From assembly GCA_903866275.1 (NCBI GenBank), contig CAIPMU010000016.1, positions 259,978 to 301,111 on the forward strand: a stretch of DNA of 41,134 bases. Direction: 5' to 3'. The DNA is from Vampirovibrio chlorellavorus (GTDB lineage Bacteria; Cyanobacteriota; Vampirovibrionia; Vampirovibrionales; Vampirovibrionaceae). The notes beneath the pieces are model-generated. The model was not told the origin of the DNA. It did no database searches and saw nothing but the letters and a program-made list of their open reading frames with translations. The translations under genes and the position numbers were made by a program. The stretch's first letter is position 1. Every line of letters begins with the position of its first letter. Positions 1-41,134 of the stretch are shown here, piece by piece.

Positions 1-113
1 GCACCTCTTTCCGAAGCTCACATGGATGTCACTTGATATAAAAATAAAAACAACCAGCCTCGCGGAATTGTCTTTTCGTTACAAAGCTTGATATGAAGCA
101 GACATTTTTCAAA

Positions 114-145
114 TCAAAAAGGAAGGCCTGAACCTTCCTTTTTGA
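114..145 (-). terminator. Terminator after the 78-residue orphan gene
   Basis: A perfect 13-bp inverted repeat (114-126 with 133-145, arm TCAAAAAGGAAGG) encloses a 6-base loop. The arms carry an A/T run, so on the minus strand the hairpin ends in a T tract, as an intrinsic terminator does. It lies about 70 bases beyond the stop of the gene at 215-451. The symmetry would let it work in both directions. Confidence 0.8.
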
Positions 146-214
146 AAATGCTGATGGTCACCGATTAGCGATGAAACAGCCAAACAGCTATCACCGGGAC
201 TGACTGCTCTGTGC

Positions 215-451
215 TTAGGCGATCCAGCTTTTGGTTGCAAAGTGCGGCAAGGCAGGCTTGTTCAAATCGGACTTGATCTGCCCATTACCCAACTGCGCGC
301 GAAACAACTGTTGTTGATCAACCGGGGCCGCGGCTTTCGCGCTGGTTGAAACAGCGGCAGTTTGACCCGCAAAAAACGGATTAGCCGCTGGTGCCGGTTT
401 GGCCACTGGTTTTTGCATAAAGCCTAAACTTCTCATGTTGGCAATATCCAT
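215..451 (-). CDS. Small orphan protein, 78 residues
   Basis: Function not recognised. The 78-residue product is rich in Ala, Pro and Gln, has no signal peptide or membrane segment, and ends in a short aromatic tail (KSWIA). Support for a real gene comes from its setting: AGGGGAT sits about 7 bases before the ATG at 451, and a strong terminator follows the stop. The N-terminal part contains FMQKPV, close to FQQKPV in the 72-residue protein at 33619-33837; both are small orphans with similar composition. It is separated from the Tad locus by almost 700 bases and is probably its own transcription unit. Confidence 0.6.
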   Translation of the reverse strand: MDIANMRSLGFMQKPVAKPAPAANPFFAGQTAAVSTSAKAAAPVDQQQLFRAQLGNGQIKSDLNKPALPHFATKSWIA

Positions 452-1125
452 AGTCTTATCCCCTAATTAAACAGTCCTGGGATAACGATGGGCTGTTGAT
501 TCGTCTCTATTAGAGCACGATTGGGGCCATTCGTCATGTGTTTTTTTCAACTTCAAACCAATCCAGAAGACCGCATCAGGAGCCAAAGCAAAAGAAAAAG
601 CGGGATTTAAGTCCCGCCTTGTTTTTACCTCACTCGTCACCAATTGTTCCAGTAGATCAACCTGTAACAGGCTGATGGGTTGGATAAACCTTTATTCAAA
701 GAGACGATTAACAAACCGTCTTTTTAAAATGAGCTAACCTCTGAATTTCGGGTTATTGAGGCATCGCAAGAGTTTCAGGATTCATTCAAAAAATGAACGA
801 GGGCCAATTCTTTTGAATCTACCCGCATACCGAGTTACTGTTATCTTGCTGCCAAAACCAAACTTATTCATGAGATTAATTTCTTCTTATGATAAATAAA
901 TATAGCGAAATTGTAAAGCGAAATTTTAGATCCGGGGTGACGAAAAGCCAAAGCAGCACCCCCTTTTTAAGCCCAAAACCCTATCCTCGCTGAAACTTTG
1001 GCCTTTCCTGACAGGGTATCCGTCACTTCCCTGTTCCTGTGCGGATCCGCAGCTCACCCCATGACGTTCTGAATACACTTAGCTCCCCGGATGAGCCAAG
1101 ATGACAATTCCGTTAGTTCCGGGCA
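452..1125. other. Gene-free stretch downstream of the Tad locus, with three hairpins
   Basis: No credible coding frame was found. The stretch is AT-rich between about 640 and 930. It holds three hairpins: GCGGGA/TCCCGC at 600-617 followed by CTTGTTTTT, a weak AGACG/CGTCT hairpin at 702-721 followed by T residues, and GGGGTG/CACCCC at 934-962 followed by CTTTTT. All three look like plus-strand terminators although no plus-strand gene lies upstream; the first also has an A-rich left flank and could stop transcripts leaving tadC on the minus strand. Small RNAs are possible but unproven. Confidence 0.5.
595..626. terminator. Hairpin with T tract, probably bidirectional terminator
   Basis: Six-base stem GCGGGA (600-605) with TCCCGC (612-617), an A-rich left flank and CTTGTTTTT on the right. 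It is the first good terminator-like structure reached by minus-strand transcription leaving tadC, about 500 bases beyond that gene's stop. Confidence 0.5.
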
Positions 1126-2100
1126 TTAAGAACCCAGTTTCATGTTACTGAAAATAGTGCCAATAGAATCAATAAAGACCACCACGATGGGACCACCAAT
1201 GCACACCAGAATGGCCGGAAACAGGAAGATGTAAATGGGAATGACCATCTTCACCGGCACCTGATTCGCCTTTTCCTCGGCCTTGGAAAGACGCTTCACC
1301 CGAAGTGAATCGGCTTGCACCCGCAGCGTGTGGGCCACGCTGGTCCCCATATCGTAGGATTGAATAATGGCGTTGATGATGGTGTTAAAATCATCCACCC
1401 CGGTGCGCTCGGCCATGTCCAGCAGGGCATCTTTTCGGGCGCGCCCAAAACTGACATCGCGGGTGTAGTGAATCAGCTCCTCGCGCAAAAACGTCGACGT
1501 GCGAACGGTCTTCAGGTTGATAATCTTGTTGATGGCCACATCCAGACTGAGCCCTGCTTCCACGCAAATCACCAGAATGTCCAGGAAATCGGCCAATGAT
1601 TTTTGAATGCCTTCCTGACGCTTCTGGGCCTGCTGCATCAGCCACAGCATGGGGAAGCCATACCCGGCCAAGCCAAAAAAGGCGGAAATGATAAACCCGA
1701 CCACACCGTTCACCTTCCCGAACAGGGAGGTGAAGGCAAAGAGCATGCTAAACAGCACCACCGTAAACAACAACTGAAACCCCAGAAAGATCTTGGGGAA
1801 ACTGGCCTTGTGATACCCGGCCTGCATCATTTTGGACTTTACCCAGGACTTATTGCTCAAGGGGATAATCGACTGGGTGCGATCAAAAATCATTTGCGCA
1901 AACGGAAACAGCACCCGCGACTCAAAACTGCTTTCCAGCTGCTTCTTGCGACTCACCGGCGCTTTTTTCTGACGCTCCCGCTGGCTGAGGTTACTAATGC
2001 GCTCCTGCACCTGATCTTCCTGCTGATTCGAGCGCAGACCAAACACCAGAAAACCCAGCGTCAGAATCACCATAATAATCGGCAGAATCGCATGCGGCAT
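1126..2100 (-). CDS. tadC: TadC-type inner-membrane platform protein of the Flp pilus
   Basis: Product of 324 residues with a T2SF (GspF-like) domain in the C-terminal half. The family forms the inner-membrane platform that, with TadB, couples the TadA ATPase to pilin assembly. Visible features are an N-terminal membrane segment (about residues 5-23), a pair of helices around 105-155, the conserved cytoplasmic stretch with DFLDILVICVEAGLSLD and GVDDF, and a final hydrophobic hairpin (VIPIYIFLFPAILVCIGGP) near the C terminus. The ATG at 2100 has GAGGTG about 6 bases upstream, inside the end of tadB, so the two genes are nearly contiguous and probably translationally coupled. It is the last gene of the locus; no tadD, tadV or tadG follows. 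Confidence 0.9.
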   Translation of the reverse strand: MPHAILPIIMVILTLGFLVFGLRSNQQEDQVQERISNLSQRERQKKAPVSRKKQLESSFESRVLFPFAQMIFDRTQSIIPLSNKSWVKSKMMQAGYHKASFPKIFLGFQLLFTVVLFSMLFAFTSLFGKVNGVVGFIISAFFGLAGYGFPMLWLMQQAQKRQEGIQKSLADFLDILVICVEAGLSLDVAINKIINLKTVRTSTFLREELIHYTRDVSFGRARKDALLDMAERTGVDDFNTIINAIIQSYDMGTSVAHTLRVQADSLRVKRLSKAEEKANQVPVKMVIPIYIFLFPAILVCIGGPIVVVFIDSIGTIFSNMKLGS

Positions 2101-2103
2101 TGC

Positions 2104-3072
2104 TTACACCTCAATCTGCACGATTTTAAACAGAACCCCAATGCCGCAGCACATCCAGAAACCCACCAGCACCAGAATGCCAATCCCCCACGGGTTGGTG
2201 TAAAACTTCAGGGTGGCATCCGGCAGGAATAAAAACATAATGCCGCACAGCACCAGCGGCACACAACAGACAATGCCCGCACTGAGTTTTCCTTGGGCAG
2301 AAATGGCGCCCACCTTCTGAAACAGCTTGTAGCGATCGCGAATGGTCTTGCCCAAGTTACCCAACAGTTCAGCCATACTGCCGCCGGTTTCTTTTTGAAT
2401 GAGCAGGGCGGTCACAAACAAATCCACATCCTGAGACGGGATGCGGCTGGCGAGGCCAAACAGGGCATCTTCCATACTGGAACCCAGATTCATTTCGGCG
2501 GCCATCTTGGCGAACTCGGTGCCCCAGGGATCATCAAAATTATCCGCAATCATTTGCACCGCCCGACTAAACCCAAAACCGGTCTTGAAGGCATTCACCA
2601 TACTGTCCAGAACATCGGCAAAGGTCGCTGCCGCTTTTTGCATACGCAGCATCATTTTCAGCAATAAATACACATAGGGCAAACCCGCTCCGCCTGCACC
2701 CAAGGGAATGGCCAACAGCACATTGCCACCGGTGCCCAGCCAAACGAGCAGACCACACACCAGCGCAGCACCGATGCAAATGACAATAAATTCATTGGGC
2801 GTAATCAATAAGTTAGCCCGTTCCAGTTTAATTTCCAGCGCGTCCAGTTTGGACTGCTGACCCGACTTATTTTTTTTGCGCTTTTTTAAAATGTTATCCT
2901 GATTTTTACCCAGCAAGGAGGCCACCAATGGCTTGTTGTCCCCTTGCCCCAGCAAGTCCTGAATGTGTTCCTGCGCCTGGATTTTTTTCTCCAGAAACGT
3001 CTTGTAAAGCCCCATTAGCAGCAAAAATACGGCCAGCGCCGGCATCAGACTAATGAGCAATTTAATATTCAT
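2104..3072 (-). CDS. tadB: TadB-type inner-membrane platform protein of the Flp pilus
   Basis: Product of 322 residues, the usual length for TadB, with N-terminal membrane segments, a middle hydrophobic pair (about residues 93-140) and a T2SF domain containing DSMVNAFKTGFGFSRAVQMI and ETGGSMAELLGNLGKTIRDR. The last part is again hydrophobic. TadB is the partner of TadC in the inner-membrane assembly platform. The ATG at 3072 is preceded by GAGGAG six bases away, 18 bases after the tadA stop. The gene order tadZ-tadA-tadB-tadC is the standard one, which makes the assignment of B versus C secure by position as well as by sequence. Confidence 0.9.
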   Translation of the reverse strand: MNIKLLISLMPALAVFLLLMGLYKTFLEKKIQAQEHIQDLLGQGDNKPLVASLLGKNQDNILKKRKKNKSGQQSKLDALEIKLERANLLITPNEFIVICIGAALVCGLLVWLGTGGNVLLAIPLGAGGAGLPYVYLLLKMMLRMQKAAATFADVLDSMVNAFKTGFGFSRAVQMIADNFDDPWGTEFAKMAAEMNLGSSMEDALFGLASRIPSQDVDLFVTALLIQKETGGSMAELLGNLGKTIRDRYKLFQKVGAISAQGKLSAGIVCCVPLVLCGIMFLFLPDATLKFYTNPWGIGILVLVGFWMCCGIGVLFKIVQIEV

Positions 3073-3090
3073 CAGTCGCTCCTCAAGCGA

Positions 3091-4653
3091 TTAAAGGGCA
3101 AACAGGGATTCATCAATCGTAACCCCTTCCGCCTTCAATACCTCCAGGAAGCGGGGACGAATGCCCGTGGGCTTGAACTCCCCGATGATTTTCTTGTCCT
3201 CATCCAGGCCATGCTGAATGAAGTGGAAAATGTCCTGCAAGAGCACCACATCGCCTTCCATGCCCACCACCTCGGTGATGTTCATCACCCGACGACTACC
3301 ATCACTCAGGCGGCTGGCCTGTATGATCACATGCACCGCCGAGGAGATTTGCTCCCGAATGGCCTTTTGCGGCAGATCGTAACCCGCCATCATCACCATG
3401 GTTTCCATCCGGCGAATGGCATCGCGCGGGGTATTGGCGTGCAATGTGGTCAACGAACCATCATGGCCCGTGTTCATGGCCTGCAACATGTCCAGAGTTT
3501 CTCCAGAACGGCACTCACCCACCACGATGCGTTCTGGTCGCATCCGCAAGGAGTTCTTCACCAGATCGCGCATGGTGATTTCGCCCCGGCCTTCCAGATT
3601 GGCAGGGCGGGTTTCCATGCGGGCCACATGCTTTTGCTGCAACTGCAATTCCGCAGTATCTTCTATGGTTACAATGCGTTCGTCATCGGGGATAAAACTG
3701 GAGAGCACGTTTAGCAATGTGGTTTTACCCGAACCCGTTCCCCCCGAAATAACAATATTCAGGCGGGCTTGCACAAAACCGCGCAACAGTTCCGCCGATT
3801 GCGGCGTGAGTGAGCCAAAATTAATCAGATCCTGCACCGTGAGTGGGTCTTTAGAGAACTTCCGAATGGTCACCAGCGGGCCATCCAGCGCCAGCGGCGG
3901 AATCACGCAGTTAAAGCGGGAGCCGTCCTTCAGCCGGGCATCGCAGAGGGGTTGGGTTTCATCCACCCGTCGACCCACCGCCGAAACAATCCGATCGATA
4001 ATTTGCAGCAAATGCGCGTCATCTTTAAACCGCACCTTGGATTCGGTCAGTTTGCCCTTGCGCTCCACATACACCAGATGCGGCCCCAAAATCATGATCT
4101 CGCTGATTGCCGGATCGCGCAGCAGTTGCTCCAGGGGCCCCAGTCCCATCGCTTCGTTCAGGATGTCTTCCACCATGCGATCCCGTTCCGACACGGTGAG
4201 CAGGGTGCTTTCTTCCATAATCAAATGGCTGATGGCGGAGCGAATCTGATCACGTAAGCCTGAGCCACCTTTTTCGGTGAGTTGGGTGAGATCAATTTCC
4301 TCAATCAGGCGGCGGTGAATGTTGGCCTTGAGATCGGAATAGGGATCATCCACAAACGCGGTGCTGTCTTTTTTAAGCTTCGCAGAGGGGGAAAAACTAC
4401 TGGCAGAAGGCGTCGTAAATTTGGAAGACACATTGCCCATGGCACTACCCATCGCATTATTGCTGAGGCCCGGTGCGACACCACCCACAGCACTTTGCGA
4501 GTGGGCTTGCGGCAAAGGCGATGAAGGTGGCACGGGTTGATTTTCAACCGGTGCTTGCGGCACGGCCATTTCATCCACAGCGGGCTGTGGCTCGGACGGC
4601 GGGCTGGGTTCTTTCTTCCCGAAACCCCATCGATTTTGTCTGGATAAGGACAT
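3091..4653 (-). CDS. tadA: TadA/CpaF-type pilus assembly ATPase
   Basis: A 520-residue secretion ATPase of the CpaF/VirB11 family, which powers Flp pilus assembly from the cytoplasmic face of the membrane. The Walker A motif GGTGSGKTTLLN is at about residue 303, followed by the Asp/His-box region (EDTAELQL, METRP) and by the Walker B region RIVVGECRSGETLDML. The LTTLHANTPRDAIRRMETM segment is typical of CpaF. The first 110 residues are a Pro/Ser/Ala-rich, probably disordered extension before the N-terminal helical domain, which begins near DDPYSDLKANIHRRLIEEID. The ATG at 4653 has AAGGCGAAG upstream. It is co-directional with tadZ, 132 bases apart. Confidence 0.95.
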   Translation of the reverse strand: MSLSRQNRWGFGKKEPSPPSEPQPAVDEMAVPQAPVENQPVPPSSPLPQAHSQSAVGGVAPGLSNNAMGSAMGNVSSKFTTPSASSFSPSAKLKKDSTAFVDDPYSDLKANIHRRLIEEIDLTQLTEKGGSGLRDQIRSAISHLIMEESTLLTVSERDRMVEDILNEAMGLGPLEQLLRDPAISEIMILGPHLVYVERKGKLTESKVRFKDDAHLLQIIDRIVSAVGRRVDETQPLCDARLKDGSRFNCVIPPLALDGPLVTIRKFSKDPLTVQDLINFGSLTPQSAELLRGFVQARLNIVISGGTGSGKTTLLNVLSSFIPDDERIVTIEDTAELQLQQKHVARMETRPANLEGRGEITMRDLVKNSLRMRPERIVVGECRSGETLDMLQAMNTGHDGSLTTLHANTPRDAIRRMETMVMMAGYDLPQKAIREQISSAVHVIIQASRLSDGSRRVMNITEVVGMEGDVVLLQDIFHFIQHGLDEDKKIIGEFKPTGIRPRFLEVLKAEGVTIDESLFAL

Positions 4654-4785
4654 CGCACTTCGCCTTTTTCAGTTATTGCAGACTGTCTTTATTTTTCAGA
4701 CTGCGCCAATTTTTTTGAACTGGATTGGTGGTACTGAACGCTCGTATTGGGTTTGTATGGACTTGCAAGGATCGCATCGCCCCCA

Positions 4786-6072
4786 TTAACTCCCCGGTGC
4801 TTTTTTGGGCACAAACAACTTGCCCAGAAAACCCTTGGCCCCACCGGACGCAGTCGGCTCCGGCGCATCTTCGGCATCGCCGAGCAATTGACCGATGAGC
4901 TTATGCAAGGCTTTCACCGTATCAGACTTGGGATTGACCTTGCTGAGGCCCTGACCAAAACTGTTGGCTTCCACATGCAAATCCCAGTCGTTGGGAATGC
5001 GGGCAAAAATGCTGTACCGGAACTCGGCCTCCAGCTCCTGATTGCTCATACGGTAGGCGGCCTTCATGTTGTAGCGGTTCAGCACCATCTTCACCTTGTT
5101 CATATCCAGATACTTCTGGGCCAGATCCAGATACTGACGGGTGCGGTACAGGCTGGGCAAATCCGGGTTGGACACCAGCAATATTTCATCGGCGCGTTCC
5201 ACCATGTACTGATGATAAGGATCCAGTACATGGGTGGGTAAATCGACGATCACATATTCAAAGCGGGACACCAGATAATCCATCATCAATTCCAGCAGGT
5301 CCGCTGAGATCATTTCGTTGTCATCCAGCACGTTTTTGCTGCCAACGACCACATGCAGGCCTGTATCGTGCTTGATCACGATTTTGGCCAGCAGGGCTTC
5401 ATCAATATCCCGAGACTGGTTATCAGCAATATCACCCAGCGAATAACTGGGCTTATGGTTCAACATAATGGTGCTGTTACAAAAAACCTGATCCAGATCC
5501 ACAAACACCACGGACTGACTCTTCAGCGCCATCAACTCCAGTGATAAATTCACCGCGACGGTGGAGCAACCCACCCCGCCCTTGCTGGCAAAGCAGGCAA
5601 TAATCTTTCCGGTTTCCGGCACGGCGGGCGCTGGTGCTTCCGGGGCGGCGGCGGCCTGCGCCGCTTTCCCCTGACCGGCTACCCGATTCATCAGGGCATG
5701 GTGCTTGCGCAACGCCATTTCCAGATTGGCCTGATCCTCGGGGTACTGGATAAACTCCTTGGCCCCCTGACGGATGGCGTCCTTGAAGGTCTGAATGTCC
5801 ATATCCCGGTGCAGGGCAAAAATCACGCAGGGGTTTTCCGGATTCATACCAATGGCCTGAATAAACAGACCCGCATCCAGCTCACGCCCCGTGGTATCCA
5901 CGATGATCACATCCGGCCCACTATCCTGACAGGCATGCACCGCATCGGACAGCTCGATGTACACCCCGCTGAACTGAATAAAATCCAGGGTTTGCAGTTG
6001 GGCGTAAAGGGACACGCGGGTCTCTTCGGAACTGGCGACGGCAACGAGTTTAAGCGTGGTCATAGGGGGCAA
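4786..6072 (-). CDS. tadZ: TadZ/CpaE-type pilus localisation ATPase
   Basis: A product of about 425 residues with the two-domain plan of CpaE/TadZ: an N-terminal atypical receiver-like domain (about 1-125, with VIIVDTTG) and a C-terminal ParA/MinD-like ATPase domain. The deviant Walker A is SKGGVGCSTVAVNLSLEL near residue 165, and FVDLDQVF and YVIVDLPTHVLD mark later switch regions. The family positions the pilus machine at the cell pole. The longest frame starts with TTG at 6072; an ATG follows three codons later at 6063. Neither has a clear Shine-Dalgarno, and a stop codon two codons upstream of the TTG rules out a longer protein. Confidence 0.9.
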   Translation of the reverse strand: MPPMTTLKLVAVASSEETRVSLYAQLQTLDFIQFSGVYIELSDAVHACQDSGPDVIIVDTTGRELDAGLFIQAIGMNPENPCVIFALHRDMDIQTFKDAIRQGAKEFIQYPEDQANLEMALRKHHALMNRVAGQGKAAQAAAAPEAPAPAVPETGKIIACFASKGGVGCSTVAVNLSLELMALKSQSVVFVDLDQVFCNSTIMLNHKPSYSLGDIADNQSRDIDEALLAKIVIKHDTGLHVVVGSKNVLDDNEMISADLLELMMDYLVSRFEYVIVDLPTHVLDPYHQYMVERADEILLVSNPDLPSLYRTRQYLDLAQKYLDMNKVKMVLNRYNMKAAYRMSNQELEAEFRYSIFARIPNDWDLHVEANSFGQGLSKVNPKSDTVKALHKLIGQLLGDAEDAPEPTASGGAKGFLGKLFVPKKAPGS

Positions 6073-6201
6073 AACTCATTCATTGGGCATAGCCCCAAAC
6101 AGGCGGACAGATCGTTGCCGATAGACGGCCACCGAACCCTTGCCAGCGGGAATACGCCGGTAAAATAGGCATAGGAGAACTTGGACACGAAAGTCCCGGT
6201 T

Positions 6202-6223
6202 GGACCCCATGAAACTGGGGTCC
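6202..6223. other. Hairpin between the secretin and tadZ genes
   Basis: A perfect 7-bp inverted repeat, GGACCCC (6202-6208) with GGGGTCC (6217-6223), with an 8-base loop. There is no T run on either side, so it is more likely an RNA stability or processing element between the two genes than a terminator. The 219 bases around it show no convincing gene. Confidence 0.5.
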
Positions 6224-6291
6224 TAAATGTGTATCGGCCAATTGAATGCGGACTTTAATCATGTTTCCGATCATCGTTGATTGATTAAGGC

Positions 6292-9216
6292 TTACTGTTT
6301 CGATAACTCTGCCTTGGGTGCAGGGAGTTCGCTCAGGGGTTGCGGTGTGGTAATACCGGTGTTGCTGTAGATAATTTCCGGCTTAATCACCACCACCATC
6401 TCGGAGCTGGTCTTGTTCTTCCATTTGTTGCGGAAAAAGGTGCCCAGCATCGGTACAGAGCCCAAGCCGGGGAAGCGGCTCATGGAATCGGTATCCTGCT
6501 GGTTGTACAAGCCCGCCAGAATAAAACTTTGGCCTTGTTCCACCAGCAAGGTCGTGCTCATCTTCCGGCTCACGAAAGCAGGCACGCTAATCGAGTTGGT
6601 GGACACCCCGTTCGCAGCATCCAGAGAGCTCACCTCCGGGGCAACCTGCATTTGAATCTTGCCGTCATCGGTTACATTGGGCAGCAGGTTCAGCCGAATC
6701 CCGAACTCCTTGTACTGAATGGAGACTTGTCCCTGACCACCCACAAAGGCAATGGGCACTTCGCCACCGGCCAGAAAACTGCCCTGCTCGCCACTGAGCA
6801 TGGTAAGGGTCGGCTCAGCGAGGGTGCGCACCTGACGGCGCTCCTGCAAGGCCTGAATGGCCCCAGCCAGTTGATTGTTAATGGTAAACGCCTGCGTGAT
6901 GCCGTTCTGGTAAACTTCCCGGAACGCCTGGGCAAAGGTTTGCGAAGAGGGTTGCCAGCCACCGCCGGTGCTAGCCCGACTGGCCGCTGTGGCCCAACTG
7001 GAACCGGGCGGCGTCTGGGTATCCAGAATGGCGATGCCCTTACCGGGCGCTGCCGATTGCACACCGCTCCAGCTGGCGACTTTGGTGGTACCCGCCACCC
7101 CATTGAGTGTTCCACCCATTGCGTTGAGGGCGGTTTTGCTGAGTTCCAGAAATTTGATACTGCAGCGGATCTGAGGCTTTTGGGCGATCTCCAACATGCT
7201 GATCACGTTGCCGGTGGCATCGGTCATGATGGAACCTTGCAGCATGTTGGCCCCCGCAGTGCTGGCATCCGGGGTGGAGGACGAACTACCGGAACTGGAA
7301 GAACTGCTGGAGCTGGCCGTGGAGGCAGACAGCTTGGTGTACTGGTTGCCACCCTGACTGGTCACCATTTTCATGCCGGGCTGCCCGTAAAACACACTGG
7401 CCAGGTTCAAGGCCTTGGAGGCAATGCTGGCTGTAGCCACTCGCCCGGTTAAGATCACTTTTTCGCCGCCATCCGGACCGGGTACCACTTCCACGTGCAC
7501 GTTGGGATCAATCTGTTGCATGCGCTGGCGCACCAGCTCCAGCTTGGTGGAAGGCTCGCCCTTGATCTTCATCAGGTTAATCACGTTGGTGGCCATGCCC
7601 GGTTGCGCCGAACCCGGCGCTTGAGAGTTGGGCCCATTGTTGCCCGAACCCGGCATGGGGCCTGCGCCCATACTGCCCGACTTGGCAAAAAATGCCTTGG
7701 CTATTTCAATCGCCAACTGTGCGGATTCCCGTGTTTCGGCCTGCCCGGTGAGGATCACGGTGTCTTCAGCCGCCATCGGGACAATCTGAATGCCCGGATC
7801 GACATACTTCAACTGGTTCACCAGCACCGAAACATCCCGGTGCACGCTGATGTCCACCACGGTATGATCCGGCGAGTTCATATCGCCCCAGACCAACAGG
7901 TTGGCCACCCCCACCGACTTTCCGGTCAACTGAATCTGGGTGGGACTGATAATGACCGCCGCCGCGACATCCGGGTTGCTGACCGAAACACGGGTGGCGG
8001 GCCTGCTGAGATACAGCACTTCCGCCTTGCCAATGGCCAGATCGATGCTGTTCATCTTGGAGCTCACACCCGATTTTAGTACCTTGACCGAACCCGGAGC
8101 ATCGTTGTTCAGATTAATATCGGGCGAACTGGTATCCAGGCCGGGGGCATAATGCATGCCCGCAGCCTGATTGAGCGCCATGATTTGACTGAGTGGCGAG
8201 TTGGGCAACGCCTGCTGAGCCGAGGAGTGGCTATTACCGGCACCAGACGAATAGGCATGTGTCCCGGAACCCGAAGTGGCTCTGCCATGAAAACCGGAGC
8301 CGGACCCAGCTCGTCTCATGGCAGTTGCGGGCTGATCCAGCTGAGGTAACAGGGACTGTAATGGACCTGAAACTGTTTGCGAAGGGCTCGACGGCAACAA
8401 GACTGGCGATCCGGGATCCCCACCGGTGGCAAGCAAGGCAACCGGGGAATCCTTTGCCTGAGGCGATGGCGCAGACTTCGCCAAAGCTTGAGATTCTGTG
8501 ACAGTGGCCGGTGAGCTCTGATGTCCTGCGTCTGTCTTTGACTCAGCCGAAGCTACGCTGTCTCCCACCAACAGGGCTGCAGGAGCCGCCACCGTGAACA
8601 AGGGATTCATGGTGAATACCGGCCGAACCGGGCTTGCCGTTTTCAAGGGCTCCGGCTTGTTCAGCCGGGTACCAGAACGTGCATGCATGGGTGTTCCAAA
8701 CGCCAAGGTATGGCTGGTCGCTGCAGATTCAACCACTGACTCATAGCGGGCTTTCCGGGGTTCAGCAGGTGCAGCCAAGGGGACTTCACCGGGCAAATAG
8801 ACAATCGGAAAAGATTTGGCCACCCGAGCCACAGAGGAGAGGGACTGCGAGTTAGCCGATGCGCGATGCGCATCACTGCCATGAAAAACAGGCCCTTGCA
8901 AAAGAGAAAAAGGATTGAACGCGGATAAGAGTGCAAAGGGATTGAGAGCATGGGCAACCTGCACCGGCAAGGCCTGCATCACATGCCAACCCCAAAAACC
9001 ATTTTTTGCCTTTTGTTGAGACGTACTCATCGGAACTGGCGAGGCGGACTGGGACAACGCCAATAACACATGCTGATCGATCATGGCCGCCAGTTGATCC
9101 TGAGCGGTTGTCTGCGGGCTTAGCCCTGTCGAGGCCGCATTGACATCCAGCGCCATCATGCTGCTACCCAGCAGTAAGGCACCTAGGCCCCAAGCCGCCG
9201 TCTGTTTCAATTTCAT
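6292..9216 (-). CDS. rcpA: RcpA/CpaC-type outer-membrane secretin with long N-terminal extension
   Basis: A 974-residue protein (from the ATG at 9216) that should form the outer-membrane channel for the Flp pilus. The signal peptide MKLKQTAAWGLGALLLGSSM ends near VNA. Residues of about 30-380 are low-complexity Ser/Ala/Pro/Gly sequence. The family part starts near 387 with the pilus-secretin N-terminal domain (AEVLYLSRPATRVSVSNPD), then BON-like repeats (VILTGQAETRESAQLA; VILTGRVATASIASKAL) separated by Gly/Ser linkers, and the secretin domain from about 690 to 960, with RQVRTLAEPTLTMLSGEQ and FPGLGSVPMLGTFFRNK. I chose 9216 because GAGG sits 9-10 bases upstream; the ATG six codons earlier (9234) lacks such a site. 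CpaC proteins are usually about half this length, so the extension is unusual. Confidence 0.92.
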   Translation of the reverse strand: MKLKQTAAWGLGALLLGSSMMALDVNAASTGLSPQTTAQDQLAAMIDQHVLLALSQSASPVPMSTSQQKAKNGFWGWHVMQALPVQVAHALNPFALLSAFNPFSLLQGPVFHGSDAHRASANSQSLSSVARVAKSFPIVYLPGEVPLAAPAEPRKARYESVVESAATSHTLAFGTPMHARSGTRLNKPEPLKTASPVRPVFTMNPLFTVAAPAALLVGDSVASAESKTDAGHQSSPATVTESQALAKSAPSPQAKDSPVALLATGGDPGSPVLLPSSPSQTVSGPLQSLLPQLDQPATAMRRAGSGSGFHGRATSGSGTHAYSSGAGNSHSSAQQALPNSPLSQIMALNQAAGMHYAPGLDTSSPDINLNNDAPGSVKVLKSGVSSKMNSIDLAIGKAEVLYLSRPATRVSVSNPDVAAAVIISPTQIQLTGKSVGVANLLVWGDMNSPDHTVVDISVHRDVSVLVNQLKYVDPGIQIVPMAAEDTVILTGQAETRESAQLAIEIAKAFFAKSGSMGAGPMPGSGNNGPNSQAPGSAQPGMATNVINLMKIKGEPSTKLELVRQRMQQIDPNVHVEVVPGPDGGEKVILTGRVATASIASKALNLASVFYGQPGMKMVTSQGGNQYTKLSASTASSSSSSSSGSSSSTPDASTAGANMLQGSIMTDATGNVISMLEIAQKPQIRCSIKFLELSKTALNAMGGTLNGVAGTTKVASWSGVQSAAPGKGIAILDTQTPPGSSWATAASRASTGGGWQPSSQTFAQAFREVYQNGITQAFTINNQLAGAIQALQERRQVRTLAEPTLTMLSGEQGSFLAGGEVPIAFVGGQGQVSIQYKEFGIRLNLLPNVTDDGKIQMQVAPEVSSLDAANGVSTNSISVPAFVSRKMSTTLLVEQGQSFILAGLYNQQDTDSMSRFPGLGSVPMLGTFFRNKWKNKTSSEMVVVIKPEIIYSNTGITTPQPLSELPAPKAELSKQ

Positions 9217-9350
9217 GCCGTCAATCCTCACCATTTCACTCGCTTAAAATTCAAGTAGACTCACTTTCAAAACCACCATCATGCACACAAACGATTCACA
9301 AACAGCCCAGATCAAGACATTTCAAACCGCTTGAAGGCTAAACATTAGAA

Positions 9351-9363
9351 TGACACTCTGTCA
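9351..9363. promoter_or_regulatory. Inverted repeat upstream of the secretin gene
   Basis: TGACACTCTGTCA is a palindrome with 5-base arms and a 3-base centre. It lies in the 266-base gap between cpaB and the secretin gene, about 135 bases upstream of the chosen start. It could be an operator for a separate promoter of the secretin gene; that role is inferred only from position. Confidence 0.3.
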
Positions 9364-9482
9364 CCAACCACGCTCTATTTACGTTCTCTGGGGCTTTCGG
9401 TCAACGTCTTCCAGTCCACTGGCGCTGATTGAAGCCATTCTGAATTCATCTCTATTTCTGCCGTTATTTCTGCGTTCATGAC

Positions 9483-10520
9483 CTACTGATTAAAATTATA
9501 GAGGGTTTTATCGTTCCCCTGAATAAATTCGACCTGACTGCCAAAACTGGCCATCGGCATGGGCATGGGCGGTGGCGCTACTTTGGGTGGTGGCGAAAAG
9601 ACCGGCATCGGTGGGGGCTCCGAATCACCCAGCAATTTTTCGCTATTCACGCCGTTCAGCTTAGCAATAGAATGATCCGCATCGGCACGCAAGACCAATC
9701 GCAGACTGCCAGACTCTTCTGCCAGGGCAAGCGTTTCTGCCTGTTCCGGGGTCAAGGCCAAAGTCACGGAAGAAACCAGTCGAGCGGCCTTTTCCGCATC
9801 CGATTTTTCCTTGTCACGATCAATGGCCTTCTGCTCAGGGGACACCGCAGGCTCCTCGGCAGACTTCTCACCCTCGCCCGAAGGAGTCGCCTTGCCACCC
9901 GTTGAGGTGGTGGCTTCGCCATTGGTCACACCCGGCGGCGTATCAATCTGGTACTTATTCTCATCCACCATCGTCTGCGCCGAAGCCAACACCAGCAAAT
10001 CCTGCAGAACGGTTTTCGTCTTGCGAGCAGTGGGGCCATCATGTTTTTCCACTTCAAACGTGGTTAAAATATCCACCCGATCGCCCGGTTTAACAAAACC
10101 AGCCACCCCTTTAACTTCAGTGACGGCAATGGTAATGGCCCGCATGCCTTTGGGAATAAGAGCCGTCAGCCCCCCGTGGGTTTCCCCCCCGGAGACTTTC
10201 TGGTTAAAAATAGGCTCACCGGGAAATAGATCCTGTTTGGCCACCCGTCCCACGAGTTCATAGGCATTACTAAACACCTTGCCTTTAGGCAAAAAGGCGG
10301 CAGGCCACTTCACCACAGTCACATCACTACTGGCCAGCGTTTCCCCCTGATTAATCGGAACCAGCGGCACAACCACATCCTGGGTTTCAACCTTGGCCTC
10401 CATCTTTTTAGGGGAGTCCTCCTTACCGCCATTCATCACACCCAGCGTCGCCAGCCCCATCACCACGGCCAAGCCGATGAAAATATGTCCCGTTTTAATG
10501 GGTAAGTTGGGCTTGGGCAT
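9483..10520 (-). CDS. cpaB: CpaB/RcpC-type pilus assembly protein
   Basis: A 345-residue protein of the CpaB/RcpC family, a periplasmic partner of the secretin in Flp pilus systems. An N-terminal membrane anchor (about residues 8-30, HIFIGLAVVMGLATLGVM) is followed by a SAF domain (VPLVPINQGETLASSDVTVV to LFPGEPIF) and the conserved segment MRAITIAVTEVKGVAGFVKPGDRVDILTTF. A Ser/Glu/Lys-rich insert (about 195-240) and a Pro-rich tail (PPPKVAPPPMPMPM) frame the last domain. The ATG at 10520 was chosen because GGGAGAGGAAG lies just before it; the frame itself stays open to a GTG at 10583. It is separated from the upstream flp gene by a terminator and so probably has its own promoter. Confidence 0.88.
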   Translation of the reverse strand: MPKPNLPIKTGHIFIGLAVVMGLATLGVMNGGKEDSPKKMEAKVETQDVVVPLVPINQGETLASSDVTVVKWPAAFLPKGKVFSNAYELVGRVAKQDLFPGEPIFNQKVSGGETHGGLTALIPKGMRAITIAVTEVKGVAGFVKPGDRVDILTTFEVEKHDGPTARKTKTVLQDLLVLASAQTMVDENKYQIDTPPGVTNGEATTSTGGKATPSGEGEKSAEEPAVSPEQKAIDRDKEKSDAEKAARLVSSVTLALTPEQAETLALAEESGSLRLVLRADADHSIAKLNGVNSEKLLGDSEPPPMPVFSPPPKVAPPPMPMPMASFGSQVEFIQGNDKTLYNFNQ

Positions 10521-10759
10521 GCTGGCTTCCTCTCCCTTTTGAATTTTCCTTGAATGTCCCGCTGTTCGACTTGGAACCACCACACGGTTGGCAAGTCTGC
10601 ATTATCCACATACTATTTATCCCGGATTCCTCCCGAAAGAAGATCCTCCGTGTGGATTATTCTTTTTCACAAACAACAGGCCCCAATAAACAAACTCAGC
10701 CATAAACGACCCCATTCAGATCAATCCAGAGTCGTGAGTAACCTTGAAAATAGGCAAAA

Positions 10760-10791
10760 CAAAAAGCAAGGCATTTCCACCTTGCTTTTTG
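10760..10791 (-). terminator. Terminator after the first-listed flp gene
   Basis: A 12-bp stem (CAAAAAGCAAGG at 10760-10771 with its complement at 10780-10791) and an 8-base loop, ending on the minus strand in TTTTTG followed by TTTTGCC. It is 18 bases beyond the stop of the flp gene at 10809-11027 and should isolate pilin transcription from cpaB. Confidence 0.88.
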
Positions 10792-10808
10792 AGTAAACGC
10801 TACAATAT

Positions 10809-11027
10809 TTACTTCGGCAATTGTCCGGTCAAATAAGTCTGAATTGAACTTAGCATACTGGTAAACAGCGTTTTAATCCCATCGGGACCAATGGCCAGAA
10901 CAGCGGCCACCATCACAGCAGCAACCACCAGGGCACCAGCGTATTCAATCACACCTTGGCCCTTGTTCTTTTTGTACTGCATTTTTTTTATTTCAAGTGC
11001 GGTTAATACAGCGTAAAATTTATTCAT
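10809..11027 (-). CDS. flp: Flp-type pilin, copy 1
   Basis: A 72-residue Flp/Fap-family pilin subunit. The leader MNKFYAVLTALEIKKMQYKK is followed by the processing motif GQGVIEYAGALVV; cleavage should fall after the Gly just before the hydrophobic helix, leaving the conserved Glu and Tyr near the new N terminus. The mature part is a single hydrophobic alpha helix with a short polar tail, TGQLPK. GAAGGAG lies 10 bases before the ATG. The mature segment differs from the copy at 11888-12118 at only two positions (PDG/PSG, FTS/FSS), whereas the leaders are unrelated. A prepilin peptidase (TadV) is needed but is not in this window. Confidence 0.9.
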   Translation of the reverse strand: MNKFYAVLTALEIKKMQYKKNKGQGVIEYAGALVVAAVMVAAVLAIGPDGIKTLFTSMLSSIQTYLTGQLPK

Positions 11028-11139
11028 GCGGCGATGACTCCTTCAACTCCAAAGTAAAACATCAATCACTTGAACGTATTCAGTGAAACTCATAAAGCCC
11101 ACAAGGTATAAATACCAATTACAAAGCCGCACTAAACGC

Positions 11140-11169
11140 TCTATAACAGGATAGAAACATTGTAACCAA
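11140..11169 (-). promoter_or_regulatory. Candidate promoter of flp copy 1
   Basis: On the minus strand TTGGTT (complement of 11164-11169) and TATAGA (complement of 11140-11145) are 18 bases apart, about 110 bases before the flp start. A 12-base palindrome AATGACGTCATT at 11180-11191 lies just upstream of the -35 and could be an activator or repressor site. A second short palindrome, GGTAT-AA-ATACC at 11105-11116, lies downstream of the -10. Confidence 0.45.
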
Positions 11170-11288
11170 CATAATAAACAATGACGTCATTCAGCACAGT
11201 CATGAGCAACCCAAGCCACCAAAACTCAATCCATAAAACCCACGGAGAGCCAGGGCTTTAACGCATTTTTTAAAATATCGTGCTGACT

Positions 11289-11789
11289 TTATTCCTCGTA
11301 ACGCATGGTAGCGGTAGCATAGCAGGGAATGGTATCAAACGCGCTGCCATCAATTTTCATTGCGTTGAGCAAATTGGAAATCCCAATGGGATTTTTCATT
11401 TTCCAGTTAATTGAAACTGTAACTGTGCGATAGCCCACAGCCTGATTGGCAGAAGCCGAGGGGGGTGTCACGGTAATCGTCGCCATCGTCGCAGAATAGG
11501 TCTGGCCGGTCAGTTGTTTGAACTCATTCTGCACATAATTGGAGACATAAGTAATGCCCGCCGATTGGGTACCAACACTGCCCAGATCCGAATTTAGCGC
11601 CGCCTGACGCGCCCCTTCCCGTGCCGTGGTCACCAGCGCCTGCTGGAAATAAAGGTAAACCGAAATACTCATGATCAGCGACAACATGATCACGAAAATA
11701 ATAATACTGGCAATGGATTCCAGCACCACCTGACCCGGCTGGGCCTTGCGCTGACGGGGTGATGACATGCGGGACGCTGCTCGACTCAC
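11289..11789 (-). CDS. tadE: TadE-like minor pilin (pseudopilin)
   Basis: A 166-residue TadE-like protein. After a basic N terminus (SSPRQRKAQPGQ) comes VVLESIASIIIFVIMLSLIM, the Glu-containing hydrophobic helix of this family, then ALVTTAREGARQAALNSDLG, the TadE signature region (AREGARxAAL). The C-terminal half is a beta-rich periplasmic domain ending CYATATMRYEE. TadE-type proteins are processed like pilins and help start or anchor the fibre. I chose the GTG at 11789, which has TTGAGGTG 6 bases upstream; a TTG four codons earlier and an ATG at 11768 are alternatives. It lies between the two flp genes. No TadF or TadG is visible. Confidence 0.8.
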   Translation of the reverse strand: MSRAASRMSSPRQRKAQPGQVVLESIASIIIFVIMLSLIMSISVYLYFQQALVTTAREGARQAALNSDLGSVGTQSAGITYVSNYVQNEFKQLTGQTYSATMATITVTPPSASANQAVGYRTVTVSINWKMKNPIGISNLLNAMKIDGSAFDTIPCYATATMRYEE

Positions 11790-11842
11790 AACACACCTCA
11801 AACAGTTTTCAGGTTAACTCCTGACGCATTAAATGGTAAAAA

Positions 11843-11871
11843 CCGGAGCAAGGCATAAAACCTTGCTCCGG
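11843..11871 (-). terminator. Terminator after flp copy 2
   Basis: Perfect 11-bp stem (CCGGAGCAAGG at 11843-11853 with its complement at 11861-11871), a 7-base loop and a run of five T residues on the minus strand. It lies 16 bases after the stop of the flp gene at 11888-12118. Confidence 0.9.
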
Positions 11872-11887
11872 ATAAAATCTGATAGGA

Positions 11888-12118
11888 TTACTTCGGCAAT
11901 TGGCCGGTCAGATAAGTCTGAATGGAGCTGAGCATACTGCTAAACAGGGTTTTAATACCGGATGGACCGATAGCCAGAACCGCAGCAACCATAACGGCAG
12001 CCACAACCAGAGCGCCTGCATACTCAATAACACCTTGACCCTTGGTCGATTTACGGCTTGCCAGCATCACCTGGGCTTTTACGATAAACGGCAGGGTTTT
12101 ATCCAATAAGTTAGCCAT
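11888..12118 (-). CDS. flp: Flp-type pilin, copy 2
   Basis: A 76-residue Flp/Fap pilin. Leader MANLLDKTLPFIVKAQVMLA, then KGQGVIEYAGALVVAAVMVA and the tail TGQLPK. The mature part is nearly identical to copy 1 (two substitutions), but the DNA of the shared part differs at about 30 of 157 positions, nearly all synonymous. AAGGAG lies 10 bases before the ATG. Being first in the locus, with its own terminator, it is likely the main pilin unit. Confidence 0.9.
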   Translation of the reverse strand: MANLLDKTLPFIVKAQVMLASRKSTKGQGVIEYAGALVVAAVMVAAVLAIGPSGIKTLFSSMLSSIQTYLTGQLPK

Positions 12119-12586
12119 ATGCTCAAATCTCCTTGCTTGCCAACTGATGATGAACGTTTTGGTGAAAGGTGCTGCGTTCGGTGACTCCGCCGAATCGCTT
12201 CTGTCTTCAACTCACTACTCTGATGTAATGCCATCATGCCCAACGGCTTAAACCTAAAGCGGGCCAAAAGGTTACACATCTTAATATATAAATTTTTGAA
12301 GAGCGTGTCCTCCCCTATCGAAAGGGGATTATGAGCAAGGGTGTTTCAAAATGTCATGCAAGCTCAGCCGTTTCACGCCCGGAAATATGAAGAGTCCCGC
12401 CCCACTGGTTGCCGCATGTCCTCATTCTCAGCAGATCGAGCAGAGCGGTCTTTTGAGATTTTTAAAAACCAGCAAACGCACACCCAACATCCACAAATCA
12501 GCAAAAAAAGCTGAAGCCGGCGACTCCCCTTGTGGTACAATCCCAAGCATTCCAAGCAAGCAATACTGATAGGGAGTCTCGCCATC
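12119..12586. other. Divergent intergenic region between flp copy 2 and trxB
   Basis: It holds no gene I can support. For the minus-strand pilin there is an AT-rich block (ATATATAAATTT, about 12283-12296) that could be a -10 region. A small hairpin TCCCCT/AGGGGA lies at 12311-12328. For trxB, TGGTACAAT (12533-12541) is a candidate extended -10 about 45 bases before the start codon; no good -35 is seen. Confidence 0.45.
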
Positions 12587-13555
12587 ATGGCTACACAGCA
12601 TCCTGAGAATCACCATAAAGTGGTCATTATTGGCTCCGGCCCGGCGGGCTGGACAGCGGCCATCTATACGGCGCGGGCCAACCTGTCTCCGTTGGTCTTG
12701 CAAGGAACACAGCCGGGTGGCCAACTGACCATCACCACGGATGTGGAAAACTTCCCCGGCTTCCCGGAAGGCATTATGGGGCCTGAGTTGATGGAGCACT
12801 TTCAGGCGCAAGCCGAGCGATTTGGGACCAAAGTGGTCTACGATACGGTCAATGAGGTTGATTTCTCGAAACGCCCCTTCAAAATCCTGGCCGATGAAGG
12901 CAGTTACACCGCTGACACCCTAATCATCGCCACTGGCGCCTCCGCCAAGTGGATTGGGCTGGAGTCCGAACAAAAGCTGATGGGTCATGGCGTTTCGTCC
13001 TGCGCGACCTGCGATGGCGCATTCTTCCGCAACAAGGAAGTCGTTGTGGTGGGTGGTGGCGACACCGCGATGGAAGAGGCCAACTTTCTGGCCCGCTTCT
13101 GCTCGAAAATCACCGTCGTGCATCGCCGCGATAGCCTGAGAGCCAGCAAAATCATGCAGGATCGCGCCCTGAACAACCCCAAAATCGAGTTCATCTGGGA
13201 TTCGGCGATTGCTGAAATTCATGGCAGCAAGGAAACCGGAGTCACCAGCGTCACGCTCAAAAACCTGAAAACGGGTGAGACCAAAGACTTCCCGACCCAA
13301 GGCGTTTTCGTGGCCATTGGCCACAAACCCAATACAGACATTTTCGCGGGCAAGCTGGACTTGCACCCCAATGGTTACCTGAAGGTCACCCCCGGTGGGG
13401 TCAGCACGAATATTGAAGGTGTGTTCGGATGCGGCGACGTGATTGACCATCACTATCGCCAAGCCATTACCGCCGCCGGTACGGGCTGCATGGCCGCCAT
13501 CGACGCGGAAAAGTATCTGGAAGCTCACGAGGCCCAACTCACGGTGAGAGTCTAA
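12587..13555 (+). CDS. trxB: Thioredoxin reductase (NADPH)
   Basis: A 322-residue low-molecular-weight thioredoxin reductase, which passes electrons from NADPH through FAD to thioredoxin in the cytoplasm. The FAD-binding GSGPAGWTAAIYTARA is at residues 17-32, the redox-active CATC at Cys139/Cys142, the NADPH-binding VVVVGGGDTAMEEANFLA follows at about 153, and the second FAD motif GVFGCGDV is near the C terminus. The length and order fit bacterial TrxB throughout. The ATG at 12587 has AGGGAG about 10 bases upstream; the frame is open upstream but has no better start. It is the source of reducing power expected for the peroxiredoxin at 20647-21171. Confidence 0.96.
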   Translation: MATQHPENHHKVVIIGSGPAGWTAAIYTARANLSPLVLQGTQPGGQLTITTDVENFPGFPEGIMGPELMEHFQAQAERFGTKVVYDTVNEVDFSKRPFKILADEGSYTADTLIIATGASAKWIGLESEQKLMGHGVSSCATCDGAFFRNKEVVVVGGGDTAMEEANFLARFCSKITVVHRRDSLRASKIMQDRALNNPKIEFIWDSAIAEIHGSKETGVTSVTLKNLKTGETKDFPTQGVFVAIGHKPNTDIFAGKLDLHPNGYLKVTPGGVSTNIEGVFGCGDVIDHHYRQAITAAGTGCMAAIDAEKYLEAHEAQLTVRV

Positions 13556-13592
13556 TCAGGCGGCACTTGCATCAAAGCCCCATACCACACAG

Positions 13593-13624
13593 GCCGCCTC
13601 AAGGCACTATAGCCCTGAGGCGGC
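13593..13624 (+). terminator. Hairpin after trxB
   Basis: A 13-bp inverted repeat with one mismatch (GCCGCCTCAAGGC at 13593-13605, loop ACTATA, complement at 13612-13624). It lies about 40 bases after the trxB stop. No T tract follows, so termination may be partial or Rho-assisted. Confidence 0.6.
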
Positions 13625-13722
13625 TTAGCTGCTCCTTCGGCGTGGCAGAATCCCAACAGCCGGGAGTTTTTCGGAAAATAGCAGAGTTTTGAAGACGATT
13701 GAGGCCACATTGTAATAGAATA

Positions 13723-13738
13723 GGATGATTAATCATCC
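13723..13738. promoter_or_regulatory. Perfect 16-base palindrome upstream of the HD-GYP gene
   Basis: GGATGATTAATCATCC is a perfect palindrome 28 bases upstream of the HD-GYP start codon, just after the AT-rich block TGTAATAGAAT (13711-13721), which could be the -10. Its position fits an operator or an autoregulatory site. The protein that would bind it is not identifiable from this window. Confidence 0.5.
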
Positions 13739-13765
13739 AGCCCGTGAGAAAAAAGGAAGTGCGCA

Positions 13766-15154
13766 TTGGGTGTCTTTTCGGAAGTGGCCGAGCGATTTAG
13801 AGGACCGGCCCAACAGAGCCGGATCCGGCAAGCTGCGCAGCACTGGCCCAGCATCAACGATCTGATCATGGCCACCTCCAAGGCGATGGATTTGCTGGAG
13901 GGCAAGCCCCTGCGTTCTGCACTGAAAGTGGCGGTGATTGCCGGCTCTATCGCCAAACTAATGAACCTGTCGGAGCGGGAAGTGGCCTCGGTGGTGTATG
14001 CCGCCTTGCTGCACGATATCGGGCTGGTGAGCCTGGTCTCCAATATCTTCCCCCATCTGCCACCGGGCTTATCGGAAAAACAGTTGTTTCAGAATCACGC
14101 CCTGCACAACGCGCGGGTGATTGGCAATCCTTACGAGCAGCCGCTGTCGAATGAGCTGTTCCAATTGTTTCACCAGCATCCGCTGGCCGCCAAGGACTTC
14201 CTGCGCAAGGTCTGCCTGTCGCAGGACGTGGGCGATATTATCTCCACGCACCACGAGCTGTGCGATGGGTCGGGCTACCCCTTCGGGCTGGTGCGAGAGC
14301 AGATTCCCATCGGGGGCCGTATTCTGGCCTTCGCCGATGTGGCCGAATGCGTGCTGGAAGTCACGGTGCGGGAAAGTTCTGCCTTTACCTCGCGCAAACA
14401 CGCGCTGGAAAGCTTCATGCAGATCAAGGCCCCCGGTAAGTTCGACCCGGACGTGATCGCGGTGTTTGGCAGCCTGCTGGAAACCAATCAGGACTTTATC
14501 AAACAAATTTCCTCACTGGACGTAGAGAACATGGTGCGGGCCTTACTGCCAGAACGCACCATGACCCTGAGCGGCTCCACCTTGCTGAGTGTAGTAGAAG
14601 CCATTGGCGGGCTATCCGATAGCACCATGTCGCTGTACAAAGCCGGGCGCTCCCGCCGGGTAGCGGATTTAGCCCTCACGCTGGCGGAAAACCTCTGCAT
14701 TCACCGGGAGCAATGTGGTGAACTCGCCATGGCCGCCCTGCTGATGGACATCGGACATTTGGGCACGCCCACGGCCATCCTGATGAAGCGCGGCCCGCTG
14801 TCGGCGGATGAACGGGCCATTATTCATGATCACCCCTTCTTGACCCAGGAGATCTTCAAAGGGGTACCCGGTTTTGAAAATATTTCCCTGTGGGCCAGCG
14901 AGCACCACGAGCGCATGAACGGCAAAGGGTACCCCGGTCATACCAAAGGCTATGAGATTTCCATTGGCGGGCGCATTCTGGCGCTGGCCGATGTGTTTGA
15001 CGCCCTGACTTCCCCACGCCCCTACCGCGAGCATTGCCATGAGCCCATGGACGCCCTCCCGGTGATTGGGCAAGGCCGCATGACCCTCTATGACAACCAG
15101 TTAGTGAACCTCCTCCGCAAAGTCATCCTCACCCGAGAGATCCCGGTGAATTAG
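13766..15154 (+). CDS. Tandem HD-GYP domain protein (cyclic-di-GMP phosphodiesterase family)
   Basis: A 462-residue protein made of two HD-GYP domains, with no receiver, PAS or membrane segment. Domain 1 (about residues 60-200) has LLHDIG, the HP pair in FHQHPLAAKDFL and STHHELCDGSGYPFG with a GGRILAFADV tail, so its metal ligands look intact. Domain 2 (about 290-440) has the full C-terminal motif (EHHERMNGKGYPGHTKG, RILALADVFDALTSPRPYR), but the HD pair reads LLMDIG, so the first His is Met. Active HD-GYP enzymes hydrolyse cyclic-di-GMP; here at most one site may work. The start is TTG at 13766 with AAGGAAG about 7 bases upstream. Nearness to the Tad locus suggests a link to adhesion, an inference. 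Confidence 0.85.
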   Translation: MGVFSEVAERFRGPAQQSRIRQAAQHWPSINDLIMATSKAMDLLEGKPLRSALKVAVIAGSIAKLMNLSEREVASVVYAALLHDIGLVSLVSNIFPHLPPGLSEKQLFQNHALHNARVIGNPYEQPLSNELFQLFHQHPLAAKDFLRKVCLSQDVGDIISTHHELCDGSGYPFGLVREQIPIGGRILAFADVAECVLEVTVRESSAFTSRKHALESFMQIKAPGKFDPDVIAVFGSLLETNQDFIKQISSLDVENMVRALLPERTMTLSGSTLLSVVEAIGGLSDSTMSLYKAGRSRRVADLALTLAENLCIHREQCGELAMAALLMDIGHLGTPTAILMKRGPLSADERAIIHDHPFLTQEIFKGVPGFENISLWASEHHERMNGKGYPGHTKGYEISIGGRILALADVFDALTSPRPYREHCHEPMDALPVIGQGRMTLYDNQLVNLLRKVILTREIPVN

Positions 15155-15173
15155 GATTAATAGCCAATAAAAA

Positions 15174-15201
15174 GCACTTTGACTGATAACAATCAAAGTG
15201 C
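15174..15201 (-). terminator. Terminator of the coaD operon
   Basis: A 9-bp stem (GCACTTTGA at 15174-15182 with TCAAAGTGC at 15193-15201). On the minus strand it is followed by TTTTTATT, so it ends the coaD operon; it may also serve the HD-GYP gene on the plus strand. Further stems, GCCTGAC/GTCAGGC (15227-15258) and CTGGGG/CCCCAG (15272-15291), lie between it and the operon's last stop codon. Confidence 0.75.
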
Positions 15202-15296
15202 GCAGAAACGATGTAAGAAGCTTGTGGCCTGACGCTGGTGTGTCCGTCAAGGTCAGGCGAACCGGGAAGGCCTGGGGATAGGCTCCCCCAGACCGG

Positions 15297-16004
15297 TTAA
15301 GGATTGCTGCTGAGGGTGGTCTGTCTCAGGAATTCCTGAGCATAACTGCTACTCACCGGGGTGCCGGCGGAATAGCTGGGCTCCGGGCTAGGCTGAGCGC
15401 TGTAGCCACTCACGTCCATGGAAGGATTAGCGGGGCTATACTGTCCCACCGAGGGACGTTGACCACCGCCCACTTGCTGAGCAGCATCCATGCGAGCTTT
15501 TTTCAGGTAACGCTGGCCGTTTTTCACCACGGACTGGAACTCGATCAAGCTCTTGTCAAGGCTACCCAGGATGGCTTCGGCATACTGATCGGCACCAATG
15601 CGGATGGCGTTGGCCTCTTCGTAAGCCTGAGCCTTGGCGGCTTCGGCCTCTTCAAAGGTCTTCTTGCGCATGGCTTCCAGCTCCATGGTGATTTGCTGGC
15701 GAATACGATTGGCCTCTTCATGCACGGCACGCAGCAACTCGGATTCACTCAGCATGAACTCGGATTGTTTTTTGGCATCTTGCAGAATCTGGCCCGCTTT
15801 GGATTGCGCTTCGTTGACGATCTCGTCGCGGCGATCCAGAACGCGCTGGGCGTGTTGAATCTCGGCGGGCAGGTTTTCCCGGATGCGATCCAGGAGAGGG
15901 ACCAGTTTTTCACCGTTGACGATAGTAAATGGCGTAAAAGGAATCCCCATCCCGGTTAAGATGAAGTCTTCCATCCGCTCGATCATTCTGGCAAAAGTAT
16001 TAAT
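15297..16004 (-). CDS. DivIVA-like / Cdv3-like coiled-coil protein
   Basis: A protein of about 235 residues with a short N-terminal domain (MGIPFTPFTIVNGEKLVPLL), a long charged coiled coil (about residues 45-170: LDRRDEIVNEAQSKAGQIL, AQAYEEANAIRIGADQYAE) and a Pro/Ser/Gln-rich tail. This plan resembles the DivIVA-like, ATP-synthase-b-like proteins found next to coaD in cyanobacteria (Cdv3 type), which act in cell division. The start is uncertain. AGGAG points, with 7-base spacing, at an ATT (16002-16004) that overlaps the preceding gene's TAA; the first ordinary start is the ATG at 15986. The frame runs further upstream to 16145, but that part overlaps the previous gene and looks spurious. 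Confidence 0.75.
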   Translation of the reverse strand: MNTFARMIERMEDFILTGMGIPFTPFTIVNGEKLVPLLDRIRENLPAEIQHAQRVLDRRDEIVNEAQSKAGQILQDAKKQSEFMLSESELLRAVHEEANRIRQQITMELEAMRKKTFEEAEAAKAQAYEEANAIRIGADQYAEAILGSLDKSLIEFQSVVKNGQRYLKKARMDAAQQVGGGQRPSVGQYSPANPSMDVSGYSAQPSPEPSYSAGTPVSSSYAQEFLRQTTLSSNP

Positions 16005-16248
16005 GGCTTCTCTCCTTTCCCTTGTTTTTGGGCTTATACAACTTTGGTTCGGCCTCTGTCGCGGCAAAGGCCTTGATAAATCTTCCGTCCATCTCATCTT
16101 GCAGACAGGCGCGCAACTGATCCAGCAGGAACAGCATCTTTTCATGATCTACCAGATAGAAGGGGGTCATGGGAATGGGCCAGCCTTTTTTCATGAGCAA
16201 GGCTTCCAGTTGGTCCATGACTTTGAGGGCGTCGCTGCGTTCCATCAT
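16000..16248 (-). CDS. Short protein duplicating the N-terminal domain of the DivIVA-like neighbour
   Basis: An 82-residue product. Its segment PIPMTPFYLVDHEKMLFLLD aligns with GIPFTPFTIVNGEKLVPLLD of the next gene, sharing the pattern P-x-TPF-x-x-V-x-x-EK-x-x-x-LLD and continuing into a similar LRACLQDEM/IRENLPAEI helix. The coiled coil and tail are absent, and a basic end (KNKGKERSH) follows. It thus looks like a tandem partial duplicate. The ATG (16246-16248) overlaps the coaD TGA as ATGA, so it is translationally coupled to coaD. Function unknown; it may bind the same partner as its larger neighbour, as an inference. Confidence 0.65.
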   Translation of the reverse strand: MMERSDALKVMDQLEALLMKKGWPIPMTPFYLVDHEKMLFLLDQLRACLQDEMDGRFIKAFAATEAEPKLYKPKNKGKERSH

Positions 16249-16739
16249 GAGGCTTGGGCCCCTTCTGCCCGACGGGCCACCAGATAGCGTCCCACGTGCT
16301 CGGGCACCAGCCCGTGAATATTGCCACCCAGCTTGGCCACTTCGTTGGTCATGCTGGAAGAGAGGAACTGATATTCCAGCCCGGCCATCATGAAGATGGT
16401 TTCTACTGAAGGGCTGAGGCGTTTGTTCATTTGCGACATGGCGAACTCGTACTCGAAATCGGAGACCGCGCGAAGGCCGCGAATAATGACTTTGGCGTTG
16501 TGGGCTTTGGCGAGATCCACGGTTAATCCTTCAAATGCCTGTACTGAGACGTTGCTTAAGTGCTTAACGCTTTGCCGAACCTGCTCTTCCCGCTCATTGA
16601 TGGGAATATTGGGCTGTTTACCGGGATTTTTGACGACTGCCATAATCACCTGTTCAAACATTTGGCTGGCTCGGGTAATGATGTCCACATGCCCCAGGGT
16701 AATGGGGTCAAAGCTGCCGGGGTAAACCGCAATGGTCAC
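16245..16739 (-). CDS. coaD: Phosphopantetheine adenylyltransferase
   Basis: A 164-residue enzyme of coenzyme A synthesis that joins 4'-phosphopantetheine and ATP to give dephospho-CoA. The nucleotidyltransferase motif YPGSFDPITLGHVDII is at residues 6-21; KVIIRGLRAVSDFEYEFAMSQMN and EYQFLSSSMTNEVAKLGG match the substrate and ATP-binding segments of the family. The length is usual. The start is GTG at 16739, with GGGAG about 10 bases upstream. It begins an operon with the two genes that follow on the minus strand. CoaD next to a DivIVA-like gene is an arrangement known from cyanobacteria. Confidence 0.95.
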   Translation of the reverse strand: MTIAVYPGSFDPITLGHVDIITRASQMFEQVIMAVVKNPGKQPNIPINEREEQVRQSVKHLSNVSVQAFEGLTVDLAKAHNAKVIIRGLRAVSDFEYEFAMSQMNKRLSPSVETIFMMAGLEYQFLSSSMTNEVAKLGGNIHGLVPEHVGRYLVARRAEGAQAS

Positions 16740-17195
16740 GAACGCTGACTCCCCATGTTACTGATGACTCCTAACGCGCCGCTGTCATGGGATTGATTGC
16801 AGTAAAGTCCCGACAGACAAGCGTTTGATGTAGACAATAGTCAGTTTACTATATGAAAAAGTTAATAAACAATGAGATGACTAAGATTGTTAGAAAAGTT
16901 TACGAGTGATCCGGGAAAGTAAAAGGCGGATAAGGCTTGCAGGGCGATCGATTTCCCATGTTCCGCCCCCAGCCTGATTCACCTTTACGAAACTTAAGAC
17001 TTAGCAATGGAAGTACAAGATTGCAAATTGTTCCGGCACCCCACCCCGACAAACCACCCGCATGCGCAAACTCCTCTAAAATCAACACAACCTATACACA
17101 TGAATATCAAGCAAGAAGGAATCCCCCCCCTTTTATCCCTCTTTAAAACCATACTTCCAATACCCCCACACCCAAACCAACCTGCCCTCTCTCCA

Positions 17196-17216
17196 AAAAG
17201 AGGCAAAGCCTCTTTT
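17196..17216. terminator. Bidirectional terminator-like hairpin
   Basis: AAAAGAGGC (17196-17204) pairs with GCCTCTTTT (17208-17216) around a 3-base AAA loop. The A and T flanks give a T-rich end in both directions. No adjacent gene explains it. Confidence 0.5.
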
Positions 17217-17271
17217 CCTAAGCCAAAAGGCGCCACAGCCACACACCAGAAAACGATCTCTGGCGGGGTTT

Positions 17272-17326
17272 GGGGCCGCCAGTGGCCCCCAATGGAGGGA
17301 GTTTGAGGGAGGCTAGCCTCCCTCAA
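17272..17326. repeat. Pair of palindromes in non-coding DNA
   Basis: GGGGCC (17272-17277) pairs with GGCCCC (17284-17289). Shortly after it, 17303-17326 is a perfect 24-base palindrome whose half is TTGAGGGAGGCT. There is no T tract. Both have a GGC/GCC core, as does the neighbouring hairpin at 17196-17216. They may be REP-like elements or remains of a small mobile element. Confidence 0.5.
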
Positions 17327-17464
17327 GGCAGCCCATCAAAACCGAAACCCACCCATCCCACGAAGCATGTAGTAGCAAACCCCAACCCCGCGAGGTAAGA
17401 TGATCCCTGGCGAGAGCAACACTCTCAGCCGTTTGTTCATTTTACTTTTAGGTTTTTATCGCGG

Positions 17465-17493
17465 TTGACAGCCCCATATGTTGAGGCTATTAT
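17465..17493 (+). promoter_or_regulatory. Sigma-70 type promoter of the rpmG-rplA operon
   Basis: A consensus -35 TTGACA (17465-17470) and a -10 TATTAT (17488-17493) are exactly 17 bases apart. The -10 ends about 30 bases before the rpmG start codon. It is the best promoter match in the window. Confidence 0.85.
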
Positions 17494-17525
17494 TGCGATT
17501 CACAACGGAAAGCCGGTTTTTGACA

Positions 17526-17690
17526 ATGGGTAAAAAGAAAAAATTAAAAAAAGTGATTTTGGCTTGCGGTGAATGTTCCGAACGGAACTACTCGACGCCC
17601 AAAACCCAGAATCAGGCCACTGAACGGTTAGAACTGAATAAGTACTGCCCCCGCTGCGCCAATCATACCCTGCACAAAGAAACCCGCTAG
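17526..17690 (+). CDS. rpmG: 50S ribosomal protein L33
   Basis: A 54-residue ribosomal protein, [20 protein letters not shown] onward. CGEC and CPRC make the two CxxC pairs of the zinc-binding (C+) form of L33, so this copy should depend on zinc. The ATG at 17526 gives the usual L33 length; the open frame further upstream (to 17478) falls within the promoter region and is not likely translated. No strong Shine-Dalgarno is seen. The order rpmG, tRNA-Trp, secE, nusG, rplK, rplA is common in bacteria. Confidence 0.92.
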
Positions 17691-17911
17691 TCCGTTGACG
17701 TCGGAGTGTCTGATAAAACTGGTTACTCTGTTTTTATCCGTTGCCTCTGCCAGTCAAAGTCTCGTCCCAGTCACGAACCACCCCAATCCGGCACAGGTTT
17801 GCCCGATGGCTTTCAGTTCGATTCCGGAACACCTTTGGCAAACTGTGGTCTTTTCAACAGGGCACCCTCCGATCTATGATCAGTCTCAAGTCAGGCCAAT
17901 TCGTATGACAT

Positions 17912-17984
17912 GCGTCCTTAGTTCAGTTGGTAGAACGTCGGTCTCCAAAACCGAATGTCGGGGGTTCGAGTCCTCCAGGGCGCG
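17912..17984 (+). tRNA. trnW: tRNA-Trp (anticodon CCA)
   Basis: A complete cloverleaf: acceptor GCGTCCT (17912-17918) with AGGGCGC (17977-17983, one G-T pair), D stem GTTC/GAAC, anticodon stem TCGGT/ACCGA around loop CTCCAAA with anticodon CCA, and T arm GGGGG-TTCGAGT-CCTCC. The discriminator base is G, and CCA is not encoded, so it must be added by the CCA enzyme. It lies between rpmG and secE and is probably cut out of the operon transcript. Confidence 0.95.
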
Positions 17985-18034
17985 TATTCTAAATTTCATA
18001 CGGACTGAGTCCACCCACACAGCAGGAGTTTAGC

Positions 18035-18310
18035 GTGAGCCCCATGGCAACCGTGAACAAACCCACCCCGGATAATTCAGACAAAAAGCCGCGCAAGTCA
18101 GAGGTTAGCCCATCACTGGTGGCGCAACTCAAAGACTACTTTGTCGGCGTCAAGTCAGAGTGGACAAAAATCAGTTGGCCCACCTGGCCACAGATTTGGG
18201 GCCAGACTATCGTGGTACTCCTGATGGTCACTATTATGACCACCGGCTTGTTTATCCTGGATTACGGCATTCACTTCACCATTACCAGTATTACCCCCCA
18301 TCGCAGTTAA
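18035..18310 (+). CDS. secE: Preprotein translocase subunit SecE
   Basis: A 91-residue SecE of the short, single-spanning type. The conserved amphipathic segment FVGVKSEWTKISWPTWPQIW is followed by the transmembrane helix TIVVLLMVTIMTTGLFILDY. SecE clamps SecY in the inner-membrane Sec channel. The start is GTG at 18035, with AGGAG six bases upstream; an ATG three codons later is possible. It is followed by nusG after 25 bases. Confidence 0.95.
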   Translation: MSPMATVNKPTPDNSDKKPRKSEVSPSLVAQLKDYFVGVKSEWTKISWPTWPQIWGQTIVVLLMVTIMTTGLFILDYGIHFTITSITPHRS

Positions 18311-18335
18311 AGATAAACCAATACAGGAAACTGAC

Positions 18336-19076
18336 ATGGCCTTTCAAACAGAACACCAATCGCCCATCGAAGCAATGAGCACTGAAGATATGGACACCCG
18401 GGAATACGAAACCGGGGATTTCGCCGTGGAAGAGGATGAGGACGAAGCGCCCAAATCCCGCGATCATCGCGTGAAAGTGATGTCTGAGCACAACTCGGAC
18501 AAAGCCATTAACGTGACTGCTGATTCGGATGCGCCCCTGAAGCGTCCACCCCGTCGTCGCTGGTACATTGTGCACACCTATTCCGGGCACGAAAACAAAG
18601 TAAAAGTGAACCTGGAACGCCGCATTGAGTCCATGAACATGGGCGATAAAATCTTCAGGGTGGAAGTCCCCAACAAGTCCGTCACCAAAATCAAGGACGG
18701 CAAGCGGACTGAAAAAGAAGAGCGCATCTTCCCCGGTTATGTACTCGTCGAGATGCTGATGGATGACGATTCGTGGTACGTGGTTCGACACACGCCGGGT
18801 GTGACCAAGTTTGTGGGCTCCCAAAAGAAGCCCATCCCGGCCAAGGATTCCGAAATCAAACGCATCTTGCTGCGGAGCCAGCCCGTGGCCGCCAAAATCG
18901 AAATCGACCTCAAAGTCGGCGAGGTGGTCAAGATCACCAGCGGCCCCTTTGCAGATTTCGAGGGCACTGTCACCGAAGTCAGCCCGGAAAAAGAGCGTCT
19001 CAAAGCGTCCGTGTCCATCTTTGGTCGCGAAACGCCGGTTGAACTGGCCTTTAACCAGGTACAGAAATCTCACTAA
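18336..19076 (+). CDS. nusG: Transcription termination/antitermination factor NusG, with acidic N-terminal extension
   Basis: A 246-residue NusG. The NGN domain begins at [20 protein letters not shown] (about residue 72) and includes [14 protein letters not shown] and [13 protein letters not shown]. The C-terminal KOW domain is [20 protein letters not shown] onward. NusG binds RNA polymerase, speeds elongation and links it to Rho or ribosomes. The first 70 residues are an acidic, probably disordered extension ([20 protein letters not shown]); many NusG proteins lack it. The ATG at 18336 has AGGAAA 5 bases upstream, which supports this start over any inside the extension. Confidence 0.95.
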
Positions 19077-19211
19077 ATCCTCACTCTACGCATGCGCCTC
19101 AGCCTGATTACTGAGGCGGGATCCCGGAAACAGTGGATCGAAACTTGTTTTTGATTTACATTCAGAGATCAAAATTTCAGACACTACACATCATCGGAGG
19201 TATACGTTCCA

Positions 19212-19634
19212 GTGGCTAAAAAAATTACCGGAAAAATTAAACTCCAGCTCACCGCTGGCAAGGCGAACCCGGCTCCCCCGGTTGGTCCTGCTTTGGGTCA
19301 GCACGGCGTTAACATTATGGAATTCTGCAAACAGTACAATGCTCAGACCACTGAAAAAGCGGGTCAGGTCATTCCTGTTGAAATTACCGTTTACGAAGAT
19401 CGCTCTTTCACCTTTGTGTTGAAAACGCCCCCTGTTTCCTTCCTGATCATCAAAGAATCCGGGATTGAAAAAGGGTCAGGCAAACCCAACACTGTGAAAA
19501 ACGGCACCCTCAATGCGGAGCAAGTCACCAAGATTGCGACCTTGAAAATGGCCGACCTGAATGCGCACACCGTGGCCTCTGCCGAGCAGATGGTTCGTGG
19601 CACCGCACGCAGCATGGGCGTGGTTTGCGAATAA
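19212..19634 (+). CDS. rplK: 50S ribosomal protein L11
   Basis: A 140-residue L11, full length and typical: [20 protein letters not shown] and [20 protein letters not shown] in the N-terminal domain, then [20 protein letters not shown] and the end [13 protein letters not shown]. It forms the stalk base near the GTPase centre of the large subunit. The start is GTG at 19212, with GGAGG about 11 bases upstream. Confidence 0.97.
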
Positions 19635-19735
19635 CGCACAACACAGCCGTTTTACACCCAGTTATATCTTCATATTAGTAACCATCATTGGGAGATTGCC
19701 TCGCGCAATCGTTTGAACCAAAGGAGATTGAATCA

Positions 19736-20464
19736 ATGGCTAAACTAAGCAAACGTCATAAACACTTCCAAGAACTGCTGAACGGTGTTCAACAGCCCTT
19801 AACCGCGAAAGAAGGGTTTTCCACGCTGAAAAAAGCCCTGGAACTTGCTAAATTCGATGAAACCGTGGAAACTCACATTCGCTTGGGCATTAACGTCAAA
19901 CACGCCGATCAACAGGTTCGTAGCACCGTTGTTCTACCCGAAGGCACTGGCAAGACGGTTCGCGTGGCTGTATTGGCCAAGGGCGAAAAAGTCAAAGAAG
20001 CCAGAGACGCCGGCGCAGACTTCGCGGGGAGCGAAGATCTGGTCGAAAAAATGGACAAAGAGAACTGGTTGGATTTTGACGTCTTGATTGCCACCCCCGA
20101 TGCGATGGGCTTGCTGGGCAAAATGGGTAAAGTGTTGGGTCCCAAAGGCCTGATGCCTAACCCCAAAACCGGCACCGTCACTTTCGATGTGGCCCAAGCC
20201 ATTAAAGAAGTAAAAGCCGGTAAAGTGGAATTCCGCGCCGACAAGCAAGGGATTGTACACACTTCGATTGGCAAAGGCCGCTTCACCGAAGATCAGCTGT
20301 TGAAAAACTTCTCCACGCTGTACGACGCCATTTTGCGCGCCAAGCCTTCGGCAGCCAAAGGCACCTACGTGAAGTCCGTTTATGTGACTTCGACCATGGG
20401 CCCCAGCCTGAAGCTGGATACCGGCCGCTTAACCAGCGAAATTCGCGATTACCTGGCGGTCTAG
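19736..20464 (+). CDS. rplA: 50S ribosomal protein L1
   Basis: A 242-residue L1, slightly longer than many. The motif [16 protein letters not shown] is at about residues 136-151, and the end is [15 protein letters not shown] onward. L1 binds 23S rRNA at the mobile stalk and in many bacteria represses its own mRNA. The ATG at 19736 has AAGGAGATT upstream; the frame is open further upstream but without a ribosome site. A terminator follows at once, so rplJ, rplL and rpoB are not in this transcription unit. Confidence 0.97.
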
Positions 20465-20493
20465 GACCTCACAGGTTCCGCACCTCACCTTTC

Positions 20494-20526
20494 AAGAAGC
20501 CCTTGTTCACAAGACAAGGGCTTCTT
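20494..20526 (+). terminator. Terminator of the ribosomal operon
   Basis: Perfect 13-bp stem (AAGAAGCCCTTGT at 20494-20506 with its complement at 20514-20526), loop TCACAAG, then TGTGTTC. It lies 30 bases after the rplA stop, between convergent genes. Confidence 0.88.
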
Positions 20527-20566
20527 TGTGTTCTCTATCCAGCCCTTACTTTCAATTAGGCACAAA

Positions 20567-20600
20567 AAATCAGGCAGCCGGTGAACCGACTGCCTGATTT
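20567..20600 (-). terminator. Terminator of the peroxiredoxin gene
   Basis: An 11-bp stem (AAATCAGGCAG with its complement) plus an inner CGG/CCG stem closed by a TGAA loop. On the minus strand it ends in TTTTTTGTG. It lies 46 bases after the peroxiredoxin stop, back to back with the rplA terminator. Confidence 0.88.
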
Positions 20601-20646
20601 ACGTTTAGAAGCGAATTCAGCGCGCTGAACCCGTTCCGGAAAGCGC

Positions 20647-21171
20647 CTAGGCTTTGCCGAGGGTTTTTTCGCCGGGCTTCCAGCCAACCGGGCACAGTTC
20701 GCCAGATTGGAAAGCTTGCAGCAAGCGGACGATTTCTTCCACGTTGCGGCCAACAGACAGATCGTTCACCAGGTAGCTACGCAGGTTGCCATCGGGATCG
20801 ATCAGGAACAAGCCGCGCAGGCTGATGCCTTTTTCTTCGATCAAGACGCCGTAGTCGCGGCTGATGCGGTGGCTGATGTCAGACACCAGGGGGAAATCGA
20901 TTTTGCCCAACGAGCTTTCGCTCCAGGCTTTGTGGGAGTAAGCGCTATCAACGCTGGTACCCAGGATTTGCGCGTTCAGTTTATCGAACTCAGCTTTGTG
21001 CTGGCTGAAACCGATGATTTCAGTCGGGCAAACAAAGGTGAAGTCCAAGGGGTAGAAGAACAATACGACCCACTTACCGCGGTAAGATTTCAAGGATACT
21101 TCACTGATTTCACCGTTGAAAAACGCGGGAGCGGTAAACTCTGGAGCGGGTTTTCCGATTTGTGCGACCAT
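20647..21171 (-). CDS. Typical 2-Cys peroxiredoxin (AhpC/Prx1 type)
   Basis: A 174-residue thiol peroxidase that reduces hydrogen peroxide and organic peroxides in the cytoplasm. The peroxidatic Cys48 is in FYPLDFTFVCPTE and the resolving Cys160 in GELCPVGWKPGEKT, as in typical 2-Cys enzymes. GISLRGLFLIDPDGNLRS is also characteristic. The short C-terminal tail may make it less prone to overoxidation. AAGGAG lies upstream of the ATG. It is monocistronic, with its own terminator. Thioredoxin, recharged by TrxB (12587-13555), is the likely reductant. A palindrome in its leader suggests redox control. Confidence 0.94.
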   Translation of the reverse strand: MVAQIGKPAPEFTAPAFFNGEISEVSLKSYRGKWVVLFFYPLDFTFVCPTEIIGFSQHKAEFDKLNAQILGTSVDSAYSHKAWSESSLGKIDFPLVSDISHRISRDYGVLIEEKGISLRGLFLIDPDGNLRSYLVNDLSVGRNVEEIVRLLQAFQSGELCPVGWKPGEKTLGKA

Positions 21172-21193
21172 GAACAGAATCTCCTTCTTTAAT

Positions 21194-21210
21194 CCAATTA
21201 ACGTAATTGG
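21194..21210. promoter_or_regulatory. Palindrome in the peroxiredoxin leader
   Basis: CCAATTA-ACG-TAATTGG has perfect 7-base arms, 23 bases upstream of the peroxiredoxin start and just beyond the ribosome site. Candidate minus-strand promoter elements, TTGCTT and TACTAA, lie a little upstream. It could bind a peroxide-sensing regulator such as the Fur-family protein at 39310-39780, but it does not match the classic PerR box. Confidence 0.4.
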
Positions 21211-21459
21211 TAAAAGTATTGTTAGTATGAAAACCCTGATTTTTCAAGCAAAAGTTTTCATGGCACAGGCTGTTTTGCCTTCCTATCAGACGCTTTACGG
21301 GGCCTTCCCCAAAAACGCGAATACCCCTTTTGGGACAACTTGGCTTATAGTAAATACGGGAATGCCACATCGGAGGGCCTTGGCGGCATCGCCGTCCGCG
21401 GAAATCCTAAGCACCATCCCACGGTTTGTCGTCGCGTGTTGGCCCGATAGGAGCCCCTT

Positions 21460-21915
21460 GTGAGTCTCTTTTCCTCTCCTTTACTTGCCCTCGGTGAACA
21501 GGCGCCCAGCTTCCGCCTGTTGAATCATAACGGGCACAGCGTGGGGCCGACTGAGGCGATGGGCGAGTGCGGGCTGATTCTGCTGTTTTTCAGCTCCTCG
21601 TGGCTGCCGGGGGATTTAGCCCTGCTGAAGGATTACGCGCAGGCCTATCCGCAGCTGCAAGCCGCCGGGGTGAACCTGCTCGCCCTCAGTAGCATCAATT
21701 GGGAGACCCTGCATCATCTGGCAAACCAGATGAATAGCCCCTTCCCGTTGGTGTTTGACCCCTGCTGCCGCTTTTCCAAATACTATCAGACCATGCTGAT
21801 TCCTAAATTCGTCACAGGCCGGGCCATTTACGGAGTGAACCCCGAAGGACGAATTATTCTAGCGCGCAAACAAGCATCCCCGGAGGAGACATTGGCCGCT
21901 TTCCAGGCCCTGTAA
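21460..21915 (+). CDS. Redoxin-fold protein lacking the peroxidatic cysteine
   Basis: A 151-residue AhpC/TSA-type thioredoxin-fold protein: LGEQAPSFRLLNHNGHSVGP at the N terminus, LILLFFSSSWLPGDLALLKD in place of the active-site loop, and YGVNPEGRIILARKQASPEE near the end. Where peroxiredoxins have PGCTxE, this one has PGDLAL, so the peroxidatic Cys is Asp52. Remaining Cys residues are Cys37 and the pair Cys102-Cys103. It is therefore probably not a peroxidase; a structural, chaperone or redox-sensing role is possible. The GTG at 21460 has AGGAG about 7 bases upstream. It is divergent from the intact peroxiredoxin. Confidence 0.75.
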   Translation: MSLFSSPLLALGEQAPSFRLLNHNGHSVGPTEAMGECGLILLFFSSSWLPGDLALLKDYAQAYPQLQAAGVNLLALSSINWETLHHLANQMNSPFPLVFDPCCRFSKYYQTMLIPKFVTGRAIYGVNPEGRIILARKQASPEETLAAFQAL

Positions 21916-21939
21916 TCGCCCACACCAAAAAAGCCGAGG

Positions 21940-21953
21940 CTTTGTAGAGTCTG
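21940..21953 (-). terminator. Short terminator after the sugar-acid operon
   Basis: AAAGC (21940-21944) pairs with GCTTT (21949-21953). On the minus strand a run of six T residues follows. It lies 20 bases beyond the kinase stop and may also stop the convergent redoxin gene. Confidence 0.6.
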
Positions 21954-21973
21954 GCGCGATTTTGGAAACCCGG

Positions 21974-22939
21974 TTAGCTGCCAAAAGCGCGGCTATAAAC
22001 CGCATCTTTAGAGGGCATGGCCCCGGCAGAGCCCCGGTTCAGGACCTTAAGGCTGGCGGTGGTGATGCCCAGCTTGGCGCACTGTAGCAGGCTCTCGCCC
22101 GTGACCAGCCCGTGCAGAAAGCCGCCGTTAAAGGCGTCGCCCGCGCCGGTGGTGTCAATGGCCTTCACCGACATGGCCGGAATATGCATCATTTCTTTCT
22201 TAAAGCCCAGATAGCAGCCTTGCGCGCCGGCTTTGACAGCAATCAACTTCACGCCTTTAAACAAGAAGTAGTCCAGCACTTGCTCAGGGCGATTGAAACC
22301 AATCATCATGGCCGTGTCTTCCGGGAAGGAGGGCAGGAAGACATCCACCAGCGGTAAAATTTCGTTCATGGCATCGACGGTTTTTTCTTCGCTCTGCCAG
22401 AGGATTTCCCGGTAGTTGGGGTCGAAGGCGGTCATGATGCCAAACTCTTGGGCCAGGGTAAAGGCTTTTACCACGGCTTTGCGGGCTTTATCGGAAATGC
22501 CCATGGTAATGCCCGAGGCGTAGACGATTTTCGCGCCCCGAATCAGCTCGGGAGTGATGTCATCGGGGCCGAGCTGACTGGCTGCGCTGTCCTTGCGGTA
22601 ATACACAAAATCGCGCTGGCCTTCGGTATCCACGGACACCAGATAGAGGCCGGTGGGGCCTTTCACGGGCCGGGTGGGGCTCAGCGTGATGCCTTCCTTG
22701 AGAATGTTCTCTTGCAGGGCCAAAGCAAAGGCATCATTGCCAATGCGGGTGACATAAGTCACTTCCGAGCCCAGGCGGGCCGCAGCCACGGCAGTATTGT
22801 AGGTGTCACCGCCAAAGCCCCGGTTAAACATGCGCGCAACCCGGAGATCCCCCTCGCATGAGAGTTCCAGCATTGCTTCTCCTATAGAGATGATGTCGAT
22901 AATCCGCCTCCTTCGCTTGCCGACAGGGCAAAGCGACAA
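21974..22939 (-). CDS. kdgK: PfkB-family sugar kinase, probable 2-keto-3-deoxygluconate kinase
   Basis: A kinase of 308-321 residues that should phosphorylate KDG to KDPG. It has IISIGEAMLELS and FNRGFGGDTYNTAVAAARLG at the N terminus, as in KdgK, and the PfkB signature DTTGAGDAFNGGFLHGL with the catalytic Asp near the C terminus. The genes for KDPG aldolase and a sugar-acid dehydratase beside it support KDG over other sugars. The longest frame begins with TTG at 22939, but a perfect AGGAGG points at ATT/ATC (22903-22898), exactly where PfkB proteins normally begin; the first ATG (22873) would cut into the fold. The true start is therefore unsettled. It overlaps the end of the dehydratase gene. 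Confidence 0.85.
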   Translation of the reverse strand: MSLCPVGKRRRRIIDIISIGEAMLELSCEGDLRVARMFNRGFGGDTYNTAVAAARLGSEVTYVTRIGNDAFALALQENILKEGITLSPTRPVKGPTGLYLVSVDTEGQRDFVYYRKDSAASQLGPDDITPELIRGAKIVYASGITMGISDKARKAVVKAFTLAQEFGIMTAFDPNYREILWQSEEKTVDAMNEILPLVDVFLPSFPEDTAMMIGFNRPEQVLDYFLFKGVKLIAVKAGAQGCYLGFKKEMMHIPAMSVKAIDTTGAGDAFNGGFLHGLVTGESLLQCAKLGITTASLKVLNRGSAGAMPSKDAVYSRAFGS

Positions 22940-24663
22940 TATAAGCCTAATAAACCCTTGTGATAGCGGGCAAAGCGGGCATCCCGAACCGGTGTGCCAT
23001 CTTGGGCCAGCGCTGTCTCTCTCCGTTGTGCCAATCGGCGCTCCACGTCGACGGGTGGCAAGGTTTGCCCGTCGATCCCTATTATATTCAAAGTGCCCGC
23101 GTTCAGATCGAAATGCACCAAATCTCCATCTTCCAGAGTAGAAATGGGCCCCCCACGGGCCGCCTCGGGGGAGACGTGGCCAATGGCCGGGCCCCGTGTG
23201 GCACCCGAGAATCGGCCATCGGTAATCAGCACAGTAGACGTTGCCAACAGCGGATTGGAGGCAATGGCCTCGGTGATGTAGAACTGCTCCGGCATGCCCG
23301 TGGCCGCAGGGCCTTCGTAGCGGATGATAACCGCATCTCCGGGATGGATTTTGCCTTGAAAGACCGCCTCACGGGCGTCATCTTGGTTGTTAAACACCTT
23401 GGTCTTGCCCGTGAACTGGCGCATCTGCTCCGAGAGGGCGGAAACCTTAATCACTGCGCCATCCGGGGCCAGATTGCCGGTGAGGATGCGAATGGCCCCA
23501 TCCGGGCGCAAGGGGTTGCTCAGCGGGCGAATAATGTCTTCCACGGTGCCGCCATAATTGGTGAGAAAGCGGGGCATATTCTGAAAATGACCCGTCTTCT
23601 CCAGGATTTCCAGATTCTCGCCCAGGGTTAGGCCGGTCACGGTGAGGGCATCCAGATGCAGAAAGGCTTTCAGCTCTTTCAGAATGCGGTATACACCGCC
23701 CGCGTACCAGATTTTATCTGAGGTGAATTTGCCAGACGGCTTCAGGTTGAGAATGAAGGGCACCTGCCGGTTGATGGCGTTGATGCGCTCGTAAGAGAAA
23801 TCCAGCCCGACCTCTCGGGCCATCGCAGCCAGATGAATGAGCGCGTTGGTCGAGCCGCCCGTGGCCGCATGCACGATCAGGGCATTCTCCAGCGCTTTTT
23901 GGGTGAAAATCCGGGAAGGTCGCAAGTCTTCGCGCACCAGCTCCAGCACCCGACGACCGGCTTGACGGGCGGCGTCTTTCAGCGCATTGAGGTGCGCGGG
24001 AATCAGTGCGGTGGCAGGCATGGCCAGCCCCACGACTTCCGAGAGCAGCTGCATGGTGGCCGCCGTACCAAAAAAAGCGCACGATCCCGCAGAGGGACAG
24101 GCGCCCGAGCGCAAGAACTCGTAGGTGCTCTCATCAATCTCGCCCCGGCGCTTTTGGGCGTAGATGGTGCCGACCCCTTCCAGGGTAAAGCCTTCCGGCC
24201 CAGCTTCCATGACCCCACCCGGGACGATCACGGCGGGAATATCCAGCCGCAAGGCGGCAATCAAGTGCGCGGGGAGCGACTTATCGCAGCCTGAGAGAAA
24301 TACTGCCCCGTCAAAGTGCCCCGCCTGGGCGTGCATCTCGCAGGCCATCACCATCACCTCTCGAGAGGGCAGCGAGTAGTGCTGGCCTGCCGTCCCCTGA
24401 GCGATGCCATCGCAGATGTCGGTACAGGTGTAATGGGCCGGGGAGCCCCCACCGCCCACCACGCCTTTGTCCACGAACTGGGCCAGATCGCCCAGATGGA
24501 TGGAGCCGGGATGCGAGTCGCCTGAGGTGGTTTCAATCATAATCCAGGCCAGATCGGTTTCCTTGCGGCCCCAGCCGCAGCCCATGCGCAGGGAATCGGC
24601 CTCGGGGGATTGCGCCCGCCGGGTCTGGCTAATGCTGTTGGGGGGAGTGGCTGGTTGCGTCAT
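22882..24663 (-). CDS. IlvD/Edd-family dehydratase, probably acting on a sugar acid
   Basis: A 593-residue dehydratase of the Fe-S family that includes dihydroxyacid, phosphogluconate and aldonate dehydratases. Visible are SGCDKSLPAHLIAA (Cys126), LRSGACPSAGSCAFFGTAAT (Cys189, Cys195) and TDGRFSGATRGPAIGHVSPE near the C terminus. In many relatives the first cluster ligand is in an NPCNxH motif; here that site reads SHPGSIHL, with Gly for Cys, while an extra YTCTDIC (Cys80, Cys84) lies nearby. Together with the KDG kinase and KDPG aldolase genes it most likely turns an aldonate such as gluconate or galactonate into KDG; the substrate is not certain. No strong Shine-Dalgarno precedes the ATG. 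Confidence 0.82.
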   Translation of the reverse strand: MTQPATPPNSISQTRRAQSPEADSLRMGCGWGRKETDLAWIMIETTSGDSHPGSIHLGDLAQFVDKGVVGGGGSPAHYTCTDICDGIAQGTAGQHYSLPSREVMVMACEMHAQAGHFDGAVFLSGCDKSLPAHLIAALRLDIPAVIVPGGVMEAGPEGFTLEGVGTIYAQKRRGEIDESTYEFLRSGACPSAGSCAFFGTAATMQLLSEVVGLAMPATALIPAHLNALKDAARQAGRRVLELVREDLRPSRIFTQKALENALIVHAATGGSTNALIHLAAMAREVGLDFSYERINAINRQVPFILNLKPSGKFTSDKIWYAGGVYRILKELKAFLHLDALTVTGLTLGENLEILEKTGHFQNMPRFLTNYGGTVEDIIRPLSNPLRPDGAIRILTGNLAPDGAVIKVSALSEQMRQFTGKTKVFNNQDDAREAVFQGKIHPGDAVIIRYEGPAATGMPEQFYITEAIASNPLLATSTVLITDGRFSGATRGPAIGHVSPEAARGGPISTLEDGDLVHFDLNAGTLNIIGIDGQTLPPVDVERRLAQRRETALAQDGTPVRDARFARYHKGLLGLYCRFALSASEGGGLSTSSL

Positions 24664-24736
24664 ACAAACGGGTTTCCCATTTCTGAAAATTCATTGGTTT
24701 AAGGCATCATGCCGCACAAATAGCCCATCCAATAGC

Positions 24737-25420
24737 CTATGGTGCGGCAGTCAGGCCCAAGGCTTCGCGATACGCCGTAGCCAACGCACGGATGTTGCCC
24801 GAATTTCGGTCTTTGATGTCCTTGCTGGGCATCAGTGGACTACCCACGCCCACCGCCAACGCTCCGGCCTTGATGTAACCCGCCACATGGGGCAAACCAA
24901 TGCCGCCCGTGGCCACTAGCGGAATCTGTGGGAAGGGGCCGCGCACGGCGGACAGATATTCGGGCCCGCCCACGGGTTGGGCCGGGAAAAACTTGATGGC
25001 AGGAGCGCCCAGCGTCCAGGCATGGAAGATTTCAGTGGGCGTCAGGCAACCGGGCATCACCAGCAAGTCGTTCGCCAGCCCGAACTGAATCATGGGTTCT
25101 TGGGTGACTGGGGACACCAGAAATTGCGCCCCGGCAGCCAGCGCCTGTACCGCCTGCTTACCATCCAGCACAGTGCCTGCACCAATCACGGCGTGCGGAA
25201 ACTGCTCGCTGAGCTGTTCCATCACATTCGGCGCATTCGGTACAGTAAAGGTGACTTCAAGCCACTGAATCCCCGCCTCAATCAGCACCCGACTGACCCA
25301 AAGGGCGCTCTCTTCACTATCGGTGCGCACAATGCCAATGATTTTGGCCTCACCCAGACGCTGAAGCAAGGTCGATACCTCAGTAGAAGCCTGATGAGTC
25401 TGTGAAACGGTCTGGCTCAT
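24737..25420 (-). CDS. eda: KDPG / 4-hydroxy-2-oxoglutarate aldolase
   Basis: A 227-residue class I aldolase that splits 2-keto-3-deoxy-6-phosphogluconate into pyruvate and glyceraldehyde 3-phosphate. The catalytic Glu55 is in WLEVTF, the phosphate-site region has GAGTVLD, the Schiff-base Lys143 is in IKFFPA, and LVATGGIGLPHVAGYIKAGA forms the last phosphate loop. The first 20 residues are a short extension. The ATG at 25420 has AGG about 7 bases upstream and GAGGAG farther out. It lies 73 bases ahead of the dehydratase gene on the same strand. Confidence 0.93.
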   Translation of the reverse strand: MSQTVSQTHQASTEVSTLLQRLGEAKIIGIVRTDSEESALWVSRVLIEAGIQWLEVTFTVPNAPNVMEQLSEQFPHAVIGAGTVLDGKQAVQALAAGAQFLVSPVTQEPMIQFGLANDLLVMPGCLTPTEIFHAWTLGAPAIKFFPAQPVGGPEYLSAVRGPFPQIPLVATGGIGLPHVAGYIKAGALAVGVGSPLMPSKDIKDRNSGNIRALATAYREALGLTAAP

Positions 25421-25517
25421 AATAAACCTGCTTTCTCCTCAAAACTGAACTGAATCGTCCATCGTCTGCTACGCTCGCTGCACTGAAGCGCCGACAAACT
25501 CGATGGAGGGCTTGATG

Positions 25518-26204
25518 CTATGACGAAGAATGAGTCACCCAGTCTCGCAACACAACCCGAGCCGGAGCGCCATCTCCGCCCGCGACTTTCAGGGGCAGAC
25601 AAATCAACTCGTACCAGCCCGCAGAGACCTGACTAAGATCCAGTCCTTCCAGAATGTGCACCCCGGCGTCCATCAGGCGGTGATGGGTGGGCGCTTCCGC
25701 CTCATAAAGCGTCTTGGCGTAGTAGGCTTCCACGGAAAGATAATCAATGCCCACCAGTTTCACGCCCAGTTCAATCAGGAAATCGGCGGCATGGGGATTG
25801 AGATGACAAAAATGCTCGTTAAAGGGCTCCCGGTACCAGGCTGTCTGGGAGTTCACAGTCTTGAACAGCACCCGTTCGGTCTTGCGAAGATCCAGAAACG
25901 AAGGGTTGCGTTGCAGCTCCCCCAGCGTGATAGCGTGGGGATCTTCAATCTCCACCACCAGCGCACGACCGATGTATAGGTTCAGATCCATCTCATCCAG
26001 CGATTTTGCGCCCGCTTGAAAGTGAGACAGCGCATCGACATGGGTGCCCGTATGGGAACCCATGTGCAACATCGACACCGTGGCCGGATCGCCGCACTGG
26101 AGATCCAGCGTGCGTGCGATCTGAATACCGGGATCGCCGGGCCAGGACACCAGTTGATTGGAAATGGGAACGGAAATATCGACAATGGCTCCGGACATGG
26201 GCAA
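25518..26204 (-). CDS. Cyclase-family (KynB-like) metal-dependent hydrolase
   Basis: A 228-residue protein of the cyclase family, which includes bacterial kynurenine formamidase and metal-dependent amide or ester hydrolases. It begins IVDISVPISNQLVSWPGDPG and has the metal motif HMGSHTGTHVDALSHF, with the later SVEAYY and HILEGLDLS segments typical of the family. Heading an operon of KDPG aldolase, dehydratase and KDG kinase, it may open a sugar lactone or handle a related substrate; this is an inference, as no tryptophan-degradation gene is near. The start is TTG at 26204, with GAGAG seven bases upstream, or the ATG at 26198. Confidence 0.8.
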   Translation of the reverse strand: MPMSGAIVDISVPISNQLVSWPGDPGIQIARTLDLQCGDPATVSMLHMGSHTGTHVDALSHFQAGAKSLDEMDLNLYIGRALVVEIEDPHAITLGELQRNPSFLDLRKTERVLFKTVNSQTAWYREPFNEHFCHLNPHAADFLIELGVKLVGIDYLSVEAYYAKTLYEAEAPTHHRLMDAGVHILEGLDLSQVSAGWYELICLPLKVAGGDGAPARVVLRDWVTHSSS

Positions 26205-26565
26205 ACAACATCTCTCTGACTGCTATCGTACGCGCCTATCATACCCAACCCAAGGAACCACGTCGACTGAAGAACCATTGGCCCGTACCAGGCCCTCCGG
26301 GGAGGCTAACCCTATTAGACTGTCAGCTAGTCCATTTTCACTCTACTGGCGAATTGAGCGACAGAACACTGCGCGCCATAATAGGAGCTACTCGCGACTG
26401 CAGAATCACACAAAAAAATATTGAGAACACAGCCAACGAACAGCACGCTGTTATACGGTTCCAAACTCAAAGCATCGGTTGGAAAACAGGGGAAAAGTTT
26501 CGTCAAACCGGACGGAAACGGATAGTGAGTTTTTTGACTGGCAAGTCATTGCAGGGAGGACAAAA
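26205..26565. other. Divergent intergenic region, cyclase operon / KGG gene
   Basis: It carries no gene I can support. On the minus strand TATGAT (about 26238-26243) is a candidate -10 for the cyclase operon. On the plus strand the repeat AACAGC-AC-GCTGTT (26439-26452) abuts TTATAC, with TG one base before TATAC, and may be an operator plus extended -10 for the KGG gene. Confidence 0.4.
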
Positions 26566-26772
26566 ATGCCTACCACCAAAGGAAGCGGAACGAGCAAACG
26601 CGGGTTTGCCTCGATGGACCCGGAAAAACAACGGGAAATCGCCCGTAAAGGCGGACGCGCCGCCCACGAAAAAGGCACCGCCCATGAGTTCACCTCTGAG
26701 GAAGCGGCGGCGGCAGGCCGAAAAGGGGGACAGGCCAGTGGCCGTGGACGATCCGCCAGCGCCAAACCATAA
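26566..26772 (+). CDS. KGG-repeat stress-type small protein
   Basis: A 68-residue, very hydrophilic protein with two KGG motifs: FASMDPEKQREIARKGGRAA (about residues 14-33) and EFTSEEAAAAGRKGGQASGR. Such repeats define the stress-induced KGG family (GsiB, YciG), whose members are unfolded in solution and made under general stress or desiccation. GGGAGG lies about 7 bases before the ATG at 26566; the frame is open upstream but has no such site. Another small hydrophilic gene follows after 14 bases. Large reverse-strand open frames across this region are artefacts of its composition. Confidence 0.85.
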   Translation: MPTTKGSGTSKRGFASMDPEKQREIARKGGRAAHEKGTAHEFTSEEAAAAGRKGGQASGRGRSASAKP

Positions 26773-26786
26773 GCAGGGGATGCCAC

Positions 26787-27041
26787 ATGAACAAGAAGCC
26801 TCCACACAACAAAGCCTCCGATGAAGAACGGGCCGAAGCCAAGGAGAAACAGGTTCCGGTGGAGGCCATCCAGGCTGAGGAATGGCAGGAAACCGGCGGA
26901 CGCGCGGTGGAAGATCCCATTGCGGAGATCCTGGATGAAGGCCGTCCCATTGGCCATGAAGGCGGACAATTGAGGGGGGATCAAACAGAAGGGCACCGGG
27001 GCGGTTCCCAGATTCAGACCCTGAACCGCGGCAGAGATTAA
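26787..27041 (+). CDS. Small hydrophilic protein, partner of the KGG protein
   Basis: An 84-residue protein, not recognised. It is rich in Glu, Gly, Gln and Arg, with almost no hydrophobic segments, and so likely disordered. It contains DPIAEILDEGRPIGHEGGQL and HRGGSQIQTLNRGRD. AGGGG lies seven bases before the ATG, and only 14 bases separate it from the KGG gene, so the two form an operon that ends in a strong hairpin. By company and composition it may be another stress protectant; that is an inference. Confidence 0.65.
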   Translation: MNKKPPHNKASDEERAEAKEKQVPVEAIQAEEWQETGGRAVEDPIAEILDEGRPIGHEGGQLRGDQTEGHRGGSQIQTLNRGRD

Positions 27042-27064
27042 AGCGCAGCCCTTCAGCCAGCCAT

Positions 27065-27096
27065 CCAAACGGCATCCAGAACCGGGTGTCGTTTGG
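27065..27096 (+). terminator. Hairpin ending the KGG operon
   Basis: A 13-bp stem with two G-T pairs (CCAAACGGCATCC at 27065-27077 with 27084-27096), loop AGAACC. A G/T-rich segment rather than a pure T run follows. It lies 23 bases after the stop of the 84-residue gene. Confidence 0.65.
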
Positions 27097-27218
27097 GGTT
27101 GGTTGCTTAAGCCACCATGAAAACAAGCGAGTGAAACACCTCGTTGGGGTCGTATTACAATAGTGGGCAACGAATTCTTTCACACAACGCCGCCCCTGGC
27201 CTGGACCAACGCCTCAAC

Positions 27219-28244
27219 ATGCCTGACCCACTGACGACCCAAACCGAGCCCATGCCTGCCAGCGCGCTAACTGCGTTCATTCGGCAGAAAGCCTTAGACT
27301 TGGGCTTTGAGGCCGTGGGGATTATCCCGGCCCAACCGTGGCAAAACGGCGAAGGCGAGCACTTGCAAGCGTGGCTGGCCCAAGGCTATCAAGCCGAAAT
27401 GGGCTGGATGGTCACGCATCTGGACAAGCGGCTGAACCCGGCCAGCCTGATGGACAACGGGCGCTCGCTGGTGTGCGTGGCCATGAATTACTATCAGCCG
27501 GACGACTACGACACTGGCGACCCGCAGGCGCTGAAAATCGCCAAGTACGCACGGGGGACGGATTACCATTACGTACTGAAGGATCGGCTGAAAACACTGC
27601 TGGCCGAAATTCAAACGGTTTCCCCCCACGTGCAGGGGCGCGCCTTTACTGACAGCGCCCCGCTGATGGAAAAGCCCATGGCGGTTCAAGCCGGGCTGGG
27701 CTGGATGGGCAAGCATGGCAACGTGATTTTGCCCGGCAAGGGCTCGTGGTTTTTTCTGGGGGAGTTGCTGCTGGATGTGGCGCTGGACTATGACGCCTCG
27801 CCGGTGGCCAACCAGTGCGGGAGCTGCCGACGGTGCATTGAGGCCTGCCCCACCGAGGCCATTGTGGACAACAGCGTGATTGATGCCAATCGCTGTATTT
27901 CCTATTGGACCATCGAATCGAAAGCCGAGGTCTTTCCCCAAGCGATGCAGGAGAAACTCTCCGGCTGGATTTTTGGCTGCGATATCTGTCAGGACGTTTG
28001 CCCCTGGAACATCAAGTTTGCCCGCCCCACCCAGGAAGAGGCGTTCACGGCGCGCCCCCTGAACCGGACGCCTGAGGCTGCCACCCTGTTGGCGCTGGAT
28101 GAGGAAGCATTCCGGGCACACTTCCAGAAAAGCCCGGTCAAGCGCACCAAGCTGCAAGGACTACGGCGCAACATCGCCATGGCCACTGGGCAAGCCACGT
28201 TTAACGCGGTGGCAGAAGCCTGTCCTGAAGCAGAACCCTCCTGA
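27219..28244 (+). CDS. queG: Epoxyqueuosine reductase
   Basis: A 341-residue (from the ATG at 27219) cobalamin- and Fe-S-dependent reductase that makes queuosine from epoxyqueuosine in tRNA, the last step of that pathway. The two [4Fe-4S] motifs are CGSCRRCIEACPTEAI and CDICQDVCPWN; LGWMGKHGNVILPGKGSWFF and the N-terminal LGFEAVGIIPAQPW also fit. The start is uncertain: ATG at 27219 or at 27252, neither with a good ribosome site; the frame is open further upstream. TACAAT at 27156-27161 is a likely -10. Other queuosine genes are not in this window. Confidence 0.92.
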   Translation: MPDPLTTQTEPMPASALTAFIRQKALDLGFEAVGIIPAQPWQNGEGEHLQAWLAQGYQAEMGWMVTHLDKRLNPASLMDNGRSLVCVAMNYYQPDDYDTGDPQALKIAKYARGTDYHYVLKDRLKTLLAEIQTVSPHVQGRAFTDSAPLMEKPMAVQAGLGWMGKHGNVILPGKGSWFFLGELLLDVALDYDASPVANQCGSCRRCIEACPTEAIVDNSVIDANRCISYWTIESKAEVFPQAMQEKLSGWIFGCDICQDVCPWNIKFARPTQEEAFTARPLNRTPEAATLLALDEEAFRAHFQKSPVKRTKLQGLRRNIAMATGQATFNAVAEACPEAEPS

Positions 28245-28308
28245 ACCAAGCGACAAAAGAATGGGGAAACGGACGGGATTGAACAGGGATAGCTTGCAGT
28301 CTGGGGTT

Positions 28309-28317
28309 TGGTATAGA
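28309..28317 (+). promoter_or_regulatory. Extended -10 promoter of pgi
   Basis: TGGTATAGA, an extended -10 (TG, one base, TATAGA), about 108 bases before the pgi start. A small stem GGCTA/TAGCC (28327-28340) follows in the leader. No clear -35 is present, as is common with extended -10 promoters. Confidence 0.5.
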
Positions 28318-28424
28318 ATGAGGCGCGGCTAAAACTAGCCCCCATGCGCTTGATTTATTTTTGAGAAAGCTGGCGCTGGGAGAGGGAATTTGGCATTGAG
28401 CTGTTTATAGAGAAGGTCAGGGCA

Positions 28425-29825
28425 ATGATTGAACTGGATTATCGCAACGTATCGGCGGACAAAATTGGCCGCGAGCATGGCTTGGACATCCAAGAAGCTT
28501 TCGCGCAACATCAGGACAAACTGAAAACCATCGTCAGCGAGATTTACGCCCAAAAAGATCAGGCGGGCGGCTGGAAGCGCTGGTTAAATCTGGGCTACGA
28601 CAGCACCCTGGCCGATTCGGTCAATCAGTACGCCCAATCCGTCAAAGGCAAGTTCAGCGATATGGTGATCCTGGGCATCGGCGGTTCTTCGCTGGGTGGT
28701 TATGCCTTGCTGCGCGCCCTGCTGCATCCTTACTGGAACCAGCTTTCTGATGAACAACGCGACGGCCAGCCCCGCTACTACTTTGTGGAAAACGTGGACG
28801 CCGACCAGATCGCGCCCCTGATGGACATGCTCAATCCCGAGCGCACCCTGTTTCTGGTGATCTCCAAATCGGGCACCACCGCTGAGACCATGAGCGCCTT
28901 CATGCTGGCCAAAGCGTGGCTGGATAAAAATTTACCCGCCGAGAAAGTGCGCGAGCACATCGTGGCCATCACCGATGCCCAAAAGGGCGTACTGCGCCCC
29001 GTGGCCAACGCGGCGGGCTACCAGACCTTTGAAGTTCCTGATGATGTCGGTGGCCGCTTCTCCGTATTTTCGGCAGTGGGCTTGCTGCCCGCAGCCCTGT
29101 GCGGCGTGTCGGTGAAAGAGATGCAACGGGGCATCTGCGAACTGGACGCCGTGCTGCAAAAAACGGATCTGACGCAAAACCCGGCGGCCCAAGGCGCGCT
29201 GATTCAGTATCTGCTGTATGAGCGCCACAAGCACATTGCGGTGTTCATGCCGTATTCCTTCCGTTTGGCCTCGGTGTCCGACTGGTTTACCCAGCTTTGG
29301 GCGGAATCCTTGGGCAAAAAGCACAACCTGCATGGCGATGTGGTACATACCGGCCCCACCCCGGTGCGTGCGGTAGGCGTGACCGATCAACACTCTCAGG
29401 TGCAGTTGTTCAACGAAGGCCCCAACGACAAAGTATTTACCTTTGTGGCCGTGGGCCGTCCGGATCGCGATTTGACCATTCCCAACGACCAGTTTACGGA
29501 TGTGGAAGACCTGAACTACCTGAACGGCAAGCCCATGAGTGAACTGATGCGCGCCGAGTTCGAATCCACCCGCGCCAGCATTACCACCAATCTGCGGCCC
29601 AACATGACCCTCACCATTCCGCAGGTGGATGCCTATCACTTTGCCCAACTGCTGTATCTGCTGGAAGTGCAAACGGCCATTGCCGGGGCGCTGCTGGACA
29701 TTGATCCCTTTGATCAACCCGGCGTAGAGCTGGCCAAAAAGTACACCTACGCGCTGATGGGCCGCAAAGGCTACGAGGATTTGATTCCCGTGGCCCGTGG
29801 CGAAAAAAGTGCGGTCCACGTATAA
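28425..29825 (+). CDS. pgi: Glucose-6-phosphate isomerase
   Basis: A 466-residue isomerase interconverting glucose 6-phosphate and fructose 6-phosphate. Sugar-phosphate binding motifs are VILGIGGSSLGGYALLRALL and FLVISKSGTTAETM; the family signature GGRFSVFSAVGLLPAAL follows. The end YALMGRKGYEDLIPVARGEK carries a conserved C-terminal Lys region. It is of the short bacterial type, about 80 residues shorter than the E. coli enzyme. AGGG precedes the ATG at 28425. It stands as a single-gene unit before the ferredoxin. Confidence 0.95.
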   Translation: MIELDYRNVSADKIGREHGLDIQEAFAQHQDKLKTIVSEIYAQKDQAGGWKRWLNLGYDSTLADSVNQYAQSVKGKFSDMVILGIGGSSLGGYALLRALLHPYWNQLSDEQRDGQPRYYFVENVDADQIAPLMDMLNPERTLFLVISKSGTTAETMSAFMLAKAWLDKNLPAEKVREHIVAITDAQKGVLRPVANAAGYQTFEVPDDVGGRFSVFSAVGLLPAALCGVSVKEMQRGICELDAVLQKTDLTQNPAAQGALIQYLLYERHKHIAVFMPYSFRLASVSDWFTQLWAESLGKKHNLHGDVVHTGPTPVRAVGVTDQHSQVQLFNEGPNDKVFTFVAVGRPDRDLTIPNDQFTDVEDLNYLNGKPMSELMRAEFESTRASITTNLRPNMTLTIPQVDAYHFAQLLYLLEVQTAIAGALLDIDPFDQPGVELAKKYTYALMGRKGYEDLIPVARGEKSAVHV

Positions 29826-29930
29826 TAAGTGCACGCAAAAACCCGCTGAGAATCACTCTCAATAAGGCTTTTCCTGAACAGATTCCTTAATTTTTGTGAA
29901 AAAACACAAGAACATTGAAAGTTCAGCGGG

Positions 29931-29936
29931 TATAAT
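29931..29936 (+). promoter_or_regulatory. Consensus -10 of the ferredoxin gene
   Basis: A perfect TATAAT about 94 bases before the ferredoxin start. No good -35 lies at the usual distance. The 9-base block TCAGCGGGT (29923-29931) just before it is the exact complement of ACCCGCTGA at 29841-29849 after pgi, a long-range inverted repeat. Confidence 0.5.
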
Positions 29937-30029
29937 GCAGAACATCAACTGATCGGTTCAACTGAGTTTTTATCCCTCGAGTTGTTTTGGAATTCGTATA
30001 TTATTCACTTGTATTGGAGGTAGTACCCT

Positions 30030-30281
30030 ATGCCATTCGTTATTACTGAACCTTGTGTTGGCGTGAAAGACAAAGCCTGCGTTGGCGTTTGTCCCGTTGA
30101 CTGTATTTATGATTTTGAAGGCGAGCCCCAGCTCTACATCCACCCGGATGAGTGTATTGAGTGCGGCGCTTGCCAACCCGTCTGCCCCGTCAGCGCCATC
30201 TTTATGGATGCTGAAGTGCCTGCAGGCCAAGAAAAATACACCGCACTGAACGCCGAAAAAGCACAAGCGCTGAAAGGCTAA
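30030..30281 (+). CDS. Ferredoxin of the 7Fe/8Fe type
   Basis: An 83-residue ferredoxin. CVGVKDKACVGVCPVDCIY and CIECGACQPVCPVSAIF provide the two cluster sites; the first has the longer spacing seen in [3Fe-4S]/[4Fe-4S] ferredoxins (FdxA type), the second a full CxxCxxCxxxCP. It carries electrons in the cytoplasm, with an unknown partner. GGAGG lies about 10 bases before the ATG at 30030. A very strong hairpin follows. Confidence 0.93.
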   Translation: MPFVITEPCVGVKDKACVGVCPVDCIYDFEGEPQLYIHPDECIECGACQPVCPVSAIFMDAEVPAGQEKYTALNAEKAQALKG

Positions 30282-30359
30282 TCGCCCTCACGCCCGTCTT
30301 TTGGAGGCATCATTGCCCGTAAAACTGTAACCGGTTTTCGGTCACTGCTTTCCAATACA

Positions 30360-30394
30360 ACCAACGCCCGGTTTTTAATAAACCGGGCGTTGGT
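30360..30394 (+). terminator. Strong hairpin after the ferredoxin gene
   Basis: A perfect 15-bp stem (ACCAACGCCCGGTTT at 30360-30374 with its complement at 30380-30394) and a 5-base loop, about 80 bases after the stop. The T run is in the loop rather than behind the stem, so efficiency is uncertain. Confidence 0.7.
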
Positions 30395-30441
30395 ATGTTC
30401 AAATCATCAACACCCAGCGTATTTTAGATAAGATACCAAAC

Positions 30442-30999
30442 ATGCTTACGCTTCTATTCCGCCTGATCCATCAGGCAAGCCAGTTCTTCTTCACCGGGAT
30501 TGCCCTTTGTCTGGCCCTGGGGTTCATACTGGGCATTTTTGCACCGGGTAACGCCGATACAGCATGGCTTTTTCAGGGCATTCACCCGCTTGAACCGCTG
30601 TTAAATCAGACTTGTGCTCTTTTGGTCCTGCCCGTCGATAAAGGGCTGGAGCTCCTGCAAACCTACACGCCCAGACTCAGCCCTTATATCCCGTCCAGCG
30701 TCAAAACCAGCTTCCCAATTGCACCCGCCAGTCTGGTGGCCCAACATGTCGGGCATCTGTTGCTCCTATTCCCACACGATGCACACGGGCGATTCTCGCA
30801 AGACCTCTGGCATGCCCCATACAGCGCCCTTTTTCCCGGCGTGGTGGATTACCGCTTACTGCTCGCGCTACCCCTTTGGCACTGGATTGAATCCGGATTT
30901 ATCCAATTCACTAATCTTCTGGAGCGCTTCGCGACTCAGCAAAGCATGCGCTGGCAGCATCAAACGCCATTGCCCCCCCTCCAGCGGGGCAGTTTATAA
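30442..30999 (+). CDS. Membrane protein of unknown function
   Basis: A 185-residue protein, not recognised. One clear membrane helix lies near the N terminus (FFFTGIALCLALGFILGIFA, about residues 15-34), and less certain hydrophobic stretches follow (LVAQHVGHLLLLF, DYRLLLALPLWHWIESGF). The last dozen residues, TPLPPLQRGSL, come from a palindromic repeat that also supplies the stop codon, so the original C terminus was probably replaced by repeat insertion. No strong ribosome site is seen before the ATG at 30442. The coding evidence is moderate. Confidence 0.6.
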   Translation: MLTLLFRLIHQASQFFFTGIALCLALGFILGIFAPGNADTAWLFQGIHPLEPLLNQTCALLVLPVDKGLELLQTYTPRLSPYIPSSVKTSFPIAPASLVAQHVGHLLLLFPHDAHGRFSQDLWHAPYSALFPGVVDYRLLLALPLWHWIESGFIQFTNLLERFATQQSMRWQHQTPLPPLQRGSL

Positions 31000-31020
31000 G
31001 GGGGCTTTACCCCCTTATAA
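30971..31020. repeat. Double palindrome overlapping a gene end (REP-like)
   Basis: Two hairpins in a row: TGCCCC/GGGGCA (30971-30991) and a perfect 11-bp stem TTATAAGGGGG with CCCCCTTATAA (30994-31020, loop CTTTA). The second contains the TAA stop of the upstream gene. Similar C/G-rich palindromes ending reading frames in a PPLQRG-like tail are common in cyanobacterial genomes. It may also act as a weak terminator. Confidence 0.6.
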
Positions 31021-31141
31021 CCCAAAAGAGCAGGGTGCCCGAAAGCACACTGCTCCTCTGACTTCCCGCATTCACAGACTGGAGGGACTGCGGCAGGAAA
31101 GTCAAACCGTTCCTTCTTGTAATGCGTTTGAGACGTTGATT

Positions 31142-32269
31142 TTAATTCTGTCCATCCGGTGATTTTCGTGTGAAATACAGCCCCCCGTTGGCGTGGGACA
31201 GCTTGGCCGTGATGATCAGACTTTGCATTTCCTTGGCGTAGTCACCATCCGGGGCAAGTTGCAGATAATGCAAGCCTGCTTGCAGGGCTTCATCCATCCG
31301 GTTCAAGCGGGACAGCGCTACGGCCATGAGATAATACGCCGTGACATGTCCGGCATCCAGCGTGACCACCTGATTATAGGCATCCGCAGCCGCGCTGTAC
31401 TGGTTCATCCGGAGATAGAGATTCCCCAAATAGTAGTAAGTCCACTCGTTGTTGGGCTCCTGAGCCTGAGCCTGCTGCAAGGTACTTTTGGCGGCGGCAT
31501 AGTTACCGGTGGTAGCGTAAAGGTTACCCAGATTCAGGCGCGCCAGATTGTAGTGCGGATCTTTCTTGAGGGCCTGCTGATAGGCTTTCTCCGCGCTGGC
31601 GTAATCCTTGTTGTCCTCATACATGAGGGCCAGATTGTTGTAGGCATAGGTAAAATTGGGATCTTCCGCCAGCGTTTTCTGGTAATAGACGATGGCCTGA
31701 GCCTTATCGCCCGTTTGATCGAAGACGCGGGCCAGATTAAAAATCAGGGCAGCGTTGTGCGGATCGCTTTTTAATCCCCGCTGGTAGTAGCGCTGGGCCG
31801 CCTCCGGCTCGTTTTTCATCAGGGCAATTTTGCCAAGTTTGAAATAGACCAGGGTTAAATCGTCATTCAGATCCGAAACCCGCTCGAAGGCCTGCTGGGC
31901 GCTTTCAATATAAGCGGCCTGCTGAACCGGCTCGGTGCTTTGCTTGGCCAGCTCCAGATAGGCATTGCCCAGATGAAACAAGCCCAGCACGTTCACCGGA
32001 TTTTGCTCCACGGTGGCGCGCAAGTCCCGCAGCGCCTCCTGATGCTTGCCTTGCTCCAAAGCGACACAAGCCCGGCTTAGGGGAACATACTCTGAAGCGG
32101 CAATGCGTTCAGACGCTGCATTGACTCGGGTAAAGGGCACTTGCGGCGCAAAAGCATAGCCTTGAGCCATCGAAGCCAGCGAAAAACCCACTGCAATTAA
32201 GGCAGCGACCCCGCGCCGAAAGCACACAAAGCCTGCAAAATGACTCTCCGACAGACACAACTTTTTCAA
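31142..32269 (-). CDS. Exported TPR-repeat protein
   Basis: A 375-residue protein with a signal peptide or anchor (about residues 16-40, VAALIAVGFSLASMAQGYAF) and about eight tetratricopeptide repeats from residue 65 to 345, for example LGLFHLGNAYLELAKQSTE, AIVYYQKTLAEDPNFTYAYN and AAADAYNQVVTLDAGHVTAY. TPR proteins are protein-protein scaffolds. In Tad loci the TadD lipoprotein is a TPR protein, but this one lies 19 kb from the Tad genes and lacks a clear lipobox, so I do not call it TadD. The start is TTG at 32269 without a good ribosome site; the next Met is inside the signal sequence. Confidence 0.8.
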   Translation of the reverse strand: MKKLCLSESHFAGFVCFRRGVAALIAVGFSLASMAQGYAFAPQVPFTRVNAASERIAASEYVPLSRACVALEQGKHQEALRDLRATVEQNPVNVLGLFHLGNAYLELAKQSTEPVQQAAYIESAQQAFERVSDLNDDLTLVYFKLGKIALMKNEPEAAQRYYQRGLKSDPHNAALIFNLARVFDQTGDKAQAIVYYQKTLAEDPNFTYAYNNLALMYEDNKDYASAEKAYQQALKKDPHYNLARLNLGNLYATTGNYAAAKSTLQQAQAQEPNNEWTYYYLGNLYLRMNQYSAAADAYNQVVTLDAGHVTAYYLMAVALSRLNRMDEALQAGLHYLQLAPDGDYAKEMQSLIITAKLSHANGGLYFTRKSPDGQN

Positions 32270-32515
32270 ATGATTTCGCCCCGCACCGTAGCATCTAAAC
32301 TATATTTAGTATAGCAGCTTGAAAAACAATAGTAAAGACTCAGCATCAAGTTTTATTGCAAAAGTCGAAAAAAACGTTTATCCGCGCCCTGAACCCAAAA
32401 ACCTGAACGCGGCGTCCCATCCAGCCCACCCATCGTGAATGGACAACCCGAACCGTCTCGCACTTTCCAGGATGATTGGCTCAGGCCGACAGCCCCCGTA
32501 ACGCCTCAAACGTAT

Positions 32516-32521
32516 TATAAT
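32516..32521 (+). promoter_or_regulatory. Consensus -10 just before a start codon (possible leaderless mRNA)
   Basis: TATAAT ends nine bases before the ATG at 32531. Transcription would begin only two or three bases ahead of that ATG, with no ribosome site, which fits a leaderless or near-leaderless message. No -35 is evident. Confidence 0.4.
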
Positions 32522-32530
32522 CGTCCTATC

Positions 32531-32845
32531 ATGACCATTGATTACAATGAAATGCTCTCCCGGCTAGCGCATGAAATTATGGACGCCACGGAACGCCTGA
32601 GCCAGGACGATAACGGCGTGGAAGACGACCTACCCACCGCCGCCGATCTGGCACGCAAGCTGAACTACCGGCTGGAAGCGGTGAAAAAAAAGCTGCGCCT
32701 GCTGAAAGAAGCCGAATTGATTCAGGCCGTAACCCACACCCCCAAGCGATATCGCTTTAATCCCTGGGCCTTGAAGTCCTTATCACAGGATCATCCCTTT
32801 TATCACCTGATTTCACCCGCCGCGCCAGAGAACTGGGACGACTAA
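32531..32845 (+). CDS. Winged-helix-like small regulator
   Basis: A 104-residue protein. After an N-terminal helix (MLSRLAHEIMDATERL) the core reads LPTAADLARKLNYRLEAVKK, LRLLKEAELIQAVTH and PKRYRFNPWAL, a helix-turn-helix plus wing pattern typical of small DNA-binding proteins. The family and target are unknown. I chose the ATG at 32531 because a consensus TATAAT lies just before it; the frame continues up to an ATG at 32435, giving 136 residues, but that start also lacks a ribosome site. It stands alone between divergent and convergent genes. Confidence 0.65.
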   Translation: MTIDYNEMLSRLAHEIMDATERLSQDDNGVEDDLPTAADLARKLNYRLEAVKKKLRLLKEAELIQAVTHTPKRYRFNPWALKSLSQDHPFYHLISPAAPENWDD

Positions 32846-32900
32846 ATCGCTCTCACACATCCTGTTTTCCAAACTTACCCTGCTCCAGTCAGAGCCTGCG

Positions 32901-33587
32901 CTATTCCGTCAATCCGTACAGGTGCCGAATGCGCTGAATGTCATTCTCGCTGAGGCTAGGATGTTTCCACCCGCGATGATGCATGACATCCTTAGCCGAC
33001 TCTGAGTGTTCCAGCCCGAGTGCATGCCCGGTTTCGTGCAGGACCGTGGTATACAATCGCTGCTGCCGCTGCGAAGGGCTCAAATGGCCATCAATCAGAG
33101 GCCGAGTGATTAAGGTGATCTCTGCATATGTCAGGCGCTTGCCTTGCACCGTGCGATTGGTATGGCCCACCTCATACTCCCGACCCAGCGTGGTTTGGGT
33201 ATCCCAACGGATCAACAGATCCGCATCCTGCGGCCCATACTTTGGGGCGGCGATTAGTGTAAAGCGAATCGCCCCTTGCGTGGCAACCTCCCATTGTCGC
33301 ATGGCCCCCAACAAGGCTTGCGGACTTGCTTGCTGCAAGGCTTCCGCTGTTTGTTCAGGGTGCAGCTCAACAAACACCTTTAGTGGGCACTGAGCCAAAG
33401 ACCAGCGAGCACTATGCTTATTGGTATCTTCTGCCTGCACACGCCATTGTTCCAGCGCGGAAAGAGCATCCAGCGGTGACTGTTGCGGCGGGCCTACCAC
33501 CGGCGAAGTCGGGAAGCCCGGATTTGCCTGTATGCCACCGGAAGATTTATAAGCCCCAAAAGGCATGAGATGCGTGTAAATCCGCAT
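32901..33587 (-). CDS. Matrixin-like zinc metalloprotease
   Basis: A 228-residue protein of the M10/matrixin-like metzincin type. The zinc motif HETGHALGLEHS (about residues 183-194) has all three His ligands and the Glu base, and VMHH just after supplies the Met-turn. The C-terminal SLSENDIQRIRHLYGL is the usual final helix. No signal peptide is seen; instead the N terminus is a Pro/Gly/Gln-rich stretch (PFGAYKSSGGIQANPGFPTS), so the export route is unclear. GGAGGGTGATTG lies before the ATG at 33587. It follows a 72-residue gene after 31 bases and is probably co-transcribed with it. The substrate is unknown. Confidence 0.85.
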   Translation of the reverse strand: MRIYTHLMPFGAYKSSGGIQANPGFPTSPVVGPPQQSPLDALSALEQWRVQAEDTNKHSARWSLAQCPLKVFVELHPEQTAEALQQASPQALLGAMRQWEVATQGAIRFTLIAAPKYGPQDADLLIRWDTQTTLGREYEVGHTNRTVQGKRLTYAEITLITRPLIDGHLSPSQRQQRLYTTVLHETGHALGLEHSESAKDVMHHRGWKHPSLSENDIQRIRHLYGLTE

Positions 33588-33618
33588 GATTCAATCACCC
33601 TCCCCGCATTTGGCCTGA

Positions 33619-33837
33619 TTATTCGGCATCCCGCTCGCGTGGAAATCCGGCATCGTGAAGGTTCATCGATTTCAGTTCCCCGGAAATCACCTCGGTGAAC
33701 TCGTCAAATATCTGTATGAGCGACGCCTGCACGGCAAGATTCCCGTTAACCGAGACAGGGAGGGCCACATCGGGGGCTTCCGTGCTACCCGTGATGACTG
33801 GCTTTTGCTGAAATGGACGTGCGCCACGATGTTTCAT
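33619..33837 (-). CDS. Small orphan protein next to the metalloprotease
   Basis: A 72-residue product, not recognised. It begins MKHRGARPFQQKPVITGSTE, has a moderately hydrophobic middle (VALPVSVNGNLAVQASLIQI) and an acidic end. AGGAG seven bases before the ATG at 33837 fixes this start; the frame remains open to 33921 without a good site. It lies 31 bases ahead of the metalloprotease gene, so it might be an inhibitor, chaperone or substrate; none of these is shown. It shares the FxQKPV motif with the 78-residue protein at 215-451. Confidence 0.6.
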   Translation of the reverse strand: MKHRGARPFQQKPVITGSTEAPDVALPVSVNGNLAVQASLIQIFDEFTEVISGELKSMNLHDAGFPRERDAE

Positions 33838-34086
33838 AATTGAGCTCCTGGGTTTAAAAGACACCAATCCGCCCCCAGCCATCGCCTCAAGGCATTCAGC
33901 CGGAGAAGAGTCGTCATACACACTCTCTTGATTAGCTTTTCGGCGTGTTAAGGGAAAACTGAAGGTAAAAATGTATCGACGTTATTAAATATTTACATCC
34001 AAGCAATAGCACTTCGACTCACACATCCCAAAAACGACGACCCCGTCACCAAATATACCACCATGATCACACGCGGTATAAAAGGG

Positions 34087-37000
34087 CTATCTCACCCAGT
34101 GGAAGTCCTGAATTGCGCCGGGGGTGTTTAAATCACCCATCAGCCGTACCCGAAAGCGATTAATATCGCCTGCAGGGCCACCAAAGCCGGGCACCCAACC
34201 CACACCGGGAATATACCCCAAGAGTCCGGTTTTATTTTTGCCAAAACTGCCCAGAGCGGGAATATAGCTCACCAGCCCACCCAGACTGAACTTGCCCAGA
34301 GCGCCCAGCTTTCCGGCCACCACCTGCCGCATACGGCCATCCACCAGCATATTGGCGTGACCGTTATCCATGCGCAAACTCCCCCGTATCAACAAATCCA
34401 GATTCACCCCCAAACTGGACAGGTTGCGCGTATAAAGCACCTGATTGTTAATCAGCATATCCCCGGACAGGGTGGCAAAATAGTTCGTGTCGTAGAAGGT
34501 CAGGGAACGAAGCACGTTGTTTAAATTCAGGCCCAGAATCCCGCCACGCAGAATATTTGCAGTGGTCAGCAAAGTTTCAACACGCGCGATGGCAGGCAAG
34601 CGTCCGTTAATGACTCGTACACTCACCGTGCCGTTGGCATTTTGCTGCATGGCCACATCCGTATCGCCATAGGTGGTAAAGCGCACAGTGCCATTCACAT
34701 CCCCGAAGATCTGGTTGGTTACGTTCAACAAGGCCTTGGTCAACGCGTTGGCCTTGACCTTGTCCACGTTCAGTTCCAGCGTGGTAAAGCTGGAATCATT
34801 GGGACTCATGGAGAGATACCCGTGAGCGGTTCCGCCTGCGGCTTCTACGCTGGCATTACTCAACTCAAAGTAACTGTTGGCGTAAACCGAAAACTGACTG
34901 GTCAAATGGCTCAGAATGATGTTCTGGTAAATAACCTCATCCACCGTTAAATCGCCATTGCGAAATTGAATGGGAATGGTGGGATCTCCTTGCTGCCAGG
35001 GTCGCATAAAATTATGGGCCAACTGATCCACCAAAATGGGCCGCACCACCAGATTCCCGAAGGTGCCAAGGCTATCAATACTCAGCATGCGCCCATGAAT
35101 TTTGACATCCTCCAGAGACACAGGCATTTCAAAGAGATTCAGGGTATGCCCTGTCCCTTGTATCGCCACACCGGGAATTTCAAAGTGATCCACCACAACC
35201 TGTGCGGTTTCCCCGTCCAGAGTCATTCGGCCTGTCGCATCCCGCAAGGTGAGATAGGGAATAGCCACCTGCTGGGCTTCCATTGATCCGGCAGCCAGCT
35301 TGGGACCTTCCACATTGCCCACCAGCTGGGCATCCAACTTCACTTGCCCTTTGGCCCCTTTAAAAAACAGATTCGAAGCAGCCCCCTGACTCAACTGGGC
35401 AAGATCAATACCGGCAGGTGTAGCCAATCGCATTAAAAACACCGATTTTTCGGGATGAAAGAGTTGTTCAACCGTGCCGCTAGCCAGTAAATCCCCGGCA
35501 TCAAACAAATGCAACCGGGCCTGCTCTAGCTGCAGATTATCGCCCTGCCAATGCCAACGGCTACTGAGATAGGCCGCCCCGGAATCACCCGGCAAACTTT
35601 GCGGTGCATTTCCCTCATCGACTTCCGAACCAACAGCAGCGCTCGACCCGCTGAGTGCTTCGGTCCGCACAGAATTTCCCAAACCACTCTCCCCTGACGG
35701 GGGTTGCGATCCAGCGGTGCCCGCATTACCGGAAACCGGCAAACCCTGCCCGCTCACCGGGGTTGAGCCGATTAAGGCATCCAGCCCGGATTGCACAACC
35801 TGCCGAGCTGAATTCAGCACATGCGTCACCGAACGAACCGGATGCGTCAACGCCACCCCAGTCCCGCCCCCCGACTCCAAGCCAGCCGATGAAGACGCAT
35901 CAGCACCCGCAGCGGCGACCACAGGCGCAACACCGGGGACCTCGACTGTGCCATCATAGGCATGCCGAAAATTAGGCTCCAGATTAAACTGGAGGAAAGT
36001 CTTCACATCATTCTGGGGCAACCCCTGACGTGACTTGCCTCCCGCATGAGGCATGGCCGCCAACACCCCGTGCGCGGTGGCCTGAAAAGGCACTTCCCGA
36101 TACGGTGTGGCCTCGGATTGGCGACTGACCAGAAAATGGTTCACGCTCAAGGCGGACAGCACCCCTTCTGCCACCGCATTCAACTGTCCGTGGTTGTCCA
36201 AAGATACTGAAACAGGGGAATTGCCGTAGCGGAAGTTCAGGTTATGACTGGCCACTTCCGGTAAACCATTACCCGTCTGCTGGAAGTTCAGCGCGCCGCT
36301 GAGGTCATAAACCGGGAAATCGCCACCGGCCCAAGATAATCCAGCATTCTGAAAGTCCAGATTGAAAACCCTACGCTGATTAGTTACCTCGCCCGTAACC
36401 CGGAACCCACCTGCGGTATTCCAGATTTCCGGCATCGCAAACCCGGATAGACGGCTGATCCGCTTTTGATTATCCCGCAGCAGCGCCACTGGAATCTCGC
36501 CAGACACCAGACGCATGCGATACTGACCCGTCTGGCGGCCCTGACCGGATATTCTGACAGGGACATCGCCCAACCCCAGGGTTGTTTCCGGGATGGTAAA
36601 CTGTTGCTTGTCCAATAGCACAGTCAAACTAGGGACTTTCAGAGGGTAGTCAGGCTGTCCCGTCCGCAACACCAGAGCGTTAACCGTAACTCGCCCACTC
36701 AGATTCGTGTTGGGCCGCAGCGTGAGGTTGAGCTTGCCCAAACCCTCAACCGGCTCCAGTTGCGCCAAAACCTGTTTCATCGCCGGGAAATGAGGCGTTA
36801 ATTCACGCTCTAGTCGAGGGAGATCAATACGATCGCTCTGCAGATTCAGGGTGTAATCCTTGAGGTTCGTGCGCAGCTGTCCTTGCGCCGTATAAGTGGA
36901 CCCTGCCAGCAAGCCCCGGAAGTGATCCAGATGAATCCACTCCCCGGCCAGACGAATCAACCCCTGAATACCCGACACCAGTACCCCGCTTTTGGGATCC

Positions 37001-38700
37001 TGATACTGGGCCTCGCGAATGTTCAACTGCCCCGTGTAAACAGGCAAGGGCACTGACGGCCCCGGCTGATACTGTCCGGTAAACGCCATATCGCCATCAA
37101 AATGCTGAACGTTCAGACCCTGCGCGACATCCATCACAGTCCCATCGGCGACATGCAACGCACCTTGATAGTGGACCACAGGCTTTTGCAGACCCGCCCC
37201 CACAAAGTGCAGCCGCCCATTCAGCCGATCAGCGGTCAACCCTTGGGCCTCATCCTGAAAGCGGGCATTCTGAACACTCAGTAGCCCGCGATACTGAGGC
37301 TGAGTCAGCGTACCAGTAACGGTTGCATCCACATCCAGCAAGCCCTGAAAATTAAAGCCGCCCGTCTGCGGTGAAACAACCCCAAAGCGGGCCAACGTCT
37401 CTTTTAATGAGGTCACTTTCAGGTGATGCGCTACTATTGTTGCGTTCAAACGCTGATTATCCAGCCGAAACAAGCCTTTCAGCGTAACCGGCAGGCCATC
37501 CAGAGCCAGCCTGAAACGTTCCGTTTGCACTTGCTGGCCATGCAACGCTATCAGGCCATTCCCCTCACTGAGCCAGGCACGCTTGGGCGCATTGACCGGA
37601 GACACCGTCAGTCCCTGCAATGCCAAGGAGCCTTCCAGATTCCGCAATCGGACCTGTCCTGAAGCCGGAAAATCCCAGCTCAGTTGATGATCCAGCTTGA
37701 CTGTGCCACCCAGCGCGACCTGATTGAGTGAAGCCGGCAAAGGAAGCCCCAGCGTATGAATCAACTGCAGGGCCAGAACCTGCGCGTGCCCCAGCGTCAG
37801 CCCCGGACTGTGTACGGATGTCGTGCCGGTGGGTTCTCCCTGATGGTTCGCAGGATCCTGTTGATGTTGCAGGTTGAAATCCATCGCCGCGCCAGTAAGC
37901 TGCAACTGCAACTTGCGCAAATCTTTCGGCTGAAAAGCAGACTTAGCGTTAGGGGCTAACGGCGACAGTTCCAGCATCAGATGAGCCTTAACCACTGATG
38001 CTGGCGGATTCAAGGCAGCGGATGCCCGAGATAACAAAGACTTTGGTTGCGCCACAGAGGCTGGCGGCCAGGCCTGCACCGGGGAAAAGGCCAGCTCGCT
38101 TTGCGTCACGATTGAGATGGGATGCATCGATTGCAGATGCCTGATGTCCAGTTGCGAACCCCGCAACGTAAACCCCTTGGCCAGCGGCAACAAACGGTGC
38201 ACCGCCGCACTCGGCACCGTATCCTCAATTTTGTAATCAGTCAGCAGGATTTCTGTATCGCGCATTTCGGCGGGCTTTAAAAAACCGGTCTGCTTGGGCT
38301 TAACCCACTTCAGATGCAACGACTTGAAGAGGTTTTGTTGCCCCACCGGAACCCACACGTGGTTCAGGCGCACCCTGGCGATCTCGGGCAACTGCTCGGT
38401 CAGGATGGGCCAATACCGAATCTGCACCGTGATGTTCCCGATACTCCCCAGGGGACGATACTGAATATCGGTCATTGTACTGGTGTTGAGGTGCACCTGA
38501 AACCCGTGAAACAGCGTCGGCTCCAGCGTCAGTTCCCGAATCGCGAAATGAACACCGGTGGATTGATACAATCCATCCTCGATTTCCAGCTTCAGAGCCC
38601 GGGTATCCACCCAAGACGGCAAGGTCTTTAGCACAGCAAAGCCCAGTATGCCCAGTGAAACGAGCACAACGGTGATTCGGGTTGCCGTTTTACGCTTCAC
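34087..38700 (-). CDS. Giant AsmA/TamB-like envelope protein
   Basis: A 1537-residue protein anchored by one N-terminal membrane helix (ITVVLVSLGILGFAVLKTL, about residues 8-26) with the rest predicted periplasmic. Long stretches of repeated beta-strand pattern, DISNLQ-like LNGRLHF and FDGDMAFTG segments, and a C-terminal AsmA-type domain (GDVNGTVRFTTYGDTDVAMQ, VINGRLPAIARVETLLTTAN) put it in the AsmA/YhdP/TamB group. These proteins are thought to bridge the two membranes and carry phospholipids. A disordered Ser/Gly/Ala-rich insert lies near residues 910-1040. The start is GTG at 38700, with GGAGG four bases upstream. It lies 84 bases downstream of tatA on the same strand. Confidence 0.85.
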   Translation of the reverse strand: MKRKTATRITVVLVSLGILGFAVLKTLPSWVDTRALKLEIEDGLYQSTGVHFAIRELTLEPTLFHGFQVHLNTSTMTDIQYRPLGSIGNITVQIRYWPILTEQLPEIARVRLNHVWVPVGQQNLFKSLHLKWVKPKQTGFLKPAEMRDTEILLTDYKIEDTVPSAAVHRLLPLAKGFTLRGSQLDIRHLQSMHPISIVTQSELAFSPVQAWPPASVAQPKSLLSRASAALNPPASVVKAHLMLELSPLAPNAKSAFQPKDLRKLQLQLTGAAMDFNLQHQQDPANHQGEPTGTTSVHSPGLTLGHAQVLALQLIHTLGLPLPASLNQVALGGTVKLDHQLSWDFPASGQVRLRNLEGSLALQGLTVSPVNAPKRAWLSEGNGLIALHGQQVQTERFRLALDGLPVTLKGLFRLDNQRLNATIVAHHLKVTSLKETLARFGVVSPQTGGFNFQGLLDVDATVTGTLTQPQYRGLLSVQNARFQDEAQGLTADRLNGRLHFVGAGLQKPVVHYQGALHVADGTVMDVAQGLNVQHFDGDMAFTGQYQPGPSVPLPVYTGQLNIREAQYQDPKSGVLVSGIQGLIRLAGEWIHLDHFRGLLAGSTYTAQGQLRTNLKDYTLNLQSDRIDLPRLERELTPHFPAMKQVLAQLEPVEGLGKLNLTLRPNTNLSGRVTVNALVLRTGQPDYPLKVPSLTVLLDKQQFTIPETTLGLGDVPVRISGQGRQTGQYRMRLVSGEIPVALLRDNQKRISRLSGFAMPEIWNTAGGFRVTGEVTNQRRVFNLDFQNAGLSWAGGDFPVYDLSGALNFQQTGNGLPEVASHNLNFRYGNSPVSVSLDNHGQLNAVAEGVLSALSVNHFLVSRQSEATPYREVPFQATAHGVLAAMPHAGGKSRQGLPQNDVKTFLQFNLEPNFRHAYDGTVEVPGVAPVVAAAGADASSSAGLESGGGTGVALTHPVRSVTHVLNSARQVVQSGLDALIGSTPVSGQGLPVSGNAGTAGSQPPSGESGLGNSVRTEALSGSSAAVGSEVDEGNAPQSLPGDSGAAYLSSRWHWQGDNLQLEQARLHLFDAGDLLASGTVEQLFHPEKSVFLMRLATPAGIDLAQLSQGAASNLFFKGAKGQVKLDAQLVGNVEGPKLAAGSMEAQQVAIPYLTLRDATGRMTLDGETAQVVVDHFEIPGVAIQGTGHTLNLFEMPVSLEDVKIHGRMLSIDSLGTFGNLVVRPILVDQLAHNFMRPWQQGDPTIPIQFRNGDLTVDEVIYQNIILSHLTSQFSVYANSYFELSNASVEAAGGTAHGYLSMSPNDSSFTTLELNVDKVKANALTKALLNVTNQIFGDVNGTVRFTTYGDTDVAMQQNANGTVSVRVINGRLPAIARVETLLTTANILRGGILGLNLNNVLRSLTFYDTNYFATLSGDMLINNQVLYTRNLSSLGVNLDLLIRGSLRMDNGHANMLVDGRMRQVVAGKLGALGKFSLGGLVSYIPALGSFGKNKTGLLGYIPGVGWVPGFGGPAGDINRFRVRLMGDLNTPGAIQDFHWVR

Positions 38701-38784
38701 AATGCCTCCACTTTAGGCTACCCCAACGCGTCAAACAGGCAGCACGTTGGGCAAAACCCCCTTGGGTCACTCCCCCGCCAACCG

Positions 38785-39006
38785 TTACTCCGGCTTTCCT
38801 GCTTTATCGCTGAGGGAAGGAGACGCTGCGGCATTGCCGCTGACAGAATCCTTGAACTGTTTAACGCCGTCACCCAGAGACTTCATGACACCGGGCAGCT
38901 TGCCGGGACCAAACAGCATCAGTACCAGTAACACAATAACGGACAGTTCCGGGAGGCCCAGATTGATAAAGGACAAAGGGAACAAGAGGGGAGTGTGCAG
39001 TTGCAT
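38785..39006 (-). CDS. tatA: TatA/TatE-type twin-arginine translocase subunit
   Basis: A 73-residue TatA-family protein. The short membrane helix LGLPELSVIVLLVLMLFGPG is followed by the hinge FGPGKLP and the amphipathic helix GVMKSLGDGVKQFKDSVSG, then a polar tail. TatA forms the pore used to export folded proteins with twin-arginine signals. About 12 residues precede the usual start of the helix. AAGG lies nine bases before the ATG at 39006. No tatC is in the window. Confidence 0.93.
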   Translation of the reverse strand: MQLHTPLLFPLSFINLGLPELSVIVLLVLMLFGPGKLPGVMKSLGDGVKQFKDSVSGNAAASPSLSDKAGKPE

Positions 39007-39269
39007 ACAGGGTCGCCTTCTGGTTATTGCGGTGGCGTCTTTCAGCCAGAGGTAAGCAGGTTATCGGGATAAAATGACCGCCAGCGATGCGAGTCGAGAC
39101 TCAGGATGATTCCAAATCGATCAACATCAGGAACAACAGGAACCACAAGCCAATCGAAACGGCGCTTTGGATTTTAAAATGGGCTTTAAGCGTTTAGCGA
39201 CTGCGCTGAGTTTGCCAGTACAGGCCAAATGGCTGAAAGCAGATTCCAGATTTCAATTCTCGGGCTTTG

Positions 39270-39289
39270 TTGTATGCTATATTCTACAA
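39270..39289 (+). promoter_or_regulatory. Candidate Fur-type operator over the Fur-family promoter
   Basis: TTGTA (39270-39274) and TACAA (39285-39289) form an inverted repeat around the AT-rich centre TGCTATATTC, about 20 bases before the ATG at 39310. The centre could also be the -10, so a bound regulator would block transcription. This suggests autoregulation; it does not match the classic 19-base Fur box closely. Confidence 0.4.
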
Positions 39290-39309
39290 AAAAATCGGTG
39301 AAAAAAGAA

Positions 39310-39780
39310 ATGCAAACCCAGCAACCCGCGCCAATCGATAACAGTCCCAACCGGGCAGCCCTCTCTGATGTGCTGCGCCGCAAGGGCTTTCGACTGACCC
39401 CGCAGCGTGAAAAAATTCTGGATATTTTCTTTCAGTTGCCAGAGGGCGAACACCTGAGCGCGGAAGAGCTGCAAAAAGCCCTGATCGGGGAAAGCTCTGA
39501 CATCAGCCTGGCCACGTCCTATCGGACGCTGAAACTGCTCGCCTCGTTGGGGGTTCTGCGCGAACTGGACTTTGCCGAAGACCACAAGCATTATGAATTG
39601 GCCCGCAACCCGGAATCGCCCCATCATCACATCATCTGCCTGGACTGCGGCAAGACCGAAGAGTTCGAGAGCGCCGAAATCATTCGCCTCTCGCAAGAGC
39701 TGGCCCGGGCACGGGGCTTTAAAGTAGTGGATGTGCAACTCAAAGTGTTTGCCTTCTGCGAACTGCACACACCGGATTAA
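39310..39780 (+). CDS. Fur/PerR/Zur-family metal-dependent regulator
   Basis: A 156-residue regulator. The winged-helix DNA-binding domain spans about residues 15-85 (LRRKGFRLTPQREKILDIFF; SLATSYRTLKLLASLGVLRE), and the dimer domain has the metal region NPESPHHHIICLDCGKTEEF. One CxxC (CLDC) is present; the second pair usual in this family is reduced to FCELH at the end, so the structural zinc site may be altered. Whether it senses iron, peroxide or zinc cannot be told from motifs alone. The ATG at 39310 was chosen for length; the frame runs upstream to 39229, through the promoter region. It is divergent from tatA. Confidence 0.88.
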   Translation: MQTQQPAPIDNSPNRAALSDVLRRKGFRLTPQREKILDIFFQLPEGEHLSAEELQKALIGESSDISLATSYRTLKLLASLGVLRELDFAEDHKHYELARNPESPHHHIICLDCGKTEEFESAEIIRLSQELARARGFKVVDVQLKVFAFCELHTPD

Positions 39781-39885
39781 ACGCCAAGCCGTTTACACGG
39801 AACGCCTCCATCCCCACTTAAAACAATTCAAAACCGCACCACGAAACCGGGCAACAGGTGCGCTAGCCAGAACTTTTTTATAAAA

Positions 39886-39918
39886 AATGGATCCTGCACC
39901 CATCGCACAGGATCCATT
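39886..39918 (-). terminator. Terminator of the last gene
   Basis: An 11-bp stem (AATGGATCCTG at 39886-39896 with its complement at 39908-39918). On the minus strand a run of seven or so T residues follows. It lies 22 bases after the stop of the gene ending at 39940. It may also stop the convergent Fur-family gene. Confidence 0.85.
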
Positions 39919-39939
39919 GAAATGAATGGCTTTCAAAAA

Positions 39940-40956
39940 CTAGCGTAGCAACTTGGAAACATCCTCGGGCTTGCTGTTTTTGGGGATAAAAATAATTTGT
40001 TTATTTGCGTCGGCGACCGCCCAGCCGATTCCTACAGCGAGTATGCCTACAACCTGCTGAATCGCCAACGCTGAAGCCAAAACCTCTGCCGTCATGATGC
40101 CCGCACCCATCCCCGAGATCGCAAGAAAAGAGGCGTCATATAGCCCGGCTGCCGCAACTGGAGTAACGGGCAGCACCTTTTGAGGAACAGGAAGGCAAAT
40201 GGGCTTGCCCTCTTTTTTTGCTTTTATGACGACCTCGCGCATCTCTTTTTTTTGCGGTTCGGTCAATGGACCTGTGAACACACTGAGGGTCTTGAAGAAT
40301 TGATTAAACGCCTTCTCAGTATCAAGTGGCCCTTTACCCGCTGATGTGACTATTTCAGTGCAATTAGCGTCCGAAATAGCGCCACCAAGCAGCAGCTTCG
40401 GACCACCCAGTAATCCCAACGTGAAACTCCCTGCTGCCATCTCCTCTAAAATTTTTCGACGATTAGTTACAACACTATCAAAGCCTTCGGCCACCGAACG
40501 CGCCGCATTCTTGACCTTGTACTCCAACTTTCCACGCATCTTCAATTCTTCCGCGCTCTGTATGTCCCTTCTAGCCCTGATTTTTTTACGGGTTTCGTCA
40601 TCGTGTATAAGATGGTCATATAGCTTCGGTAAGTCGCTGAAATCATATGTAGGGTCTACTTCCCATTCAGCACAGATTTTTTTATAGTCTTCTTTAGATA
40701 GGTGCTGAAGGGGCACCCCAGACGCCTCCCATTTAGCACAGATTTTTTTATAGGTTTCTTGATCGAGTGTAGCGGAATCTTTACCGGCTACAAATTGATC
40801 GGCGTCATCTTTTTGAGTGGCGCTCGCCATAATCCGTCGAGCCGGTTGAGGCTTTCTCTGCACAAGAGGGCCTGCTTGCAGCTTTCCCTGCTGTACCCGC
40901 TGCGCTTTTGGTTGCGCTGTAATAGAAGGCTGCGGTTTTATAACGCTATTCAACAT
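39940..40956 (-). CDS. Orphan protein with a 22-residue repeat and hydrophobic C-terminal part
   Basis: A 338-residue product (from the ATG at 40956), not recognised. The N terminus is Gln/Pro/Lys-rich (IKPQPSITAQPKAQRVQQ) with no signal peptide. Two tandem 22-residue units follow, marked by YKKICAKWE and YKKICAEWE, then a charged helical middle and a glycine- and alanine-rich hydrophobic end (FLAISGMGAGIMTAEVLASA; VVGILAVGIGWAVADAN) that could enter a membrane. The DNA is more AT-rich than its neighbours. A GGAA precedes the ATG, and the frame is open to 40995. It ends in a strong terminator. The plan would fit a secreted or membrane-inserting effector, but nothing proves that. Confidence 0.6.
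   Translation of the reverse strand: MLNSVIKPQPSITAQPKAQRVQQGKLQAGPLVQRKPQPARRIMASATQKDDADQFVAGKDSATLDQETYKKICAKWEASGVPLQHLSKEDYKKICAEWEVDPTYDFSDLPKLYDHLIHDDETRKKIRARRDIQSAEELKMRGKLEYKVKNAARSVAEGFDSVVTNRRKILEEMAAGSFTLGLLGGPKLLLGGAISDANCTEIVTSAGKGPLDTEKAFNQFFKTLSVFTGPLTEPQKKEMREVVIKAKKEGKPICLPVPQKVLPVTPVAAAGLYDASFLAISGMGAGIMTAEVLASALAIQQVVGILAVGIGWAVADANKQIIFIPKNSKPEDVSKLLR
40661..40753. repeat. Tandem direct repeat inside the orphan gene
   Basis: A 27-base unit at 40661-40687 recurs at 40727-40753 with one mismatch; the offset is 66 bases, or 22 codons. It encodes the YKKICAxWE units. The near identity at the DNA level suggests a recent internal duplication or slippage. Confidence 0.8.
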
Positions 40957-41134
40957 GATTCCATTTTCCCATACTGACTTATACTTATATGCCAATTCAG
41001 CCCATTCGAGCCTTGTACCAGCGATAGTACCCGGCCATGCTATTACTAAGGCGCTTCCAAAGCAAGATTTCCAGTGTATATGCCATCCATCTCATGGTAG
41101 CCCAACCCTAACACACCAATAACCCCTCGAAAAC

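Follow-up and report, generated by a model that had tools for sequence, protein, structure and literature searches.

Organization of the coaD locus

Vampirovibrio is a predator of algae. The window, by which we mean the whole stretch of 41,134 nucleotides from Vampirovibrio chlorellavorus that was analysed, carries on its minus strand three genes that follow each other leftward: coaD (16739-16245), an 82-codon gene (16248-16000, in the following called the short gene) and a longer gene ending at 15297 (the long gene). The features of this region are:

16245-16739, minus strand: coaD, encoding pantetheine-phosphate adenylyltransferase, with a GTG start (TIGR01510, 194 bits against a cut-off of 103)
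16245-16248, minus strand: ATGA overlap, short-gene start on the coaD stop (read from the sequence)
16000-16248, minus strand: short gene, 82 aa, free N-domain of a Cdv3-like protein plus a disordered tail
16078-16236, minus strand: N-domain inside the short gene, residues 5-57 (domain profile match)
16012-16017, minus strand: AAGGAG, Shine-Dalgarno-like, within the 3' end of the short gene and 7 bases before the ATT
16002-16004, minus strand: putative AUU start codon of the long gene (comparison of relatives)
15297-16004, minus strand: long gene, Cdv3-like, 235 codons plus stop
15831-16004, minus strand: N-domain of the long protein, residues 1-58 (alignments)
15471-15830, minus strand: long helix or coiled coil of the long protein, residues 59-178 (AlphaFold2 helix 25-178)
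15315-15347, minus strand: short C-terminal helix of the long protein after a disordered linker, residues 220-230
15174-15201, minus strand: terminator-like hairpin with 12 pairs and a T tail, at the end of the coaD-short-long unit

Three terminator-like sites were found against 3.0 expected in shuffled sequences, and the hairpin at 15174-15201 is the one with the longest stem. The ATGA overlap between the short gene and coaD, which an earlier note on this DNA had pointed out, is indeed located at 16248-16245, and the short gene overlaps the coaD stop in the remaining four Vampirovibrio genomes as well (n = 5 genus genomes). At the other end of the short gene, the last base of the putative AUU codon is the first base of the TAA stop. 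From this layout, the three genes probably form a single leftward unit.

A gene for a protein with HD and HDOD-like domains (PF13487, PF01966, PF08668) at 13766-15154 on the plus strand is convergent with the long gene, meeting it at its end, and frames at 17478-20464 on the plus strand, divergent from coaD, are named rpmG, secE, nusG, rplK and rplA-like from frame reading, not from a family search. At some loci of family f6, coaD and the cdv3-like gene are co-directional and head towards rpmG, secE and nusG; set against the divergent order in the window, this suggests an ancient gene neighbourhood in which one inversion has taken place.

The short gene is a free copy of an N-terminal domain

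The short and long proteins share a sequence block, PMTPFYLVDHEKMLFLLD in the short protein and PFTPFTIVNGEKLVPLLD in the long one, exactly as the earlier note had claimed. Pairwise comparison of the two proteins within their own genome gave a weak match (E 7.1e-4, 36% over 45 aa). A profile made solely from the N-domains of the order's 16 long genes scored the five short proteins of the genus at 42-46 bits (E about 1e-12; 44 bits for the one in the window). When the short protein of the window was shuffled 5000 times, the highest score was 8.5 bits. All five short proteins are thereby placed within the Cdv3 N-domain family and, as judged from these scores, the short gene encodes, as a free domain, the N-terminal part of the protein made by the long gene that follows. 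The description of this domain as free of any coiled coil was also borne out: the coiled-coil region is absent from the 82 residues, and a predicted helix ends at about residue 65 and is followed by disorder. The AlphaFold2 model of the short protein has helices at residues 4-20, 28-31 and 35-65 (mean pLDDT 67), with the TPF loop predicted to join the two main helices; this model and that of the long protein were built on 4 sequences and are of moderate confidence. The Pfam DivIVA family (PF05103) does not match the short protein at all.

Absence of the short gene from close relatives, with its reading frame decayed, was what the earlier note had named as speaking against it. We found the opposite, with the gene intact in all five Vampirovibrio genomes, the other four copies being 78-80% identical to that of the window. 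The omega values for codons 1-61 of the short gene were 0.050, 0.050 and 0.077 in the pairs G000/G001, G000/G002 and G001/G002, and in the same order of pairs they were 0.120, 0.106 and 0.123 for coaD, 0.101, 0.117 and 0.116 for the whole long gene, and 0.020, 0.037 and 0.046 for the long N-domain, all of them rough values because dS is near saturation in the three divergent pairs. With an omega of about 0.05 the short gene is, by this measure, under strong purifying selection, and the conserved part of its protein is the domain, not the tail. A chance open reading frame is rejected by the intactness in five of five genomes, the purifying selection and the profile score, and a decaying duplicate by the lack of decay in any of the five genus genomes.

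Outside of the genus the short gene was not found in any of five genomes from other genera of the family, where coaD is followed directly by the long gene. The search in families f2 and f3 covered eight genomes, of which G016 and G017 are incomplete and also lack a match to the long gene; in the six genomes with a long gene, there was no short gene between it and coaD. The only matches in f2, f3 and the other genera of the family were to the long gene's own domain. Among 386 genomes sampled from the phylum, a single-domain free gene was found in one genome only, that of the window itself, to which the four other genus members are to be added.

The long gene belongs with cdv3

DivIVA of the Firmicutes and Actinobacteria is a helical coiled-coil protein of the poles or septum with an N-terminal TP motif. 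The long protein resembles it in being a helical coiled-coil protein with such a motif, and differs in that the Pfam DivIVA model scores it at 14.5 bits, short of the gathering cut-off of 28, with a match to the coiled-coil part only. For missing this cut-off the long protein is not classed as DivIVA, and the term DivIVA-like used in the earlier note was too loose. A profile of the long proteins of the order has a match in 281 of the 289 genomes of the class and in 186 of the 194 that were sampled phylum-wide, the best cyanobacterial matches of the profile of the window's family have E values of 1e-28 to 1e-36, and coaD lies within the same 3-kb stretch in 14 of the 16 cyanobacterial regions examined. 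In Synechocystis, slr0847 is coaD and slr0848 is described as a possible operon with it (PMC5319066), the slr0848 product being Cdv3 (PMC7766704), a protein whose status as a direct DivIVA homologue is itself doubted (PMC7766704). Cdv3 (Slr0848 / Synpcc7942_2006) has the same N-domain motif as the long gene, and both adjoin coaD. On the strength of profile relatives and position, with the Slr0848 sequence itself lying outside the alignment, the name Cdv3-like suits the long protein better than DivIVA does.

The adjacency of coaD and the cdv3-like gene is thus general across the phylum, which means that the link to coaD is old and nothing special to the short gene. The suggestion that the overlap ties the short gene in particular to CoA synthesis was rejected on this ground; as read from the gene order, what is new at this locus is the free domain.

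The AlphaFold2 model of the long protein (mean pLDDT 70) consists of a helix, the loop and one long helix that reaches residue 178, from which a disordered linker leads to a small C-terminal helix, where the motif YAQEFL(R/K)QTTL is conserved within the genus. A search of the PDB with the long-gene profile gave no more than weak matches to helical proteins, apolipoprotein among them (best E 0.011). What appear to be duplicates of the cdv3-like gene at full length were seen close together in the cyanobacterium G389 (L149), and at a second place in the f6 genome G170 (L158/L159).

In Synechocystis, Cdv3 binds ZipN and acts with MinD (PMC7766704). Knock-out of Cdv3 in Synechococcus gives cells that are 5.4-fold longer, and its overexpression cells that are 5.8-fold longer (PMC7381316), so the dose of Cdv3 matters in both directions. 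MinC and MinE were present in 18 of 18 genomes of the order, showing that the usual setting for Cdv3 action exists.

The long gene appears to start with AUU

The mechanical open reading frame of the long gene runs from 16145 and would give 282 aa, which is not likely to reflect the true start. In an alignment of 16 relatives the protein conservation begins at the ATT at 16004-16002, giving 235 codons. Reading in frame from the preceding stop, one meets neither ATG nor GTG nor TTG before the ATT in G014, G007 and G010; the first canonical start comes 15 codons past the ATT and inside the conserved domain in G014, 6 codons downstream in G007, and in G010 there is a TTG 3 codons downstream. G012 has a TTG 6 codons upstream of the ATT, before the Shine-Dalgarno sequence. 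A purine-rich AAGGAG or AAGGGGAG is found just upstream of the ATT in the relatives, 7 bases away in the window. Altogether, an ATT lacking any credible canonical start is found in 9 of 16 genomes of the order (the five genus members, G007, and the f2 genomes G014, G010 and G012); by comparison the case is strict in G014, is strengthened in G007 and G010 by the absence of an upstream start, and is consistent in all nine. In the remaining genomes the aligned codon is ATT in G006, ATC in G005 and G008 and GTC in G009, within frames that have an upstream ATG, whereas G015 has an ATG exactly at this column and G011 and G013 have one upstream. The upstream ATG frames of G006, G005, G008 and G009 mark the AUU state as lineage-specific.

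Within the genus, the block GGAAAGGAGAGAAGCCATTAATAC around the Shine-Dalgarno sequence and the ATT is invariant in all five genomes, and so is the base shared by the short-gene TAA and the ATT. Codons 1-16 show an excess of synonymous invariance (9 of 14 versus 42 of 129, Fisher p 0.036), a value obtained from five related genomes with a cut chosen after looking at the data. From this comparison of relatives the long gene appears to start with AUU at 16004-16002. The same start is used in G007 and in family f2, both of which are without the short gene, so that the AUU start and the short gene are separable; in G014 the coaD stop overlaps the AUU in a similar manner.

Starts of this type are rare, with infC and pcnB as the examples from E. 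coli (PMC9410913). In S. aureus the cvfC1 gene starts with AUU, and non-canonical starts yield about 10% of the AUG output (PMC13009471). Few genes with non-canonical starts have been characterised, and annotation pipelines miss such genes (PMC5472188). In Vampirovibrio, infC itself also appears to start with ATT (G000:C3 near 57593; L059, L060, L063-L065), as it does in G007 and probably in G005 and G006, and between the stop and this ATT there is no ATG, GTG or TTG in G002, G004 and G007. The infC gene of family f2 starts with ATG, and two f6 genomes have an ATA at the likely infC start.

Free-domain genes recur next to coaD

The genus g46 in f6, a distant family of the same class, has, between coaD and the cdv3-like gene, a gene that carries the domain twice and lacks a coiled coil, of at least 123 codons depending on the start chosen. 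Stand-alone copies beside coaD in other genomes, for which the earlier note had suggested a search, do exist in a two-domain form. A profile of seven of these g46 genes found the gene at full length in 17 of the 382 genomes of the class, all of them g46; 32 g46 genomes are among those with any match to the profile. The full-length gene is patchy within the genus (L151-L154, L162, L163, L165, L171-L187). It has coaD upstream in 17 of 17 cases and a cdv3-like gene downstream in 16 by one scan and in G228 by a separate match. The slot and the domain are those of the Vampirovibrio short gene, and several of the g46 genes likewise start on the coaD stop; the differences are that the g46 gene has two domains and not one, and that the long gene of g46 begins with ATG, at a distance of about 100 bases from the free gene. 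The AUU arrangement is thereby not part of the recurring pattern. A similar frame of 113 codons occurs in G040 and G466 (g15) and in G183 (g53), and there is a partial copy in G442 and a decayed one in G219 (L189), the latter showing that loss is possible.

The origin of the short gene was analysed in a tree of 87 domains and 58 columns, in which 133 rows had been thinned to 86 plus the window's short domain. The Vampirovibrio short domains form one clade (100/99) on a long branch, beside the long domains of f12 (96/80) and not beside the long domain of their own neighbour. Of the tandem duplication proposed in the earlier note, the homology of the two N-domains stands, while a recent copy of the neighbour finds no support in the tree; an AU test of the short domains placed with the neighbour's long domain did not reject it (p 0.196). 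Joining the short domains and the f6 free genes in one clade was marginally rejected (p 0.039), which fits separate origins of the free-domain genes.

A possible role for the free domain

The comparisons above show that the domain is homologous and conserved, where the AUU lies, how the genes overlap, and that a free-domain gene recurs in this slot. In the following, we consider what such an arrangement could do. The long gene would be the Vampirovibrio member of the Cdv3 family of dose-sensitive coiled-coil division proteins, and its weak AUU, placed on the stop of the short gene, would keep its synthesis low. Ribosomes leaving the short gene may help translation of the long gene, which IF3 would discourage. 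The short gene, with an ordinary ATG coupled to coaD, would supply the free N-domain, probably in excess, and this domain could bind either the N-domain of the long protein or a partner of that domain, and in this way limit assembly at the division site. A role of the free domain as an excess modulator of a dose-sensitive and weakly started Cdv3 is the reading we favour, tentatively and at not quite even chances; the competition or capping by the short protein that the earlier note had imagined is plausible within it. An extended form is rather doubtful: here the AUU would hold the Cdv3-like protein at a low level that depends on IF3, the excess of free head would titrate it, division would follow both translation capacity and CoA supply, and free-head genes at the slot between coaD and the cdv3-like gene would have arisen at least two times in the class.

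The start codon could be a more ordinary one than we suggest, with the long gene beginning at the ATG of codon 7 (15986-15984) or further upstream, at an ATG within the short gene, and the ATT being an ordinary codon. The ATG at codon 7 is indeed present in the five genus genomes and in G007, and upstream in-frame ATGs occur in the genus, but the Shine-Dalgarno sequence lies 7 bases from the ATT versus 25 from the ATG of codon 7, the upstream ATGs occupy differing positions in a frame that is not conserved as protein, and the late canonical start of G014 leaves that genome without a usable alternative ahead of its conserved domain. We regard an ordinary start as improbable. Still further down in probability is a programmed frameshift where the short gene ends, which would produce a fusion with two N-domains and a coiled coil. 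The frames do overlap, and there is a Shine-Dalgarno-like sequence before the stop, as at the programmed frameshift of prfB. Against it, CAT before TAA is no convincing slippery codon, and f2 and G007 use the same start region with no short gene present; with the slip site absent, the fusion was rejected.

If the AUU start is accepted, the short gene might serve only to deliver ribosomes that re-initiate at the AUU, its protein being of little role. The shared base of TAA and AUU throughout the genus fits such a function, as does the overlap of coaD stop and AUU in G014, where coaD takes the place of the short gene, and re-initiation in E. coli is lowered by IF3 (PMC2268962). The selection, however, acts on the short protein sequence itself, keeping the domain and not the tail, and a free-domain gene recurs in g46 where AUU is not used, and we consider pure delivery unlikely. 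The free domain may also hold a partner of the N-domain (ZipN-like, MinD-like or the membrane) and not the long protein, acting as a decoy or a second, independent adaptor. Such a function is in line with the binding of ZipN by Synechocystis Cdv3 and its action with MinD (PMC7766704), with the presence of Min proteins in genomes of the order, and with the divergence of the short domain from that of its neighbour (30% identity), as expected if the bound target differs. We see a partner decoy as a minority possibility, and retain the modulator of a weakly started Cdv3 as the preferred reading.

Relation to known systems

Two components of the proposed modulator are of known kinds, namely a member of the Cdv3 family and an AUU start, and two are new as far as the literature was searched, namely the free head gene and the use of AUU on a division gene. 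Searches for literature joining Vampirovibrio with DivIVA, or Melainabacteria with cell division and DivIVA, found none. In the cited passages on Cdv3 neither an intervening free-domain gene nor an AUU start, both seen here, is described (PMC7766704, PMC5319066, PMC7381316). If the AUU start is true, its conservation on a division gene would make a direct link between IF3 and cell division. A free head domain beside its filament-forming relative, apparently evolved more than once, would be a simple dominant modulator and would offer a handle on Cdv3 assembly.

The infC and pcnB genes of E. coli and cvfC1 of S. aureus share the AUU start and a low yield with the long gene as we propose it, infC being subject to IF3 control at its AUU and cvfC1 having a strong Shine-Dalgarno sequence (PMC9410913, PMC13009471). 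The difference is that the gene in question here encodes a division protein, lies in an operon and has its AUU on the stop of the upstream gene. The closest working precedent for ratio control by a non-canonical start would, by analogy, be sigR-rsrA of Streptomyces, where a GTC start repressed by IF3 keeps a sigma factor below its adjacently encoded antagonist (PMC5472188). That antagonist is encoded downstream and is unrelated to its target, whereas the antagonist proposed here comes from the upstream gene and copies a part of its target. As a separate observation, the GTC of G009 (L032) at the AUU column follows a strong AAGGGGGAG. This unusual codon is also the one with which sigR of Streptomyces begins, and with an upstream ATG present as well the start of the G009 gene is ambiguous.
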